64,000 nucleotides of DNA from positions 310,001-374,000 of the forward strand of contig NZ_JASAOI010000010.1 of the NCBI RefSeq assembly GCF_029953285.1, written 5' to 3'. This DNA comes from Yinghuangia seranimata. GTDB taxonomy: Bacteria > Actinomycetota > Actinomycetes > Streptomycetales > Streptomycetaceae. The translations under genes were made by a program, and so were the position numbers. Positions 1 to 64,000 of the stretch are shown piece by piece; position 1 is the first letter of the stretch, and every line of letters starts with the position of its first letter. Below the pieces are notes generated by a model. That model saw only the letters and a list, made by a program, of their open reading frames with translations. It did not search any database and was not told where the DNA came from.

Positions 1-348
1 CTCGTCGCGCATATGCGTTGGACCGAACACATGTGGCTGGAGGTGCTGTTCCTCGGCGGGGACGAGACGAAGAACCCGTCGTTCGACGAGTCGGTCGAGG
101 ACGCCGACTGGCACACCGGCGGCCGGCCCCTCGCCGAACTCCTCGCCGAGTACGAGACCCAGTGCGCGCGCAGCAACGAAATCGTCGCCGCGGCCTCCCT
201 CGACGACGTCGGCCGCCACACCGGCTACCGCTCCGGCGGCGCCAACCTGCGCTGGATGCTTGTCCACCTCGTCGAGGAGACGGCACGGCACGCCGGACAC
301 GCGGACATCGTCCGGGAACTGCTCGACGGCTCGAAGGGCTACTCCTAA
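1..348 (+). CDS. DinB/DUF664-like protein, 5' end missing
   Basis: The frame is open from the first base of the window, so the start lies upstream; the visible part is about 115 residues. It reads as the C-terminal part of a DinB-superfamily (DUF664, mycothiol-transferase-like) four-helix protein. The pattern RWMLVHLVEETARHAGH near residues 80-95 is the family's conserved third metal-ligand helix (H..EETARHAGH), and the start of the visible part (RWTEHMWLE) is the helix before it. Such proteins often act on thiol or small-molecule detoxification with a divalent metal, but the substrate cannot be told from sequence. Family assignment is fairly sure, function is inference. Confidence 0.8.
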   Translation, partial: LVAHMRWTEHMWLEVLFLGGDETKNPSFDESVEDADWHTGGRPLAELLAEYETQCARSNEIVAAASLDDVGRHTGYRSGGANLRWMLVHLVEETARHAGHADIVRELLDGSKGYS

Positions 349-519
349 AGGGCCCGCGGAAGTACGCAGAGGCGCCTGCCCCACAGTCGTCGCTCTCGCA
401 CACAGACCTCAGTAACGGACGTACCACTGCTGGGCAGTGCTTCCCGGGGTGCAGTAGTGAGGGCAGGCCGATTCACGAAGTCACTGGCACACGACCGGCC
501 GCGCTGCGAGCATCTGCGG

Positions 520-1305
520 ATGCTCACACTCGCCGACGATCTCGGCCACCTGTCCTACGTCGTCGTCGGCGACGGCCCGCCCGTCGTGCTCGTGCATGCC
601 GGCGTCGCCGACCATCGCATGTGGGACGCGGTCGTGCCCGGCTTGGCGGAACGCCACACGGTCGTGCGGTACGACCTGCGCGGGTTCGGCGAGTCGGCAC
701 CACCGACCGGGGCGTTCAGCGAGACCGAGGACCTACTTCGTCTCGTCGACCACCTCGGCTACGACCGCGTCCGGCTCGTCGGCGCGTCGTGGGGCGGACG
801 CGTGGCCGTCGAGTTCACTCTCGCCCACCCGGACCGGGTGCACCGCCTCGCGGTTCTTGCCCCGCCGTGGCCCAGGTACCACTGGTCCGCGGACATGATC
901 GCGTACGACGAGGCGGAAACGGCGGCCCTGGCCTCCGGAGACCTGGACGCCGCCGTTCGGATCAACTTGGAGATGTGGCTGCGCGGACCCGCCCGAAGCT
1001 GGGCGGACGTCCCCGCCGGACTGGCAGAGCAACTCCGCGGCCCGCTACGGACGTCGCTGGTGAACCAGGGCGTCGTCGGGGAGCACTCCCAGGGCGTCAC
1101 CGCAGGCGACGTCGCCGGCATTTCCGCGCCCACCCTGGTCGGGATCGGCAAGCTCGACGTCGCCGACTTCCAGGACATCGCCCGGCGCTACGCCGCCGAG
1201 ATCCCCGGTGCCACCCTGGTCGAGTTCGCCGCGGCCGCGCACCTCATCGCCCTGGACGAGCCCGCCGAACTCACCGCACGGCTGGCCGCATTCCTCGCCG
1301 ACTAG
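520..1305 (+). CDS. alpha/beta hydrolase
   Basis: A 261-residue single-domain alpha/beta hydrolase. The catalytic triad can be read directly: nucleophile Ser90 in GASWGG, an acid Asp213 in GKLDVADF, and His241 in AAAAHLIALDEP near the C-terminus; the oxyanion-hole strand is VVLVHAG (residues 22-28). The start is placed at the ATG just before the first beta-strand; the frame is open further upstream to a GTG at 457, but those residues do not resemble the family and no ribosome-binding site supports either start strongly. The substrate (ester, lactone, epoxide or C-C bond) is not recognisable. It stands alone, followed by a short non-coding gap. Confidence 0.85.
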   Translation: MLTLADDLGHLSYVVVGDGPPVVLVHAGVADHRMWDAVVPGLAERHTVVRYDLRGFGESAPPTGAFSETEDLLRLVDHLGYDRVRLVGASWGGRVAVEFTLAHPDRVHRLAVLAPPWPRYHWSADMIAYDEAETAALASGDLDAAVRINLEMWLRGPARSWADVPAGLAEQLRGPLRTSLVNQGVVGEHSQGVTAGDVAGISAPTLVGIGKLDVADFQDIARRYAAEIPGATLVEFAAAAHLIALDEPAELTARLAAFLAD

Positions 1306-1469
1306 CGCCGGGACCGGGGATTCAGCGTCCCAAAAGGCAGGCACGGCTGTCCGCTGCCGACGGCGGCAGGACCCGGGTCGGCGGCGGCGTCACGTGATCG
1401 ATCCGCGCCCACTGCACGTCACTCACCCCCGCAGATCACCCAGCGATCAGCTGATCCGAGGGAATCGGC

Positions 1470-2714
1470 CTAGTGGGTCGTGGCGCGGGCGCCGATTCTT
1501 CCGGCCTTGTCGGCGTGGAAGAGGGCGTCGTTGTAGTGGCAGCCGGACGGCACCCAGTCGAACGTCTTCTGCTCGGAGAACTTGTAGTACAGCGCGCGGC
1601 GCCCGGCGGCGGGGCCGGTCGGCGGCGGGGTGCTGTGCATGATGTCGCCGAAGTGCAGGGTGAGGTCGCCGGGTTCGGTCTCGATGCGGACGACGGGCAG
1701 GTCGCCCTCGTCGCCCCAGCTCAGCCAGTGGTTGACGTAGCGGTGCGAGCCGGCCAGGACCATCAGCTGCCCGTTGGCGGGGTTGGCGTGGTCGAGTTGG
1801 ATGCCGGCCTGGATCAGCGGGCACAGGACGGGGTGGCCGCCGATGCCGTCGTCGGTGTGCCAGCCCAGGTCGCCGCTGCCCTTGACGACGTTGGACGACT
1901 TGACGAACACCATCGGCCCGTCGAGCCGGTCGTCGCAGACCCGGTACGCGGGGTCGGCCAGGCGGGCGAGTTCGGTCATCCGGGGCTCGAAGCACAGCTG
2001 CTGCAGCACATCGGAGTGGCGGCCGAGGTAGTTGATCCGGGTGACGACCTCGTCGCCGTCGCTGTTCACCGACCACCACGAAAGGCCGTCCCCGGGCGTG
2101 GTTTGGGACCGCACGTACTCGACCTCCGCGCCGAACTGTGCGATCTCCGCCGCGTCGTAGACGCCCTTGATGTGCACGAAGCCCGCGGTGTCGAGGAAGT
2201 GCCGTATCTCCTCGCGGTCCCCGTCGGCCGGGAAGCTGCGGTGCAGGTCGAGTGGTGCGCCGTCGCGGTCGACCAGGGTGTCCCACACGGCGCCGGTGTA
2301 GATCGGACGACCCGTCAGCAGGGCGCGCGTGGCAGGCTCCCAGCGCTTCCAGCCCTCCAAACCGCCGCGGACGATCTCGGCGCGCTGGGTCCGGACGCAG
2401 CCGTTGGCGGTCAGGAGCTCGTTGACGTACTCGGAAAACGTGGCCTCGTCGAGCTCGACCAGCGTTGCCGCGTCCGCGTCGCCCTCGACGGCCCGGACCC
2501 CGTCGGGGCCCGCGATCCAGGTGTACGTGCGGCCGTCCGGAACGCGGAACGCCAGCGGCGGCACGCCCGCGAGGTCGTCGGCGACCATGTCGCGGCGTTC
2601 GGCGTTGAGCGCGGGGAGGCGGGTGGTGTGGAACGCGCTGAACGCGTGGTGGGGGAAGGAATCCGCGATCGCCTCGACCCAGGGGAGGCCGGTTCCGGTG
2701 GTGTCGGCGCCCAA
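1470..2714 (-). CDS. phytanoyl-CoA dioxygenase-family oxygenase
   Basis: A 414-residue protein with the Fe(II)/2-oxoglutarate oxygenase fold of the PhyH family in its C-terminal two thirds. The iron-binding facial triad is visible: HxD in GWHTDDG (about residue 284) and the distal His in GDIMHSTPPP (about 360), followed by an Arg-containing strand (AAGRRALYYKF) that normally grips 2-oxoglutarate. The first ~150 residues are an extra N-terminal domain I do not recognise. The start is a TTG at 2714 with GAGGAG upstream. It is divergent from an IclR-type regulator, with a palindrome between them, so it is probably under that regulator's control. Substrate unknown; hydroxylation of a small molecule or CoA ester is inferred from the family. 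Confidence 0.85.
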   Translation of the reverse strand: MGADTTGTGLPWVEAIADSFPHHAFSAFHTTRLPALNAERRDMVADDLAGVPPLAFRVPDGRTYTWIAGPDGVRAVEGDADAATLVELDEATFSEYVNELLTANGCVRTQRAEIVRGGLEGWKRWEPATRALLTGRPIYTGAVWDTLVDRDGAPLDLHRSFPADGDREEIRHFLDTAGFVHIKGVYDAAEIAQFGAEVEYVRSQTTPGDGLSWWSVNSDGDEVVTRINYLGRHSDVLQQLCFEPRMTELARLADPAYRVCDDRLDGPMVFVKSSNVVKGSGDLGWHTDDGIGGHPVLCPLIQAGIQLDHANPANGQLMVLAGSHRYVNHWLSWGDEGDLPVVRIETEPGDLTLHFGDIMHSTPPPTGPAAGRRALYYKFSEQKTFDWVPSGCHYNDALFHADKAGRIGARATTH

Positions 2715-2732
2715 GGCGACACTCCTCGTCTG

Positions 2733-2747
2733 TGTTACTATGTAACA
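2733..2747. promoter_or_regulatory. palindrome, likely IclR operator
   Basis: A perfect inverted repeat TGTTAC-TAT-GTAACA lies in the 67-bp gap between the divergent oxygenase and IclR-family genes, 18 bp before the former's TTG start and 34 bp before the latter's GTG. IclR proteins often bind short palindromes between themselves and their target. AT-rich composition in an otherwise GC-rich window supports a regulatory role. Assignment to this regulator is inference. Confidence 0.6.
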
Positions 2748-2781
2748 TGACTGTGTTTCTTAGTGATGCTAGGAGCGTCGC

Positions 2782-3489
2782 GTGTCCTCGGTCAAGGAAA
2801 TCCAGTCGGTAAAGAACGCCTGCCTGCTCCTCGAGGAGCTGGCCCGGCAGCAGCCGGCCGGCGTCAGCGACCTCGCGCGGAGCACGGGGATCGACAAGAG
2901 CGCCGTCCACCGGCTCGCGGTGACCCTGCACTCCGCCGGTTGGCTGCGGCGCACCGGTGACGGCCGCTGGTACCTCGCGCCGGGGCTCGTCTCCGTCCTG
3001 CGCGAGCCCGCGTCGGCGTCGCTCAGGGAGAGCGCCCGCCCGTTCCTGGAGGCCGCGCGCGACGCGACCGGGGAGACCGCGATGCTGGTGGTCCCGGACG
3101 GCGACCGGCTCATGATCGCCGACGCCGCCGAGAGCAGGCACACGCTGCGCGTCGCCGTCCCCGTCGGCTCGGCGATGCCGGCGAAGTCGAGTTCGGCCCT
3201 GCGCGCGATCGCGTCCCGACTGCCCGAGGAGCGGCTCGAACCGTGGCGCCGCGTCGATCCCGAACTCACCGACGAGGTCCTGCGGATCACCCGGTACCGG
3301 GGGTGGGGACTGAACGACAACGAGGTAGCCGACGGCACCCGCGCGGTCGGCGCGGCACTGCGCGCCGAGGACGGCACACCGGTCGCCGCGCTCGTGGTGG
3401 TCGGGCCCTCGACGCGCTTCGGCAGTGACCTGATCCCGCGTCACGGCGCTTTGGTGGCACGCCTCGCCGACGACTGGGGTGAACGCTGA
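2782..3489 (+). CDS. IclR-family transcriptional regulator
   Basis: A 235-residue regulator with an N-terminal winged helix-turn-helix (residues about 5-60; the recognition region is LARSTGIDKSAVHRLAVTL) and a C-terminal IclR effector domain. The GTG start at 2782 has AGGAG six bases upstream. IclR proteins bind small-molecule effectors, often aromatic acids or glyoxylate-type metabolites, and usually control the adjacent operon. Its divergent neighbour is the PhyH-like oxygenase and a 15-bp palindrome sits between them, so local control is likely. The C-terminal domain is slightly short compared with the typical 250-260 residues. Confidence 0.9.
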   Translation: MSSVKEIQSVKNACLLLEELARQQPAGVSDLARSTGIDKSAVHRLAVTLHSAGWLRRTGDGRWYLAPGLVSVLREPASASLRESARPFLEAARDATGETAMLVVPDGDRLMIADAAESRHTLRVAVPVGSAMPAKSSSALRAIASRLPEERLEPWRRVDPELTDEVLRITRYRGWGLNDNEVADGTRAVGAALRAEDGTPVAALVVVGPSTRFGSDLIPRHGALVARLADDWGER

Positions 3490-3583
3490 CGCCTGCGTGC
3501 TATGGCACCGACCAGCCGAAGTCCGACGCGGCGCAAGCCCGGCAACCGACGGCAAACGCGGGAGAGCGAGGGGACCGTCCGCC

Positions 3584-3625
3584 CGGTTGACCCCTGCCAC
3601 GTGGGTCCCCGACGCGGTTGACCCC
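3584..3625. repeat. pair of CGGTTGACCCC direct repeats
   Basis: The 11-mer CGGTTGACCCC occurs at 3584-3594 and again at 3615-3625, a 31-bp spacing (about three helical turns), with partial similarity between the bases that follow each copy. It lies in the 257-bp gap ahead of the secreted protein gene at 3747 and contains TTGACC, a plausible -35 hexamer. No good -10 is at the right distance, so I note it only as a possible regulator site. Confidence 0.4.
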
Positions 3626-3746
3626 CGACCCGTGTGGGGCAGTTCGGGTATTCACGCGACACACCGCTGTTGATCATGGGCTGTTGCGATGGGCAGACCG
3701 TCCGGCGCTGAAGCGCCAACTGCCCAGGAACGTCGAAAGGTTCCCC

Positions 3747-4145
3747 ATGATCAAGCAGTACGCCACGCGGCTCGGCGTGTTGGTCGCCGCGATCGCCATG
3801 GCGGTCGGCATCTCCGGCGGAACGGCTAACGCCTCCCCGAACGCCCCGTGGATCGGCTGGGCCTACACCACGTCAGGTACGCCGGTGTGGTGCGTCCAGC
3901 ACCTCCTCAACAACAGCTGGGCGCCGCTCAGCCCTCCCCTCGCGGAGGACGGGTACTGGGGCCCGAAGACCGAGCGCCGCGTCAGGGAGTACCAGGAGTA
4001 CTTGAGGTCGTGGTACAGCATGGGGGACACGCAGGTCGACGGGATCGTCGGCCCCCACACGGGGCACATGCTCCTGCTGGAGAACTACCGCAGCGTCGGG
4101 CCCGGCACCGGCCCCTGCTACGACTTCGTGCCGTCCGGCTGGTAG
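3747..4145 (+). CDS. small secreted peptidoglycan-binding-like protein
   Basis: A 132-residue protein with a clear Sec signal peptide: basic start (MIKQYATR), hydrophobic core and an AxA-type cleavage site near GTANAS at residues 24-29. The mature part resembles a PG_binding_1 domain: VWCVQHLLN, then DGYWGPKTERRVREYQEYL, then DGIVGPHTGHML, which is the family's repeated D-G-x-x-G-P-x-T pattern. Start is the ATG at 3747 with GAAAGG upstream; the longer open frame is not needed. Two Cys in the mature part may form a disulfide. Probably an exported cell-wall-associated protein; no catalytic domain is attached. Confidence 0.75.
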   Translation: MIKQYATRLGVLVAAIAMAVGISGGTANASPNAPWIGWAYTTSGTPVWCVQHLLNNSWAPLSPPLAEDGYWGPKTERRVREYQEYLRSWYSMGDTQVDGIVGPHTGHMLLLENYRSVGPGTGPCYDFVPSGW

Positions 4146-4213
4146 GCCGAACCCGCTGACAGGCCGCGCCACCTCGCGGCACCGCGGATTGAAACGAGGC
4201 ACCGCACACGGCA

Positions 4214-4253
4214 AAGGCCGGGCACCCGACGCACACGCGGCGGCCCCGGCCTT
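4214..4253. terminator. inverted repeat between convergent genes
   Basis: AAGGCCGGG at 4214-4222 pairs exactly with CCCGGCCTT at 4245-4253 across a 22-base loop. It lies between two converging genes, so it could terminate both strands. There is no T-tract, as is usual in streptomycetes. Confidence 0.5.
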
Positions 4254-4298
4254 CGCCACGTCCCGGCACCGGCTCCCGCAACGCCGCCGGCGGCGGAA

Positions 4299-4721
4299 CT
4301 AATCGAGCGCGTCGCGGAGCCGCGCCGCGGCAAGGTAGAGCTCGTCGGCCGGGTACGGACCGAGCTCCATGCTCATCGACCACGCGTCGTCGTGCCCGTT
4401 GGGCGTCAGGAAGACATAGGGCGCGCAGTAGTCCCCCACCGGATAGAGCGAGATCTTGAGCGGGTTGCCCCGCCCTTCGCTCACCACCAGGCTCGCCCAC
4501 GGGCGGCCCGGCGTATCAACCATGGCGAGGAATCGCTCAGCGAAGTCCAGGGCTTCGTCGTCACTGAACCAGGCCTGGAAATCCGCCGTGAACACCCCTG
4601 CGTCGGCGGCCACTTGCCACGATCCGGCCTCGACGCGGGTCAGCGCGACCCACGTCTCGTCGTCGCCGATGCGGAACACCGCCTGACGTGCGCTCGAAGG
4701 CGCGCTCTCTCGCTCGGGCAT
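4299..4721 (-). CDS. hypothetical protein, 140 aa
   Basis: The ATG at 4721 has a strong GGGAGGGG ribosome-binding site. The product is acidic, with beta-rich stretches (AVFRIGDDETWVALTRVEAGSWQVAADAG; shown only in part here) followed by helical segments and a C-terminal LAAARLRDAL helix. I see no signal peptide, membrane segment or catalytic motif and do not recognise the family. It sits downstream of, and on the same strand as, the TetR regulator with an 83-bp gap, so it may share its transcript. Codon usage is typical of the region, which supports a real gene. Confidence 0.7.
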   Translation of the reverse strand: MPERESAPSSARQAVFRIGDDETWVALTRVEAGSWQVAADAGVFTADFQAWFSDDEALDFAERFLAMVDTPGRPWASLVVSEGRGNPLKISLYPVGDYCAPYVFLTPNGHDDAWSMSMELGPYPADELYLAAARLRDALD

Positions 4722-4804
4722 GGCCTCCCCTCCCGGGCCGGGAGCGTAGCCGTCGGCGGCGACACGGCCGGGCCCGCCGAGTACGGGGTGCTGCCACCGG
4801 CCGG

Positions 4805-5449
4805 TCAGGCGCTGGTGCGGGTCAGGCGTAGTTCGAGGCCGTCGAGCAGCAGGGCCAGTCCGCGTTCGAAGCCGCGTTCGTCGAGGCCGGGGAGGCCGCC
4901 GGGGGTGGTCGTGGCGGAGGCGCCGAGGGTTTCGGCGAGGGCCGGGAAGTCGGTGCGGTAGGCGTTCGGGGGGCGGCTGAAGCCGGCGGTGTAGGTCTCG
5001 AGGACCGAGCCGATCACCAAGTAGTCGAGGGCGGCGGAGAGTTCGGCGGCCTCGGCGGGTTTGCAGCCGAGGCGGAGCAGGGCGCGGGCGAGTGCGTCGT
5101 AGCCGCTGAGTGCCTCGGCGGTCTGCACGGGGCGGCGGGCGATGACGGGCAGGATGCCGTGGTGCCGTAGGAACACGCGGCGGTAGCTGCGCGCGTACGC
5201 GGTGAGTCCGGCGCGCCAGTCGGCGGACTCCAGTGCGGAGCTGTCGAGTTCGCGGCTGATGAGCGCGGACATCGCGTCGAGCAGGTCGTCCTTCGAGCTG
5301 ACGTGGTTGTAGAGCGACGGGCCGCGTACGCCCAGGCGCGCCGCGATCGCGCGGATGGTGAGCGCGTCGGCGCCTTCCTCCGCGGTGAGGTCGAGCGCGG
5401 CCGCGGCGATCGCGTCGCGGCTCAGCAGCGGGTTCGTCGGCCTGCCCAT
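4805..5449 (-). CDS. TetR-family transcriptional repressor
   Basis: A 214-residue TetR-family protein. The N-terminal DNA-binding domain (residues about 8-55) has the typical TIRAIAARLGVRGPSLYNHV helix-turn-helix, and the C-terminal part resembles the TetR_C ligand-binding domain that follows such N-termini in drug-responsive members. It is divergent from the permease/amidohydrolase operon that starts at 5644, with a strong 17-bp palindrome in the gap just before that operon. The obvious reading is that it represses the permease operon until a substrate or related metabolite binds. Confidence 0.9.
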   Translation of the reverse strand: MGRPTNPLLSRDAIAAAALDLTAEEGADALTIRAIAARLGVRGPSLYNHVSSKDDLLDAMSALISRELDSSALESADWRAGLTAYARSYRRVFLRHHGILPVIARRPVQTAEALSGYDALARALLRLGCKPAEAAELSAALDYLVIGSVLETYTAGFSRPPNAYRTDFPALAETLGASATTTPGGLPGLDERGFERGLALLLDGLELRLTRTSA

Positions 5450-5605
5450 CGTCTCTCCAGTCCCGTCCTGTGCACCGCGTCACCCCACCCGGTGTCGCGA
5501 GCCTATGCCCTCGCACTGCCGGGGCCGGAGTGCACATCGCGCCGGATCCGGGCGAATCCGGGGGTTCCCGTGGCGGGGGTCGGCCAGTACAGTCTCCGCC
5601 ACAGA

Positions 5606-5622
5606 AACTAACTAAGTAAGTT
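5606..5622. promoter_or_regulatory. TetR-type operator before the permease operon
   Basis: AACTAACTAAGTAAGTT reads almost identically on the other strand (only the centre and positions 5/13 differ), giving AACT.ACT.AGT.AGTT symmetry. It ends 21 bp before the permease ATG and is about 155 bp from the divergent TetR gene start. It is the only AT-rich element in the gap. Size and symmetry suit a TetR dimer. Confidence 0.65.
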
Positions 5623-5643
5623 TTATGCCGTCAGGGAGGTCCC

Positions 5644-7215
5644 ATGGCCACGCCCCCGCCCCGCAGACCCGCCGACGCCGCCGGCGCCGCCGCCGGGACC
5701 GCCGTGGACGCCGACGCCGCGCACCTCGAGAGCCTCGGCTACAAACAGGAGCTCAAGCGCAGCCTCAGCGTCTTCGGCAACATCGCGATGGGCTTCGCGA
5801 CCGTGTCCCCCGTCGTCGGGCTGTACGCGGTCGTCCAGGTCGGCGTCGTCGTCGCCGGGCCCGCGTGGGTGTGGGCGCTGCCCGTGGTGTTCCTGCTCCA
5901 GGCCCTCGTCGTGTGCGTGTACGCCGAGCTCGCCGCGGACTTTCCCGTCGCCGGCGGCGCCTACCAGTGGACGCGCCGGCTGATCGGGCCCAAGTACGCC
6001 TGGATCGTCGGCTGGATCACCGTGTGCGCGCTGTTCTTCGCCCACACGACGATCGCCTACCTGGCCTCGCCGTGGTTCTTCGCGCTGTTCGGCTGGACGC
6101 CCACGCCCGCCAAGGTCGTCGCCGTGGCGGCGGTGTTCCTCGCCGTGTGTGCACTGATCAACGCGTACGGTATCGACGTGCTCAAGCGCGTCGTCGACCT
6201 CGGCATCGCCGCCGAGGCCGTGGCGTCCGTGCTGGTCGGCGTCGGTTTGCTGCTGCTCTTCCGCGAGCACGGGTTCTCGATCCTCACGGACACGTTCGGC
6301 GCCGAGGCGCTGTCCGGCGGCTCCAAGCCGCTCGCGTTCCTGGCCGCGCTGGCCGTCGCGGGATGGGCTTTCGTCGGGTTCGACGCGTGTGTGGCGATGG
6401 CCGAGGAGACCGTCGGCGCGGCCCGGCAGGTGCCGCGCGCGCTGTGGTGGGCCTTTCTCAGCGTCGGCGGCCTGGTCATCCTCAACGCGGTCGCCGTCGA
6501 CCTCGCGCACCCCGACCCCACCACGATCATGACCGGCTCGGACCTCGACCCTGTGACCACCGCCGTCGTCGCGTCGTTCGGCGACTGGTCCGCCAAGCCG
6601 TTCATCGTCGTCGTGATCATCGCGTTCATCGCCTGTGAACTGGCTTCACAGGGAGGCGGCGCGCGAGCGCTGTACTCGATGGCGCGCGACGGCGTCCTGC
6701 CCGCGTCCCGGACGCTCGGCAAGGTCAACCGCCGCCAGGTGCCGCTCGCCGCGCTGGCCGTCGACCTGGTGGTCAGCTGCCTCGCGCTGCTGCTCGGCCT
6801 GGAGGCGTCCGCGATAGGCAGCATCATCACCTTCGGCAGCGCCGCCCTCTACCTGACGTTCCTCGCCATCGCGTTCGCGGCACTGGTCGCCCGGATCCGC
6901 GGCACATGGGTGCCGGCGGGCATCCGGCTCGGGCGGTTCGGCCTGGTGGTCAACATCGCCGCGGTGCTGTGGCTCGCGTTCGAGTTCGTCAACATCGCGT
7001 GGCCCCGCACCCTGCTCGCCCCGCCGGACGCCCCGGCCTACCAGGTGTGGGCGGCCGTCATCGGCGTCGTCCTGGTGCTCGGCACCGGCCTCGCCTACCT
7101 GGCCGCCGCCCGCCCGCACCGCGCCCTCGAGGCCGCCGCGCGGACCGCGGACGCCGAACGCGCCGCCGCGGCCGCCGACCCGCACCAGACCACGCCCGCC
7201 CCGACCGGAAGCTGA
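5644..7215 (+). CDS. APC-superfamily amino acid/amine permease
   Basis: A 523-residue integral membrane protein with about 12 hydrophobic segments. It belongs to the amino acid-polyamine-organocation superfamily: the first helix after a soluble ~40-residue N-terminus has FGNIAMGFATVSPVVGLY, corresponding to the substrate-binding break in TM1, and the segment PVAGGAYQWTRRLIGPKYAW is a family hallmark. ATG at 5644 with GGGAGGT upstream. It is followed after 10 bp by an amidohydrolase gene, so the pair may import and hydrolyse an amino-acid conjugate, amide or amine. Probably controlled by the divergent TetR repressor. Confidence 0.88.
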   Translation: MATPPPRRPADAAGAAAGTAVDADAAHLESLGYKQELKRSLSVFGNIAMGFATVSPVVGLYAVVQVGVVVAGPAWVWALPVVFLLQALVVCVYAELAADFPVAGGAYQWTRRLIGPKYAWIVGWITVCALFFAHTTIAYLASPWFFALFGWTPTPAKVVAVAAVFLAVCALINAYGIDVLKRVVDLGIAAEAVASVLVGVGLLLLFREHGFSILTDTFGAEALSGGSKPLAFLAALAVAGWAFVGFDACVAMAEETVGAARQVPRALWWAFLSVGGLVILNAVAVDLAHPDPTTIMTGSDLDPVTTAVVASFGDWSAKPFIVVVIIAFIACELASQGGGARALYSMARDGVLPASRTLGKVNRRQVPLAALAVDLVVSCLALLLGLEASAIGSIITFGSAALYLTFLAIAFAALVARIRGTWVPAGIRLGRFGLVVNIAAVLWLAFEFVNIAWPRTLLAPPDAPAYQVWAAVIGVVLVLGTGLAYLAAARPHRALEAAARTADAERAAAAADPHQTTPAPTGS

Positions 7216-7225
7216 ACCGCACCGC

Positions 7226-8869
7226 ATGAGCAGCAGCACCGACACCAGCACCAGCCTCGCGGCGGACCTCGTCATCGTCGACGCCCGCGTCCTCACCCAG
7301 GACCCCGCGCGCCCGGTCGCGACCGCCGTCGCCGTCCGCGACGGCCGGATCCTCGCGGTCGGCGACGACGCCGACGTCCGCCCGCACATTGGCGCCCGCA
7401 CCGAGGTGGTGCGGGCCGCCGGGCACACCGTCACCCCCGGCCTCATCGACTGCCACCAACACCCGGTGCTCGGCTCGGAGATGGCCCGTGGCGCCGACCT
7501 CGTGGGCGCCGACACCCTCGACGAACTGCGGGTCCGGCTCGCCGCCCACGCCGACACGCTCGGGCCCGACGGCTGGGTCGTCGGGTACGGCGGCGAGTAC
7601 GGCGCGTTCGCCGGAACCGGCGTCGGCCTGCACCGGGACCTGATCGACGAAGCCGTCGGCGGGCGCCCCGCGTTCCTGTGGATGTCGGACGCGCACAGCG
7701 CCCTGATGAGCACGGAGGGCCTGCGCCGCGCCGGCATCACCGGGCCCCGCGAGTTCGAGGACCGCGCCGAGATCGTGTGCGACGACCGCGGCCCGACCGG
7801 CGAACTCCACGAGCAGGCCGCAACGTCGCTCGGCCACTCGGCCGTCCCGCCGATGGACGGCGCCGAACTGGCCGCGCGCGTCGAGGAGTTGTTCGCACAG
7901 CAGGCCGCGCTGGGCGTGACCGGCGTCCACGTCCTCGACGACGGGCCCGGAACCGCCGAGACACTCACCGCCCTGAACACCTCGGGACGGCTCGGCATGC
8001 GGGTCCGGTGGGCGCCGTGGTGCCCGCCGGGCGCGGTGGACAACCTCGCCCAGCGGATCAGCGAGCTCCGCGCCGCGGTCGGCGACGGCCTACTGCGGCT
8101 CGCCGCGGTGAAGTTCTTCGCCGACGGCGCCATAGACGGAGGCGGCGCCTGGCTGCACGAGCCCGACTGCTGCGGCCAGTCGCACCGTTCGCAGTGGAAG
8201 GACGTGACCCGGTACGCGGACGCGGTCGCGATCGCGGCCGCGAACGGGCTCCCGGCGTGGACGCACGCCATCGGTGACAAGGCCGTCGCCCACACGCTGG
8301 ACACGTACGCGCACGTCCCGGCGCCGCACGGCACCCGCCACCGCGTCGAGCACGCCGAGGTCCTGCAGGACGCCGAGATCGGCCGGTTCGCCGCGCTGGA
8401 CGTCGTCGCGTCGATGCAGCCGACCCACATGGACTGGTCCCTGCCCGACCACTCGGACAACTGGTCGACCCGGGTCGGGCCGGAACGCTGCGCGCTGGCC
8501 TGGCGGTACGGGGACATCCTGCGGGCCGGCGGCCACGTCGCCCTCGGATCGGACTGGCCGGTCGCCGCGTTCGACCCCCGCCGCACCCTGGCCGGGGCAC
8601 AACTCCGACGTCCCGCGGGCGAACCCAGCCGCGCCGCGTACGGCCCCGAACAGGCCGTCAGCGCGGGCCAGGCGTTGGCCGGCTACACGACGGAAGCTGC
8701 CTACGCCGCGGGCGAGTCGACGTACGCGGGCCAGGTGAAGGCGGGTTACCACGCCGACCTGACCGTGTTCGCCGACGACCCGACGAGGGTCACGCCGGAC
8801 GACGTGGCCCAACTCCCGGTGGCGGCAACGCTCGTGGCGGGCCGCTTCACCTACCGCGCAGGCGTCTGA
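7226..8869 (+). CDS. YtcJ-type amidohydrolase (amidohydrolase family 3)
   Basis: A 547-residue metal-dependent amidohydrolase. The N-terminal urease-like beta sandwich (ADLVIVDARVLTQD) leads into the metal site HxH in DCHQHPV (about residue 76), and the KFFADGAIDGGGAWL stretch is typical of the YtcJ/family 3 group. The closing segment GYHADLTVFADDPTRVTPDD is the usual return to the small domain. The ATG lies 10 bp after the permease stop, so the genes are co-transcribed; the ribosome-binding site is weak. Function: hydrolysis of an N-acyl, amide or related bond in a small substrate. The 3' end overlaps the converging DUF397 gene by 19 bp. Confidence 0.88.
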   Translation: MSSSTDTSTSLAADLVIVDARVLTQDPARPVATAVAVRDGRILAVGDDADVRPHIGARTEVVRAAGHTVTPGLIDCHQHPVLGSEMARGADLVGADTLDELRVRLAAHADTLGPDGWVVGYGGEYGAFAGTGVGLHRDLIDEAVGGRPAFLWMSDAHSALMSTEGLRRAGITGPREFEDRAEIVCDDRGPTGELHEQAATSLGHSAVPPMDGAELAARVEELFAQQAALGVTGVHVLDDGPGTAETLTALNTSGRLGMRVRWAPWCPPGAVDNLAQRISELRAAVGDGLLRLAAVKFFADGAIDGGGAWLHEPDCCGQSHRSQWKDVTRYADAVAIAAANGLPAWTHAIGDKAVAHTLDTYAHVPAPHGTRHRVEHAEVLQDAEIGRFAALDVVASMQPTHMDWSLPDHSDNWSTRVGPERCALAWRYGDILRAGGHVALGSDWPVAAFDPRRTLAGAQLRRPAGEPSRAAYGPEQAVSAGQALAGYTTEAAYAAGESTYAGQVKAGYHADLTVFADDPTRVTPDDVAQLPVAATLVAGRFTYRAGV

Positions 8870-9081
8870 CAGCCGAGGAAGTCCGTCCAGGCCCCGCGGC
8901 TGAACGTGAGCCGCGGGCCGGACGGACGCTTGGAGTCGCGGACGAGGGTGGTGGGGGCGGAGGCGGCGACTTCGACACAGTGGCCGCCTTCGTCGCCGCT
9001 GTGGGTACTCTTGGCCCAGGCGATCTCGACGCAGGTGCCGCCTTCGTCGCCGCTGTGACTGCTCTTGACCCAGTCGCTCAT
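8851..9081 (-). CDS. DUF397 protein with duplicated motif
   Basis: A 76-residue protein with two almost identical DUF397 motifs in its first 38 residues: WVKSSHSGDEGGTCVEIA and WAKSTHSGDEGGHCVEVA, followed by the usual VRDSKRPSGP. DUF397 proteins are small actinobacterial partners of DUF5753 XRE regulators and include the BldB/WhiJ-associated type. Its ATG overlaps the stop of the upstream regulator (ATGA), so the two are translationally coupled. The C-terminus extends further than usual (SRGAWTDFLGCQ), overlapping the amidohydrolase 3' end. Possibly an antitoxin-like or regulator-modulating partner; that role is inference. Confidence 0.88.
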   Translation of the reverse strand: MSDWVKSSHSGDEGGTCVEIAWAKSTHSGDEGGHCVEVAASAPTTLVRDSKRPSGPRLTFSRGAWTDFLGCQTPAR

Positions 9082-9947
9082 AGCTCTCCCAACAGGCGCT
9101 TGATGAGCCCCGCAGACTCACGCCGCGTCAGCGCCTCGGCTCGGAGGCTGCCGTACTTTGCGGCGACGACGCGGACTTCCTCGGTGTTCGTGATCAGTCG
9201 ATTGAGGTGCTGTACCTCAAAGTACGCCATCTGCGACCGCCCTTGAACGGTCAGCAACGTGAACGGCCCGTTCATGCCTGCATGCGCTTCACACGAGCTT
9301 GGTAACACCTGAATTTCGACGCTGCGCAGCGATCCGAGTTCCAGCAGTCGTTGCAGCTGCTCACGCTGGACCTCCCGGCCCCCGATCGGCTGGCGCAGCA
9401 CCGGCTCCCAAAGCACCACGGAGAGCAACACCGGCGGCCACTTCGAGAACATCTCCTGGCGCGCCAACCTCGCCTGCACGCGCATCTCAACGGTCTCTTC
9501 GTCCAGGATGGGACGCCGGTTCGTGAACACCGCTCGCGCGTACGCTTCCGTCTGCATCTGGCCAGGAATCGCGAGAGTGCTGAACTCACACAGTTCGACA
9601 GCCTTCGCTTCCAGCTCCGCGTAGTCCTTGAACCAGTCCGGATGCCGTACCCGAGGCCGTTCCTTGGCCTTCACCACATCTGGAATCACGGTTTTCAGGA
9701 GCCCACCCGCATCCAGCAACTCGTCTAGCACCTCCAGCAGGTCCGGTTGCGGCGTCCGGCGTCCGATCTCGATGGACGAGATCTGTTCCTCGCTGTATCC
9801 AACCCGGCTGGCCAGTTCCTTCTGCGAGAACCCGGCCCGTTCCCTCAGCACTTTGATCTGTCGACCGATCGCGTGGAAGAAGTCCGCGGTGCTGTAAGTG
9901 TCGTCGTCCGTCACCTGCTCGCCCCCAACCCGTTCAACAACAGCCAT
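9078..9947 (-). CDS. XRE-family regulator with DUF5753 domain
   Basis: About 289 residues. The N-terminal XRE helix-turn-helix is clear (LRERAGFSQKELASRVGYSE, then ISSIEIGRRTPQPDLLEVLDELL), and the rest is the DUF5753 domain, starting around YAELEAKAVELCEFSTLAIPG and ending near TRRESAGLIKRLLGEL. Together with the overlapping DUF397 gene it forms the WhiJ/Scr1-like pair that is multiplied in streptomycete genomes and influences development or behaves like a toxin-antitoxin pair. Start choice is uncertain: ATG at 9947 is given, but a GTG at 9914 preceded by GGGGGCGAG would give a better ribosome-binding site. Confidence 0.9.
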   Translation of the reverse strand: MAVVERVGGEQVTDDDTYSTADFFHAIGRQIKVLRERAGFSQKELASRVGYSEEQISSIEIGRRTPQPDLLEVLDELLDAGGLLKTVIPDVVKAKERPRVRHPDWFKDYAELEAKAVELCEFSTLAIPGQMQTEAYARAVFTNRRPILDEETVEMRVQARLARQEMFSKWPPVLLSVVLWEPVLRQPIGGREVQREQLQRLLELGSLRSVEIQVLPSSCEAHAGMNGPFTLLTVQGRSQMAYFEVQHLNRLITNTEEVRVVAAKYGSLRAEALTRRESAGLIKRLLGEL

Positions 9948-10024
9948 CTGTCTGGTCAGGCTAGGTCGGGGACCGCATGTTCGAGCCACGAGTCCGAAAA
10001 TCGCTCACACCAACGGGAGCACGC

Positions 10025-10813
10025 CTACTGCGAATTCGCGCCGGCGTGCGCCTCCGCGCTCCGGCGGGCGAGATGGACCGTGATGTTGGACGTGATGTCG
10101 ACCGTCTCAGGAAGCACGTCCGCGATCCGCCTGAACGCCTCCTCCCGCTCGGCGTCCGGCAACATCAGGTAGGCCGAGACCGTCGAGAGGTGCGCGACGT
10201 AGTCGCGGCCGCTCATCGTGAAGGCCCGCTCGATCTTGGCCTGCCGCACGTCCGTGAACCAGTCGGACCGTAGGAGCTCCGTACCTGGCCACCGCATCTC
10301 CTGGCCCGGAGGGGTCCCGTCCGGGGACGGGACCTCGTCGCTCTCCAGGAACGGCGCCCGGGCCTCGCGGACGGCTTCGACCAGGGCCGGGTCGGACAGA
10401 TTCGTGGGCGCGCCGAAGCAGGCGAACACGCCGCCCGGTTCGAGCAGCGCGGCCACACGCGGCCAGCGGCCGTCCGGGTCGGTCCAGTGCAATGCCGCCG
10501 CCGCGTACACCAGCCCGTACGTCTCGCCCGGGCGTACGTCCTCGAACAGCGCCTGTAGCGTCCTGACGCTCGCGGGCACGTGCTTGCGCAGTTCGGCGAG
10601 CATGGCGGCGTCGGGTTCGATCGCCGTGACGGCGACCCCCCGTCGGGCGAACAGGCGGGTGGCCTTGCCGGTCCCGGCGCCGATCTCGAGGGCGGTCCGG
10701 AGGGGCCGGCCCGCGTACGCCGCCACCTGTTCGAAGAGTTCCTCGGGGTACCCCGGCCGGAACCGTTCGTACGCCGCCGCCATCGCCCCGAAGCTCAGTG
10801 CCCGTCCTGACAT
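10025..10813 (-). CDS. class I SAM-dependent methyltransferase
   Basis: A 262-residue Rossmann-fold methyltransferase. Motif I is ALEIGAGTGKATRLFA (about residues 41-56), followed by an acidic residue at the end of strand 2 (VTAIEPDAAMLAELR) and motif III-like LVYAAAALHWTDPDGRWPRVAALLEPGG. It resembles the UbiE/Tam-like group that methylates small acids or other metabolites; the acceptor is unknown. The ATG at 10813 is chosen because the conserved MSGRALSFGAMAAAYERFRPGYP start follows directly. It is divergent from the hypothetical gene at 10853, 39 bp away. Confidence 0.88.
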   Translation of the reverse strand: MSGRALSFGAMAAAYERFRPGYPEELFEQVAAYAGRPLRTALEIGAGTGKATRLFARRGVAVTAIEPDAAMLAELRKHVPASVRTLQALFEDVRPGETYGLVYAAAALHWTDPDGRWPRVAALLEPGGVFACFGAPTNLSDPALVEAVREARAPFLESDEVPSPDGTPPGQEMRWPGTELLRSDWFTDVRQAKIERAFTMSGRDYVAHLSTVSAYLMLPDAEREEAFRRIADVLPETVDITSNITVHLARRSAEAHAGANSQ

Positions 10814-10852
10814 ACCGAGATCCTGACAGAGCCGCGTGCTATCCATACCTGC

Positions 10853-11425
10853 GTGGCGGACATGACATACGACGAAGTGCTTGCAGTCATCGACGAGTTC
10901 GTGGGAGGGCTGGATCGTCGGGACCGGTTGGACCGCCTGTACCGTCTGCTGGCTCCCGTGCTCGACCGCGTTGAGCGGGCGACCGAGGAGTTGAGCGACG
11001 ACCCGCCGCTGTCGACCCCGGACGCGGTGCGTGAACTGCGCAAGGCCGCCGCGGGAGAGCCGGTCGACGTCGACGCGGTGCATGAGCGGTTGACCGAGGT
11101 GGGTCTGTGCTACTCCGAGGACCAGGACCCGGAGCGGCACCTCGTGTCGCAATCGGCCTACGCGGCGGCCGCTTGGTTGCGGTTGCTGGCGGGGCGGACG
11201 TTGCGCACCACCGACAGCCTCGAGTGCGCGGACGAGGATCTCGTTCCGTCGTTCGCCCCGTCGGCGTTCACGCGGATCGTCGACCTGCTGGCGTGGACCA
11301 GGTCGGACCAGATGTACTTCCACTGGGAGGACGCCGTCGCGGATCCCGGGGACTGCGATCTTCCGGCCGCGATACGCGAGCTTCAGGCGATGCACGTGGC
11401 GGTCAGCGGCTCCAGCGCGCGTTGA
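10853..11425 (+). CDS. hypothetical protein, 190 aa
   Basis: An acidic, helical soluble protein that I do not recognise. It begins with YDEVLAVIDEFVGGLDRRDRLDRLYRLLAPVLDRVE, a Leu-rich amphipathic region, and has another helical part, QSAYAAAAWLRLLAGRT. No signal peptide, membrane helix or catalytic motif is visible. A GTG at 10853 and an ATG at 10862 are possible starts; neither has a good ribosome-binding site, and the short gap to the divergent methyltransferase suggests a leaderless transcript. Codon use is typical of the region. Confidence 0.65.
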   Translation: MADMTYDEVLAVIDEFVGGLDRRDRLDRLYRLLAPVLDRVERATEELSDDPPLSTPDAVRELRKAAAGEPVDVDAVHERLTEVGLCYSEDQDPERHLVSQSAYAAAAWLRLLAGRTLRTTDSLECADEDLVPSFAPSAFTRIVDLLAWTRSDQMYFHWEDAVADPGDCDLPAAIRELQAMHVAVSGSSAR

Positions 11426-11624
11426 CCGGTGCCTACGCCGTCCCGCCCGCGGGGGCCCGTGTCGTCGGGCGTTACTGCATCCGGCCGACACGCCGCCGCT
11501 GTTTGCCCGTGCTTCGCACAAATGTCTGGTCGCGGTGCAACACTGTCCGCGTTCGGGGCACTACGCCGCGCCCACGACACCACAGGAACGGCTGTGCCCA
11601 TCCCCCTGCGGAAGGAACGCCGAC

Positions 11625-12419
11625 ATGATCACTCCCCCGAACTTCCCGACCGGTATCGCCAACTGGATCGACCTCGGCAGCCCCGACATCGACGCCCACG
11701 TGGCGTTCTACAACGCGATCTTCGGGTGGTCGTTCCAGTCGCTCGGCCCCGAGGCCGGGAACTACGGGTTCTTCCAGGTCGGCGGCAAGACGCTGGCCGC
11801 GATCGGGCCGTTGACCGAGGAGGGCGCGACCCCCGCGTGGACGGTGTACTTCACGTCTCCGAGCGCGGAGGACGCGACGGCGAGCGTTGAGAAGGCCGGC
11901 GGTTCGGTCAGGGTGCCGCCGTTCGACGTCATGACCGCGGGGCGGATGGCGTGTCTGACCGACCCGACCGGTGCCGAGTTCTCGACGTGGCAGCCGGGCG
12001 ACGTGGCGGGCGTGGACGTGGCGTGTGAGCCGAACACGCTGCTGTGGGTGGAGCTGCACTCGACGGACCCGCAGGCCGCGCTCGACTTCTACAAGGCGGT
12101 GTACGGCTGGCGCTCCGAGGTCATGGACGCGCCGGGGATGCAGTACATCGTCGTGTCCCCGTCCGAGAGCAGCGGCAACCCGCAGACGGACGGCTTCGGC
12201 GGAATCGCGCCCGTGATGGCCGAGGGGCAGCCGTCGAGCTGGACGCCGTACTTCTACTCGGAGGACCCGGACGCCCTGTCGGCGAAGGTCGAGGCCGCCG
12301 GCGGCAGTGTGCTCATGCCCGCCGACGAGGTGCCGGACGTGGGCCGGATCGCCTGGTACGCCGACCCGTTCGGTGCGGTGTTCGCGGTCCTCAAGCCGAA
12401 CCCGCCCGCGGCCGGCTGA
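11625..12419 (+). CDS. double VOC-domain (glyoxalase-fold) protein
   Basis: A 264-residue protein made of two tandem VOC domains: the first from NWIDLGSPDIDAHVAFYNAIFGW to FSTWQPG, the second from LLWVELHSTDPQAALDFYKAVYGW to FAVLKPN. This is the arrangement of mycobacterial CFP30B-like proteins. The usual H/E metal ligands are not well kept (N at the first position of domain 1, E at the start of domain 2), so it may bind rather than transform a ligand. The ATG at 11625 has GAAGGAA in front. A strong hairpin follows the stop codon. Confidence 0.88.
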   Translation: MITPPNFPTGIANWIDLGSPDIDAHVAFYNAIFGWSFQSLGPEAGNYGFFQVGGKTLAAIGPLTEEGATPAWTVYFTSPSAEDATASVEKAGGSVRVPPFDVMTAGRMACLTDPTGAEFSTWQPGDVAGVDVACEPNTLLWVELHSTDPQAALDFYKAVYGWRSEVMDAPGMQYIVVSPSESSGNPQTDGFGGIAPVMAEGQPSSWTPYFYSEDPDALSAKVEAAGGSVLMPADEVPDVGRIAWYADPFGAVFAVLKPNPPAAG

Positions 12420-12463
12420 CGCGTTGGGGCGCTGACGCGCTGACTCGCTGACAACACTGTCAA

Positions 12464-12509
12464 CAGCGGCCGGTCCCGGTACGGCGTTCCGTACCGGGAC
12501 CGGCCGCTG
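12464..12509. terminator. strong bidirectional hairpin terminator
   Basis: The arms 12464-12484 and 12489-12509 are perfectly complementary over 21 bp with a four-base loop (CGTT); flanking AACAC and GTGTT extend the pairing after a short interruption. It lies between the converging VOC genes ending at 12419 and 12527 and can terminate both. Confidence 0.85.
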
Positions 12510-12526
12510 CCGTGTTCACGCCCGGG

Positions 12527-13051
12527 TCAGGCCTGGGCGACGGGGATGGAGATGCCGAGGCCGCCCTTGGTCTGGCCGCCGTAGCGCTCCTTCTCGCGTC
12601 CGAGGTTGAGCGGCTGGGTGGGCTTGGAGCGGGCCTCCTTGATCACGTCCTCGGTGATGAGGTCGGCGGGGAGCAGCCAGCTGACCTCGAACTCGAGTCC
12701 GTCGGGGTCCTTGGCGTAGAGCGCCTTGGTGGTGCCGTGGTCGCCGGCGCCGACGAGGGCGTCGGCTTCGGCGAGCTTGGTGCCGATGCGCTCGAGTTCG
12801 TCGAGGGTGTCGACCTCCCACGCGAGGTGGTAGAGGCCGACGGTGGAGCGTCCGGCGCCGGAGTCGGCGGCGGCCGAGCCGATCTGGAACAGGCCGAGGT
12901 CGTGGTCGTTGGTGCTGCCGGACGCCTGGAGGAACGCCGCGCCGGGGAACGCCATCACCGTGCGGAAGCCGAGCACGTCCGCGTAGAAGGCGACGCTGCG
13001 CTCGACGTCGCGCACGTACATCACGGCGTGGTTGAGGCGGGTGACGGGCAT
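12527..13051 (-). CDS. VOC-family, extradiol-dioxygenase-like protein
   Basis: A 174-residue protein with one VOC module. The three metal ligands of a type I extradiol dioxygenase/glyoxalase are present: His8 in RLNHAVMYV, His75 in GLYHLAWEV and Glu122 in DPDGLEFEVSW. The C-terminal 45 residues (ADLITEDVIKEARSKP onward) are an extra tail. Members of this type often act in catechol or quinol metabolism or resistance. The ATG at 13051 is followed upstream by an AT-rich palindrome typical of MarR-type control. Substrate not known. Confidence 0.85.
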   Translation of the reverse strand: MPVTRLNHAVMYVRDVERSVAFYADVLGFRTVMAFPGAAFLQASGSTNDHDLGLFQIGSAAADSGAGRSTVGLYHLAWEVDTLDELERIGTKLAEADALVGAGDHGTTKALYAKDPDGLEFEVSWLLPADLITEDVIKEARSKPTQPLNLGREKERYGGQTKGGLGISIPVAQA

Positions 13052-13112
13052 GGCGTGCTCCTCGGGCGGTGCTGACGGTTGCGTCGGTCTCCTTTCACGA
13101 GACTAACCCCAT

Positions 13113-13132
13113 TTAGTTCATGATTCAACTAA
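13113..13132. promoter_or_regulatory. TTAGTT-N8-AACTAA palindrome
   Basis: Inverted half-sites TTAGTT (13113-13118) and AACTAA (13127-13132) lie 61 bp upstream of the VOC protein start and 88 bp before the divergent sigma factor; a further ACTAA half-site is just beside it. The size suits a MarR- or HxlR-type dimer. No regulator gene is adjacent, so the binding protein is unknown. Confidence 0.45.
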
Positions 13133-13220
13133 CCATTCCCGCCCCGACTGCGACGCGGGCGGCGCTTCGGTGCGTCTTATCCGGCGAAGGACGCGCGGCG
13201 ACGAGCGAACGGGGTTGCGG

Positions 13221-13745
13221 ATGGTGTGGCGCAGGAGGGATCCGGACGGTTTCACGGATTTCGTGGAGGCCATCGCCGGGCGGCTCAGGCGCACGGCGTA
13301 CCTGCTTTGCGGCGACTGGCATCTGGCGGAGGACCTGATGCAGATCGCCCTCGAGAAGGTCTACGTCGCGTGGCGCAAGGTCGAGCGGACGGGGAACCCC
13401 GAGGCGTACGCCAAGCGGGTCCTGGTCAACGCGTACCTCGACCGGCGGCGCCGCAAGAGCTTCGCCGAGGTGCCGGGCGTCGAGCCGGTCGACCTCGAGT
13501 TCTCTCCGGCGCCCGACCGGGGCGATGCCGACCTGCGGCTCACGCTGCTGGCGGCGCTGCGGGAGCTCGGTCCGCGCGACCGAGCGGTGTTGATCCTCCG
13601 TTACTGGGACGACTACAGCATCGAGGACACCGCCGAGCTGCTGGGCGTCAGCGTGTCGGCGGTCAAGTCCACGGGCTCGCGAGGGCTTGCCCGGCTGCGC
13701 GACCGGCTCGGCGACCCCGATGTGCTCACCCGCTCGCCCAACTGA
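13221..13745 (+). CDS. SigE-family ECF RNA polymerase sigma factor
   Basis: A 174-residue ECF sigma factor of the streptomycete SigE-like (SigE-70 family) group. Region 2 is FVEAIAGRLRRTAYLLCGDWHLAEDLMQIALEKVYVAW (read in pieces), and region 4 is LRELGPRDRAVLILRYWDD through VSVSAVKSTGSRGLARLRDRL, the helix-turn-helix that contacts the -35. The ATG at 13221 is chosen since the sigma fold starts right after it; a GTG at 13170 would add 17 basic residues. It is followed after 37 bp by a single-pass membrane protein, a usual place for its anti-sigma or effector. Confidence 0.9.
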   Translation: MVWRRRDPDGFTDFVEAIAGRLRRTAYLLCGDWHLAEDLMQIALEKVYVAWRKVERTGNPEAYAKRVLVNAYLDRRRRKSFAEVPGVEPVDLEFSPAPDRGDADLRLTLLAALRELGPRDRAVLILRYWDDYSIEDTAELLGVSVSAVKSTGSRGLARLRDRLGDPDVLTRSPN

Positions 13746-13782
13746 GACGCACGGCAGAGACTTTCGAAGAAGGAGACGATGC

Positions 13783-14622
13783 GTGGACAGCGAGATTCGG
13801 TTCCGCGAGCAGCTGAACCGCGAACTCGAGGCCGTGGAGGTCCCGTTGCCCGCCGGGGTCGCCGCGCGTGCAGCGAACGGCGGGTGGCGTCGGCGGAGCC
13901 GCCGGGTGTGGCTGCAAACCGCTTCAGGCGCGGGCGTGTTGGCGGTGGTCGCGGCGTCGGCGGTGATGGTCTCGACCCTTGGCGCGGCGGGTTCCGCGCA
14001 GTCCGTCCACAGCGGAAGCGGGGCCGGCGTACCGACTGTGCCCCCGAGTTCCGGGACCCCCGCCGCATCACCGATCAGCGGAGCGCCCACGCCACCGCCG
14101 ATCAGCGGAGCGGTGCAGCCGCCCGGTCGGCCCACCACTCCCGTCGCCAACCCTCTCGCCGACCAGTCCTTCACGCTGCTGGGGCAGCTGCTTCCGTCGA
14201 CCGGGACCACAAGCCGGATGGGCGCGCTCGGATACACCGCGGAGGACGTCGTCGCGCGGTTGTCCTGGGACACCGGTAACGGCATCGTCGAAGTCGAGGC
14301 GAACGTCCGGAAGCGGGACCTGTTCGAGTGCCCCACCCCCACGGGATCGTGGACGAAGGAGGCGGACACGGTCACCTGCAGCGTGCTTGCCGACGGCACG
14401 CAGATCGCCGTGTCGTCCTTTAAGGCCGCAAGCGGGCTGCGGCTCGACGGCGTCGCCGTGAAGTACGGGAGCGCGGTGGTCACCGTCAACTACGCCAACG
14501 GTCGCCTCGACGTGGACTCGTCGCCCACACGCACGACACTCCCACTGGCCCCGCAGCAGGCGCTCGACATTGCCCGGGACAGCGGGTGGCAACCGATTGC
14601 CCAGGCTGTCGCTTCGCGCTGA
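13783..14622 (+). CDS. single-pass membrane protein, possible anti-sigma partner
   Basis: A 279-residue protein starting at a GTG with AAGGAG upstream. The first ~45 residues are charged and cytoplasmic (DSEIRFREQLNRELEAVEVPLP), then one membrane helix (about residues 49-70, ASGAGVLAVVAASAVMVSTLGAA), a Pro/Ser/Thr-rich linker and an extracellular domain of about 150 residues with two Cys (LFECPTPTGSW and DTVTCSVLADG) that probably pair. The topology and position directly after an ECF sigma gene fit a regulator of that sigma, but no zinc-binding anti-sigma motif is present. Family not recognised. Confidence 0.75.
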   Translation: MDSEIRFREQLNRELEAVEVPLPAGVAARAANGGWRRRSRRVWLQTASGAGVLAVVAASAVMVSTLGAAGSAQSVHSGSGAGVPTVPPSSGTPAASPISGAPTPPPISGAVQPPGRPTTPVANPLADQSFTLLGQLLPSTGTTSRMGALGYTAEDVVARLSWDTGNGIVEVEANVRKRDLFECPTPTGSWTKEADTVTCSVLADGTQIAVSSFKAASGLRLDGVAVKYGSAVVTVNYANGRLDVDSSPTRTTLPLAPQQALDIARDSGWQPIAQAVASR

Positions 14623-14700
14623 CACGCGACGAAATCCTCTTCCGTGGCCGCGCGGGCGCATGGCGCCCGCGCGGCCTCGGGGCGCCCGCATGCCGCAGTG

Positions 14701-15222
14701 TCAGCGGTGGTCGGCGCGTCCTTCGAACGGCAGGACGCGATCGGCCCGGTCGGCGCGCTCGCGGGCCGCGACGACCTCCTTCTCGGCCTCGTCGCGCCCC
14801 TCCCAGTGCGAGCCGTCGACGGACTTGCCGGGCTCGAGGTCCTTGTAGACGTCGAAGAAGTGCGCGATCTCGTTGAGCTGGTGGCGCGGGACGTCGGCGA
14901 TGTCGAGCATCGAGGCGCGCCGCACGTCGTGCGCCGGGACGCACAGCACCTTCTCGTCGGGGCCCTTCTCGTCCCGCATGATGTACATCCCCAGGGCGCG
15001 GCAGCGCACCCGGCAGCCGGGGAAGGTGGGCTCGTCGAGCAGGACGAGCGCGTCGAGGGGGTCGCCGTCCCCGCCCATGGTCTCGGCGACGAATCCGTAG
15101 TCCACGGGGTACGCGGTCGACGTGAAGAGCATGCGGTCGAGCCTGATGCGGCCGGTGTGCGGGTCCATCTCGTACTTGTTCCGGCACCCGGCCGGGATCT
15201 CCACGACGACGTCGAACTCCAC
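14701..15222 (-). CDS. ppa: inorganic pyrophosphatase (family I)
   Basis: A 173-residue soluble family I pyrophosphatase, which hydrolyses PPi to two phosphates and pulls biosynthetic reactions forward. The signature D-G-D-P-L-D-A-L-V-L-L at about residues 58-68 carries the metal-binding Asps, and the N-terminal VVVEIPAGCRNKYEMD and YPVDYGFVAETMG stretches are conserved. The GTG start at 15222 has GGGGAGGAG upstream. Length matches actinobacterial homologues. It stands alone and is divergent from the enoyl-CoA hydratase gene. Confidence 0.95.
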   Translation of the reverse strand: MEFDVVVEIPAGCRNKYEMDPHTGRIRLDRMLFTSTAYPVDYGFVAETMGGDGDPLDALVLLDEPTFPGCRVRCRALGMYIMRDEKGPDEKVLCVPAHDVRRASMLDIADVPRHQLNEIAHFFDVYKDLEPGKSVDGSHWEGRDEAEKEVVAARERADRADRVLPFEGRADHR

Positions 15223-15439
15223 GACGGCTCCTCCCCTGTCGGTGATCGAACTGAGCAAACCAAGAGCGAACTCAGCGAAAGTGATCCACAGGTGCATATC
15301 GGCGCGTCGTGGACCTTCCCCGGTGACGGCCCGGTTACGCGCGCGTGAACCGGCGGATCCGGCGCTTGACTTGACCAGCAAAGACAGGTTTCCTGCCGAT
15401 CACCGTCCGACGGGGGCGGACGAACGAGGAGGGTGCCGC

Positions 15440-16246
15440 ATGATCCGCATCGAGGACACCGACCGGGTCCGCGTCCTGACCCTCGACCGGCCCGAGGCGC
15501 TCAACGCGTTCAACGAGGCGCTGTACGACGCGACCTGCGAGGCGCTTATCGACGCCGCCGCCGATCCGGCCGTCGCGGTCGTCGTCATCACCGGCACCGG
15601 GCGGGCGTTCTCCGCCGGGACCGACCTGGTCGAGATGGCGCAGCGCAACTCCGGAACGTTCGCGAACGGCAAGCACGGCTTCCCCGGCATGGTCGACCAG
15701 CTCGCGGCGTTCCCGAAGCCGCTGATCCTCGCCGTGAACGGGCTCGGGCTCGGCATCGGCGCGACGATCATCGGGTTCGCCGACCTGGTCTTCATGGCGT
15801 CGGACGCCCGCATCAAGTGCCCGTTCACCTCTCTCGGGGTCGCGCCCGAGGCGGCCAGCAGCGTCACCTTCCCCGCGCTGATCGGGCGGCAGAAGGCGGC
15901 GTGGGTGCTGCTGAGCTCGGAGTGGATCGGCGCCGAGGAGTGCGTCGAGATGGGTCTCGCTTTCAAGGCGTGCCCGCCGGACGAGCTGATGGCCGAGACG
16001 CTGCGGCACGCGCGTGTGCTGGCGGCGAAGTCGGTGGCGTCGCTCGTCGAGTCGAAGCGCGTGCTGCTCGCGGCGCTCGGCGACCGGATCGCGGAGGCGC
16101 GGGCGCGTGAAAACGATGCTTTCAGGCTGTTGCTGGGGGGACCGGCGAACCGCGAGGCGCTGACCGCGTTCGCGGAACGGCGCGAGCCGGACTTCGCGGC
16201 GGTGGACGCGCGTACGGCGGCGGAGGCGGCGGGGGCTGCGGAGTAG
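15440..16246 (+). CDS. enoyl-CoA hydratase/isomerase family protein
   Basis: A 268-residue crotonase-fold protein. The CoA-binding and oxyanion-hole segments are visible: GRAFSAGTDLVEM (about residues 55-67) and LILAVNGLGLGIGATIIGFADLV (read in parts), with the second oxyanion Gly in GLGLGIG. The usual catalytic Glu of hydratases in the EaxaGxxxE segment appears as CPFTSLGVAPEAASS, giving Glu at the isomerase-type position, so it may be an enoyl-CoA isomerase rather than a hydratase. ATG at 15440 with GAGGAGGG upstream. Likely part of fatty-acid or side-chain catabolism. Confidence 0.88.
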   Translation: MIRIEDTDRVRVLTLDRPEALNAFNEALYDATCEALIDAAADPAVAVVVITGTGRAFSAGTDLVEMAQRNSGTFANGKHGFPGMVDQLAAFPKPLILAVNGLGLGIGATIIGFADLVFMASDARIKCPFTSLGVAPEAASSVTFPALIGRQKAAWVLLSSEWIGAEECVEMGLAFKACPPDELMAETLRHARVLAAKSVASLVESKRVLLAALGDRIAEARARENDAFRLLLGGPANREALTAFAERREPDFAAVDARTAAEAAGAAE

Positions 16247-16250
16247 TCGC

Positions 16251-16267
16251 GATTTCTCTCAGAAATC
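16251..16267. promoter_or_regulatory. GATTTCT-CTC-AGAAATC palindrome
   Basis: A perfect 7-bp inverted repeat with a 3-base centre, five bases after the enoyl-CoA hydratase stop and 59 bp before the permease ATG. The sequence GGATACT a little downstream could be a -10 element, so it may be an operator for the permease; a small terminator is less likely because the stem is AT-rich. Confidence 0.45.
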
Positions 16268-16326
16268 ACCCATAAGGGATACTGTCGCGGTCCCCCCTTC
16301 GCCGCGCCCAGGATCGTCCCGCACCA

Positions 16327-17850
16327 ATGAGCAGCCCCGCCACGCCCGCGCCGCCCCGCACCACCACCGACCGGTCGGCCGGCCCGGCGCCCGGCAGCGG
16401 CACCCGGGGCGCGCACCTCGGGCACGGCCTCAAGCCGCGCCACCTGACGATGCTGGCGCTGGGCGGCGCGATCGGCGCGGGCCTGTTCGTCGGCACCGGC
16501 CAGGGCATCCGCACGGCGGGCCCGGCGATCCTGGTCTCGTACGCGCTCGCGTCCCTGCTGGTCGTGCTCGTGATGCGCATGCTCGGCGAGATGTCGGCGG
16601 CGTCCCCGCGCAGCGGCTCGTTCTCGGTGTACGCCGAGCAGGCGTTCGGGCGCTGGGCCGGCTTCACCGTCGGCTGGCTGTACTGGTGGATGCTGACCGT
16701 CGTGCTGGCGGTCGAGTCCACGGGCGCGGCGCGGATCGCGCACGGCTGGTGGCCGGACGTCCCGCAGTGGGTGTTCGCGCTCGCCGTCATGCTGTTCTTC
16801 ACCGGTGCGAACCTGCTGTCGGTGAAGGTGTTCGGCGAGTCGGAGTTCTGGTTCGCGGCGGTGAAGGTCTTCGCGATCGTCGCGTTCCTGGTGCTGGGCG
16901 TGCTGGCGATCGCGGGCGTTCTGCCCGACACCGACGCGCCGGGCGCGGCGAACCTGGCCGGGCACGGCGGGTTCCTGCCCAACGGCTGGTCGGGCGTGGT
17001 CACGGGGCTGCTGGCGGTGGTGTTCGCGTTCGGCGGTCTTGAGGTCGCCACGATCGCGGCCGCCGAGTCCGAGGACCCGTCCCGGTCGGTGGCGCGCGCG
17101 GTGCGGACGATCGTGTGGCGGATCGTGCTGTTCTACATCGGCTCGGTCGCGGTCGTCGTGACGCTGCTGCCGTGGGACTCCGACGCGGTCGGGTCGGGGC
17201 CGTACGCCGCCGTCCTGGACCGGATCGGTGTGCCCGGCACGGCCGTTCTGATGGACGTCATCGTGTTCGTCGCGCTGCTGTCGGCGCTGAACACGATGCT
17301 GTACGGCGCGTCCCGCATGGCGTATTCGCTCGCGGAACGCGGTGAGGGCCCGCGGGCGCTGTTGACGGTGTCAACAGGCCGGTCCGCCGGCGCGGCCGCC
17401 GGGAAGCCCGCTGGTGGCGGGGTGCCGCGGCGGGCGGTGCTGGCGTCGTCGGCGTTCGGTTTCGTCGCGGTGCTGTTGAACGTGTGGTGGCCGGAGCAGG
17501 TGTTCCGGCACATGTTGAACTCGGTCGGCGCGATGCTGCTGTTCGTGTGGTTCGCGGTCGCCGCGTCGCAGCTGGTGCTGCGCCGCCGCTACGAGCGCGA
17601 GGCGCCGGAGCGGCTGGTCGTGCGGATGTGGCTGTACCCGTATCTGACGTGGGCGGCGCTGGCGGCGATGGTGGGCGTCCTGCTGCTGATGGTCTTCGGG
17701 CAGAGCGACGACGCGCGTACGCAGCTCGTGTCGTCCTCGGCCGTGGTGGCGGTGATCCTGGCGGTCGGCCTGGCCCGCGAACGCCGCCACACCTCGCGCA
17801 CGGCCGCCGCCCGCGCCCTGGCGGCACGCGGCACGGCGGGCGACGGCTGA
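16327..17850 (+). CDS. amino acid permease (AAT family)
   Basis: A 507-residue permease with about 12 membrane segments. The N-terminal HLTMLALGGAIGAGLFVGTG is the TM1 signature of the amino acid transporter family in which the unwound IGxGLF motif binds the substrate's amino and carboxyl groups; EMSAASPRSGSFSVYAEQAFG is the conserved TM3 entry. It is related to GabP/AroP/ProY transporters; the exact amino acid cannot be told. A Gly/Ala-rich insertion around residue 345-365 lies in a cytoplasmic loop. No strong ribosome-binding site precedes the ATG. Confidence 0.88.
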   Translation: MSSPATPAPPRTTTDRSAGPAPGSGTRGAHLGHGLKPRHLTMLALGGAIGAGLFVGTGQGIRTAGPAILVSYALASLLVVLVMRMLGEMSAASPRSGSFSVYAEQAFGRWAGFTVGWLYWWMLTVVLAVESTGAARIAHGWWPDVPQWVFALAVMLFFTGANLLSVKVFGESEFWFAAVKVFAIVAFLVLGVLAIAGVLPDTDAPGAANLAGHGGFLPNGWSGVVTGLLAVVFAFGGLEVATIAAAESEDPSRSVARAVRTIVWRIVLFYIGSVAVVVTLLPWDSDAVGSGPYAAVLDRIGVPGTAVLMDVIVFVALLSALNTMLYGASRMAYSLAERGEGPRALLTVSTGRSAGAAAGKPAGGGVPRRAVLASSAFGFVAVLLNVWWPEQVFRHMLNSVGAMLLFVWFAVAASQLVLRRRYEREAPERLVVRMWLYPYLTWAALAAMVGVLLLMVFGQSDDARTQLVSSSAVVAVILAVGLARERRHTSRTAAARALAARGTAGDG

Positions 17851-17861
17851 CGCGGCCGTTT

Positions 17862-18728
17862 TCAGGCGGTGCGGGCGGGCTGCTCGGTGAGGAACTCGCC
17901 GGCGGGGGCGACCAGGAGCGGGACGTTGGGGTTGTGGCTGAGCTTCGCGATCTCGGTGAGCCGGGCGTCGGGCAGCACGTCGGCGGCGGCGCGGGCGGCG
18001 GTGCGGAGCAGGGGCTCGCTGCGGGCGCCGGACAGCACGAGGACGGGGGCCGTCACGCCCTCCCAGTCGGCCGGGTCGAGGGGCTCGCCGCGCATGTAGT
18101 CGGCCACGGCCGCCCAGTCGTGCGGGGTGGAGAGGGCGGTCGCGGTGAGCTTGGACCACATCGGCGTGATCCGCAGCAGCGCGACGAACGCTGCCGGGAG
18201 GCCGATCGCCTTCGTCATGTAGAACTTGGCGGTCTTGGCGCGTTCGCCGGCGGCGACCAGTTCGTGCAGCGTGGTGGCGAGGTCTGCGGGCGGGACGTGG
18301 CGGGTGCGGTCGACGACGAACGGCGGCTCGAAGGCGATGACCCGGGTGATGCCGGGGACGCGTCCGGATCCGGCGGCGCGCAGGGCCACGACCGCGCCGG
18401 ACGACCAGCCGAACAGCGCGGCGGCACCGCCCTCGGCGGCGATGAGCGCGGCGAGGTCGTCGGCCTCCTGGGCGACGTCGTAGCGGCCGGGGGTGTCGCC
18501 GCTGTCGCCGCGTCCGCGGCGGTCGTAGTTGACGACGGTCAGGGCGTACGCGGCGGTGAGCGCCTCGGCGAGCTCCACCATCTTGGGGAACGACCGGTAG
18601 CTGAAGGCGCCGCCGACCAGGATCACCGTGCCCTGGCTCTCGTCGGCGGGCGTGTAGCGGTCGTAGGCGATGGTGGTCCCGTCGGCGGAGGTGACTGTGT
18701 GGGTGGTGACCGTGTGGGTGGTGACCAT
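17862..18728 (-). CDS. alpha/beta hydrolase
   Basis: A 288-residue alpha/beta hydrolase. The nucleophile elbow is ALFGWSSGAVVAL (G-W-S-S-G), with oxyanion-hole strand VILVGGAFSYRSF and a late Asp in VLVLSGARSE; the catalytic His is probably in IAKLSHNPNVPLL. The ATG at 18728 follows GGGAG; a longer frame begins upstream but lacks family similarity. The N-terminus carries a short repeat (VTTHTVTTHTVTS) encoded by a duplicated 15-base unit. It lies 157 bp downstream of the four-helix membrane protein on the same strand. Confidence 0.83.
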   Translation of the reverse strand: MVTTHTVTTHTVTSADGTTIAYDRYTPADESQGTVILVGGAFSYRSFPKMVELAEALTAAYALTVVNYDRRGRGDSGDTPGRYDVAQEADDLAALIAAEGGAAALFGWSSGAVVALRAAGSGRVPGITRVIAFEPPFVVDRTRHVPPADLATTLHELVAAGERAKTAKFYMTKAIGLPAAFVALLRITPMWSKLTATALSTPHDWAAVADYMRGEPLDPADWEGVTAPVLVLSGARSEPLLRTAARAAADVLPDARLTEIAKLSHNPNVPLLVAPAGEFLTEQPARTA

Positions 18729-18885
18729 GGTGGCTCCCGTGTGCTCGTCGCGGGGTGTCGTCAACGTCTCTGCTGGTTAGACCGCGACGCGCGCACGGAC
18801 TCATCGGTCGGGGGACGTCTTTTCTGACGCCGCGTGTCTGTGAGGCCCGCGGGTCGGCGGCGGTCACGCGGCGGGTCGGCGGGGG

Positions 18886-20454
18886 TCACGCGCCCTTGCG
18901 GTACTCGCGCAGCCGGGGCCGGATCCCCGCGTACGCGGCGCCGACGAGGCCGGCCGCGGCGACGACGGACAGGACCGTCCAGCCCGCGAGCGCGTGCTCC
19001 CCGCTGTCGGTGGCCTTGCCCATGTGCTCGCGGTTGAGGGCGGCGACGGCGCCCAGCCCCAGCTGCACCTGCTGGTACTGCCAGTTCGACTGGCCGGGCT
19101 GGTAGCCGGTGGTGAAGTCCATCGCGGCGCGCAGGTCGTGCTCGGCGATGGCGCGCAGGTGGAGGTCGTCTTGGCGGTAGGTGTCGTAGGCGTCGCGGGC
19201 GGCCTGGGCGGCGTCGCGTTCGCCGGCGAAGGTGATGTTGCGGAACTCGCGGTCGAACAGGGCCTGGATCTGCCGGGTCTTGTCGGTGTAGTCGGCCCCG
19301 TAGGTGTCGTGCCGGGACGCGTCGACGAGCCAGCGGCTCTCGTCGCCGTTGGCGTCCTCGACGAGGGCGATGGTGTGCGTGAGGGCGAGCACCGAGTCGA
19401 ACGCGTCCTTCTTCGCGACGCGCAGCTGGTCGCGGGCGTCGAAGACGGCCCCGGTGCCGGTCGCGACGACGATCATCGCGCCGATGGAGGCGAGCAGCAG
19501 CGCCGGGTTGACCACCCGGTGCGTGCGTGTGAACAGGAAGACCTGCGTTCCGACGAGCAACAGTGTCAACAGGATGCCGGCGGTGAGGGCGAGGCCCGCG
19601 TACAGGCCGGCGTCGGCGCGGCGTTGCGCGTAGGCGTCCTCGACGGCGTGGGAGTCCTCGGCGAGGAGGCGGTCCGCGGTCGGCAGCAGCTCGTCGTGCA
19701 TGAGCAGCGTGGCGCGGCGCAGTTGGGCGACGGCGGGCGAGGGGTCTTCGAGGCGGCGGGCGTCGGCCTGGGCGTCGGCGTAGGCGATCTGGCCGGCGAG
19801 GTTGTCGTACTCGGCGAGCATGCGGATGAGCCGGGCGGTGTCGTCGGCCGCGGCGTCGGTGACGGCGTTGGCCGAGGACACCTGCAGGGCGCCGGCGGCG
19901 TCGGCGCGGTCCTGCTCGTAGTGGTGGCGGGCCTGGTCGCGCGAGTAGCCGAGGGTGGTGTCGTCGCCGACGAGGAGTGTGTTGGCGAGTTCGGCGTCCA
20001 TCGCGGCGAGCGCGCCGTAGAGGCCGTTCGCCTCGGTGACCTGGGCGCCGGCGCCGTGGCCGACGACTTCGAGGCCGTCGTCGGCGGCGACCACGGCGCG
20101 CGCGAGGAGCGCGGCGAAGGCGGCGGCCAGCAGGGCGGTGGCGACGACGGCGGCGCGCAGCACGGTCCGCGTCGCCCACCGCCGGGACCGGACGGCTGCC
20201 GCCGGACGCGGGACGGGTCGCGGCACGGTCCCCGTGCTGGGCCGCCACGCCGCGGTCGGCCGGGCCGGTTCGAGGCCGGGCAGGTACGGCCACCGGGCGG
20301 GCGGCGCGGTCGGCCGCGGCGGCGCCGTGACGGGCGGCGCGGTGGCGAGTGCCTGCACGAGCGCCCGTCCGGGGTCCGGCCAGGGCCCCGAACTTCGATA
20401 TATGCCGCCGCCGTTCGCCGCGCGTTGGCCGGACTCCCCCGTTGTTCCTGACAC
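18886..20454 (-). CDS. four-TM membrane protein downstream of caspase gene
   Basis: A 522-residue protein of a type common in streptomycetes but without assigned function. A Pro-rich cytoplasmic N-terminus (residues 30-95) is followed by TM1 (about 99-122), a ~160-residue helical, acidic extracellular domain, TM2 (283-307), TM3 (315-336), a second ~150-residue helical extracellular domain and TM4 (488-511) with a short basic tail. The two external domains look like helical-bundle sensor modules. The GTG start is only 52 bp after the caspase gene's stop, on the same strand, so both may be co-transcribed and the protein could be a membrane partner of the caspase. The start site lacks a good ribosome-binding site. 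Confidence 0.75.
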   Translation of the reverse strand: MSGTTGESGQRAANGGGIYRSSGPWPDPGRALVQALATAPPVTAPPRPTAPPARWPYLPGLEPARPTAAWRPSTGTVPRPVPRPAAAVRSRRWATRTVLRAAVVATALLAAAFAALLARAVVAADDGLEVVGHGAGAQVTEANGLYGALAAMDAELANTLLVGDDTTLGYSRDQARHHYEQDRADAAGALQVSSANAVTDAAADDTARLIRMLAEYDNLAGQIAYADAQADARRLEDPSPAVAQLRRATLLMHDELLPTADRLLAEDSHAVEDAYAQRRADAGLYAGLALTAGILLTLLLVGTQVFLFTRTHRVVNPALLLASIGAMIVVATGTGAVFDARDQLRVAKKDAFDSVLALTHTIALVEDANGDESRWLVDASRHDTYGADYTDKTRQIQALFDREFRNITFAGERDAAQAARDAYDTYRQDDLHLRAIAEHDLRAAMDFTTGYQPGQSNWQYQQVQLGLGAVAALNREHMGKATDSGEHALAGWTVLSVVAAAGLVGAAYAGIRPRLREYRKGA

Positions 20455-20506
20455 GTTGGGGACGTTAGGAGCCCGGTCGACGGACCGTCAGATGCTGTAC
20501 GCGGCC

Positions 20507-23359
20507 TTAGCGCCGGGGGCGGGTTTCTGTACGGAATCCTGACGCGGAGGGGGCTTCCGCGTTGCCGGCAGGCGATCCGGTGCCGTCGGACGGCAGGCGT
20601 GGGGCGGGCGTCCGGTGTGCGTCGGCGACCCGGGACCGCAGGCCCGGATCGTCGAAGTAGCCTGCGACGGCCAGGCGCGCCCGCGCGTCGTCGTGCTCTC
20701 CGCGCTGATGCTGGAGCAGAGCGGATTCGAGCAGCGCCGTCGTCGCGAGCGGCCGCGTCTTCGCCAGGGCCCAGGCCCGGCGGGCGAGGGAGCGGACGGG
20801 GCCTGGCAGGGTGCGCGGCGCGGCGGGGCGGGAGTCGGTGAGCTCGACGCGTCCCCAGTAGAGGACCCGCTCGAAGTCCCCCGCGTTGTCGCGCTCCGTG
20901 CTGAGCGCGTAGTCGTACCACTCGATCGCGTGCCGTGGGTCCGACGGCGCTTCGATGCGCGCGAGCACGATGGCGGCGAGCACGTTCGGCCGCAGGTTGG
21001 TGGAGTAGGCCGACTCGATGACGCGTTCGCACCACGCGGGGGCGTGTTCGGAGTCGTGGGACCTCAGACGGACGAGGGCGGTCAGCGCGTCCGCGGCGAC
21101 GGTGTCCGCGACGGGGTTGTCGGCCTCGGCCGGGTACACGACCCCGGGGGCGTCGCCGGTCGCCGCCGCACGCCGGTACCAGGAGAGAGCGCCCTCGGTG
21201 TCCCCGTCCCGCTCACTCAACACGCCGAGCCGGTACAGGGCGGCCGGCTCCTGGAGCCGGTGCTTGCCGACGGTGGCGAGGCACCATGCGCGGATGCGCT
21301 TCGTGTCGTGGGTCAGCCAGTACAGCGTGCCGACGACGGCCGCGAGCACGGCGTCGTAGGCGAAGCGGGTCGGAAGGCTGATCTCCAGGGCGTCCCGCTG
21401 CCACAGCAGGAGCGGCGGGTCGAGCACGACAAGGACGCCGCCGACCACCATGAACGCGTTCAATGACTTGCTGAGCCGGTACCAGCGCAGGGCGACGACA
21501 CCCCATGCGACGAGGACCGCGACTGCGGCCGCGGTGAGGGCCACTCGCGCGGCGGCGGGTGAATGCTGCAAGGCGAGCCCGTAGACCATCAACTGCACCA
21601 AGGGGGCCATGAACAGCGCGAAGTCGATCCAGCCCGGGGGAATCGCGCGTCGGGCGCGCAGCAGCGGTTTCCATGACCGCCGGTGGAGCGGGGTGGCTGT
21701 CAGTGCGGTGGCGATGATGTGTTTGGTGGGACGGCTCAGGCGGCCGGCGCGGGAGACCAGGCAGGCGACGTCGTCGAGACGGCCGCGGTCCCCGAGCGCG
21801 GTGACGAAGCCGGCGAGGTCCGGTCGCCCGCGGCTGTCGCGAAGGATGGCGGCGGCTTCGATGTCGAGGCCGTTCCCGCGCAGGGCGTCGACAAGCACGA
21901 TCCGGTCCGCGGGCGGCAGTTCGGCGGCGAGCGCGATGACGTAGGCGGGGCTCAGGGGAAGGGCGAGGGCCACCACGTCCGAGAGCGGGAGTTCCGCGAC
22001 GCGGCGGGTGAGCAGTTGCCGCGCCGCGCTGCTTTCGGGGTCGGCCTGCGCCAACGCGCCGTGGAGGACATGGCCGACGTCCTGGACGCGTCCGGCGGCG
22101 CCGAGTGCCGACATCAGCTCCTCGGCGTGGTCACTCGTGCCGGCGTCGCGGAGGATCACGGCGGCCAGGTCGTCCGACGCGTGCTTGCGGAGCGCGTCCG
22201 TCATGGCGATCAGGTCGACGGCGGGGAGCGTCGTGGAGAACGCCCGCAGGTCCTCGAAGCACTCCCGAAGTGCCAGCGCGAGGACATCCGACGTCGGCGT
22301 GCGGGCGGAGAGGTCGACGAGCCAGCGGTACCACCAGGCCTCGTGCTCGCGGGCGCGGGTCTGGATGACCACCTGTTCGACGTCGGCGATGGGACGGGTA
22401 CGGCCGACGACGCCGAGGACTTGGGCGGCGATCCCGCCCATGCCGAGCGCGGCGAGTCGGCCGGCCAGCGCGACGACCTCTGCGACGGGGAGGCGTGCGG
22501 CCCGGTCGCGTGCCGAGGCGCCGTCCGCCGTCGGGTCGACCAGGTCGAACAGCACGCGCTGGGCCTCGTCGCGGAGCGGCGCCGACGGCACGGGCGGCGC
22601 GGACGGCACGGTGCTCGCCTTACGGGGGCTGTCGGCGAGGTAGATGGTGCCCTGGGCGTCGTCGATGCTCATCGTGGGCGTCTGGTTCGGCCGTTTCTCC
22701 CGGACGGCCTGCTCGACGTAGGTGAACAGTTCCTGGACGGAGATCAGCCCGTCGCCGTCGAGGTCGGCGTCGCCGGTCCGCAGGCCACGGACGACGGCGG
22801 AGGTGAACACGCTCGGTTCGGCGGCGTCGCGGGAGCGCGCCTCCGTCTCGTAGGCGACCTGCAGCGAGGTGGCGGCCGTGAGCACCACGCGGCCGCGGCC
22901 GCCGAGCAGTCGCTTGACGTCGACCTGCGGGGCCGCCGACCGGCCCCCGAACTCGAAGGCGCCGCTGTAGCAGCAGTCCAGGAGCAGCACGATGCGTTTC
23001 GCGGCGCTCTCCTCCATCAGCCGTGCGATGAACGCCGAGTCGATGCCGGTGGAGCTCGGCGTCGCGGGGTCGGTGTCGCGCACCTCGAAGTACAGTTCGC
23101 CGCGCCGGTTGCGCTGACCGTGGCACGACATGTGCAGCAGCAGGAGATCGCCCGCTTCCGCCGTGCGGAAGAAGCGCTCGACGGCGAGCCTGATGGTGTG
23201 GCTGGCCTCGTCCACGACGGTCTCGACGGTGAAGCCGCCGACCGACGGATCGCCGAGGACGCTCGAGAGTTCCCGGGCGTCGGCGCCCGCGCCGGGCAGC
23301 TCCGGCCTGTTCGGGTTGTCGTAGAACTGTGCCGCGACGATGAGGGCGCGTTTGCGCAC
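20507..23359 (-). CDS. caspase-family protein, EACC1-associated, with repeats, TM helices and TPR
   Basis: A 950-residue predicted protease. Residues 1-240 form a caspase (C14) domain: catalytic His80 in HMSCHGQ, catalytic Cys130 in LLLDCCYSG, and the substrate pocket region follows. A canonical EF-hand loop (D199-x-D201-x-D203-G-x-I-xxx-E210) sits at its end. Residues about 290-540 contain at least three ~59-residue helical repeats starting LP..D. Four hydrophobic segments (about 578-597, 604-625, 636-652, 665-682) follow, then a TPR-like stretch (LYRLGVLSERDGDTEGALSW) and a C-terminal helical tail. It begins 3 bp after the EACC1 gene with a GTG start. Such caspase-EACC1 pairs have been predicted to be biological-conflict (anti-viral or self-killing) systems. 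Confidence 0.92.
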   Translation of the reverse strand: MRKRALIVAAQFYDNPNRPELPGAGADARELSSVLGDPSVGGFTVETVVDEASHTIRLAVERFFRTAEAGDLLLLHMSCHGQRNRRGELYFEVRDTDPATPSSTGIDSAFIARLMEESAAKRIVLLLDCCYSGAFEFGGRSAAPQVDVKRLLGGRGRVVLTAATSLQVAYETEARSRDAAEPSVFTSAVVRGLRTGDADLDGDGLISVQELFTYVEQAVREKRPNQTPTMSIDDAQGTIYLADSPRKASTVPSAPPVPSAPLRDEAQRVLFDLVDPTADGASARDRAARLPVAEVVALAGRLAALGMGGIAAQVLGVVGRTRPIADVEQVVIQTRAREHEAWWYRWLVDLSARTPTSDVLALALRECFEDLRAFSTTLPAVDLIAMTDALRKHASDDLAAVILRDAGTSDHAEELMSALGAAGRVQDVGHVLHGALAQADPESSAARQLLTRRVAELPLSDVVALALPLSPAYVIALAAELPPADRIVLVDALRGNGLDIEAAAILRDSRGRPDLAGFVTALGDRGRLDDVACLVSRAGRLSRPTKHIIATALTATPLHRRSWKPLLRARRAIPPGWIDFALFMAPLVQLMVYGLALQHSPAAARVALTAAAVAVLVAWGVVALRWYRLSKSLNAFMVVGGVLVVLDPPLLLWQRDALEISLPTRFAYDAVLAAVVGTLYWLTHDTKRIRAWCLATVGKHRLQEPAALYRLGVLSERDGDTEGALSWYRRAAATGDAPGVVYPAEADNPVADTVAADALTALVRLRSHDSEHAPAWCERVIESAYSTNLRPNVLAAIVLARIEAPSDPRHAIEWYDYALSTERDNAGDFERVLYWGRVELTDSRPAAPRTLPGPVRSLARRAWALAKTRPLATTALLESALLQHQRGEHDDARARLAVAGYFDDPGLRSRVADAHRTPAPRLPSDGTGSPAGNAEAPSASGFRTETRPRR

Positions 23360-23362
23360 CCG

Positions 23363-23692
23363 CTACTCCGGGTGCCGGGCGAGGAACGCTGCCAACGCCA
23401 CCTCGTCCAGGGCGGTGCGCCGGCCGCTCAGCTCGAGCCGGTCGCCGCCCAACTCGAGGACGATCGTGCCGCTGTGCCGGCGTGCGAGCCAGTCCTGGAC
23501 CATGGTCACGAGCGCGACCAGGGCGGGGCTCCCGACCAGTGCGATGACGACGGCCTCGACGGCGCCGCCGCGGGTTCCGGGTGCCGCACCGCCCTCGAGG
23601 TCCGTAATGCCGTCATGATCCAGGTCGTCCAGCTGCCGGCGCAGGAAGAAGTAGTCGTCCCCCAGGTCTTCGGAGACAAGCCTGACCTGCAT
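23363..23692 (-). CDS. EACC1 (effector-associated constant component) protein
   Basis: A 109-residue protein matching the EACC1 family described by Aravind and colleagues as the constant partner of caspase or trypsin effectors in actinobacterial conflict systems. The typical layout is visible: N-terminal strand VRLVSED, a Gly-rich turn with the alternative GTRGGAVEAVVIALVGSPALVALV central hydrophobic segment (read in two parts), WLARRHSGTIVLELGGDRLELSGR strands and a C-terminal LAAFLARHPE helix. Unusually, the segment after the first helix reads DLDHDGITDLE, resembling a Ca-binding DxDxDG loop. ATG at 23692 has AGGAGGGGG upstream. It probably assembles with or gates the caspase. Confidence 0.88.
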   Translation of the reverse strand: MQVRLVSEDLGDDYFFLRRQLDDLDHDGITDLEGGAAPGTRGGAVEAVVIALVGSPALVALVTMVQDWLARRHSGTIVLELGGDRLELSGRRTALDEVALAAFLARHPE

Positions 23693-23783
23693 TTCCCCCT
23701 CCTAGGGTCCCCCGGCGCGTTCGACGCGTCCGACGCTCAGATTCCCATGAACTCGTCGTCGGCGGCAGCTGATTGCGCGCCGG

Positions 23784-24767
23784 TCATGCCGTGTCGGCGG
23801 GGGTTCCCACCGAGCGGATCAGGCGGCGGGCCGCGTCCAGGGCCGGGGTGACGCCTTCGCCGTCGCGTTGGGCGAGTACCGCGCCGATGACGAGGCGGTG
23901 TTGGCCGTCGATCATGCGGTCGGCCGCGAAGACGAGGTTTCCGCCCGCGGGGGTTGTGAACCCTGTTTTCCCGCCGATGACGCCGTCGGTGCCGAGCAGC
24001 GTGTTGCCGTTGGGCCGCGGTTCGTCGGCGCCCGGCTCGGTGATGGAGCGGGTCGCGACGATCCGGGCGAACGCCGGGTCGCGCATGGCGGCGGCGAACA
24101 GCTTGGCCTGGTCGGCGGCGGTGCTCACGGTGGTGGGGGTGAAGCCGCTCGGGTCGGTGTACGTGGTGTCGTTCATGCCGAGTCGGCGCGCGAGCGTGTT
24201 CATCCGTGCCACGAACGCCGCGTCGCCGCCGTCCACCCACCGCGCGATCTCGTGCGCGATGTTGTTCGCGGAGACGACCATCAGTGCCTCCAATGCCCGC
24301 CGCTGGGTGAACCGTTCACCGGCCGTCACCGTCGTCAGGCTCTCGAACCGGGCGACGCGCTCGTCGTACCGGGCGGCCTCCTCGTCGGAGATCGTGAACG
24401 TCGGGCCGTCAGCGCCCGGCGCCAGCGGCCTGGCCGTCAGGAACGCGTACGCCGTCATCACCTTCGTGACGCTGGCGATGGGCGTCGGCGTCTGCGTCCC
24501 GCTGGTCTCCCGCACCCCGGCCTCGTCGACGAGCAGCGCCGCCTCCCCGCCCGCCGGCCACGCCGGGTCCAGCTTCGGCGGCGCGGGGCTGCTCGGCGGC
24601 GGGGCCGGCGCGGACGGCGTGACCGTGACCACCGGCGGCGGCGGCGCACTGTCGCGCGCGGACGCCGCCGTGCAGCCCGTCAGGCCGGCCAGCGCGACCG
24701 CGCACGCCGCCGCGGCTATTCGGGAGACCCGGGACGCCCGGGCCGAACGCGTAGACATGGCCGTCAC
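23784..24767 (-). CDS. D-alanyl-D-alanine carboxypeptidase lipoprotein (S11)
   Basis: A 327-residue serine peptidase of the S11 penicillin-binding family that trims the terminal D-Ala of peptidoglycan. All three motifs are present: Ser99-x-x-Lys102 (ASVTK), Ser166-A-Asn168 and Lys267-Thr-Gly. The N-terminus has a lipoprotein signal with lipobox LTGC (Cys32) and then a Pro-rich spacer, so it should be anchored outside the membrane. A GTG at 24767 and an ATG at 24758 are both possible starts; neither has a clear ribosome-binding site. It lies 91 bp upstream of the EACC1 gene on the same strand, but a functional link is not shown. Confidence 0.92.
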   Translation of the reverse strand: MTAMSTRSARASRVSRIAAAACAVALAGLTGCTAASARDSAPPPPVVTVTPSAPAPPPSSPAPPKLDPAWPAGGEAALLVDEAGVRETSGTQTPTPIASVTKVMTAYAFLTARPLAPGADGPTFTISDEEAARYDERVARFESLTTVTAGERFTQRRALEALMVVSANNIAHEIARWVDGGDAAFVARMNTLARRLGMNDTTYTDPSGFTPTTVSTAADQAKLFAAAMRDPAFARIVATRSITEPGADEPRPNGNTLLGTDGVIGGKTGFTTPAGGNLVFAADRMIDGQHRLVIGAVLAQRDGEGVTPALDAARRLIRSVGTPADTA

Positions 24768-24877
24768 GGTGCCACGCGATCTCGCCCGTCATTCCGCGAA
24801 ATGGTCGCCGTCTTGTCACAGTCTGCGGCGTGATGTCCCACGGCACGGCCGATTCGGGACCTTGGTCCCAGCCGCCC

Positions 24878-26455
24878 CTACGGCCTCAGCCATTCCAGGA
24901 TTTTGGCGCGGGTTTCGGGCTGGGTGAACAGGGTGCTGTGCCAGACCGAGCGCTGGGACGGGAAGTGGAGGACGCGGTCGGCGGGGACGGGGAAGCCGGG
25001 GACGGGGTCGGTCGGGCCGCCGGGGTCGGCGACGCCCTGGGTGGGGACGACGAGGTCGTTCGCCTCGGGGAAGACGGCGTCCATCAGGAGGTCGGCGGCG
25101 CGGAGTTTGCTGACGAGTTCGGCGTCGGGTTCGAAGTCGGCGTTGACGGCGTAGTACTCGGTGCCGTGCGCGTCGGTGTCGAGGCCGTCGAGGACGCTGC
25201 CGTGCGGGCACATCGCGTTGAGTCCGTCGAGGTCGGTGAGGGCGGCGTGGCCGAGGACCTGGACGGCCGTCATGAGCCCGGCGAGGGTGTCGCCGACGAT
25301 CTCGGCGGGGCCGGGCAGGAGGGTGAGCAGGTTGGTGTAGCGGTCGATGAACCGGACGACGTGCTCGGGGTCGACCAGCGGTGTGCCGCGGTTCGGGGTG
25401 GCGGCGAACACCACGCGCCGCACGCGGTATTTGGCGTCCGGCGCGGCCTGGCGCCGGACGAGTTCGCGGGCGACGAGGCCGCCGCGGCTGTGCGCGAGGA
25501 TGTCGACGTCCAGCGGGGCGGCCGCGCCCGTGAGGCGTTCCAGGGCGTCGATGTTGGCGGCGAGGGAGACCGAGACGGTGGGGTGGTCGAACGCGAACAC
25601 CCTTCCGCCGTAAGCCTGGTTGAGGGCGTCGACGGTGTCCGGGTCGAGTCCGCCGAAGCCGCCGTGGCAGGTGGAGAACGTTCCGTGGATCAGCAGCAGC
25701 GCGCGGCCGCCGGTGAACGCGCCCCACTGGTCGGGTGTGGTGATCTTGGCGTCGGGGGCGTAGGGCGTGCGGTAGTTGTCGCGGGTGAAGGTGCGGACGC
25801 CGTACGGGTGCGACGCGGTTTCGCGCTGCTGGGCGATGCTGTCGACGAACGGGTCGAGGATCTTGTCGACGATCGGGTAGGCGTAGACGACGAGTTGCTG
25901 GACGACCTTGCGGGCGATCGGGCCGATCAGGCCTTCGTCGGCGTCGGGCCGGTCGGGTGTTCCGGGTGTTCCGGGTGTGCCCGGGGCCGGCCGCGGTGCG
26001 GCGAGTGCGCTGCGGGGGACGGCGAACCGGCCCGGCTCGTCGGCGGATTCGCGGGGCTCGGGGAGTTTCCAGTGCCACAGTCCGGCGGCGTCCTGGTAGC
26101 GCAGGACCTGTTCGGTGCCGGGGTCGGGCGCGGGGACGGTGAGGACGACGTGGTCGGCCGCGACGCTCTCGAGTCCGTCGGGTGCGGCGGGTTGGGGTGC
26201 GGGCTGGGCCACGACCCGTAAGGCGACGGTGTGTTCGGTGGTGAGTCCGGCGGTGGCGGCCGCCGCGGCGAACGCGGTGTCGCCCGCGGCCGGTTCGGGG
26301 ACCGGTTCGGGGGCGGGCGGCGGGGCGGTCAGGCTCTCCTCGTCGCGCGGGGCGGGCACGGTGGCGCGCGCGCCGCCGTCCGCGAGCGCGAATCCCGGTG
26401 CGGTCAGTGTGACGCCGCCGCCGAAGTCGACGAAACCGGTGCGTGCCTCGGTCAT
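24878..26455 (-). CDS. large lipase-like alpha/beta hydrolase (DUF7379-like)
   Basis: A 525-residue protein with a ~190-residue N-terminal region of acidic and Pro-rich sequence and a C-terminal alpha/beta hydrolase. The oxyanion strand LLLIHGTFST (about residue 245), nucleophile elbow ILAHSRGGLVARELV and the late acid/His region (DLVVPTQGV and VWHSTLF) are visible. This architecture resembles the DUF7379 group of lipase-like proteins, which in actinobacteria are often found near CHAT or caspase-type peptidase genes. No signal peptide. ATG at 26455 follows a G-rich ribosome-binding site. An esterase or lipase role is likely, its substrate is not known. Confidence 0.8.
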   Translation of the reverse strand: MTEARTGFVDFGGGVTLTAPGFALADGGARATVPAPRDEESLTAPPPAPEPVPEPAAGDTAFAAAAATAGLTTEHTVALRVVAQPAPQPAAPDGLESVAADHVVLTVPAPDPGTEQVLRYQDAAGLWHWKLPEPRESADEPGRFAVPRSALAAPRPAPGTPGTPGTPDRPDADEGLIGPIARKVVQQLVVYAYPIVDKILDPFVDSIAQQRETASHPYGVRTFTRDNYRTPYAPDAKITTPDQWGAFTGGRALLLIHGTFSTCHGGFGGLDPDTVDALNQAYGGRVFAFDHPTVSVSLAANIDALERLTGAAAPLDVDILAHSRGGLVARELVRRQAAPDAKYRVRRVVFAATPNRGTPLVDPEHVVRFIDRYTNLLTLLPGPAEIVGDTLAGLMTAVQVLGHAALTDLDGLNAMCPHGSVLDGLDTDAHGTEYYAVNADFEPDAELVSKLRAADLLMDAVFPEANDLVVPTQGVADPGGPTDPVPGFPVPADRVLHFPSQRSVWHSTLFTQPETRAKILEWLRP

Positions 26456-26630
26456 GGTGGACCCCCCTGGCCCTGCGTGCCGCGCGCGGGAACTCCCCCC
26501 GGAATTCCGGCGCCAATCGCCGCGAGCGCGGCGCCAATGCGACGATACCGGGCGCGGCGGCGCCCGGTCTCGTTGTCGTCAGGGTCCGGTCACGCTCGCC
26601 GCGGGGCCGCGGTGTCCGGGTGCGCGCGGG

Positions 26631-27185
26631 TCAGGCGCGGCCGCGGCGGTGCAGCGTGAGGGCGCGGCCGAGGCAGACGACGGCGGCCGTGGACAGCACG
26701 GCGCGGACGCCGTTCCACAGGTTCCACTTGTCCTCGAAGTCCGAGCGGACCTGGGCGATGTTGGCGATGGTGTGGGGGTCTCCCGCGTCCTTGAGCTCGT
26801 TGTTGAGGGGGACGTTGATGCCCATGGTGGTGAGCAGTGTGACGGTGTAGAGGGCGAGGGCGGCCGCGGTCCACTTCATCGCGGCGCCGCCGCCGTTCTT
26901 GCGCAGCTGCCACACGGCGACGGCGGGCAGCGCGAACGCGCCGAAGAAGGTCGCGAAGAACAGCGGGTTCTCGATGACCTTGTTGATCTGCTGCATGGAG
27001 TCGACGAACACGGCGTCGTCGGTCTTGCCGAGGCCCGGCATGACGGCGATCGAGAAGATGTAGTACGTGCCCGCGATGAGGCCGGTGGCGACGGTGGAGG
27101 CGATCAGTACGACGCCGACGGTGTCGCGGCCCTGGCCGGTCACCGCGGAAACGGGCTGGTCGGTGGTGTGTGTGGACATGCTCAT
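26631..27185 (-). CDS. DUF1772 four-helix membrane protein
   Basis: A 184-residue membrane protein with four hydrophobic helices (starting at about residues 22, 76, 106 and 155). The pattern GTYYIFSIAVMPGL in helix 1, the conserved NP.F....... in VIENPLFFATFFGAF, and NVPLNNEL.. after helix 3 identify the DUF1772/anthrone oxygenase-like family. The conserved N-x-x-N-W equivalent is RSDFEDKWNLWNGVRAV. Biochemical role is unproven for most members; some act in polyketide oxygenation. Start at ATG 27185, alternative ATG two codons later. Confidence 0.85.
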   Translation of the reverse strand: MSMSTHTTDQPVSAVTGQGRDTVGVVLIASTVATGLIAGTYYIFSIAVMPGLGKTDDAVFVDSMQQINKVIENPLFFATFFGAFALPAVAVWQLRKNGGGAAMKWTAAALALYTVTLLTTMGINVPLNNELKDAGDPHTIANIAQVRSDFEDKWNLWNGVRAVLSTAAVVCLGRALTLHRRGRA

Positions 27186-27356
27186 CCCCTGCTGGCGGTC
27201 ATGGTGTGGGATCGCCGGGAGCGGGTCGCGGTCCGGTGGCCGCGCGACAACCCCGGCTGATTCCATGATCCGTGCGAGCCCTGGGGACAACAACGCCGAA
27301 GAACGCAATGCCGGTTAAGTCTGCGCTGCACGATCGACGAAAAGCGTCTTTCGGGA

Positions 27357-29003
27357 TTACGAAAAGCGCTCCTTGAGCTCCTTTTTGAGGACTTTTCCGG
27401 CCGGGTTGCGGGGCAACTGGCCTACGATCTCCAGGCGTTCCGGAAGCTTCTGGATCATGAGGCCCTGGCCGCGCAGGAACACGCCGAGCCTGTCAAGGTC
27501 CGGCGGCGCGGACGGGTCGCGCGCGACGACCACGGCGCAGGCGCGTTCGCCCGTCACCGGGTCCGGGAGGCCGACCACGGCGACGTCGGCGACGTCCGGG
27601 TGGGCGCTGAGCAGGTCCTCGATCTCCTTGGCGCTGATGGTCTCGCCCTTGCGGATGATGACGTCCTTCAGGCGGCCGGTGATGTAGACGTTGCCGTCGG
27701 CGTCGAGGCGGCCCAGGTCGCCGGTACGGAACCAGCCGTCCTCGTCGAACGCCTCGGCGTCCAGCGACGCGTCGAGGTATCCCAGCATCAGCTGCGGCCC
27801 TTTGGCGCGGAGTTCGCCCTCGCCGCCGGGCGGCACGTCGGTCCCGTCCGGGCCGACGACGCGCAGCCGTACGCCGGTGTTGGCCCGGCCTTCGGCGGCC
27901 GCGAGCGCCTCGTCGGGGTCCTCGACGCCCGCCATGGTGAGGATCGGCGCCTCGGTCAGGCCCCAGCCCGCGACGATGCCGGTGCCGCCCAACTCCCGCT
28001 TCACGTCCAGGTGCAGGCCGGGCGGCTTCGGCGCGGCGCCGCCGGGGAAGCAGCGCACGTCGGGGAACAGCGGGGTGCCCGGGTCGCGGCGCTGGGCGGC
28101 GAGGTAGGTCTGGTGGAAGACCGTTCCGGCGCCGGCCAGCGTGACCTTTTCGCGGCGCAGCAGTTCGACGGTGGCCACCGGGTCGAAGGCCTCGGTGAGG
28201 ATCATGGTGACGCCGTAGACGAGCGACGCGGTCAGCCACGTGGTGCATCCGCCGATGTGCGCGAACGGGAAGACCAGGCCCACCCGGTCGCCGGGCACAC
28301 AGCGGATGCGGTCCGACATGCCGGTGCCGGCGGCGAGCACGGTCGCGTCGGTGTGGCGGGCGCCCTTGGGGTCGGCGGTGGTGCCGGAGGTGTAGAAGTA
28401 CCAGCGCACGGGGGCGTCTTCGGGGCGTTCGGGGGCGGGGGGCTCGGGCGGGAGGGAGGCGGGGTCGCCGTACGGGAGGGCGACGCCGTCCGGCGAGGCC
28501 TCGGCCGAGGTGCCGTCGCCGGTGCCGCTGTCGGAACCAGGACCGGTGTTGGTGCCGCCGCCGGTCCCGGTGCCGGTGCCGCCGCCGGTGCCGTCGACGA
28601 CCATGACCTCCAGCCCCGGTGTGCGCGCCGCGACGGTGGCCGCCATCGCCGGGTAGTCGAAGCCGCGCCACACCGGCGGCACGATCAGCAGCCGGCTGCC
28701 GGCCTGCTTGGTGACGAACGACAGTTCGCGCTCGCGGTAGATCGGCATGACCGGGTTCTGCACCGCGCCGAGCCGGGTGAGCGCGCCGACCACGACCACC
28801 GACTCGAGCCAGGTGGGCAGTTGCCAGGTGACGACGGTGCCTTCGCCGACCCCGCGTTCGGCCAGGTGCGCCGCGAACCCCTCGGCAGCGGACCGGTACT
28901 GACCGTACGTCATGCGGCGGCCGCGCTCGTCGACCATCATCTCGGCGTCCGGTGTCGCGGCGGCCCGTGCGGCGATCTCGGCCCAGAAACCCGTGTGCTG
29001 CAT
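27357..29003 (-). CDS. AMP-dependent acyl-CoA synthetase
   Basis: A 548-residue member of the adenylate-forming family that activates a carboxylic acid as acyl-AMP and then acyl-CoA. Motifs: YFYTSGTTADPKG (P-loop-like A3), GWGLTEAP (A5), GWFRTGDLGRLDADGNVYITGRLKD (A7-A8, read in pieces) and the catalytic Lys in NPAGKVLKKELKERF (A10). A Gly/Thr-rich linker (about residues 140-170) encoded by a simple repeat interrupts the N-terminal domain and is unusual. ATG at 29003 follows GTGAGG. It is followed upstream by the acyl-CoA dehydrogenase gene on the same strand, so both may form one operon. Confidence 0.92.
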   Translation of the reverse strand: MQHTGFWAEIAARAAATPDAEMMVDERGRRMTYGQYRSAAEGFAAHLAERGVGEGTVVTWQLPTWLESVVVVGALTRLGAVQNPVMPIYRERELSFVTKQAGSRLLIVPPVWRGFDYPAMAATVAARTPGLEVMVVDGTGGGTGTGTGGGTNTGPGSDSGTGDGTSAEASPDGVALPYGDPASLPPEPPAPERPEDAPVRWYFYTSGTTADPKGARHTDATVLAAGTGMSDRIRCVPGDRVGLVFPFAHIGGCTTWLTASLVYGVTMILTEAFDPVATVELLRREKVTLAGAGTVFHQTYLAAQRRDPGTPLFPDVRCFPGGAAPKPPGLHLDVKRELGGTGIVAGWGLTEAPILTMAGVEDPDEALAAAEGRANTGVRLRVVGPDGTDVPPGGEGELRAKGPQLMLGYLDASLDAEAFDEDGWFRTGDLGRLDADGNVYITGRLKDVIIRKGETISAKEIEDLLSAHPDVADVAVVGLPDPVTGERACAVVVARDPSAPPDLDRLGVFLRGQGLMIQKLPERLEIVGQLPRNPAGKVLKKELKERFS

Positions 29004-29076
29004 GCGGTGCCTCACTCTCGCCGTCGCCCGTACGCGCCTGCCGGGGCCCCGTCCGCCGGTTCCCCGACGGACTGTC

Positions 29077-30240
29077 TCACGGTCTGCCGTCGCGGGCGAG
29101 GGCCTGCTTCGCGATCACGAGCTGCTGGATCTGGCTGGTGCCCTCGTATATGCGGAACAGCCGGGCGTCGCGGTAGAAACGCTCCACCGGCACGCCGCGC
29201 ATGTAGCCGACGCCGCCGTGCACCTGCACCGCGCGGTCGGCGACCCGGCCGACCATCTCGCTGCAGAAGTACTTCGCGGCGGACGGCGCCATGCGCACGT
29301 CCTCACCGCGGTCGAACTGCCCGGCCGCGGCGACCACCATGGCGCGGCCCGCGTACACGTCGGTCTGCGAGTCGGCGATCAGCGCCTGGATCAGCTGGAA
29401 CTCGGCGATCGGCCGGCCCGACTGGCGGCGGGTCTTCGCGTACGCGACGGTCTCCTCCAGCAGGCGCTGGGCCAGGCCCACGCACAGCGCGGCGATGTGC
29501 AGGCGGCCGTGCGCGAGGCAGCGCATCGCGGTGCGGTAGCCGCCGCCGAGGCCGTCGGCACCGCCGACCAGCGCCGAGTCGGGGACGACGACGTCGTCGA
29601 GGAACACCTCGGCGGTCCACGCGCCCTGCTGGCCCATCTTGTGGTCGCGCGGGCCGACCGTGAGGCCGGGGGTGCCGGCCTCGACGAGGAACGCCGAGAT
29701 GCCGTCGGCGCCGCGACCGGGCCGGTCCGCGTCGCGGGCGAACACCATGAACACGTCGGCGACGGGCGCGTTGGTGATGAACCGCTTGGCGCCGTTGAGC
29801 ACCCAGCCGCCCTCCGGGCGACGGCGGGCCGTGGTGCGCAGGTCGCCCGGGTCGGAGCCGGCCTCGGACTCGGTCAGCGCGAACGACGCCGTCCACTCGC
29901 CGCTCGCCAGGCGCGGCAGGTAGAGCTTCTTCTGCGCGTCGGTGGCGCCTTCGAGCAGGACGTGGCCCGCGATGCCGTTGTTCGTCCCGAACAGGGACCG
30001 GAAAGCCGGGGTCGTCCAGCCCAACTCCTGGACGAGCGGCACCTCCTGGCTCATCGTCAGGCCGAGGCCGCCGTACTGCTCGGGGATGGTGAAGCCGTAC
30101 AGGCCCATCTCGGCGGCGGCGGCGCGGAGCTCGTCCGGGATGGCGTCGGTCTCGTCGATCGTGGCTTCGAGCGGCACGACGCGTTCGCGGACGAAGCGGC
30201 GCACCGACGCCACGATCTCGGTCACATCGGAGTCGTCCAC
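29077..30240 (-). CDS. acyl-CoA dehydrogenase
   Basis: A 387-residue FAD flavoenzyme of the acyl-CoA dehydrogenase family that makes a trans-2-enoyl-CoA. FAD/substrate-binding signatures are ALTESEAGSDPGD and KRFITNAPVADVFMV; the catalytic base Glu is in RIYEGTSQIQQL near the C-terminus, the position used by short/medium-chain enzymes. The GTG start at 30240 has GGAGGGA in front. It lies 73 bp from the acyl-CoA synthetase gene on the same strand, a natural pair (activation then oxidation). The preceding TPP-like gene is also on this strand, 104 bp upstream. Confidence 0.93.
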   Translation of the reverse strand: MDDSDVTEIVASVRRFVRERVVPLEATIDETDAIPDELRAAAAEMGLYGFTIPEQYGGLGLTMSQEVPLVQELGWTTPAFRSLFGTNNGIAGHVLLEGATDAQKKLYLPRLASGEWTASFALTESEAGSDPGDLRTTARRRPEGGWVLNGAKRFITNAPVADVFMVFARDADRPGRGADGISAFLVEAGTPGLTVGPRDHKMGQQGAWTAEVFLDDVVVPDSALVGGADGLGGGYRTAMRCLAHGRLHIAALCVGLAQRLLEETVAYAKTRRQSGRPIAEFQLIQALIADSQTDVYAGRAMVVAAAGQFDRGEDVRMAPSAAKYFCSEMVGRVADRAVQVHGGVGYMRGVPVERFYRDARLFRIYEGTSQIQQLVIAKQALARDGRP

Positions 30241-30344
30241 GCTGTATCCCTCCGCCGTCGTTGGCTCGTCGCGTCGGCTGTGGTCGCCGTACACAGCCGA
30301 TCGGCCCGGCAACCCTAGTGTCGGCCCGGGCCGGATGTCCGTGG

Positions 30345-31316
30345 TCACCACACGGAGATGTGGCCCGCCACAGCTTCGAGGTCCCGCAGTTGACCGGCGT
30401 CGAAGCCGACCGCGACCACCTCGGGGGCGGTGGAGGCGACGGCCTTGCGGATGTCGTGCAGGTGGTCCTCGATGCCGACGCGCGGGCCGTCCGGCGACCA
30501 GCACACCACCGGCACCGCTATCCCGCGCTCGGCCGCGGCCGCCACCACGGCGGCGGTCGCGTCGTCCGGACGGCTCCCGTCGACGACGGCGAGCGCGGGC
30601 AGACCGGGCTCCGCCTCCCGCCTCGCCGCGACCTGTTCGGCGGCGAAGCCCGGGCGCGCGACGGCGGGCAGGACGACCGAACGCGGGCGCAGCGTCGGGA
30701 ACGTGCGGGCCAGGTAGAAGCCGGCGAGCCCGGCGTCGGCGGCGACCATGCCGCGCTCTCCGAGCAGCAGCGCGTACTGGCGGGTGATCAGCGTCGGCGC
30801 GAGCGGCGGCGTGGCCCCGCCCCACGCCCGCTGCACCACCACCGCGAGGCTCTCCCGCAGCGGCGCCTCGACCGCCTCGGGGCCGTCCCGCCCGGCGCAC
30901 CGCACCGCGAGGATCTCCAACTCGCCGACCGGGCACTCGACGAGCGGAAGCCCTCCGGGCAGGGCGAGTTCGCCGTCGTCGAGCCCGGTCACCACGACCA
31001 GGTCGTACGCGGGCAGGCCGCACAGCTCGAGGTCGTGTTCCTGGAGGCCGACGGTGCCGAGGTGGTAGTCGCTGTCCCAGGGCAGCACGCCTTTGGCGCG
31101 CCACGTGTTGTAGACCCCGATCCGCGCCTCGGCGGCCAACGCCCGCAACCCGGGCACGGCGTCCCCGTCGACGACCCCCGACCCCGCGACGATCAACGGC
31201 CGGCGGGCGGCACACACCCGCGCGGCCAACGCCTCGAGCCCCGCGTGCGGAACCCCGGCCTCCGCCCCGTCCCCGATCCGCGCCCGGAGCCGGGCTATCC
31301 ACGGATGCGCCGCCAT
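30345..31316 (-). CDS. truncated TPP-enzyme-like protein
   Basis: A 323-residue protein resembling the middle and C-terminal parts of acetolactate-synthase-type thiamine diphosphate enzymes. Residues about 25-110 match the central domain (AARRPLIVAGSGVV, then RIGVYNTWRAKGVLPWDSDYHLGTVG), and residues about 180-260 resemble part of the PP domain (GMVAADAGLAGFYLARTFPTLRP). The N-terminal PYR domain with its catalytic Glu is absent and no GDG...N cofactor motif is seen, so it is unlikely to be a working enzyme alone. The ATG at 31316 has GGAGGTG upstream, so it is expressed as such. It may be a degenerate subunit or a binding protein. Confidence 0.7.
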   Translation of the reverse strand: MAAHPWIARLRARIGDGAEAGVPHAGLEALAARVCAARRPLIVAGSGVVDGDAVPGLRALAAEARIGVYNTWRAKGVLPWDSDYHLGTVGLQEHDLELCGLPAYDLVVVTGLDDGELALPGGLPLVECPVGELEILAVRCAGRDGPEAVEAPLRESLAVVVQRAWGGATPPLAPTLITRQYALLLGERGMVAADAGLAGFYLARTFPTLRPRSVVLPAVARPGFAAEQVAARREAEPGLPALAVVDGSRPDDATAAVVAAAAERGIAVPVVCWSPDGPRVGIEDHLHDIRKAVASTAPEVVAVGFDAGQLRDLEAVAGHISVW

Positions 31317-31395
31317 CACCCACCTCCGTCAGGACCTTCGCGGGGGGCCTGCCCTCAAGCCCTACCGGATATGCGCACGCCTCCCCAACGAGAGG

Positions 31396-31885
31396 CCCGC
31401 TCCGACGAGGGGCTCAGGCCGACGGGGCTGTCTGGCGGACGCGAGGACGAACCCGAGGCGAAGACGGACGCGCAGCGCGGCAGGCCGGGCCGAATGGGGA
31501 CGGGGCCGGAGGACACGCGACGCGGGACGGCACCGCGTGCGGGCGTCGTGGTCGGCGCCGACGTGGGCATGCGCGCGAAAACCGTGCCGAGCTCGAGTGG
31601 TTGGGCGCGCTCAACGGTCTCGCGCACCCCGACGAGCGGGCCGCTGCGACCGGAGGGCTCAGCGCGACGAGGCTGTCGGGCAGAGGCGGGACGAACCCGA
31701 GGCGGAGACGGACGGGGGCAGGCCGGATCGGACGCGGGCGGGGCGCGCGCGAGGCGGGGACGGAGCACGCTGGGTGTGGCACGGCGCCGCGCCTGGGCTG
31801 CGTGATCGGCGGCGGCTTGGGCGCGTATGCGGAACCCGGGGCCCGCCGTGGGGTCGTTGGGCGGGCTCAGCCGTGTCCCGGTCGA
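31396..31885. repeat. degenerate tandem duplication, unit about 245 bp
   Basis: Copy A (about 31396-31640) and copy B (about 31640-31885) share several blocks in the same order: GGGCTCAG then ACGGGGCTGTC/ACGAGGCTGTC, GACGAACCCGAGGCG at 31447 and 31690, and later a GACGGCACCGCG/CACGGCGCCGCG block and GTGGTTGGGCGCGCTCA/GTCGTTGGGCGGGCTCA. The offset drifts from 245 to 243 bases, so indels have accumulated. Identity overall is moderate; bounds are approximate. Confidence 0.55.
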
Positions 31886-32209
31886 CGTCGGAACGTGGGC
31901 GCCGCCCGGCGAGGTGGTACTGGCTGACGCGGCAGACCCGTGTCGGCCCTTCTGGAGCTGCGGCCCGCCCGAGTCCTCGAAGCGGGCCATGGCCCCGGGC
32001 ACGCGGCTGATCGTGCACAACCGGCTCAGGTCCGCGTAGCCCGGAGCACACTCCGTCTCAGCGCCGCTGCGCGTATCGAGCTGCGGCAAGGGGCCGAAGG
32101 GAGACGGTCAGGGCAGTGGTGGACGGCGGTTCCCGACCGGGCCGTTGCCGGGCTGGGCGCCGATGCTTGCGGCAAGGGTTGGGCGTGACGCCGCAGGTCG
32201 CATCGAGTG

Positions 32210-32400
32210 TGGGCGCGCCACGTCCTCCAAGCGCGTGCCGGGGCGCTCGCGCAGGTAGGCGACGAGCGACAGCAGGACACCACGAGGCCGTGCTCGCCGA
32301 GCCGCAGCGCGAGCCGGCGCAGCGCCGACGGGTCGGGGATGCGCAGCGTCAGCCGCAGGCCGTGGCCAGCCGATTCGGGGCTCTGGTTGCGGTGCGGGGC
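32210..32400 (-). pseudogene. frameshifted gene remnant
   Basis: Read on the minus strand, the stretch gives HGLRLTLRIPDPSALRRLAL then RLGEHGLV, and after a frameshift near 32278-32283 continues as VLLSLVAYLRERPGTRLEDV and ARPHSM. Both parts have natural amino-acid composition and typical codon bias in their frames, unlike the surrounding non-coding DNA. No start codon is present and a stop lies just upstream. I do not recognise the family. It may be a gene broken by a frameshift, or a sequencing error in a small real gene. Confidence 0.35.
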
Positions 32401-32491
32401 CGTCGGGGGTTGGGCCTACGTCGAACCGGTCGGGCGCCGTCGGGCGGGGCGGGGCTCGTCGGGGTGCGGTGGGGCTCGCCGGGGTGGGTCC

Positions 32492-33421
32492 CTACAGGTA
32501 CAGGAAGTGCGGGGAGACGACCACCAGGGTCGGGACGACCACAGCGGCGGCGGTCAGCGCTCGGAGGCCTGCCACGGCTACCGGGGGGCGGGGCAGGCGG
32601 GGTTGGCGGGTGGTCTGGTCCAGTTCGGCTTGGCGTTGTTGGGGCCAGGCGAAGCAGGGGCAGAACGGGCCGTTGGCCTGGCCGGGGCCGGAGAGCTTGG
32701 CGAGGGCTCGTCGGAGGTTCGCCCGGGCGATGGGGCCTTCGACGTCGGCGTCGGCGCCCTTTTCGGCGAGGGCGGCGCTGTGGTCGGCCCAGCGGGCGAA
32801 GAACCGGAGGCGGGGGAAGGCCTCGGCCATGGCCTCGGAGGCGGTCATCCACAGGGCGTCGCGGCGGCGGAGGTGGCCGGCCATGTGGGTGAGGACGGCG
32901 TTGAGTTCCTCGGGCTTGAGGAGGTCGAGGGCACGGGTGGTGACCTCGACGCGCGGCGGCCGCGACGGGAGGAGGACGAGGCGCGGCTGGGTGTCCTCGA
33001 CGATGACGAGCCTCGGGTGGCCGCGTTCGACGTCGTCGAGGACGGGGCTGGTGCGTTCGAGGCGGTCGAGTTGGACGCGGAGCGCGCGCCGGTAGTCGCG
33101 GACGACGGGCCCGCCGCGCCGCCAGCCGGCGACGAGGCCGGTCAGGACGGCGCCTGCGACGAGGAGTTGGGCCGGCAGCGGTACGTGCACGAGGGCGATG
33201 TCGGGGTTGATCCCGACGGCGCGCGCGGGCGCGGTCCACAGGTCTGGCGTGAAGACGGGCACGGCGAGGGCGAGCGAGGCCAGCGCTCCGGCTGCTGCCG
33301 CGCGCCATCCCTGTTGGACGAGGCGTGGGTTGAATCCGGACGCTTCGGCATGGTCGAGGACGAACGGGGCCGTGGCGAGGATCGCCGCCGCGAACAGCGT
33401 CAGCACGAACCCGTGCACCAC
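32492..33421 (-). CDS. M56-family metallopeptidase homologue with altered zinc motif
   Basis: A 309-residue membrane protein of the M56 (BlaR1/Streptomyces HtpX-like) group: N-terminal TM helix, further helices around residues 45-60 and 85-100, a soluble peptidase region and a C-terminal TM (residues about 285-305). Family features are RLVIVEDTQPRLVLLP and ELNAVLTHMAGHLRRRDAL. In the latter, the zinc motif HExxH reads H-M-A-G-H, so the catalytic Glu is replaced by Met (codon ATG in the DNA). It would bind zinc poorly or not cleave. No BlaI-type repressor gene is next to it, unlike most such loci. Start is a GTG after GGAAGG. Confidence 0.82.
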   Translation of the reverse strand: MVHGFVLTLFAAAILATAPFVLDHAEASGFNPRLVQQGWRAAAAGALASLALAVPVFTPDLWTAPARAVGINPDIALVHVPLPAQLLVAGAVLTGLVAGWRRGGPVVRDYRRALRVQLDRLERTSPVLDDVERGHPRLVIVEDTQPRLVLLPSRPPRVEVTTRALDLLKPEELNAVLTHMAGHLRRRDALWMTASEAMAEAFPRLRFFARWADHSAALAEKGADADVEGPIARANLRRALAKLSGPGQANGPFCPCFAWPQQRQAELDQTTRQPRLPRPPVAVAGLRALTAAAVVVPTLVVVSPHFLYL

Positions 33422-33785
33422 CCGACTGCCGCCTTCCGGACTGGGCGCCGATCCCCCGTGCGCACTGTTCTACCAATACGAACGCGCCAAGCCCAGGGTT
33501 CCGGGTCAGGACACGCGACCGGGTGAATCACACGGGAGGGTGAAGGGGTCCGGCGGGTGGGTGTCGTCGTCGGACCGGGCAGGGGTGGGCGCGCCGCGTT
33601 CTCGGCTCGGCAGGCAGGGTCGGGGGACGGCAACGCGAACTGTGGGACAGCCGGGCGGGTCGCGGCGTTGTCGGCTCGGGGCGGGACCGGGGCGCGGCGA
33701 GTCGGGCTGTGGGTGGTGGGTCGTGGGGTCGGTCGCCGCCCGCGCACGGCAGGCAGCGGCAGGCGGCAGGCGCCAAGGTCTCGCG
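33422..33785. other. 364-bp gap, GC-rich, no gene seen
   Basis: The sequence between the M56-like gene and the isomerase gene on the same strand is strongly G-rich on the plus strand with short internal echoes (TCTCGGCTCGG/TGTCGGCTCGG). I see no credible ORF, terminator hairpin or RNA. It should carry the promoter of the M56-like gene. Confidence 0.5.
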
Positions 33786-34355
33786 TCAGCGTTCTTGGGC
33801 GAGTTCCTCGAGCGCTGCCCGGGCGGTGCCGAGGACGGCGCCGAGCCAGGCGCTGTGCGTGCGTTCGGCGAGCCAGGCGTCGAGTTCGCCGAGGGGCACG
33901 TAGGCGACCTCGCCGACCTCGTCGGGGTTGAGGGCGAGGGCGCTGCCGACGCGTCCGACGAAGAGGTGGTTGTACTCCTTCTCCACCAGGCCGGACACGT
34001 CGTCGGTGACGTCGTAGGTGACCTGGCCGGCGGGCCGCAACACGGAGGGCTTGACGCCGAGTTCCTCGCCGACGCGGCGGGCGACGGCGTCGGCGGGGGG
34101 TTCGCCGGGGTAGGGGTGGCTGCAGCAGGTGTTGGACCACACGCCGGGCGAGTGGTACTTGGTGAGGGCGCGGCGCTGCATGAGGACGCTGCCCGCGTCC
34201 GGCCCGTCGGCTTCTCCGAGGAGGAACACGGAGAAGGCGCGGTGGAGTTGGCCGGGCGGCTGGTGTGCCGCGAGTTTCTCGGCGACGCCGATCGTGTTGC
34301 CGTCGGCGTCGACGAGCTCGACCATCACCACGTCGGGGGACGCTGCCTGCGTCAT
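33786..34355 (-). CDS. idi: isopentenyl-diphosphate delta-isomerase, type 1
   Basis: A 189-residue Nudix-fold enzyme that interconverts isopentenyl and dimethylallyl diphosphate. The catalytic Cys is in the conserved NTCCSHP (about residues 72-78) and the catalytic Glu in LVEKEYNHLF. The metal-binding His residues (QLHRAFSVFLL and KYHSPGVWSNTC) are also present. ATG at 34355 with GGGAGAA upstream. Length is normal. It supports isoprenoid synthesis; no other isoprenoid gene is adjacent. Confidence 0.95.
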   Translation of the reverse strand: MTQAASPDVVMVELVDADGNTIGVAEKLAAHQPPGQLHRAFSVFLLGEADGPDAGSVLMQRRALTKYHSPGVWSNTCCSHPYPGEPPADAVARRVGEELGVKPSVLRPAGQVTYDVTDDVSGLVEKEYNHLFVGRVGSALALNPDEVGEVAYVPLGELDAWLAERTHSAWLGAVLGTARAALEELAQER

Positions 34356-34591
34356 GTGTTCTCCCTGCCGTCCCACTACGGTGCGTACTCCTCTCGAAAC
34401 CCTACCGGCCTGGGTGTCGTGCCGTGGGGATTAACCGCGGGGTGCGGCCTGTGCTTCCCGGCGCGCGGGAGCGCGATCGGGGGCGTGATCGGGGGCTGGT
34501 TTCCGTCGACTTCGCGCGGGTGTCCTGCTTCACTGCGACCAGCGGTTAATGAGGTTTCATCAGAACAGCACTCGGAGTGGCGGGAGGGCCC

Positions 34592-36313
<1,722 letters not shown>

Positions 36314-36411
36314 CACGTCGCCGCGCCGTGGCGCCGCGGCCGCACGGCTGAAAACAGCGTTCACAGGCCGCGGGGTCCGGCTCCCCTTCACGAGGGACCG
36401 GCTCGGCACGG

Positions 36412-36462
36412 ACCAGGGCCCCGGCTCCCGCCGAACGAAACGGCGGGGGCCGGGGCCCTGGT
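36412..36462. terminator. strong bidirectional hairpin terminator
   Basis: Arms 36412-36433 and 36441-36462 pair over 22 positions (one T-G pair) around a seven-base loop AACGAAA. It lies between the converging amidohydrolase and chaplin genes and is one of the longest stems in the window. Confidence 0.85.
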
Positions 36463-36480
36463 GCTGCGGCTACGCGCGGA

Positions 36481-37053
36481 TCAGACCTGCACCTCGTCAG
36501 CCGTCTCGTGCAGGACGGTGACCTCGGGGCAGTCGCAGTCCTCCTCGTGGCCCTTCCACTTGTCCTCGTGGCCCTGCCACTTGTCGTCGTGGTCCTTGGG
36601 GGCGCACGCCGGCGGCTCGTGGTGCGGCGGGGTGACGGGCGGCTCGTGGTGCGGCGGCTTCACCGGCGGCTTCTCGTCGTGCGGGGGGCACGCCGGCGGC
36701 TCGTGGTGCGGCGGCTTCACCGGGGGCTTCTCGTCCGGGGGGCACGCCGGCGGGTTGTGGTGCGGCGGCTCGTGGTGCGGCGGGGTCATCGGCGGCGGCG
36801 GCTTCATCGGGCCCTCGGCGTTCACGCAGGTGTTGCCGAAGGTCGGGTTGAGCGCAGCGATGACGTTGACGCTGTTGCCGCACAGGTTCACCGGAATGTG
36901 CACCGGAACCTGAACGAGGTTGCCGGACAGAACACCCGGAGAGTCCACGGCCGCGCCGTCCGCGGAGGACGAGGCGTACGCCTGACCGCCCATGGCGAAG
37001 ACGCTGCCGACCATGGCAGCCGTCACCACGGTCTTCTTGGCGAACTGGTTCAC
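36481..37053 (-). CDS. chaplin with a His/Pro-rich repeat tail
   Basis: A secreted cell-surface protein of 190 residues. After a signal peptide ending near GGQAYA-SS, residues about 37-79 form one chaplin domain (SPGVLSGNLVQVPVHIPVNL, then CGNSVNVIAALNPTFGNTC) with the two conserved Cys that form a disulfide. Chaplins assemble into amyloid-like surface fibres for aerial growth. The remaining ~110 residues are unusual: tandem PPHHEPPACPP and DEKPPVKPP units and a charged end DCDCPE, with no sortase signal. The GTG at 37053 with GGGAAG upstream is preferred over the ATG at 37068, which has no ribosome-binding site. Confidence 0.9.
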   Translation of the reverse strand: MNQFAKKTVVTAAMVGSVFAMGGQAYASSSADGAAVDSPGVLSGNLVQVPVHIPVNLCGNSVNVIAALNPTFGNTCVNAEGPMKPPPPMTPPHHEPPHHNPPACPPDEKPPVKPPHHEPPACPPHDEKPPVKPPHHEPPVTPPHHEPPACAPKDHDDKWQGHEDKWKGHEEDCDCPEVTVLHETADEVQV

Positions 37054-37241
37054 TTGAGAGCTTCCCATCGTTCGAATGACGGTGGAACCGCAGTTCCACT
37101 GTCATCAACGCGGGACCCCCCGCCGGGGCAACGGGACGATCACCAATTCGCCCGGATGCCGGAATACCCCGGGCACCGGCGAACCATGACGACCCGTCAG
37201 GTGTTCGACGCGGTGTCGGGGCCTTCGAACGGGCAACCCGT

Positions 37242-37541
37242 TCAGGCGCGTGCGGCCTCGTGGTGGTGGATGACCTCGGCGATCAGGAAGTTCAGGAACT
37301 TCTCGGCGAAGTCCGGGTCGAGCTTGGCGCTGGTGGCCAGCGCGCGCAGCCGCCGGATCTGCACCGCCTCGCGGCCCGGGTCGGCGGGCGGCAGGTCGTG
37401 CGTCGCCTTGAGGACGCCGACCCGCTTGGTGCACTTGAACCGCTCCGCGAGCAGGTGGACCAGTGCGGCGTCGATGTTGTCGATGCTGTCCCGCAGATCC
37501 TGGAGCTCGGCGGGGATCTCTGGAGTGGTTCGGTCGGCCAT
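37242..37541 (-). CDS. chorismate mutase (AroQ type)
   Basis: A 99-residue all-helical chorismate mutase converting chorismate to prephenate. The conserved residues are visible: LRDSIDNIDAALVHLLAERFKCTKRVGVLKA contains Arg near 17 and the second Arg and Lys of the active site, and the C-terminal helix LNFLIAEVIHHHEAA carries the last contacts. It has the short stand-alone length typical of actinobacteria, whose activity is usually enhanced by contact with DAHP synthase. ATG at 37541; weak ribosome-binding site. Confidence 0.92.
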   Translation of the reverse strand: MADRTTPEIPAELQDLRDSIDNIDAALVHLLAERFKCTKRVGVLKATHDLPPADPGREAVQIRRLRALATSAKLDPDFAEKFLNFLIAEVIHHHEAARA

Positions 37542-37732
37542 GTCGCGCCACACTACCGGTGAGGTGTCGCCCGCGGCCCTTCGGGGAATCTGAAGGTACG
37601 GCCGTCGTGGACGACGGCGCTCGCGCACGGCGGTCCGCCCCGGGTGGTGCCGCCGGCCGCGCGGCCGCGCCGCCCATCCGTTCGCGAGCCCGGTCGGCAC
37701 GCATGCGACGAAGGCATGAGGGGGCGATCGGC

Positions 37733-38227
37733 ATGGATGACGTCCGCCTGACACCCGCCGAACGGCGGGCGCTCGAACAGATCGAGGGCGAGCTGCGCAA
37801 GGACCGGGACCTGGACCGGGCGCTGCGCCGCATGCGCGCTCCCCGGCCGAGCCGCAAGGCGCTGCGCCGCCGCGCGATCGACCCGCCTGCCGGGACCGCG
37901 GACGGCGGTGTCCCCGGGGAGGCGGACGCGGCGGCCGGGGAACGCGCCGCGCACGGGCACCCCGTCGACCGCGGCGCGGAGCGCCCCGCCGCAGACCCCT
38001 CAGACCACTCCGACGAGCGCGTGTCGGGCCGTGCCGTGGACCACACCGGGGACCGGCGCCGCATATGGGCGCTCGCCGTCGTCCTGACCGTGGTGTTCTC
38101 CGCCCTGCTGACCGCGGGCACGATGTACTTCGTCGCCGTCGCCCTCGTCCTGGCGACGCTCGCGACGACCGCCGCCGCCGTGTGGATATGCGTCGGCTTC
38201 TACCTGCGCCGGCCCGGTACCGGCTGA
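37733..38227 (+). CDS. DUF3040 membrane protein
   Basis: A 164-residue protein. The N-terminal RLTPAERRALEQIEGELRKD is the DUF3040 signature of actinobacteria, followed by a variable, charged linker (residues about 45-105) and two membrane helices (WALAVVLTVVFSALLTAGTM and ALVLATLATTAAAVWICVGF). Function is unknown. The linker is longer than usual for the family. ATG at 37733 follows a G-rich sequence. Confidence 0.82.
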   Translation: MDDVRLTPAERRALEQIEGELRKDRDLDRALRRMRAPRPSRKALRRRAIDPPAGTADGGVPGEADAAAGERAAHGHPVDRGAERPAADPSDHSDERVSGRAVDHTGDRRRIWALAVVLTVVFSALLTAGTMYFVAVALVLATLATTAAAVWICVGFYLRRPGTG

Positions 38228-38253
38228 CCCTCCCCCGGCGTACGCGGGCCCGC

Positions 38254-38532
38254 TCAGCGCGCGTGCCGCCCGCGGCCGGGACCCAGACCCCGGCCGCGCA
38301 CCGCCACCAGGATGGTGACGAGCGGCCCGAGCGCCCCTATGACCAGTGCCGCGTCCAGCGCGGCGAGCCGGCCCTGTCCGATCGACAGCAGGACGAGGGA
38401 CAGGCACACCACGATCGCCGCGAGGACGCACGAGGTCATCCGGTCCTGCCGCGGCCCGCGGAGGAAGGCCCACGCACACGCGGACAGCCCCGCGACGGCA
38501 GTGACCAGCGCGGCGATCGAAGTGGTGTTCAT
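38254..38532 (-). CDS. orphan MrpF/PhaF-like membrane protein
   Basis: A 92-residue protein with three hydrophobic helices. The pattern FLRGPRQDRMTSCVLAAIVV after helix 1 and LDAALVIGALGPLVTILVAV in helix 3 match the small F subunit of Mrp-type Na+/H+ antiporters (RGP..DR......, then LD.ALV.ALLGF). The other six Mrp subunits are not in the window, so either it works alone or the similarity is only structural. The tail is Arg-rich. ATG at 38532 follows GGAGG, so it is expressed. Confidence 0.65.
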   Translation of the reverse strand: MNTTSIAALVTAVAGLSACAWAFLRGPRQDRMTSCVLAAIVVCLSLVLLSIGQGRLAALDAALVIGALGPLVTILVAVRGRGLGPGRGRHAR

Positions 38533-38655
38533 CGCGGGAACCTCCGCATCCTCGCCCCGGCCCGCGATCGGTCCGGAATCCGAGTGTTACCCGGATTGAC
38601 CGCAATGATGCCGCAGGCCGGCCGCGGATGGCGGCGGGCAGGCCGGTGGGCCGGG

Positions 38656-39597
38656 TCACTCGGTAGACGGATGTCTCCCGGCGCCGCCGACGGCCTGGGC
38701 GATGCGCGCGCAGCCCTTCAGCAGCCGCCGTCCGGCGCGTTCGATCTCGCGGGCCGTCATCTCGCGGTGCGGCTGCACGGACAGGTTCATCTGCGTCGCG
38801 CCGTCCGGGCCGAACACCGGCGCGCTCATCGCGCTCACCGGGAACCGGCCTGATCCGTCCAGGTCGCCGGGCAGGTACTCGGCCTGACGCAGCTCGGCCA
38901 GCAGCGCCGCGACCATCGGCTGCAGGCCTTCGGCGAGGGGGTCGTCGCTGAGCTCGGCGAGCGCGTGGCGCAGGCGTACGCCGGCGGTCGTCAGGCGCTC
39001 GACGCTGTAGCCGCGCCCGCGGATCGCGGCCAGGGCCGCCAGCAGCGGGTCGCGCGGGGCCGTGCTGTCGGTGCGGGCCGCCCAGTCGTCGATGACGGCG
39101 TCGTCGGCCCAGGCCACGAAGACCGCGCCGAACGGCGGGGCGAGCGGGATGCGCCGGCCGATCCGTACCGCGCCCGGGTCGGGGCCGGGGCCTCCGGCGT
39201 GCGCGACGACCACCAGGTGGCCCTCGCTGCGGACCGCCGCGGTGGCGACCATGCCGAGCTCGTCGGCGAGCGCGCCCGCCTCGGCCTGCGCGAGGTGCAC
39301 GGCGGGGTACGACGCCTCGGCGGCCCGCCCGGCGGCGACGAGCGCGGGCCCGAGCGTGAAGGTCTTGTCGGCGGGGTTGCGGATCAGGTAGTCGGCGTTG
39401 GCCAGGCTGGAGGTGACGGCGTGGCAGGTCGCCTTGCTCATGCCGAGCGCCCGCGCGATGTCGCTGAGGCTGAACGCCTGCGCGGGCCGGCTCGCGAGGA
39501 GCTCCAGGACACCGACGACCCGGTCGGTCGGCGGCGAGGGGCTCGCGCCGCCGCCCGGGAACGCCGTGTCGGTTTCGCCGCCGTCGACCGCTGTCAT
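38656..39597 (-). CDS. IclR-family transcriptional regulator
   Basis: A 313-residue regulator with an N-terminal disordered stretch, a winged HTH (LSDIARALGMSKATCHAVTSSL at about residues 44-65) and an IclR effector domain. The LGMSKATCHAVTSSLANADYLIR segment is typical of a group of streptomycete IclR proteins associated with aromatic or lipid catabolism. It is divergent from the promoter of the His-rich DUF4396 gene, but that promoter carries a CsoR-type box, so the IclR target is probably elsewhere. ATG at 39597; weak ribosome-binding site. Confidence 0.88.
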   Translation of the reverse strand: MTAVDGGETDTAFPGGGASPSPPTDRVVGVLELLASRPAQAFSLSDIARALGMSKATCHAVTSSLANADYLIRNPADKTFTLGPALVAAGRAAEASYPAVHLAQAEAGALADELGMVATAAVRSEGHLVVVAHAGGPGPDPGAVRIGRRIPLAPPFGAVFVAWADDAVIDDWAARTDSTAPRDPLLAALAAIRGRGYSVERLTTAGVRLRHALAELSDDPLAEGLQPMVAALLAELRQAEYLPGDLDGSGRFPVSAMSAPVFGPDGATQMNLSVQPHREMTAREIERAGRRLLKGCARIAQAVGGAGRHPSTE

Positions 39598-39705
39598 GCC
39601 GCCCGTCCCCACCGTTCCGCCGTGGCCTGTCCCGCACCCCGGCGGGCCCGGCACACGGTACCAAGCCGGGGCAAGGACACTCCGCGCGAAACCCCCGGGG
39701 GGTAC

Positions 39706-39734
39706 TTGACGATCTTGGTCGACGGCGCTATCTT
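39706..39734 (+). promoter_or_regulatory. promoter of the His-rich DUF4396 gene
   Basis: TTGACG at 39706-39711 and TATCTT at 39729-39734 are separated by 17 bp, a near-ideal vegetative promoter in a GC-rich genome. A palindrome ACCCCC/GGGGGGT abuts the -35 on its upstream side, and a CsoR-like box lies just downstream of the -10. Confidence 0.7.
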
Positions 39735-39747
39735 CAATGCCGACGGA

Positions 39748-39766
39748 GATACCCCCCAGGGGTATC
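39748..39766. promoter_or_regulatory. CsoR-like copper operator
   Basis: GATACCCCCCAGGGGTATC is a perfect inverted repeat of eight bases with a three-base centre. It matches the ATACCCC...GGGGTAT shape of operators bound by the copper-sensing repressor CsoR. Placement just after the -10 element and 37 bp before the ATG would block transcription when apo-CsoR is bound. No csoR gene is in the window, so a distant copy is assumed. Confidence 0.7.
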
Positions 39767-39802
39767 GGGCGGACCGGCGCGGAAAGACCAAGGGGCGGGA
39801 CC

Positions 39803-40675
39803 ATGAGCGACACGACGCAGCGCACGCAGCACGGCAACCGGCACGACGGGCACGACCACGACCACGGCGCGCACGACCACGGGAACCACGACCACGCGGC
39901 GCACGCCGGGCACGGCGACCACGCCGGGCACGCGGGCCATGAGGCGCACGACGCCCACGCAGGGCACCACGAACACACGACCCACGCGGAACATTCCGAA
40001 CACGCGGGGCATGGTGACCACGACGCGCACGCGAGACACGGCGAGCACCACGCGGGGCACGGGGACCACGCCGACCACGTGGCGCACGCGGGGCATGCCG
40101 GACGCGACCACTCGACGCACGGCGAGCACTCCGAGCACGCCGCGCACAGCGCGCACGCGGGGCACGACCACGCCGCGCACGCGGCGCACGCCGACCACAG
40201 CGCGCACGCGGGGCACGGCGACCACCACGGCCACCACGGCCCCGCCACCTGGAAGATGGCCGCGCTCGCGACGCTGCACTGCCTCACCGGCTGCGCCATC
40301 GGCGAGGTCCTCGGCCTGGTGATCGGCACCGGAGCGGGCATGGGCAACGGCAGCACCATCGTGCTGTCGATCGTGCTGGCGTTCGTCTTCGGCTACGGCC
40401 TGACCCTGTGGGGCATCCGCGGCGCGGGCCTCGGGCTCGGCGGCATGGTCAAGATCGCGCTGGCCGCCGACACGGTCTCGATCGTCGTCATGGAGATCAT
40501 CGACAACGGCTTCATGATGTTCTACCCGGGCGCGATGGACGCGGGCCTCGGCGACGCGCTGTTCTGGGGCTCGCTGGTGGCGGCGCTGATCCTGGCGTTC
40601 CTGGTGACGACGCCGGTCAACAAGGCGCTGATCTCGGCGGGCAAGGGCCACGCGGTCGTGCACGGCATGCACTGA
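39803..40675 (+). CDS. His-rich DUF4396 membrane protein
   Basis: A 290-residue protein. Residues about 10-145 are a low-complexity segment built of HDHDH, HAGHGDH and HAAHA type units with dozens of His and acidic residues, an obvious metal-binding tail. The rest is the DUF4396 membrane domain with four hydrophobic helices (starting at about 151, 185, 215 and 255), including CLTGCAIGEVLGLVIG with two Cys and EIIDNGFMMFYPGAMD. The CsoR-like operator and His tail suggest a copper-responsive membrane protein, perhaps for binding or export. ATG at 39803 follows GGGGCGGGA. Unusually long His tail. Confidence 0.85.
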   Translation: MSDTTQRTQHGNRHDGHDHDHGAHDHGNHDHAAHAGHGDHAGHAGHEAHDAHAGHHEHTTHAEHSEHAGHGDHDAHARHGEHHAGHGDHADHVAHAGHAGRDHSTHGEHSEHAAHSAHAGHDHAAHAAHADHSAHAGHGDHHGHHGPATWKMAALATLHCLTGCAIGEVLGLVIGTGAGMGNGSTIVLSIVLAFVFGYGLTLWGIRGAGLGLGGMVKIALAADTVSIVVMEIIDNGFMMFYPGAMDAGLGDALFWGSLVAALILAFLVTTPVNKALISAGKGHAVVHGMH

Positions 40676-40690
40676 CCCACCGCACGCACG

Positions 40691-40799
40691 ACGGCCGGGG
40701 GGGGGCCCCCCCCCCGGGGCCCCCCCCCCCGGGGGGGGGGCGCCCCCCCCCCCCCCCCCGGCGGGGGGGGCACCCACCCCCGGGCCCCGCCCCGGCCGT
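40691..40799. other. G/C homopolymer island within an inverted repeat
   Basis: ACGGCCGGGG at 40691-40700 is the exact complement of CCCCGGCCGT at 40790-40799, and the ~90 bases between are almost only runs of G or C. The flanks look like a terminator between the converging DUF4396 and zinc-ribbon genes. The inner runs are not natural-looking and probably reflect misread or mis-assembled hairpin sequence. Confidence 0.7.
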
Positions 40800-40838
40800 T
40801 TCGCGTCCCGCATCCCGCGTCCCGCGTCGTGCGCCGGA

Positions 40839-42425
40839 TCAGCCCGGGTCGGTCCGGACGTTCACGTTGACCGGCACGTCCTGCCGCATCGTGAAGGAGC
40901 ACGGCGCGTGCGTGTTGATCTCGGTGGTGCAGCCGGGCACGCCCCACGTGTACACGTAGTCCCTGGCACGCAGGGTGACGCTGCTCCCGTCCTTGACGGT
41001 GTAGGGGCAGTTCGCGTTGGGCCCGTTGCACGTCGCCTGCGGGACGCCGTCGACGGTGACCGTGATCGCGGTGCCGGCCCACGAGCCCGCCGCGAGGTGG
41101 ACGCCCAGCTGCCAGGTCCTGACCGGAGGCGGAGGGGCGGGAGGCGGCGGCGGCGCCTTGCCGGTTCCGCCGAACGTCGGCTCCTGGTTCTGCGGCTGCA
41201 CCTGTACGGGCGCCGGGACCAGGGTGACCTGGCCGCCGGCCGGGCCGGCCTGTGCGGCGGGCGACCGGGTCGGGTTCCGGGCGACGGGTGCCTGGCCGGG
41301 GGGCGGCGACGCCTTGCCTCCGTTCGGGTCGGGCGCGCCGGCGCCGGGACGCCGCGCGTCCTGCGTCCCCTGCGTCGCGCCGGGTGCCGGGTTACGCGTG
41401 GACGGCGTGCCGGGGTTCCGCGAACGGGTCGGTGTGGCCTGGCCCGGGCCGGTGTCGCCCGGTTCGGTCCCCGGGCCCTGCTTGTCGGCGGCGTCGTCAT
41501 AGGTCCACGGGTCCTGGCTCGCCGCGGAGCCGCCGCGCTTGTCGGCGTCGGCGCGGTGCCGGGCGGCGCGTTCTTCGGAGACCGCGACGGCCGCGGCGAT
41601 GATCCCGAGGACGACGAACACCGTGGCCGCCACCCGGCGCACCGCGCGGCCGCCGTTCCGCCGGCCCGGGCGGGTCCGGCGGACCGGGTGGGTCCGGCGC
41701 ACCGGCTGGGCCGGGTGGACGGGGTGGGCCGGGTAGGGCCGGCCGACCGGGTGCCCCGGGTGGGCCTGCCCGTTCGGATGGGCCGATCGGGCCGGGTCGG
41801 CCTGCCGCGGGGCGTCGTCCTCGCGTTCCGGCTTCGCGGCGACGATGACGGTGAGTTCGCCCCGCGCGGCGGTCTCGGGGCGGGCGACGGAGACCGCGCC
41901 GAGCCGTACGAGGTGCCGTTCGACGAGGTGCGCCGTTTCGCGCGTCCGCCCCACGGCGGCGGCGCCGGGCAGGCCGAGGGTGTCGCCGAGCCCGAGCAGT
42001 GTGCCGACCGGGTCGGGGCGGCGCGGGACGGTGCACGTCACGTCCCACGCGCCGGTCTCGCCGGGAGCCAGGCGCAGCGGCGGCGCGGGGTCGCGCCCGC
42101 GCCGTCCGGCGGCCGACACGGCGACCTGGACCTCGGCGTCGGGGGCGGTGAACTCCTCGGGGACGACCGGCCGGTACTCGTCGGTGTGCCGTCCGGCGTT
42201 GCGCACCATCAGCGGCACGGTGACGGAACGGCCTTCGCGGGTGAGGACCTCGCGGCGCGCGAACCATGCCTGTACGCCGTGTTCGACGTGGGTGGGGAGG
42301 CTGTCGGTGCGGGCTCCGCAGGTCTCGCCCCGGCACCACAGGTGTTCTCCGGGGCCCGCGGCGGTGTGTGGTTCTAAGGCGGGCTCCGCTTCGGCGCCGG
42401 CCCCGCAGATCGGACATCGAGCCAT
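40839..42425 (-). CDS. zinc-ribbon single-pass membrane protein
   Basis: A 528-residue protein. The N-terminus carries a zinc-ribbon (MARCPICG, then LWCRGETCGAR), followed by a ~160-residue region of beta character that may be an Ig-like or MSP-like domain (RSVTVPLMVRNAGRH through TCTVPRR), a His/Pro-rich basic stretch, one membrane helix (about residues 265-285, VFVVLGIIAAAVAV), a long Pro/Thr/Gly-rich extracellular linker and a C-terminal ~100-residue domain with three or more Cys (CNGPNANCPYTV and GCTTEINTHAPCSF) that may pair. I do not recognise the family. ATG at 42425 follows GGAAGGGGG. Confidence 0.78.
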   Translation of the reverse strand: MARCPICGAGAEAEPALEPHTAAGPGEHLWCRGETCGARTDSLPTHVEHGVQAWFARREVLTREGRSVTVPLMVRNAGRHTDEYRPVVPEEFTAPDAEVQVAVSAAGRRGRDPAPPLRLAPGETGAWDVTCTVPRRPDPVGTLLGLGDTLGLPGAAAVGRTRETAHLVERHLVRLGAVSVARPETAARGELTVIVAAKPEREDDAPRQADPARSAHPNGQAHPGHPVGRPYPAHPVHPAQPVRRTHPVRRTRPGRRNGGRAVRRVAATVFVVLGIIAAAVAVSEERAARHRADADKRGGSAASQDPWTYDDAADKQGPGTEPGDTGPGQATPTRSRNPGTPSTRNPAPGATQGTQDARRPGAGAPDPNGGKASPPPGQAPVARNPTRSPAAQAGPAGGQVTLVPAPVQVQPQNQEPTFGGTGKAPPPPPAPPPPVRTWQLGVHLAAGSWAGTAITVTVDGVPQATCNGPNANCPYTVKDGSSVTLRARDYVYTWGVPGCTTEINTHAPCSFTMRQDVPVNVNVRTDPG

Positions 42426-42528
42426 CGCCGCCCCCTTCCGGCGTGCGCGTGCTCTCCCGGGGCGGGTGTGCCCCACGGGTCCATCGTCGCGTGCCGGCGC
42501 CGTCGCGCGCTGCTGAACTTCCCTCGTT

Positions 42529-42906
42529 TCAGGCGTTCTTGGCGAGTGCCTCGGTGACGGCGGCGAGGTCGAAGTAGTCGCGCCAGTTCTGGATCTTGCC
42601 GTCGCGCAGTTCGAAGACGCCCATGACCTGGATGTCGAGGGTGTTGCCGTTGGCGAAGGTGAAGGTGTCGGTGCGCTCGTTGAGCACGGTGTCGCCGTTG
42701 ACGGCCTGGTGGTGGACGGTGAAGTGGGCGCCGGTGAAGGGGCCGACGAAGCCGGCGATGAAGTCGCGGACCTCCTGGCGTCCGGTCACCGGCATGATCG
42801 GGATGTTGTGGTAGGTGGCGTCCTCGGCGAAGTAGCCGGCGAGTTCGTCCGGGTCGAGCCGACCCCAGGCGGCGATGAACTCGTCGACGAGCGCGGCTGC
42901 GTCCAT
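42529..42906 (-). CDS. SnoaL/limonene-epoxide-hydrolase-like protein
   Basis: A 125-residue NTF2-fold protein. The pattern NERTDTFTFANG and MGVFELRDGKIQNWRDYFD matches the limonene-1,2-epoxide hydrolase group, whose catalytic residues are Asp-Arg-Asp; the R-x-D and W-R-D-Y-F-D positions are kept here. It could hydrolyse an epoxide or bind a steroid-like ligand. ATG at 42906; an AGGA lies 11 bases upstream. A palindrome lies 104 bp upstream in the gap with the divergent oxidoreductase gene. Confidence 0.82.
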   Translation of the reverse strand: MDAAALVDEFIAAWGRLDPDELAGYFAEDATYHNIPIMPVTGRQEVRDFIAGFVGPFTGAHFTVHHQAVNGDTVLNERTDTFTFANGNTLDIQVMGVFELRDGKIQNWRDYFDLAAVTEALAKNA

Positions 42907-43009
42907 GTGGTGGTGTCCTGTCCCCTCGGCGTGGTTGGCGGCCCGGCGACGGTAGCCGCCGGAGCATGCGACTTCCAGGGGAACGACTGTCACTCTTTCG
43001 CCACTATCC

Positions 43010-43025
43010 GTAACACTTCCGTTAC
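43010..43025. promoter_or_regulatory. GTAAC-N6-GTTAC palindrome
   Basis: The AT-rich inverted repeat GTAACACTTCCGTTAC sits midway between the divergent SnoaL-like (start 42906) and FAD oxidoreductase (start 43117) genes. It may be an operator for one or both. The half-site resembles that of the IclR-associated palindrome at 2733 but with different spacing. Confidence 0.4.
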
Positions 43026-43116
43026 TCACTGTCCTACTGTGTGAAACGCCCGGAATGTCTACTGGCACTGTCACGTCCTTCGCGTCAGCCGACGATGTCT
43101 CCCGGAGGTCCCGCCC

Positions 43117-44463
43117 ATGACGGCCGTCCCGCCCGCTCCCCCACCATCGCCGTCCTATCCGTGGACGCTGCGGCCACGCGTGCCCGCGCCGGTGCGACGC
43201 GGCGCGGTCGTCGACGTCGTCATCGTCGGCGGCGGGCTCGCCGGGGTCGCGGCGGCCCACGCGCTGGCCCTGCGCGGGGTGACCGACGTGCTCGTGGTCG
43301 AACGCGGCGGCGTCGGCGGGCCCGACCCGGCCGCGTTCGCGACGCCCGGCGGGCTCGGTGGATTCGGCGCGGTCGGCACGACGGTGCACTGCCACCACCC
43401 GCTGCCGGCCCTCGCGGCACTGGCGTGGTCGGGGCTGCGGCTGCTCGAGGACGCGCCCGAAGCGCTGGGCTCCGACCCGGGGTTCCGCCGGACCGGGCAC
43501 GTGGTGGGAGTCGGGCCCGAGCGGGTCCGGGCGCTCGCCGCCGAGGTCGCGGCGCGGCACGCGCTGGGCGTGGACGTCGAACTGGTGCGGCGCGAGGACG
43601 CGACGGCGCTGCTGCCGACGGCCGACCTGCGGGACGTGGCGGCGTTCGCGTACGAGGCGCGCGGCGGCTCAGGTGACCCGGCGCGCACCCGCCACGCGTT
43701 CGCGCGCGCGGCGGTACGGGCGGGCGCGCGGATCCGGCAGGGCGTGGTGGCGGTCGCACTGGCGACCAACCGGGGCGGCGACCGGGTGACCGGGGTGCGG
43801 CTGGCCGACGGGCAGGTGGTCACGGCCGGGACGGTGCTGGTGGCGGCGGGCCCGGACACCGCCGGGCTGGTCGGGGCGCTGGGGGTGCGGCTGCCGCTGC
43901 GCGCGCTGCGCGAGCCGGTGGTCGCGGTCGACCCGGCGACGCCGCTCCCGACGCGTGTGCCGACGCCGGTGTTCTCGGACCTGGTGACGCCGCAGTACGT
44001 GTCCGCCGACGGCCCCCTGCTACTGGTCGGCCGCGGCCCGCGCGGCGCCGGACCCGCGGGCGAACCCCCGTACGGCATCGGCCCCGAGCCCGCGGTGGAG
44101 CGAGCCGGGGACGCCGAGACCGAACGGGCCGTACGGCGCTTCGCGGCACGGTTCCCGGGCTGCCCGGACGCGGCGTTCGTGGCGTCGTACGCGGTCCGGC
44201 ACCACACGACCCCGGACGGGGTCCCCGCAGTCGGCGCGGCAGGCCCGGACGGCCTCTTCGTCGCAGCCGGCTTCGGCGGCCACAGCCTCGCGCTCCCCCC
44301 GGCGGCGGGCGCGCTCGTCGCCGACCTGATGTGCGAGGGCGCCAGCACGGACCCCCTGGTCCCGGCGTCGGTCTTCGCCCCGGACCGCTTCACCACGACG
44401 GCCCCGCCAGACCGCACCCACCGCGAGGCGGAGGCGAGGGAGCCGGCACGAGCCGCCGGCTGA
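43117..44463 (+). CDS. FAD-dependent oxidoreductase (DAO family)
   Basis: A 448-residue flavoprotein. The N-terminal dinucleotide-binding motif is VVIVGGGLAGVAAAHALALRG (read in two parts, about residues 33-53), followed by an acidic residue in VLVVERG, and the C-terminal FAD motif is GLFVAAGFGGHSLALPPAAG. This is the D-amino-acid oxidase/sarcosine oxidase-like group, which oxidises secondary or primary amines. The His in GFGGHS is conserved in the family. ATG at 43117 with GGAGG upstream. It converges on the CoA-transferase gene with only 22 bp between the stops. Confidence 0.88.
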   Translation: MTAVPPAPPPSPSYPWTLRPRVPAPVRRGAVVDVVIVGGGLAGVAAAHALALRGVTDVLVVERGGVGGPDPAAFATPGGLGGFGAVGTTVHCHHPLPALAALAWSGLRLLEDAPEALGSDPGFRRTGHVVGVGPERVRALAAEVAARHALGVDVELVRREDATALLPTADLRDVAAFAYEARGGSGDPARTRHAFARAAVRAGARIRQGVVAVALATNRGGDRVTGVRLADGQVVTAGTVLVAAGPDTAGLVGALGVRLPLRALREPVVAVDPATPLPTRVPTPVFSDLVTPQYVSADGPLLLVGRGPRGAGPAGEPPYGIGPEPAVERAGDAETERAVRRFAARFPGCPDAAFVASYAVRHHTTPDGVPAVGAAGPDGLFVAAGFGGHSLALPPAAGALVADLMCEGASTDPLVPASVFAPDRFTTTAPPDRTHREAEAREPARAAG

Positions 44464-44485
44464 CGGGAGAGGCCTGCCCCGTGGG

Positions 44486-46876
44486 TCAGCCTGGGGTTGT
44501 TCCCACTATTCCCTTCGCCTCCAGTGCGGCCAGGTCTTCCTCCGACAGGCCCAGTTCGCCGCACAGGACCTCTGTGTTGTGCTCGCCTAGCGTCGGTGCG
44601 GCGCGGGTGAGCCAGGGGCCTGGGGCGGAGGCGAGGCGGAACGGGAGGCCGGGGACGCGGTGGGGGCCGGTTACGGGGTGGGTGACCTCGGTGAGGAAGC
44701 CCCGTCGGGCCAGCTGTGGGTCGTCGGCTATGCCTGCGGGCGGGACGACGACCGCGGCGGGGATGCCCGCGCCGCGCAACTGGCCTTCCAGGGCGCCCGC
44801 GTCGCGGGTCGCGAAGCAGGCCGCGAGGGCCGCGTCGATCGGGTCCTCGGCCGCCCGGCGTTCGGCGTGGTTTTCCGTCCCGGACCAGGGCAGGGCGACG
44901 TCGAGCAGTTCGACGAGGGCCGCCCAGTGGGTGTCCGTCTCGACGGCGAGCGCGAGCCATGTGTCGTCGCCCGCGCACCGGTAGACGCCCTGGGGCGCCG
45001 CGCCGGGCCCGCGGTTGCCCGCGCGGCGGGTCTCGCGGCCAGTCGCGGTCCACGTCACGAGCGCTTCCGCCGCGATGTTGAGGGTGGCTTCGACCATCGT
45101 GGCCTCGACCATCGTCCCCACTCCGGTGCGGTCGCGTTCGGCGAGCGCGGCGAGCAGCGCGAACACGGCGTGGGTCCCGGCGTTGGGGTCGCACGGCCCG
45201 CGCGGGATGAGCGGCGGCCCGTCGGCGGCGCCGGTGGCCCACGCCATGCCGGAGATCTGCTCCATGGTCTGCGCGAACCCGGTGCGGTCGCGCCACGGCC
45301 CGTCGAGGCCGAAGGCCGGCATGCGCAGCAGCACCAGGCGCTCGTTGCGTTCGTGGAGGGTGTGCCAGGTCAGACCGAGGTTGTCGAGGACGCGCGGGGA
45401 GAAGTTCTCGATGACGACGTCGGCGCGTTCGGCGAGCCGCAGGACGAGGTCGTGGCCCTCGGGTGTGGCGAGGTCGAGGGTGACGGCGCGCTTTTGGGGG
45501 TTGGCGCCGAAGTAGACCATGCCCCATTCCCACCACTGGGGTTCGCCGGGTTTGCGGGCGGACGCGAACCGCATGCCGTCGGGGCGTTTCGGCGACTCGA
45601 CCTTGAGGACGTCGGCGCCGAGCGCGGCGAGCGTCAGTGTCGCGCTGGGGCCGGCCCAGAACGCGGTGAGGTCGAGGACGCGGAGTCCTGCGAGCGGTAG
45701 TTCCGGTGACGTCCCGGACGGAGGTTGCCTGTGAACGGTGTCCACACGCGGTTTTCGCGACGGCGCGGCGTCGAACGGCACGCCTGTGAACCCGCCGATC
45801 CGATACGGCACGCGGGGTTGCGCGAATCCGCCGACCGGGTTGGGTACGAACACGCCGCGGGCGACGAAGTGGTCCATGCCGGTGAGCGTGGAGGGCGTGC
45901 CGACGTCGGCGACGGGTATCCGCAGCGCCCCGGCGAGCGCGACGACGTCCGCGGTGCGCTGCTTGGTCGTCCATTCGCGTACGTAGCCGAGGAACTCGTT
46001 GCGGTGCCGGGCGCGTTCGCCCATGGTGGCGAAGCGGGGGTCGTCGATGAGGTCGGGCCGCTCGATCATGAGCAGGAAGTCCTGGAGCTGCTGTCCGGTG
46101 CCGAGGCAGAACCCGACCCAGCCGTCGGCGGTGGGTTCGATGGAGGGGATCTCCAGGGTGCGGCCGCCGGCGAACGGGGTTCCGGCGGCGCGGAACAGCG
46201 AGGCCGTGACGGACCCGTAGGTCTGCATGGTCGAGGCCATGCATTCGAGCATGGACACGTCGGCGTGGTCGCCGTGTCCGGTGCGGCGGGCGGCGAGGGC
46301 GGCGGCCAGTGCGGCGACGGCGGCGTATCCGCCGGTCACCCACTCCCCTATATGTCCGCCCGCTTGGAGCGGCGTGGTGCCCGCGAGGCCGCGTCCGCCG
46401 GTCGATCCGCAGCGGGCCTGCAACGTGAACTCGGTGGCGGGTCCGAGGGGTTCGGTATCGCGTCCGTACGGGGTGAGGGAGACGACGACCAGCCCGGGGT
46501 TCCGGGCGCGCAGCGCGGCGAGGTCCGGGTCCGGGAGCCGACCGTCCTCGACGAGCACGTCCGCGCCGGCGGCCAGGTCGGCCACGGCCCGTCGTACATC
46601 GTCGCCGTCGCCGTCGCCGTCGCCGTCAGGCAGCGGCACCAGGTGCTTGCCGACCGCGAGGTACCGGAACAGGGGCGCGTCGGCCTCGGTGAGGCCGGGC
46701 GCGGGGGTGCCGTCGAACTCGCCGTCGCGGCCGCGCCGCAGCGGGTCGCCGCCGGACGGTTCGGCCTTGACGACGTAGGCGCCCGCGTCGCGCAGCAGTT
46801 TGGCGCAGTAGCCGCCGGGGACGCCGGTGGACAGTTCGAGGACCGTCAGGCCGGACAGCGGTGCGGGGGGTGTCAC
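44486..46876 (-). CDS. double-domain CoA transferase (CaiB/BaiF family)
   Basis: A 796-residue protein with two complete class III CoA-transferase domains: residues about 5-370 (starting LSGLTVLELSTGVPGGYCAKLLRDAGAYVVK, read in pieces) and about 390-790 (LAGLRVLDLTAFWAGPSATLTLAALGADVLKVESP). Typical family members are ~400 residues and interlock as dimers, so this fusion can form the ring within one chain. Catalytic acidic positions appear as Glu in VSMLECM and TMVEATL. GTG start with GGAGG upstream. It is the last gene of the thiolase/DUF35 operon, after a 7-bp repeat, and probably activates or moves CoA in the same catabolic route. Confidence 0.9.
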   Translation of the reverse strand: MTPPAPLSGLTVLELSTGVPGGYCAKLLRDAGAYVVKAEPSGGDPLRRGRDGEFDGTPAPGLTEADAPLFRYLAVGKHLVPLPDGDGDGDGDDVRRAVADLAAGADVLVEDGRLPDPDLAALRARNPGLVVVSLTPYGRDTEPLGPATEFTLQARCGSTGGRGLAGTTPLQAGGHIGEWVTGGYAAVAALAAALAARRTGHGDHADVSMLECMASTMQTYGSVTASLFRAAGTPFAGGRTLEIPSIEPTADGWVGFCLGTGQQLQDFLLMIERPDLIDDPRFATMGERARHRNEFLGYVREWTTKQRTADVVALAGALRIPVADVGTPSTLTGMDHFVARGVFVPNPVGGFAQPRVPYRIGGFTGVPFDAAPSRKPRVDTVHRQPPSGTSPELPLAGLRVLDLTAFWAGPSATLTLAALGADVLKVESPKRPDGMRFASARKPGEPQWWEWGMVYFGANPQKRAVTLDLATPEGHDLVLRLAERADVVIENFSPRVLDNLGLTWHTLHERNERLVLLRMPAFGLDGPWRDRTGFAQTMEQISGMAWATGAADGPPLIPRGPCDPNAGTHAVFALLAALAERDRTGVGTMVEATMVEATLNIAAEALVTWTATGRETRRAGNRGPGAAPQGVYRCAGDDTWLALAVETDTHWAALVELLDVALPWSGTENHAERRAAEDPIDAALAACFATRDAGALEGQLRGAGIPAAVVVPPAGIADDPQLARRGFLTEVTHPVTGPHRVPGLPFRLASAPGPWLTRAAPTLGEHNTEVLCGELGLSEEDLAALEAKGIVGTTPG

Positions 46877-46940
46877 GCGATCAGCCTCCAGTCGGCGCCG
46901 CGGGCGGCTCGGTTGCGGGAGGTGCGGGTGGCGGGCGGGC

Positions 46941-47000
46941 TCAGGCCTCGGGCCTCAGACCTCAGGCCTCAGACCTCAGGCCTCAGGCCTCAGACCTCAG
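46941..47000. repeat. 7-bp tandem repeat, about 8.5 copies
   Basis: The units TCAGGCC, TCGGGCC, TCAGACC, TCAGGCC, TCAGACC, TCAGGCC, TCAGGCC, TCAGACC and TCAG run without interruption. The last unit includes the stop codon of the DUF35 gene (46997-46999 on the minus strand). As a short-unit array it may vary in copy number between strains and is non-coding otherwise. Confidence 0.9.
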
Positions 47001-47437
47001 TCGCCCGTCGTCGGCGGCGCGAACTGCGGTCGGAAGTAAGGCAGGACGCGTTCGCCGCCCACCCCGTGGTGGTCGACGCGGACGCGCAGGCCCTCGCGTA
47101 CCGCGTCGGCGTCGATGCCGATGAGGTTGGTCAGCATGCGGTAGCCCTCGTCGAGGTCGACGATGGCGACGGCGTAGGGCGTGGTGAACGCGGGGGTGAC
47201 GGGTCTGTGGACGACGGTCCAGCTGTAGACGGTGCCGAGCCCGGCGCTGACCCGCCATTCGAGGCCGCGCGACGTGCAGCCGCGGCATAGGTCGGTCGGC
47301 GTGAAGTTGGCGGTGCCGCAGTCGGTGCACCGCTGGTACCGGAGTTCGCCGTCCGCGCAGCCGTCCCAGAAGGGGGCGCTGAGCGGGGTGACCGGGTTGA
47401 GCGGTATGCCGGTCTGGGGTGCGAGCACGGTTGTCAC
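46997..47437 (-). CDS. zinc-ribbon OB-fold protein (DUF35)
   Basis: A 146-residue DUF35/ChsH2-like protein. The N-terminal zinc ribbon (RYQRCTDCGTANFTPTDLCRGC, read in two parts) has four Cys, and the OB fold (TVYSWTVVHRPVTPAF through YRMLTNL) binds acyl-CoA. Such proteins form complexes with thiolases or hydratases and are needed for their aldolase or thiolase activity, mostly in steroid side-chain degradation. GTG start at 47437 overlaps the thiolase stop by four bases (GTGA), so coupling is tight. A GGAAAGG site precedes it. Confidence 0.92.
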   Translation of the reverse strand: MTTVLAPQTGIPLNPVTPLSAPFWDGCADGELRYQRCTDCGTANFTPTDLCRGCTSRGLEWRVSAGLGTVYSWTVVHRPVTPAFTTPYAVAIVDLDEGYRMLTNLIGIDADAVREGLRVRVDHHGVGGERVLPYFRPQFAPPTTGD

Positions 47438-48609
47438 GGCCTTTCCGTTCCGAACAGCGCGACCTGGCTGAACAGTGCGCCGGAGCCGCCGGCGCTGGCC
47501 AGCGCGACGCGGGCGCCGGGGATCTGGGTCGAGGCGCACGTGCCGCGCACCTGTTGGACGGCCCGGATGGCGCGCTGCAGCATCTGCGGGTTGGACCCCG
47601 CGTGGCTGTACGACAGCAGTCCGCCGTCGGTGGTCACGGGGTGGTTGCCGTCCGGCGCGATGTGGCCGTCGGCGACGAAGGGGCCGCCCTCGCCGGGGGC
47701 GCAGAACCCGAACGCCTCGAGCTGTCTGATGACTTCGAAGGAGAAGGGGTCGTACAGCTCGAGGACGTCGACGTCGGCGCGGCTGAGTCCGGCGGTGCGG
47801 AACGCGCGGTCGGCGGCGCGTTGTCCGACGAGCCCTGCGGAGGGTTGTCCGGCGCGCCGCCCGGCGAGGTCGTAGGCGGGCGGGTGCTGGTAGGCGGGGC
47901 CGAGGCAGTCGGACGCCATGCCGAGCAGGTACACGGGGGCGTGGGGCAGGTCGGGGGCGCGGTCGGCGGCGGTGAGGACGAGGGCGCAGCCGCCTTCGGA
48001 GGTGATGGCGCAGTCGAGCAGCCGGAAGGGGTCGGCGATGGGGCGGGACGCGCGGATGTCGGCGGGGGTGTAGGGGCCGCGGCCGTGGTAGACGGCGTCG
48101 GGGTTGACGTGGCCGTTGTTGCGGATGGTCGCGGCGACGACGGCCAACTGGTCTTCCGTGGTGCCGTACTCGATCATGTGGCGGCGTGCGATGAGGGCGA
48201 ACTCGGCGGCGGTGAACAGGCCCCAGGGGATGACGAACTCGTTCTCGGGGCGGGTCCAGGGGGCGGTGGCGGCGCGTTCGGTGTAGACGCCGGCTTCGCC
48301 GGACGCGACGACGGCGACGTCGCACATGCCGGCGGCGATCGCGGCGGCGGCTTCGGCGATCATGCCGAGGCCGTACTGCGTGCCGCGCCAGGCGGGGCCG
48401 ACCCTCAGGTCGTGGATGAGCCGGGCGGACAGGTCGGCGGCGCTGACGCCGTCGACGTCGTCGAGGGTGAGTCCGGCGTCGGCGAGGGCGCCGTGGACGG
48501 CGTCGACGGTGATGGACAGCGAGGTGTGGCCGGGCAGGGCGCGGGCCTGCGCGGTGTTGTGCACGCCCGCGATCGCGACGCCGCGGTACGGATGGGACCC
48601 GGGGGCCAC
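47434..48609 (-). CDS. thiolase-like protein (lipid-transfer/SCPx type)
   Basis: A 391-residue thiolase-fold protein starting at a GTG after GAGGAGGAG. It belongs to the SCPx/Ltp2-like group: the segment TDGGLLSYSHAGSNPQMLQRA and SEGGCALVLTAADRA are characteristic. Typical catalytic Cys of degradative thiolases near residue 90 is not evident (AAGMCDVAVVASGEAG has a Cys but outside the usual context), consistent with Ltp2-type aldolases that pair with DUF35 proteins. It would cleave a C-C bond in a CoA-linked side chain. First gene of a three-gene operon; a palindrome lies 50 bp upstream. Confidence 0.88.
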   Translation of the reverse strand: MAPGSHPYRGVAIAGVHNTAQARALPGHTSLSITVDAVHGALADAGLTLDDVDGVSAADLSARLIHDLRVGPAWRGTQYGLGMIAEAAAAIAAGMCDVAVVASGEAGVYTERAATAPWTRPENEFVIPWGLFTAAEFALIARRHMIEYGTTEDQLAVVAATIRNNGHVNPDAVYHGRGPYTPADIRASRPIADPFRLLDCAITSEGGCALVLTAADRAPDLPHAPVYLLGMASDCLGPAYQHPPAYDLAGRRAGQPSAGLVGQRAADRAFRTAGLSRADVDVLELYDPFSFEVIRQLEAFGFCAPGEGGPFVADGHIAPDGNHPVTTDGGLLSYSHAGSNPQMLQRAIRAVQQVRGTCASTQIPGARVALASAGGSGALFSQVALFGTERP

Positions 48610-48997
48610 GCCTCTCCTCCTCAGCCGTACCTGCGATGAACGCCCATTGGAAGCGGGACTTGACGAGGAGTCAAGGCCGAAGGTTGTAGAGGCTCACTAT
48701 CGGTTGCGGTCATTCCCGGTCGGTTTGGGCGACAACCGCGGAAATCCCGGACGCGGGTTCGCGGACCTCGACCGGGTCTGTCCGAAGGCTGACGCGGACC
48801 GCCCGCCGGCTGACGGTTGTGAGCGGCGCCAACGACCGGGTCGGGTCGGTCGGTGGACCGTATCGCCGCATTCAATGAGGACTTCTGTGTTAAGGCGGGC
48901 ACATCGGGTGACCCTCATGCGCCAGGATGGATCCTGCAAACGCGTCCGACCGACCGCCATCGGGCGGCGCGTGCACCCTCGTGGGGAAGGTGCCGTG
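48610..48997. other. 388-bp divergent intergenic region
   Basis: This gap separates the thiolase operon (minus) from the paired ATPase operon (plus) and should hold both promoters. Apart from the palindrome at 48659 I see no further clear element, RNA or ORF. Confidence 0.6.
48659..48675. promoter_or_regulatory. CTTGAC-N5-GTCAAG palindrome
   Basis: A perfect six-base inverted repeat with centre GAGGA, 50 bp upstream of the thiolase GTG. TTGACT read on the minus strand could serve as its -35 hexamer, so a bound protein would block it. The same half-sites recur at 61254. Confidence 0.6.
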
Positions 48998-51900
48998 ATG
49001 GCAGAAGCGAACGGTTCGCGGGGATCCGGGACCCCGCTGCCCGCCGAGGTGTCGGCGGACGTGCCGCCGCCTGGCCGCGCGCTGGGAGCGCTTGCCCGGC
49101 GTGCCAATGGCGCGCACGGTGTCGACGTGCTCGGCGCCGGGTCGGGCGCGGCCTCCGGCGGGAACGCCGTCGTAGGCCCGGTCGCGGGGTCCGCTGTGGG
49201 CTCCGCGCTGGAGGGCGCGGGGTCCGGGGTGGCGGCCGGCGTGGATCCCCGCATGGTCAACGGACAGGGGCCGGGTTCCGTCGAGGTGGTCCACTGGGAC
49301 GGCTCCGAACCCCTGCTCACCCAGGCCCCGTTGCTGGAGCGCGACGGCGAGCTCGCGCTGGTCCGCGCCGTCGTCGAGAACCTGTGCCGGCACGCCCGCG
49401 CACGCTCCGGCGGATTCCCCGACGGCCTGCCCGACGGCGGCGGTACCGCGGCCGGGCTCGGCGCGGGTGTCGGGGTCGGCGTCGCGAACCACACCGTCAG
49501 CAAAGGCCGGCACGCTGCGCCGCCCGTCCCGCACCCCACCGGGCCGGTCTCCGGCGAGCTGCTGATCGTCGAGGGCCTGGCGGGCTACGGCAAGACGACC
49601 ATGCTCGACCAGGTCCGCCGGATCGCCGTCGAACACCACTGCACGGTGCTGCACTCGCGCGGCGGCGAGCGCGAACAGGCCCGATCCTTCTCCGTCGTCA
49701 AGCAGCTGTTCTTCAACCTGCTGGCCGGCTGCACCGGCGACGAACGCGCCGCGCTGCTCGGCGACTGGTACGACATCATCGCGCCCGCGCTCGGCCTGTG
49801 CCCGGCCACCGCGGGCTCCACCCCGGACCCGCTCGGTGTCCGCGACGCGCTCGACTGGCTGATGACCGGCCTGACCCGGCACCGCGGCCCGATCGTCATG
49901 GTCGTCGACGACGTGCAGTGGGCGGACGCCGAATCCCTGGAGTGGCTGGTCAACTTCGCCCGCAACCTCGACCAGCTGCCGGTCCTCCTCGTGGTCGGCC
50001 GGCGCAGCGAGGAGTCCACCGACGTCGACGAGTTGCTGCGCGAGATGTCGACGCTCGACCGCACCCGCACCGTCCACCTGGGCACGCTGTCGCCCGCCGC
50101 GGTGACCCGGGTCGTCGAGGTCGGTCTCGGGGTGCGCGGCGACGACGTGTTCAACGCCCGCTGCCATGAAGTCACCGACGGCAGCCCGTTCGTGCTGTGG
50201 GCGATGGTCGGCGAACTGCGCCGGCGCCGGCTCGCGCCGGTCGGGTCGAACGCGTCCGAGCTCGCCGCGATCGCGGCCGCGACGATCGGCCCGAAGCTGG
50301 CCGCGCGTCTGGAGCGCATGGGCGACTGCACGATCGAGGTGGCCCGCGCGATCGCCGTGCTCGGCAGCGACGCGACCCCGGTGCGGGTCGCCGAACTCGC
50401 GGGCGTGGACGTCCCCAAGGTCGGGGTGATAGCCGACCGGCTGCGCGCCGCCGCGATCCTCGTCGACCAGGACACCCTCGGGTTCCTGCACCCGCTCATC
50501 GCGACCGCCGTCTACCAGTGGATCCAGCCCAGCGCCCGCAGTGCGCTGCACGCCCGCGCCGCCCGCCTGCTCGTGCAGGACGGCCGCGACGCGCGGTCGG
50601 CCGCCGTGCACCTTCTGGTCACCGAGCCGTGCGGAGACGCCTGGGTCGTCGAGCAGTTGCGCACCGCGGCCGACCAGGACAAGAGGGCCGGTGCGCCGGA
50701 CTCCGCGCTGCGCTACCTGCAGCGCGCCCTGCGCGAACCGCCGCAGCGCGACGACCGGGCCGCGGTGCGCTACGAGTTGGGCCGCGCGTCGTTCGTCAGC
50801 TCGCCGTCCGACGCGATCATGCACCTGCGCGCGGCGCTGGCCGACGACGCCGCGGACCGGGTGCTGCGCGAGTCGATCGTGCTGCAGCTCGCCCGCGCGC
50901 TCGGCTACACCGACCAGATCCAGGCGGCGGTCGAACTCCTCGACCAGGAGGCGGCCGCCGCGAACGCGTCCAGCACGCGGCTGCGGCTCCAGGTTGAGCA
51001 CTTCCTGTGGGCGGTGTTCTGGGTCGACGACCCAGACTACCACACGCGTTCGCGGCGCCTGAAGAACCTCGTCGTCCGCCTGGAGGGCAACAACCGCACC
51101 GAGCGCTGCCTGCTGGCGCTGCGCGCCTGGTACGGGGTGGTGCGGGGCGACCCGATGGTGCAGGTGCTGGCGAGCGCCGACCAGGCGTGGGGACCGGGCC
51201 TGACGTGGACCGACGAGGACTGGGGCTTCGAGATCCCCAGCCTGCTCGCGCTGACGTACATGTACTGCGACCGCAACGACCGCGCCGAGCAGCTGTTCAC
51301 CGCCGGTATCGCGGAGCTGCGTTCGCACGGCTGGCGCGGCACGCACCTGTCGTACGCGCACTCGATGCGCAGCCTGGTGCGCTACCGGCAGGGCAAGCTG
51401 CTGCTCGCCGAGGAGGACTGCCGGATCGGGCTGCGGCTGGCGTTGCGCCTGGGTCCGCTTGCGCCCGCGCGCTGGTATCCGATCGGCACGCTGATCCAGG
51501 TGCTGCTGGCGCGCGGGCGGGTGCGTGAGGCGGTGCGGCTCGCGGAGGAGCACGAGTTCACCGAGCCGTTCCCGAACGCGGTCGTGTTCCCGGATCCGCG
51601 CGCGGTGAGCGGCGAACTGCGGCTGGCCGCCGGGATGCCCGCGGAGGCGGCGGCGGACCTGGCGGCGGCCGGGGAGAAGCTGGAGGGGCGCGGTGTGGCC
51701 AATCCGGCGTGGTGTCCGTGGCGGGTGAACCTCGCGAAGGCGTTGTCGGCGTACGACCCGGAGACCGCGTACGAGCAGGCGTGCGAGGCGCTGCGCCGCG
51801 CGTACCGGTTCGGCGCGCCGTCCGCGATGGGGCAGGCGTTGCGCGTGACGGGCCGTCTGGAGGGCGGGCAGAAGGGGCTGGCGAAGATCGAGGACGCGCT

Positions 51901-52144
51901 GATGTGGCTCGAACACTCCGACGCGCGCTACGAGTACGCGGTGACGCTGGTCGAGTACGGCATCCTGCTGCGCCGCGAGTTCGGCGACCGGGACGCGGTG
52001 GACCCGCTGTTCGAGGGGCTGACGGTCGCCGTGGAGTGCGGCGCGGACGCGCTCGCCGACGCGGCGCGCGCCGAACTGGTGGACATGGGCGAGCTTCCGC
52101 CCGTGGTGGGGTCGGGTCCCGCGGGCTACGGGCCGATACCGTGA
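48998..52144 (+). CDS. large AAA/STAND-type ATPase regulator without HTH
   Basis: A 1048-residue protein related to LuxR-type LAL regulators. A Gly/Ala-rich N-terminal ~100 residues precedes the ATPase: Walker A GLAGYGKT (residues 193-200) and Walker B IVMVVDDVQWAD; the winged and TPR-like helical repeats follow to the end. It ends LVDMGELPPVVGSGPAGYGPIP with no C-terminal LuxR helix-turn-helix, in contrast to its paralogue downstream. ATG at 48998 follows GGGGAAGG. The stop overlaps the next start (GTGA). Probably works with the downstream protein as a pair. Confidence 0.88.
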   Translation: MAEANGSRGSGTPLPAEVSADVPPPGRALGALARRANGAHGVDVLGAGSGAASGGNAVVGPVAGSAVGSALEGAGSGVAAGVDPRMVNGQGPGSVEVVHWDGSEPLLTQAPLLERDGELALVRAVVENLCRHARARSGGFPDGLPDGGGTAAGLGAGVGVGVANHTVSKGRHAAPPVPHPTGPVSGELLIVEGLAGYGKTTMLDQVRRIAVEHHCTVLHSRGGEREQARSFSVVKQLFFNLLAGCTGDERAALLGDWYDIIAPALGLCPATAGSTPDPLGVRDALDWLMTGLTRHRGPIVMVVDDVQWADAESLEWLVNFARNLDQLPVLLVVGRRSEESTDVDELLREMSTLDRTRTVHLGTLSPAAVTRVVEVGLGVRGDDVFNARCHEVTDGSPFVLWAMVGELRRRRLAPVGSNASELAAIAAATIGPKLAARLERMGDCTIEVARAIAVLGSDATPVRVAELAGVDVPKVGVIADRLRAAAILVDQDTLGFLHPLIATAVYQWIQPSARSALHARAARLLVQDGRDARSAAVHLLVTEPCGDAWVVEQLRTAADQDKRAGAPDSALRYLQRALREPPQRDDRAAVRYELGRASFVSSPSDAIMHLRAALADDAADRVLRESIVLQLARALGYTDQIQAAVELLDQEAAAANASSTRLRLQVEHFLWAVFWVDDPDYHTRSRRLKNLVVRLEGNNRTERCLLALRAWYGVVRGDPMVQVLASADQAWGPGLTWTDEDWGFEIPSLLALTYMYCDRNDRAEQLFTAGIAELRSHGWRGTHLSYAHSMRSLVRYRQGKLLLAEEDCRIGLRLALRLGPLAPARWYPIGTLIQVLLARGRVREAVRLAEEHEFTEPFPNAVVFPDPRAVSGELRLAAGMPAEAAADLAAAGEKLEGRGVANPAWCPWRVNLAKALSAYDPETAYEQACEALRRAYRFGAPSAMGQALRVTGRLEGGQKGLAKIEDALMWLEHSDARYEYAVTLVEYGILLRREFGDRDAVDPLFEGLTVAVECGADALADAARAELVDMGELPPVVGSGPAGYGPIP

Positions 52145-55101
52145 GCGCCGCGGCGGCCGCCGCCCACGATCCGGGGCCCGAGCAGTTGTTCGAGCGGGTG
52201 CGCGAGCTGTCGATGGTGCACACGCTGGTCCGGGGGCTGTCGGGCCCGGTGGGCTCGGACGGCGGCGGGCGCGGCGGGCTGCTGATGTTCGAGGGCGCGG
52301 CGGGGCTCGGCAAGACGTCGCTGGTGGACGCGACGCGGCGGATCGCGGCGACGTACGGCACGACGGTGCTGCACGCCAAGGGCGGCGAGCGCGAGCAGGG
52401 CCGCGCGTTCCACGTGGTGCGGCAGTTGTTCCGGCGGCTGCTGGTGGCGTGCGGCGAGACGGAGCGGCACGACCTGCTGGGCGGCTGGTGGGATTTGGTG
52501 GCTCCGGCGGTGGGCCTGGCGCCGCCCGCGCCGGCGCCGGACGGCGAGGGCGGTGACGGCGCGGCGCCCGATCCGCAGGGGGTGCGGGACGCGCTGGACT
52601 GGCTGATGGCCGGTCTCGGGCAGCGGCGCGGCCGGATGGTGGTGCTGGTCGACGACGCGCACTGGGCGGACCGCGAGTCGCTGACGTGGCTGGAGTCGTT
52701 CGCGCGCACGATCGAGGCGACGCCGGTGCTGATGGTGGTGACGCGCCGTCCGGAGGAGCCGACGCCGAACGCGGACCTGCTCGGCGAGCTGGCGGGGCTG
52801 CCGGGCATCCACCGGCGCGACCTGTCGCCGCTGTCGCCGCCGGCGGTCTCGGCGATGGTGCGGCAGCGGCTGGGGGCGTGCTCGGACGAGGTGTTCTGCC
52901 GTACCTGCCATGCCGCGACCGACGGAAACCCTTATGTGGTGGGCCAGTTGCTGGGCGAGGTGGTGGACCGCGAGCTGAAGCCGACCGCGGCGAACGCCCG
53001 CCACCTGGACACGCTCGCGGCGGCGATCGTCGGCCGCGGCATGATCGCCCGCCTGGAGCGCACCGGCAGCGCCGCGGTGGGGATCGCCCGCGCGGTGGCG
53101 GTGCTCGGCGCCGACGCGACGCTGGGGCGGGCCGCGGCGCTCGCCGGGCTGGACGCCGACGCGGCCGTCGGTCCGGCCGACCGGCTGCGCGCGGTAAGGG
53201 TGTTCGGGTCGGGCGAGCAGCTCGACTTCGCGCACCCGACCATCGCGACCGAGGTGTACCGGCGAATACCGCCGCAGGCCCGCGGCGCGCTGCACGCCCG
53301 CGCCGCGCGTCTGCTCATCGGGGACGGCCACGACGAGGCGCAGGCCGCCGCGCACCTGCTGGCCACCTACCCGTCCGGGGACCCGTGGGTGGTCGACCGG
53401 CTGCGGGCCGCCGCGCGGCAGGACGCGCGCGCGGGTGCCCCCGACGCCGCGTACCGCAACCTGCTGCGGGCTTTGGAGGAGCCGCCGTTCGGGGAGGAGC
53501 GCACGGCGGTGCTGTACGAGCTCGGGCTGACCGCGTTCGTGCACGATCCGCGCGCCGCGATCGACCACCTGTACTCGGCGCTCGCGGGCACGCACCCCGA
53601 ACGGCCGTTCCGGCAGGCCATCGTGCTGCGGCTCGCCAAGGCGCTGGCGCACGACGACCGGATGGCCGAGGCGGTGCGGCTGCTCGACGCGGAGGCCCGC
53701 GCCACGAAGGTCTCGCGCGGCCGGCTGCGGCTGCAGGCGGAGCACTTCCTGTGGGCGCTCTTCTGGGTCGACGACGGCGAGGCGCACGCGCGGGCGCGCC
53801 GGCTGCGGTCGCTCGCGGGGCGGCTGGCGGGCTCCGACACCACCGAGCGCGCGCTGCTGGGCATGCGCGCCTGGTACGGGGTGGTGCGCGGCGACCCGGC
53901 GGTGCAGGTCATCGCGTACGCCGAGCGCGCCATGAACCCTCCGTTGAGCTGGGTCGACGAGGACTGGGGCTTCGAGGTCCCGGTGCTGACCGCGCTCGCG
54001 TTCCTGTACTGCGACCAGCCCGAGCGGGCGGAGGCGTGCTTCCTCGACGGCATCGCCGAGCTGGAGGCGCGCGGCTGGCGCGGCACGCACCTGGCGTTCG
54101 GGCACACGCTGCTGGCGCACATCCGCTACCGGCAGGGGCGGCTCGCGGAGGCGGAGGCGGGCGCCCGCGTCGGGCTGGAGTACGCCGACCGGCTCGGGCC
54201 GGACGCGCCCGCGCGCTGGTACGCGGTCGGCACCCTCATGCAGGTCCTCATGGCGGTCGGGCGGCTGGACGAGGCCCAGGAGCTCGCCGACCGGTACGGC
54301 TACGGCGAACCCTTCCCGCAGGCCGTCGTGTTCCCGGTGCCGCAGGTGGTGTGCGGGGAACTGCACCTGGCGCGGCACGAGTACGCGGCCGCGGTGGAGG
54401 ACCTGACCGCGGCGGGGACGGGGCTGGACGCGCGCGGGTCGACGAACCCGGCGTGGTGCCCGTGGCGGCCGTACCTCGCGCACGCGCTGCTGCCGACGGA
54501 TCCGGCGGCGGCGCGAAGGGTCGCGAACCGGGCCGTGGGACAGGCGTACGTGTTCGGCGCGCCGTCCGCGCTCGGGCAGGCGCTGCGCGCCGCCGGGCAG
54601 GTCATCGGCGGCGCGGAGGGCCTGGCGAAGCTCGGCGAGTCGGTGCGCTGGCTCGCGGACTCGCCGGCCCGGTTCGAACACGCGCTCTCGCTCGTGGAAT
54701 ACGGTGCGGCGCTGCGGCGCGCGAAGCGGATCACGGAGGCGCGGCTGCAGCTCGGCGCGGGTCTGGAGGCGGCGGTGCGGTGCGGGGCCGAGGCGTTGGC
54801 GGCGCGGGCGCGGGCGGAGCTCATCGCGGCCGGCGGGCGGCCGCGGCGCGCGTACCGGACGGGCGTGGAGGCGCTGACCGTGCGCGAACGCCAGACCGCC
54901 GAACTGGTGGTCGGCGGCCTGTCGAACGCGGCGGTGGCCCGGCACCTGGCGGTGCGCGTCGGCACCGTGCAGAAGCACCTGACGGCGGTCTACGCCAAGC
55001 TCGGCACCGACCGGGCGGGGCTGGCCGACTGCCTGGAGGCGGCCGGGTTCACGGCGCCCGGGTCAGCACCGCCCGCGAGTAGAGCACGGGGCGGTAGGTG
55101 A
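52141..55101 (+). CDS. LAL-type LuxR-family regulator with ATPase domain
   Basis: A 986-residue regulator. It begins with the ATPase domain (Walker A GAAGLGKTS at residues 52-60; Walker B VVLVDDAHWAD), continues with TPR-like helices and ends in a LuxR helix-turn-helix (residues about 910-960, EALTVRERQTAELVVGGLSN through VGTVQKHLTAVYAKLG). LAL regulators switch on gene clusters in response to nucleotides and small molecules. It overlaps the stop of the upstream paralogue by four bases and shares blocks such as GVRDALDWLM, AWYGVVRGDP and EDWGFE with it. GTG start. Target genes unknown. Confidence 0.93.
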   Translation: MSAAAAAAHDPGPEQLFERVRELSMVHTLVRGLSGPVGSDGGGRGGLLMFEGAAGLGKTSLVDATRRIAATYGTTVLHAKGGEREQGRAFHVVRQLFRRLLVACGETERHDLLGGWWDLVAPAVGLAPPAPAPDGEGGDGAAPDPQGVRDALDWLMAGLGQRRGRMVVLVDDAHWADRESLTWLESFARTIEATPVLMVVTRRPEEPTPNADLLGELAGLPGIHRRDLSPLSPPAVSAMVRQRLGACSDEVFCRTCHAATDGNPYVVGQLLGEVVDRELKPTAANARHLDTLAAAIVGRGMIARLERTGSAAVGIARAVAVLGADATLGRAAALAGLDADAAVGPADRLRAVRVFGSGEQLDFAHPTIATEVYRRIPPQARGALHARAARLLIGDGHDEAQAAAHLLATYPSGDPWVVDRLRAAARQDARAGAPDAAYRNLLRALEEPPFGEERTAVLYELGLTAFVHDPRAAIDHLYSALAGTHPERPFRQAIVLRLAKALAHDDRMAEAVRLLDAEARATKVSRGRLRLQAEHFLWALFWVDDGEAHARARRLRSLAGRLAGSDTTERALLGMRAWYGVVRGDPAVQVIAYAERAMNPPLSWVDEDWGFEVPVLTALAFLYCDQPERAEACFLDGIAELEARGWRGTHLAFGHTLLAHIRYRQGRLAEAEAGARVGLEYADRLGPDAPARWYAVGTLMQVLMAVGRLDEAQELADRYGYGEPFPQAVVFPVPQVVCGELHLARHEYAAAVEDLTAAGTGLDARGSTNPAWCPWRPYLAHALLPTDPAAARRVANRAVGQAYVFGAPSALGQALRAAGQVIGGAEGLAKLGESVRWLADSPARFEHALSLVEYGAALRRAKRITEARLQLGAGLEAAVRCGAEALAARARAELIAAGGRPRRAYRTGVEALTVRERQTAELVVGGLSNAAVARHLAVRVGTVQKHLTAVYAKLGTDRAGLADCLEAAGFTAPGSAPPASRARGGR

Positions 55102-55501
55102 TCACCGAGCGGCTGAGGCGCAGCGTCATGCCGCGTCCCAGCCGGTCCAGGGCGACGGTGACGGGGCTGCTGCCGTAGCCCTCGATGGTGATCGACCCGG
55201 TCCCGTGCGGCAGGTCGAGGCGGCCGTACGCGTAGCCGAGCAGCACGTGCGAGCGGCGGTACCGGAACCGTGCGGCGTCGCCGGGGTCGTCGGCGGGCTT
55301 CGCGTCGATCAGGTACGCGGTGTGCACGCCGCGGAAGGAGCCGTTCGCCGCGAGCCGGATGTCGAGGAAGAAGTCCCGCAGGTCGTAGCCGTCGTGGCCG
55401 TCGCCGCCCGGCACGACGACCGGGTCGGACACCCAGCGGGCGGCCGGCCCGCGCGCGGGTCGCGCCGTGGGGAGCGGGGGCAGGCGAGAGGTCAGTGCCA
55501 T
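55049..55501 (-). CDS. hypothetical protein, 150 aa
   Basis: A protein with no signal or membrane helix. The sequence has beta-strand-like stretches with conserved-looking charged residues (DLRDFFLDIRLAANGSFRGVHTAYLID, then GTGSITIEGYGSSPVTVALDRLGRG, read in part). The family is not recognised. ATG at 55501 follows AGGAG. Its 3' end overlaps the LAL regulator's 3' end by 53 bp tail to tail. It could be a small enzyme or binding protein; no more can be said. Confidence 0.7.
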   Translation of the reverse strand: MALTSRLPPLPTARPARGPAARWVSDPVVVPGGDGHDGYDLRDFFLDIRLAANGSFRGVHTAYLIDAKPADDPGDAARFRYRRSHVLLGYAYGRLDLPHGTGSITIEGYGSSPVTVALDRLGRGMTLRLSRSVITYRPVLYSRAVLTRAP

Positions 55502-55710
55502 GAGGGCTCCTGCGGACGGGGTCGCGGACGTCGTTCTACGGGACGAACTGCGGCGCGGCCGACGAGCAGGCCGGACGCGCCGTGTCGGGCTCCGACCCGC
55601 GTGCGGCGTCGGCCGGGAGCCGCCACCCCCGCCAGGGTGGTGCCGCACGCGGGTCTCGGAGGCCGGTGCGCCGCGGCGTGCGGCGCGGCCCGGCGGGACC
55701 GTGCTGTTCC

Positions 55711-55751
55711 GTGGGGATCCGTGGGGAACCTGTGGGGATCCGCGGGGATCC
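55711..55751. repeat. four copies of a 10-bp GTGGGGATCC repeat
   Basis: GTGGGGATCC (55711), GTGGGGAACC (55721), GTGGGGATCC (55732, one extra base before it) and GCGGGGATCC (55742) follow one another. The 10-11 bp period matches one helical turn, so a protein could bind all copies on one DNA face. Function unknown. Confidence 0.7.
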
Positions 55752-56060
55752 GTTGTGCTCGGTCGTGTGCGGCGGCGCTCCGGTGTGTCGCGGCGGGGGC
55801 GGGCGCGTGCCCGGCACGCCCGACCGGCCCGTCCGACCGACGAGTCCGCTGCCAGACGACACCTCCGCTCCCGGCGTCCTCGCGCCGGATCGGGCCCACC
55901 CGTGGCAGCGGACCCGTCCGGCCACCCCCCAGCGGCCGCACCGCCGTCCCCCCTCGGTGGGCGCGCGGCCGCGCGAGCGTACGAGCGCTCGTGGGTGCCA
56001 GCCTGCCGGACCGGGACGTGCGGCGCAGTGGAGGAACCCCTCTACTCTTTGCCGCCCAAA

Positions 56061-56077
56061 GACCCCTGATTGGGGTC
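56061..56077. promoter_or_regulatory. GACCCC-N5-GGGGTC palindrome
   Basis: Perfect inverted repeat with centre TGATT, 104 bp upstream of the dapD GTG. It may be an operator or a weak stem in the transcript leader. No regulator gene is adjacent. Confidence 0.4.
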
Positions 56078-56181
56078 GGATACCCGCCAAGGCGTCGGTA
56101 TCCGGCCGCCCGCGGCAGACGCGGGCCGCCGCGGGCCGCCGCACCGGGGGGCTGCGGGAGGCGCCCGGTAACGTAGGCGGC

Positions 56182-57180
56182 GTGATCGACACGTCTTCCT
56201 CCCCCGCTTCCCCGACCGCCGGAGCCGTCGCGGCCGGCCTGGCCACGCTCGCGGCCGACGGCACCGTGCTGGACACCTGGTACCCGGCCCCCGCGCTCAC
56301 CGACGGCGGCGACAAGGCCGAAACCGTGCGCCTGACCGCCGACGAGGCCGTCGCGGCGCTCGGTGCCGACGTGGCCGCCGGGCTCGGCGCCGACGAGCTG
56401 CGCGGCGTCGAGGTGGTCGCCGTCCGCACCGTGATCGGCTCGCTCGCCGACGCCCCGGTCGACGCCCACGACTCCTACCTGCGGCTGCACCTGCTCAGCC
56501 ACCGCCTGGTCCGCCCGCACGGCGCGAACCTCGACGGCGTGTTCGGGCTGCTGGCCAACGTCGCGTGGACCAACCTCGGACCGGTCCCGGTCGACGGCGT
56601 CGCCGCCGCCCGGCTGCGGGCGCGTGCCGCGCGCGTGCCGTTCGAGGTCGCGGGCGTGGACAAGTTCCCGCGCATGACCGAGTACGTGATCCCGTCGGGC
56701 GTCCGCATCGCCGACACCACCCGGGTCCGCCTCGGCGCGCACCTGGCGTCGGGCACGACGGTCATGCACGAGGGCTTCTGCAACTTCAACGCCGGCACGC
56801 TCGGCGCCTCCATGGTGGAAGGCCGCATCAGCGCGGGCGTCGTGGTCGGCGACCACAGCGACGTCGGCGGCGGCTCCTCGATCATGGGCACCCTGTCGGG
56901 CGGCGGCAAGCAGGTCATCTCCGTCGGCGAACGCTGCCTCCTGGGCGCCAACGCGGGCATCGGCATCTCGCTCGGCGACGACTGCATCGTCGAGGCCGGC
57001 CTCTACGTCACCGCCGGCACCCGCGTCACCCTCCAGGACGGCACCGTCGTCAAGGCCGCCGAACTCTCCGGCCGCGACGGCCTCCTCCTGCGCCGCAACT
57101 CCCAGTCGGGCGCGGTCGAGGGCATCTGGCGCACCGAGTCCTGGGGCTCCCTGAACGCCGACCTGCACAAGAACGACTGA
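56182..57180 (+). CDS. dapD: 2,3,4,5-tetrahydropyridine-2,6-dicarboxylate N-succinyltransferase
   Basis: A 332-residue enzyme of the succinylase branch of lysine and meso-diaminopimelate synthesis. It is the actinobacterial DapD type: helical N-terminal part, then the left-handed beta helix with hexapeptide rungs ([35 protein letters not shown], read in parts; [37 protein letters not shown]). The stretch [13 protein letters not shown] is characteristic. Length is slightly above the usual ~315-320. GTG at 56182 is the first in-frame start close to the domain; its ribosome-binding site (GGCGG) is weak. A G/C island follows. Confidence 0.95.
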
Positions 57181-57195
57181 CCAAGGTCACGCCAC

Positions 57196-57331
57196 CGAAC
57201 GGGCGGGGGGGGGGGGGCGCCCCCCCCGGGCCGCCCCCCCCCCGGCGGGCGGCACCACCCCCCCCCCCCCCCCCCCCCCCCCCCGGGGGGGGGGGCCCCC
57301 CCCCCCCCCCGCCCCCCCCCCCGCCCGTTCG
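57196..57331. other. G/C homopolymer island within an inverted repeat
   Basis: CGAACGGGCGGGG at its left end is the complement of CCCCGCCCGTTCG at its right end (57319-57331), and the ~110 bases between consist of long runs of G and C. It follows dapD by 16 bp and resembles a terminator stem whose inner part was misread. Do not trust the number or order of bases inside. Confidence 0.75.
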
Positions 57332-57387
57332 CATGAACGCCGCGCGAACGCCGCACCCGTGCTCGGGCGCCGCCCTGGCTTCGTCCC

Positions 57388-57597
57388 GTGGACGCCGACG
57401 CGAACTACAGCATCGAGCTCGAGCCGGAGGTCGAGCAGTGGTTCACGATGCTGCCCGCCCGCCAGTACCGCCAGGTCGAGGAGAAGGCCGAACCACTCGC
57501 GGCGCGCCCGACCACACTGGGTGAGCCGCATTCGCGCCACCTCGGTGACGGCCTCCGCGAACTGCGCTTCAGCCTCGACGGCGTCGGGAGGGCAAAT
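57388..57597 (+). pseudogene. truncated HigB/RelE-type toxin remnant
   Basis: The frame starts at a GTG at 57388 and gives DADANYSIELEPEVEQWF through LAARPTTLGEPHSRHLGDGLRELRFSLDG, which is the N-terminal half of a RelE/ParE-superfamily toxin of the actinobacterial type (EPEV..W...L, then EP.TR.L..GLRELRF). The normal C-terminal part, with the R-I-T-Y and LLT-F-KKT strands carrying the active-site basic residues, is missing: the frame runs on into the antitoxin gene as unrelated residues to 57720. So the toxin is probably dead by a ~130-bp deletion that joined its middle to the antitoxin's ribosome-binding site. Confidence 0.7.
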
Positions 57598-57931
57598 GAA
57601 CCACGCACGCCGGCAGATCGCGCGGGAGCGGGCGCTGCGCGGAGGTGTCGAGCCGCCGGAGGTGGCCGCGGCGCGGGAGCAGATCCGGTTGGCGATGGCG
57701 CTTGGGCAGTTGGTCCATGACCGCCGTACCGAGCTCGGGCTGTCGGAGGCGGGGCTCGGGGAGCGGCTCGGGGTGGCGGCCGACGAGGTTGAGCGGATCG
57801 AGGTGGGCGGCGTTCTGCCGGTCATGTCGGAGCTGTTGCTGCGGCTGGCCGTGGCTCTGGACGTCGTCGTCGACCTGCACGTCGCGGGCTCGGGCGCGAG
57901 CACCGTGGCGTTCGCGGTGCGGGCTGCTTGA
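57596..57931 (+). CDS. XRE-family antitoxin-like protein
   Basis: A 111-residue protein starting at an ATG with GGGAGGG upstream. The C-terminal XRE helix-turn-helix is clear (LVHDRRTELGLSEAGLGERLGVAADEVERIE, read in part). It fits a HigA-type antitoxin that binds the toxin with its N-terminus and represses its own promoter. Its start overlaps the end of the toxin remnant. It may persist as an orphan antitoxin, protecting against a related toxin or acting only as a repressor. Confidence 0.82.
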   Translation: MNHARRQIARERALRGGVEPPEVAAAREQIRLAMALGQLVHDRRTELGLSEAGLGERLGVAADEVERIEVGGVLPVMSELLLRLAVALDVVVDLHVAGSGASTVAFAVRAA

Positions 57932-57941
57932 CCGTTGCCCG

Positions 57942-58703
57942 TCAGGCGGCTGCTTCGTCGTCGGGTTCGGGGCGGGTCAGGGTCAGGACGGCGTCGAGGA
58001 AGGCGGCGGTGTCGCTCAGGTCGGGGAGGACGGCGTGGGCGCCAGCGGCTTGCAGGGTGGCGGGTGGGGTGTTGCCGGTGGCCACGGCGAGGACGGCGGC
58101 GTTGTTGTCGAGGGCGGCTTCGACGTCGCGGACGGTGTCGCCGATCAGGACGGTGCGGCGGCCGGGGAAGTCGGTGCCGTAGACGGCGGCGGCGCGGTGG
58201 CGGGCTATCGGGACGAGGGCCGGGCGGTGGGCGTGGTCGTCGCCGTAGGCGCCGAGGTCGAGGCGGAGCAGGTCGGTGGGGAGCCCGCACATGGACAGTT
58301 TCACGCGGGCGGGGCCGGCGGTGTTGCCGGTGAGGACGCTCTGGACGACGTGGGCCGCGCGGTCGAGTTCGCGGACCGCGGCGACGGCGCCCGGTAGCGC
58401 GACGCCTTCGCGGCGGATCTGGTCGGCGCGGTCCACGATGCCCGCGCCGAGTGCGGCGGTGAGCGCGGCGACGAGGTCGTCGGTGGGGTCGATGCCGTGC
58501 GCGGTGAGGGTGTCGCGGGCGATCAGCAGGTCGGTGCTGCCCTCGAAGGGGACGTGTGCGGTGAGGGTGCGGCCGGTGACGGCGCGGAAGGCCTCGGCGT
58601 GGGCGTCGCGGCTGGCGTGCCCGGCTTTGACGAGGGTGCCGTCGAGGTCCCACAGGACGAGGACCGGCGCGGCGGGCTGCGGAGTGGCGGAGGCGTGCGG
58701 CAC
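57942..58703 (-). CDS. HAD-superfamily hydrolase
   Basis: A 253-residue phosphatase-like HAD protein. Motif I is VLWDLDGTLV (nucleophile Asp and general acid Asp), motif II is SVLTGNT, and motif IV is TVLIGDTVRDVEAA. The helical cap lies between motifs I and II, as in phosphoglycolate phosphatase-like members. Probably hydrolyses a small phosphate ester; substrate not known. GTG start at 58703, weak ribosome-binding site. It converges on the antitoxin gene with only 10 bp between. Confidence 0.88.
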   Translation of the reverse strand: MPHASATPQPAAPVLVLWDLDGTLVKAGHASRDAHAEAFRAVTGRTLTAHVPFEGSTDLLIARDTLTAHGIDPTDDLVAALTAALGAGIVDRADQIRREGVALPGAVAAVRELDRAAHVVQSVLTGNTAGPARVKLSMCGLPTDLLRLDLGAYGDDHAHRPALVPIARHRAAAVYGTDFPGRRTVLIGDTVRDVEAALDNNAAVLAVATGNTPPATLQAAGAHAVLPDLSDTAAFLDAVLTLTRPEPDDEAAA

Positions 58704-58829
58704 CCGGCCAGCGTAGTTTCCCCGCGGCGCGCCGCGGGTTTTTTCTTTTCGGGCGGACCGATGAGTTCCGGCTGTTCCGGCGGTCTGCACGGGTGGAAGG
58801 TCCGGCACGGCACGCGAGAGGCGATCACC

Positions 58830-59447
58830 ATGAAGCTCACCGTCACCACGTTCGTCACGTTGGACGGCGTCTACCAGGCCCCGGGCGGTCCGTCCGAGGA
58901 CCCGTCGGGCGGGTTCACGCACGGCGGGTGGTCGGCGCCGTTCGGGGACGAGGACTTCGGCCGGTTCATGGTCGGGGTGTTCGAGGACGCCGACGCGTTC
59001 CTGCTGGGCCGCCGGACGTACGAGATCTTCAACAGCTACTGGCCGCACCACGACGACCCGGCGGACCCCATCGCGACGAAGCTGAACACGCTGCCCAAGT
59101 ACGTCGTGTCGGGTTCGCTGTCGTCGGCCGAGTGGACGAACAGCCGGATCCTCGGCGGCGACCTGGCCAAGGAGGTCGCGGCGCTCAAGGAGCAGGAGGG
59201 CCGCGAGCTGCAGGTGCACGGCAGCGGCGCGCTGGTGCGGTCGCTGCTGGCGCTCGGCGTGGTGGACACGCTGCACCTGCTGCAGTTCCCGGTGATCCTC
59301 GGCACGGGCAAGCGGCTGTTCCCCGAGGACGCGCTGCCGACCCGGTTCCGGCTGGCCGGTTCGCGGACGACGGCGGCGGGCGTCGCGATCCACTCGTACG
59401 AGCGCGACGGCGACCCGGAGTACGGCGACTACGCCGACGAGGGCTGA
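58830..59447 (+). CDS. dihydrofolate reductase-family protein (RibD C-terminal type)
   Basis: A 205-residue NADPH-dependent reductase-like protein. Typical features are MKLTVTTFVTLDGVYQAPGG at the start, LLGRRTYEIFNSYWP (the nucleotide-binding helix), KYVVSGSLSS and VHGSGALVRSLL. It belongs to the YyaP/YwjB-like group found widely in actinobacteria, whose substrate is not settled. ATG at 58830 with GAGAGG upstream. Followed by a strong hairpin. Confidence 0.9.
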   Translation: MKLTVTTFVTLDGVYQAPGGPSEDPSGGFTHGGWSAPFGDEDFGRFMVGVFEDADAFLLGRRTYEIFNSYWPHHDDPADPIATKLNTLPKYVVSGSLSSAEWTNSRILGGDLAKEVAALKEQEGRELQVHGSGALVRSLLALGVVDTLHLLQFPVILGTGKRLFPEDALPTRFRLAGSRTTAAGVAIHSYERDGDPEYGDYADEG

Positions 59448-59471
59448 TCCGCGCACCCGCACGCGGCTGCT

Positions 59472-59508
59472 GAGGCCGCCCGTCCCGCGCCCCGGGACGG
59501 GCGGCCTC
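59472..59508. terminator. bidirectional hairpin terminator
   Basis: Arms 59472-59487 and 59493-59508 pair perfectly over 16 bp (starting GAGGCCGCCC) around a five-base loop. It lies between the converging reductase and acyl-CoA synthetase genes. Confidence 0.8.
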
Positions 59509-59561
59509 CCGCGTTCTCCGCTCCTCGACCGTTCCCCGGCCGCTGCCGGACCGCGCCTCGC

Positions 59562-61235
59562 CTACTCCTCGACGAGGTCCGCGCCGCGCACGCCCGTGGC
59601 GACGGCGCGGATGACCTTGCCGGTCGGGGTGCGCGGCAGCGGTTCGGTGCGGATCTCCCAGTGCGACGGCACCTTGTAGTAGGCGAGCCGGTCTCCGACG
59701 TACGCGGAAAGGCCGCGCGGGTCGAGCGCGCCGCCGGACTTCGGGACGACGATCGCCTTGACCTCCTCGCCGAGTTCGGGGTGCGGGACGCCGACGACGA
59801 CGGACTCGGCGATGTCCGGGTGCGCGTCGAGGCAGTGCTCGATCTCGGCGGGGTACACGTTCTCGCCACCGCGCAGGATCAGGTCGGAGCGGCGGGTGGC
59901 CATGAAGAACTGGCCGCCGCGCGCGAGCCCGAGGTCGCCGGTGCGCAGCCAGCGGTCGGGGGTCAGGGACTTCTCGGTTGCGGCGGGGTTGCGCCAGTAC
60001 TCGAGCATGACGAGGGGGCTGCGGATCCAGATCTCGCCCTCCTCGCCGTCGGCGAGCCGGGCGCCGTCCTCGCCGTGGATCTCGACCTGGACGGTGGGGA
60101 CGGCGGCGCCGATCGCGCCGGGCGTGGCCTCGAGCTGGGCGGCGCCGGCGCTGGTGGCGACGCCGCCGCTCTCGGTGAGGCCGTAGCCGACGCCCATGGC
60201 GCCCTTGGCGTTGGTGAAGACCTGTTGGAGGCGGGCGACGAGTTCGGGGGCGAACGCGGCGCTGCCGCCGCCGAGCCGGGTGACCGAGCTGAGGTCGTAG
60301 CGGCCGGCGTCGGGGTGGTTGACGACGCGCCAGCCGACGGTCGGGACGACGGACCAGTTCGTGCAGCGCTCGCGCTCGATGGTGGCGAGCACGGCCGGAA
60401 CGTCGAACCGGCCGCTGAAGAGCACCATGGTGTGGCCGTCGGCGAGCGCGGCGACGGCGCCGGCGAGCAGCCCGGAGACGTGGAAGAACGGGCTGTTGAC
60501 GAGCCAGCGCCCGGGTCGGCCGGCAACGGCGTTCACAGGCAGGTGGGCCGTGGCGCGGGCCGCCAGGAGGGCCTGGACGTTCTGCATGGCGATGACGTTG
60601 CGGTGCGTGAGCACGGCGCCCTTGGGCCGACCGGTGGTGCCGGAGGTGTAGAGGATGAGCGCGGCGTCGTCCTCGTCGCCGGGCCCGTCGGGCAGTGCGG
60701 CGTCGGGGGCGTAGCGGACGAGGTCGGCGAAGCCGGTCTCGATCTCGACGACCGGCACCCCGAGGTCGGCGTCGGCGACGCGTTCGAGGCGGCGGCGGTC
60801 GGCGATGAGGACCTTGGGCTCGCAGTCGGCGATGCCGTAGCGGATCTCCTCGCCGGCCCACCAGCCGTTCATGCCGACGGCGATCGCGCCGAGGCTGACG
60901 GAGGCCCAGAACGCGATGAGCCATTCGGGCCGGTTGGCGGCCAGGATGGCGACGCGGTCGCCGGGGCGGACGCCGTACCGCTCGCGCAGCGCGGCGGCGA
61001 CGGAGGCGACGGCGCGGGCGTGCTCGGCGTAGGTGAGCCGGGTGCCGTCGTCGTGGACGACGTATTCGCGGTCGCCGTGCGCGGCGGAGGCCGCGACGAA
61101 GGCGGACAGGGACGTCGGCCGTGCCGCGAGGACCCGCATGCGGACGCCGAGGACGTCCTCCTCGGCGAGTTCGAAGCGCGCGCCGGGGGCGGTGAGCGCG
61201 GCCAGCGGGTCTGTTGCGGGTGTCGAGGTCGCCAT
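59562..61235 (-). CDS. long-chain-type acyl-CoA synthetase
   Basis: A 557-residue adenylate-forming enzyme. Motifs: LILYTSGTTGRPKGAVLTHRN (P-loop, read in part), GYGLTES, WLRTGDLGLARGGQFFMATRRSD and the catalytic Lys in PRTPTGKVIRAV. It activates a carboxylic acid with ATP and CoA; chain length or aromatic preference is unclear. ATG at 61235 has only a weak ribosome-binding site, and the palindrome just upstream would overlap its promoter. It is divergent from the amidohydrolase/aldolase pair. Confidence 0.92.
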   Translation of the reverse strand: MATSTPATDPLAALTAPGARFELAEEDVLGVRMRVLAARPTSLSAFVAASAAHGDREYVVHDDGTRLTYAEHARAVASVAAALRERYGVRPGDRVAILAANRPEWLIAFWASVSLGAIAVGMNGWWAGEEIRYGIADCEPKVLIADRRRLERVADADLGVPVVEIETGFADLVRYAPDAALPDGPGDEDDAALILYTSGTTGRPKGAVLTHRNVIAMQNVQALLAARATAHLPVNAVAGRPGRWLVNSPFFHVSGLLAGAVAALADGHTMVLFSGRFDVPAVLATIERERCTNWSVVPTVGWRVVNHPDAGRYDLSSVTRLGGGSAAFAPELVARLQQVFTNAKGAMGVGYGLTESGGVATSAGAAQLEATPGAIGAAVPTVQVEIHGEDGARLADGEEGEIWIRSPLVMLEYWRNPAATEKSLTPDRWLRTGDLGLARGGQFFMATRRSDLILRGGENVYPAEIEHCLDAHPDIAESVVVGVPHPELGEEVKAIVVPKSGGALDPRGLSAYVGDRLAYYKVPSHWEIRTEPLPRTPTGKVIRAVATGVRGADLVEE

Positions 61236-61253
61236 GCCCGGACCCTAAGAATG

Positions 61254-61272
61254 CTTGACCAAGTCAGTCAAG
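61254..61272. promoter_or_regulatory. CTTGAC-N7-GTCAAG palindrome
   Basis: CTTGAC (61254-61259) and GTCAAG (61267-61272) flank CAAGTCA, 18 bp upstream of the acyl-CoA synthetase ATG. The half-sites are the same as in the palindrome before the thiolase operon at 48659, with a spacer two bases longer. A TetR-type lipid-metabolism regulator is a reasonable candidate. Confidence 0.6.
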
Positions 61273-61510
61273 TGGTCGCGCTGTGCGAACGCCCAGCTCA
61301 GCGGCCGGAGGGCGGTGGAAGTGGCACGTGTCACCCCGGTCGCACGCCTCCCGCAGCCCGCACCCGGCCCCCGCGCCGCGCCGCCGATCCCGGAGCCGCC
61401 GCGGGCCTTGTCCTCTGCGCCCGTCCGGCCTACCGTGCCCCCCAGGTCTGACGCAGCGTCAGACATCGTCACGGGGACCGCCCGCGACGGACCCGCCAGG
61501 GGGTGTACGC

Positions 61511-62692
61511 GTGACCGACCTGCTCCTGCCCGACCCCGAGCCGCGCGAGGTGCGGTACACGGTCATCTCCGTCGACGACCACCTCGTCGAGCCGCCCGGC
61601 ATGTTCGAGGGCCGCCTGCCGGCCCGCCTCCAGCCCCTGGCCCCCAAGGTCGTCGAGGACGAACGCGGCCACCAACTGTGGGAGTTCGACGGCCAGCGCT
61701 ACACCCAGGTCGGCATGAACGCGGTCGCCGGCCGGCGCCCCGAGACCCGCTCCCTCGAACCCACCCGGTTCGAGGACATGCGGCGCGGCTGCTGGGACAT
61801 CGACGCGCGGATCCGCGACATGGACATCGCCGGGGTGTGGGCGTCGCTGAACTTCCCGTCCCAGATCACCGGGTTCTGCGGCCGGGTGTTCTCGCACGCC
61901 TCCGACCCCGAGCTCGGCCTCGCCGTCACCCGTGCGTGGAACGACTGGCTGTACGAGGAGTGGTGGCAGCCGTACCCCGACCGCATCATCCCGCTCGGCA
62001 TCACCTACCTCACCGACCCGGAGCAGGGCGCCGCCGAGATCCGCCGCAACGCCGCGCGCGGCTTCCGGTCCGTCGCGCTGCCCGAGCGCCCGCACCGCAT
62101 CGGGCTGCCGTCGATCTTCGACCCGTACTGGAACCCGATCATCGAGGCGTGCGCGGAGACCGGCACGGTCATCTCGCTGCACGTCGGCTCGTCGGGGCTG
62201 GCCGACATGCCGCCTGGCGCGCCGATGCTGGAGCTCGGCGCGACCATGTTCGGGCAGCTCAGCCTGCACGCGTGCGCCGAGTGGCTGTGGTCCGGGCACC
62301 CCGCGCGGCACCCGGAGCTGCGGATCGCCATGTCCGAGGGAGGCATCGGCTGGGTGGCGATGCTGCTCGACCGGCTCGACAACATCGTCGACCGCTCGGG
62401 CTACGCGGGCCTCGCCGAGTCGTGGGGCGTGCGCCCGGCCGACGTGCTGACCCGCAACTTCCGATTCTGCACGCTCGACGACCCGTCCACCATCGACACG
62501 CGGCACCGCATCGGCATCGAGAACATCATGCTCGAGACCGACTACCCGCACGGCGACGGCACCTGGCCCGACACGCAGGAGGTCATCGCCAAGTCCTGGG
62601 GCCACCTGCCGGACGACGAACTGCGGCTGCTCACGCACGCCAACGCGGCCGCGCTGTACCGCCACCCGCTGCCGCCGGACCCCAAGCCGTGA
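61511..62692 (+). CDS. amidohydrolase family 2 (ACMSD-like) protein
   Basis: A 393-residue TIM-barrel metal-dependent hydrolase or decarboxylase of the amidohydrolase-2 group. Visible features: TVISVDDHLVEPPGMF at the N-terminus (the D-x-H equivalent), ISLHVGSSGLADMPPGAP, and the C-terminal IENIMLETDYPHGDGTWP with the Asp typical of this group. Members act on aromatic or heterocyclic acids, often in decarboxylation. GTG at 61511 with AGGGGGTG upstream. It overlaps the following aldolase gene by four bases (GTGA). Confidence 0.9.
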   Translation: MTDLLLPDPEPREVRYTVISVDDHLVEPPGMFEGRLPARLQPLAPKVVEDERGHQLWEFDGQRYTQVGMNAVAGRRPETRSLEPTRFEDMRRGCWDIDARIRDMDIAGVWASLNFPSQITGFCGRVFSHASDPELGLAVTRAWNDWLYEEWWQPYPDRIIPLGITYLTDPEQGAAEIRRNAARGFRSVALPERPHRIGLPSIFDPYWNPIIEACAETGTVISLHVGSSGLADMPPGAPMLELGATMFGQLSLHACAEWLWSGHPARHPELRIAMSEGGIGWVAMLLDRLDNIVDRSGYAGLAESWGVRPADVLTRNFRFCTLDDPSTIDTRHRIGIENIMLETDYPHGDGTWPDTQEVIAKSWGHLPDDELRLLTHANAAALYRHPLPPDPKP

Positions 62693-63540
62693 CACGCGGC
62701 GAGCACCGAGCACCCGAGCACGGCACACCCGAGGACCGCCGACCCGAGGACCCCATGCCCGAGGACAGCACGACCGAGCACAGCACGCACGGGGCCGCCG
62801 ACGGGTTCACGCCCACCGCCGACCGGCTGCTGCCGGACGGCCTCGACCCGCGGCTCGAACTCACGCTGCTCGCCCGCACGCTGTGGCACGAGGGCTACGA
62901 CGACCACCTCGCCGGGCACATCACCTACCGGCTCGACGACGACACGTTCCTGTGCAACCCGTGGTTCCTGCTGTGGGACGAGTTCACACCGGACGACGTC
63001 ATCCGCATCGACGGCGACGGCCGCGTCCTGGAGGGCGCCTGGCCCGCGCCGCTCGGCATCCCCCTGCACTTGGAGCTGCACCGGGCCCGCGACGACGTGC
63101 GCGTCGCGCTGCACAACCACCCGCGCTGGGGCACCGTGTGGGCGGACGCCGGGCGCGTCCCGCCGCTGCTCGACCAGTCCTCGGCGCTCGGCGGCGGGCG
63201 CGTCGTCTTCGTGGACGAGTACGCGGGGCCGGTCGACCAGGCCGAGAACGCCCGCGCCGCCGTCAAGGCCATGGGCGACGCCGACATCGCGCTGCTCGCG
63301 GGCCACGGCGTGTTCGTGACCGGCAACGGGATCCGCGCCGTCCACCAGCGCGCCGTCGCCCTCGAACAGCGCTGCCGCGGCGCGTGGCACGCCGAAGTGC
63401 TCGGCAGCCCCGTCGAGTTGCCCGCCGCCGTGCGGGAGCGCTTCGCGGCGAGCAAGGGCGACGGCTTCCGGGGCTTCTGGGAGGCGATGGCCCGTAAGGA
63501 ACTGCGCCGCGACCCGGGCCTGCGCCGCTGGCTGCCCTGA
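62689..63540 (+). CDS. class II aldolase/adducin-family protein
   Basis: A 283-residue protein. The zinc ligands of class II aldolases are visible in VALHNHPRWG (His-x-His) and ALLAGHGVFVTG (the third His), and VFVDEYAGP follows between. It could cleave or form an aldol C-C bond or decarboxylate the product of the upstream amidohydrolase. The N-terminal ~30 residues are a low-complexity run of Glu, His and Pro. Start choice is uncertain: the GTG at 62689 overlaps the previous stop; the ATG at 62755 has its own GAGGA. Confidence 0.88.
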   Translation: MTRGEHRAPEHGTPEDRRPEDPMPEDSTTEHSTHGAADGFTPTADRLLPDGLDPRLELTLLARTLWHEGYDDHLAGHITYRLDDDTFLCNPWFLLWDEFTPDDVIRIDGDGRVLEGAWPAPLGIPLHLELHRARDDVRVALHNHPRWGTVWADAGRVPPLLDQSSALGGGRVVFVDEYAGPVDQAENARAAVKAMGDADIALLAGHGVFVTGNGIRAVHQRAVALEQRCRGAWHAEVLGSPVELPAAVRERFAASKGDGFRGFWEAMARKELRRDPGLRRWLP

Positions 63541-63555
63541 CGCCTCCTGGCGATA

Positions 63556-63579
63556 CGGGGTACCCCTACCCGGTACGAT
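63556..63579 (+). promoter_or_regulatory. probable promoter with GGGGTACCCC palindrome
   Basis: TACGAT at 63574-63579 is a good -10 element. Just upstream lie GGGGTACCCC and a GTACC...GGTAC pair, giving a metal-regulator-like palindromic context. The -35 is not clear. Located 38 bp before the DUF6153 ATG. It resembles, but does not match, the CsoR-like box at 39748. Confidence 0.4.
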
Positions 63580-63616
63580 GGCGGCAGACGGAGCCGTCCC
63601 ACGGAGGAGGGGAACC

Positions 63617-64000
63617 ATGCGCCGCGCGACGACGCTCGTCCGCCTCCTCCTCTTCGCGCTCCTCGTGCTCGGCACGGCCGGCATGCACACGCTCGGGCAT
63701 CCTCCCGAGTCCGGGCCGTCGCACGACCCGATGGCCGGCACCACCGTCACCGTGTCCATGGCCGACCCGGTGGCCGACCCCATGGCCGACCCCGCCGCCG
63801 ACTGCCCCGACGGGCACTGCGCCGCGGACGCCGCGTCGGGCGTCACGTTCATCCCCGCGACCGCCCACGGCAGCGGTCTCCCCATGCCGCACGGCGGCAT
63901 GGACCCGGCGTCATTGTGCATGGCGGTGCTGCTGGCGGCGGTCACCCTCGCGATCACGCTCTTCCTGCTGCGGCCCTGCTCCCGGCGCCGCGCGCGGCTG
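63617..64000 (+). CDS. DUF6153-family protein, 3' end missing
   Basis: The frame starts at an ATG with GGAGGAGGGG upstream and stays open to the last base, 128 codons. It has an N-terminal hydrophobic segment (LVRLLLFALLVLGTAGMHTLGH), a His/Met/Asp-rich middle with repeated MADPVADPMADP units and a Cys-x(5)-Cys (CPDGHC), and a second membrane helix (about residues 101-119, preceded by SLCMAVLLAAVTLAI). DUF6153 members are small actinobacterial membrane proteins with His/Met-rich loops, often beside copper genes. Metal binding is therefore likely but inferred. Confidence 0.72.
   Translation, partial: MRRATTLVRLLLFALLVLGTAGMHTLGHPPESGPSHDPMAGTTVTVSMADPVADPMADPAADCPDGHCAADAASGVTFIPATAHGSGLPMPHGGMDPASLCMAVLLAAVTLAITLFLLRPCSRRRARL

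Follow-up and report, generated by a model that had tools for sequence, protein, structure and literature searches.

LAL regulators are described as large proteins with an ATP-binding domain that carries a Walker A motif and with a C-terminal HTH; they are found in actinomycete clusters for antibiotics and other secondary metabolites, and the same source calls them poorly studied (PMC3282765). For MalT of E. coli, ATP and inducer are reported to drive an oligomerization that matters for DNA binding; MalY is reported to inhibit MalT by blocking an oligomerization face (PMC10427625). The mycobacterial protein IniR is presented as an AAA ATPase with a sensor resembling MalT domain III and a LuxR-like DNA-binding end (PMC5760070). 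A census of actinobacterial LuxR proteins covers, in the part of it cited here, the architectures of LuxR-containing sequences, so that members without an HTH fall outside it (PMC3466318).

The DNA analyzed here, a stretch of 64,000 nucleotides from the 9.8-Mb genome of Yinghuangia seranimata (G000) and called the window below, carries two adjoining genes whose products we designate P1 and P2 (Table 1). A preliminary description of the window had reported two reading frames aligned across their ATPase and TPR parts, the first of them devoid of a LuxR HTH, and both observations were borne out. BLASTP aligned P1 with P2 at 450 identical residues of 836 (54%, 8 gap positions, 796 bits), far beyond chance, and Pfam AAA_16 was found in both proteins (2.5e-15 in P1, 7e-12 in P2), while GerE matched P2 alone (residues 911 to 956, 3.2e-7, 30.3 bits, with the cut-off at 23.5) and had no match in P1. 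The homology stops at the boundary between TPR and HTH, and all that remains of P1 beyond it is a short tail. P2 thus combines all the traits of a LAL regulator, namely, large size, an N-terminal ATP-binding domain with a Walker A motif (GAAGLGKT), and a C-terminal LuxR HTH; P1 has the size and the ATP-binding domain with Walker A (GLAGYGKT) but not the HTH and is a LAL-like protein, not a LAL regulator. The P1 frame runs from an ATG at 48998 to a TGA at 52142-52144 and the P2 frame from a GTG at 52141 to a TGA at 55099-55101. Alternative in-frame starts for P1 exist as far as 672 nt upstream of 48998; the ATG at 48998 is kept in all three Yinghuangia genomes and is preceded by the invariant GGGGAAGG. 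We give almost no credence to the idea that the pair is an assembly or annotation artifact or one split gene, since each gene has its own full ATPase and TPR set and the arrangement is repeated in three genomes, one of which is a single 8.3-Mb contig.

Table 1. Features of the P1/P2 locus (positions in the window)
Feature	Position	Strand	Remark
DUF35/ChsH2-type OB-fold and zinc ribbon protein	46997..47428	-	possible target
Divergent thiolase/lipid-transfer-like protein	47434..48609	-	possible target
Perfect inverted repeat CTTGAC-GAGGA-GTCAAG	48659..48675	.	candidate operator near divergent genes
Conserved P1 leader	48875..48997	+	likely promoter/operator region
P1, HTH-less MalT/LAL-like STAND protein, NOD - arm - TPR sensor	48998..52144	+	1,048 aa
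P1 Walker A (GLAGYGKT)	49574..49597	+	first glycine is serine in the 2 other P1 orthologues
P1 Walker B (VMVVDD)	49895..49912	+	
P1 TPR sensor, residues 653-1035	50954..52102	+	653-1021 match MalT domain III
GTGA stop/start overlap of P1 and P2	52141..52144	+	4 nt; probable translational coupling
P2, LAL-type regulator with P1 homology throughout and C-terminal LuxR HTH	52141..55101	+	986 aa
P2 GerE/LuxR HTH (residues 911-956)	54871..55008	+	missing in P1
dapD	56266..57180	+	syntenic marker common to g4

The pair was found side by side, with P1 lacking the HTH, in all three Yinghuangia genomes, so the check for a conserved pair that the preliminary description had proposed came out positive within the genus. 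The GTGA overlap that it had taken as translational coupling is present in the window genome and Y. soli but not in the third genome, G002, in which the P1 stop is a TAG followed, after 2 nt, by the GTG of P2. Interspecies dS ranged from 0.51 to 0.66, with dN/dS of 0.35 to 0.43 for P1 and 0.25 to 0.27 for P2. Recent lineage-specific decay, the objection raised at the outset, is ruled out, the absence of the HTH being common to all three genomes at a dS of about 0.5 to 0.66.

An AlphaFold2 model of P1 was built on 43 aligned family sequences, one of them P1 itself (mean pLDDT, 83.8; pTM, 0.81; pLDDT below 50 at residues 1 to 108, 143 to 181, and 1038 to 1048). In the model, residues 105 to 611 matched the nucleotide-binding and arm part of MalT (8bob_C; Z, 20.6; 379 residues aligned; rmsd, 4.3) and residues 653 to 1021 matched MalT domain III (1hz4; Z, 23.1; 342 aligned; rmsd, 4.3), and Foldseek ranked 6mfv_A, a TPR-sensor STAND protein, first (E, 7.5e-10). 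Many unrelated TPR proteins match the sensor at similar Z, the top-ranking 8jal_A among them, so the weight rests on the NOD match and on the joint order of the domains. The model thus has what marks a MalT-like STAND protein, a NOD and arm fold with Walker A and B followed by a TPR superhelix sensor, and it retains the modules through which MalT oligomerizes; as predicted, P1 would be a MalT-like protein up to the start of the P2 HTH, missing only the DNA-binding part of MalT. A sequence search against solved structures returned nothing for P1 and only the HTH of NarL for P2 (E, 0.01). The NCBIfam name TOMM_kin_cyc was discarded (43.8 bits, far under its cut-off of 705.75).

None of the three P1 orthologues has lost Walker B or the P-loop core AGxGKT. 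P1 of Y. soli and of G002 carries serine instead of the first glycine of GxxxxGKT; MalT, too, has a serine at this position. The three Yinghuangia genomes were scanned with an HMM of the family HTH in every forward frame of the stretch that begins 240 nt ahead of the P1 stop and extends 700 nt beyond it. No HTH remnant was detected in these forward frames, and the absence of the HTH thereby withstood the suspicion that a remnant might lie in another frame. P1 does evolve faster than P2 overall, as a functionless copy that had lost its HTH by chance and was decaying would, but its frame is open, its motifs are kept, it ends at a domain boundary, its dN/dS is well under 1 across three genomes, and in the comparison with G002 constraint is strongest over its last 145 codons. 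Decay is therefore very unlikely, and with its core motifs, its fold, purifying selection, and no HTH remnant in the forward frames, P1 is no wreck.

Selection was not uniform along the protein. The dN/dS values of P1 and P2 were 0.26 versus 0.24 in the sensor, 0.40 versus 0.23 in the NBD, and 0.52 versus 0.19 in the arm, with intervals that are too narrow because species pairs that share branches were treated as independent. Equal constraint on the sensor together with a looser NBD and arm would fit a sensor-bearing partner with reduced demands on switching. The looseness is not general in the family: the median ratio of NBD and arm to sensor was 0.97 in 16 HTH-less pairs and 0.98 in 11 HTH-bearing pairs (Mann-Whitney p, 0.71), against 1.67 and 1.81 for the P1 pairs, and one P2 pair was also high (1.46). 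Such a profile, like the replaced P-loop glycine, could also be read as that of a pure decoy or buffer, which would bind the signal or block one oligomerization face of P2 without ATP-driven switching and so set a threshold; the P-loop core and Walker B kept in every orthologue speak against it, as does an NBD and arm that are relaxed but not neutral, and we regard this as improbable.

Upstream of P1, about 130 nt reaching into the first codons (48875-49020) are far more conserved among the three genomes than the N-terminal coding part of P1, and a run of 29 nt that stops 2 nt short of the ATG does not vary at all. One 26-nt piece of this leader occurs once in the genome. A structured RNA leader was considered and rejected: folding equaled that of shuffled sequences (z, 0.06), and 2 of 52 pairs showed changes on both sides, in an alignment of only 3 sequences. 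Rfam returned for the leader a miRNA match alone, far under threshold. As the leader folds no better than shuffles, a DNA operator or promoter is more likely than an RNA element. The CTTGAC-N5-GTCAAG repeat, close to the start of the divergent thiolase and DUF35 genes, is kept with at least one change in the two other Yinghuangia genomes. A family III CoA-transferase gene lies beyond these two genes on the divergent side of P1; the stretch of G002 that was examined held no relative of the thiolase.

The related genus g4 (genomes of 11 to 12 Mb) bears on the origin of the pair. All four g4 genomes had a single close member, in each case without an HTH, and the sole second match at an E of ≤1e-60, among the candidates scored, was a protein of 31% identity in G020. 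At the C-terminal end, the g4 gene (L045, L047, L068, and L069) has no HTH but a tail peculiar to it, with a shared motif, ETWPF. At the two g4 loci available with flanks, it lies between a DUF35 gene, whose product is a relative of the window's DUF35 protein, and dapD, without P2. Both g4 loci and Yinghuangia share the order of a gene that we take to be chorismate-mutase-like, a small protein gene, the DUF35 gene, the HTH-less gene, dapD, and an acyl-CoA synthetase gene. Since g4 has just one gene of the family at this syntenic locus, and that one without an HTH, either P2 was lost there or the duplication came later. In the tree with outgroups, g4 was placed outside P1, P2, and the rest (support 98) on a long branch, a position that is unsure because of the long-branch warning. 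P1 and P2 were sisters with support of 65/58 in the tree without outgroups, and this grouping was not rejected in another tree (AU p, 0.425); without outgroups, the AU p was 0.355 for P1 with g4, 0.356 for P2 with the other Streptomycetaceae rows, and 0.056 for both P2 with g4 and P1 with the others. Of the origin suggested earlier, duplication followed by loss of one HTH, the paralogy of the two is supported; a duplication within the genus is consistent with the data, and the AU test leaves P2 with others and P1 with g4 standing beside it.

We surveyed 159 genomes, namely, 81 of the own genus and its relatives and 81 of genus g9 (3 are in both sets), scoring the best 9 or 10 candidates per genome in nearly all of them. 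A homologue was present in at least 41 of the 81 own and related genomes (E, ≤1e-60) and in at least 72 of the 81 g9 genomes (E, ≤1e-80). Among the matches listed, judged by eye and with single-gene pieces excluded, neighboring pairs occurred in the three Yinghuangia genomes only. A plasmid search yielded three Streptomyces relatives at 39 to 41% identity.

HTH-less members were frequent. A 58-row tree, in which 30 rows had an HTH and 28 had none, required at least 9 changes of HTH state, 8 of them forced by well-supported branches, and a larger tree (77 labeled of 86 rows) required at least 8, of which 7 were forced. Labels were assigned from filled HTH alignment columns, and the g4 rows, partly filled by an unrelated tail, were set to "none"; the HTH HMM scan agreed with this label for L158 and L159, wider cuts of two g4 genomes. 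Since the counts of changes do not depend on the root, we infer loss of the HTH from its presence in 8 of 9 outgroup rows. One well-supported clade comprised 20 labeled rows, all HTH-less. For 49 genes whose main frame ended without an HTH, the three forward frames were scanned over the same span around the gene end (240 nt ahead of it, 700 nt beyond it): 45 had no HTH (best E, 0.22), and in the other 4 (L059, L071, L072, and L081), all interrupted genes, an HTH was found within this span. HTH-less members are thus a common class in this Streptomycetaceae family, and the loss looks stable and recurring and not like damage. An apparent recent loss was seen within one other well-supported clade, in which the HTH of L155 is weak (HMM score, 46.6), that of L157 is weaker still (37.0), and L143 gave no hit. 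Single stops or apparent frameshifts interrupted L059, L064, L067, L046, L013, L071, L072, L078, L080, and L081, mostly HTH-bearing homologues from other genomes, and sequencing errors may be responsible.

The preliminary description had suggested that the HTH-less copy could be a partner that tunes the regulator, and the survey weakened the notion that such a copy is there because it requires an HTH-bearing partner. Members were labeled by the end point of their match to P2, which left 3 of 93 places unlabeled. By these labels, 17 of the 81 g9 genomes held both kinds, 19 only HTH-bearing members, 35 only HTH-less members, and 10 neither or unclassified ones. These counts overturned an early impression that genomes with two members nearly all hold one of each, and co-occurrence was dropped as evidence of partnership: genomes with both kinds were not in excess, and the tendency was toward fewer (odds ratio, 0.26; Fisher p, 0.0055, which takes genomes as unrelated and leaves kinship uncorrected). 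HTH-less relatives are commonly alone, and loss of the HTH therefore does not by itself imply a partner; with 35 g9 genomes lacking an HTH-bearing member and g4 lacking P2, P1 need not depend on P2. It is quite conceivable that P1 acts alone or with another protein, such as another regulator, as a signal-dependent STAND platform working by protein contacts, its position beside P2 reflecting duplication only. The old and lasting HTH-less clades agree with this, as do the single g4 gene with its own tail and the flanks of the 42 HTH-less loci gathered (see below), in which this family's HTH model found no separate HTH gene. Left unexplained in that case is the adjacency of P1 and P2, overlapping or 2 nt apart, in all three Yinghuangia genomes. 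Stand-alone members and the g4 gene show that an HTH-less protein can last with no HTH-bearing relative present, so that independent action is almost as probable as modulation of P2. Each genome has many first-look candidates, so that LAL-type proteins of other families are still possible partners.

The neighborhoods came from 83 loci of the family, gathered nonrandomly: 38 HTH-bearing (the three of Yinghuangia included), 42 HTH-less (including the frame-broken L075 and L078), and 3 with interrupted genes, which the script had counted as HTH-less. The only two matches to a separate HTH in flanks came from L059 and L081, two loci at which the LAL gene is interrupted. The flanks of 21 of the 83 loci contained a relative of at least one of five proteins: the thiolase and the DUF35 protein from the window and three of these kinds from L149. 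A divergent terpene cyclase gene lay within about 2.5 kb, as counted by eye, at 19 of 38 HTH-bearing loci (for example, L012 6526-7545, L149 9676-10740, and L061 2651-3691), 0 of 42 HTH-less loci, and 2 of 3 interrupted loci. All five cyclases checked were PF19086, and two passed the cut-off for isoafricanol synthase. On the tree, the association amounted to 16 of 34 HTH-bearing versus 0 of 43 HTH-less rows; it cannot be called significant, since the 7 independent well-supported pairs, about 2 pointing the same way and 0 the opposite way, cannot reach 0.05, and kinship may explain it. As a pattern of gene order, it suggests that HTH-bearing members may regulate the adjoining gene. The HTH-less clade of L136, L137, L140, L142, L144, L145, L066, and L078 adjoins a catabolic gene group; the CMD/hydrolase gene beside L136 was checked by Pfam, and the rest of the group is presumably of the protocatechuate (pca) type.

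For the Yinghuangia pair itself, the best reading, which we put forward tentatively, is that P1 is a coupled modulator of P2, acting through mixed STAND oligomers or a shared signal. P2 is the complete LAL regulator, and P1 is the same sensor platform minus the DNA-binding domain. The adjacent and probably coupled frames, presumably read from one message, suggest that both proteins are made at a linked ratio. With MalT-like modules, adjacent frames, and no DNA-binding end, P1 could enter mixed rings with P2 through its oligomerization module and sensor or compete for the same signal, and it would thereby change either the number of DNA-binding domains displayed or the signal level at which P2 acts. 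Probable targets would be the divergent DUF35 and thiolase genes and the pair's own leader. A broader proposal, possible but rather doubtful, is that the family has repeatedly shed the HTH to give lasting HTH-less STAND platforms that act by protein contact, the Yinghuangia pair forming mixed rings in which the operon fixes the share of DNA-binding subunits. Because its two members differ in exactly one domain, the natural pair lends itself to asking directly whether a STAND regulator is tuned by subunits that cannot bind DNA. HTH-less members being common and recurrent, searches for LAL-type proteins that require an HTH miss a large and apparently functional part of the family. A literature search of partial texts, with most subscription journals outside it, found neither HTH-less LAL relatives nor such a pair among the matches listed, which is weak evidence for the novelty of the pair.

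How, then, does the pair compare with known proteins? The stand-alone HTH-less members (for example, L052, L055, L085, and L136) are the same ATPase-TPR protein as P1, with 41 to 47% identity to it and an end at the HTH boundary; unlike P1, they have no tandem HTH-bearing paralogue. IniR resembles P2 in architecture, the only level at which the two were compared, and the cited text describes it as a single protein that carries a DNA-binding end of its own (PMC5760070). P1 shares with MalT the NOD, arm, and TPR sensor folds (8bob and 1hz4, by the model), but MalT has a DNA-binding domain and P1 has none, and the MalT inhibitor MalY is, in the account cited, an unrelated protein and not an HTH-less paralogue (PMC10427625). 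Finally, P2 is like the LAL regulators SCO0877 and SCO7173 of S. coelicolor in size, N-terminal ATP-binding domain with Walker A, and LuxR HTH, whereas P1 is without the HTH that belongs to their definition and stands in tandem with P2.
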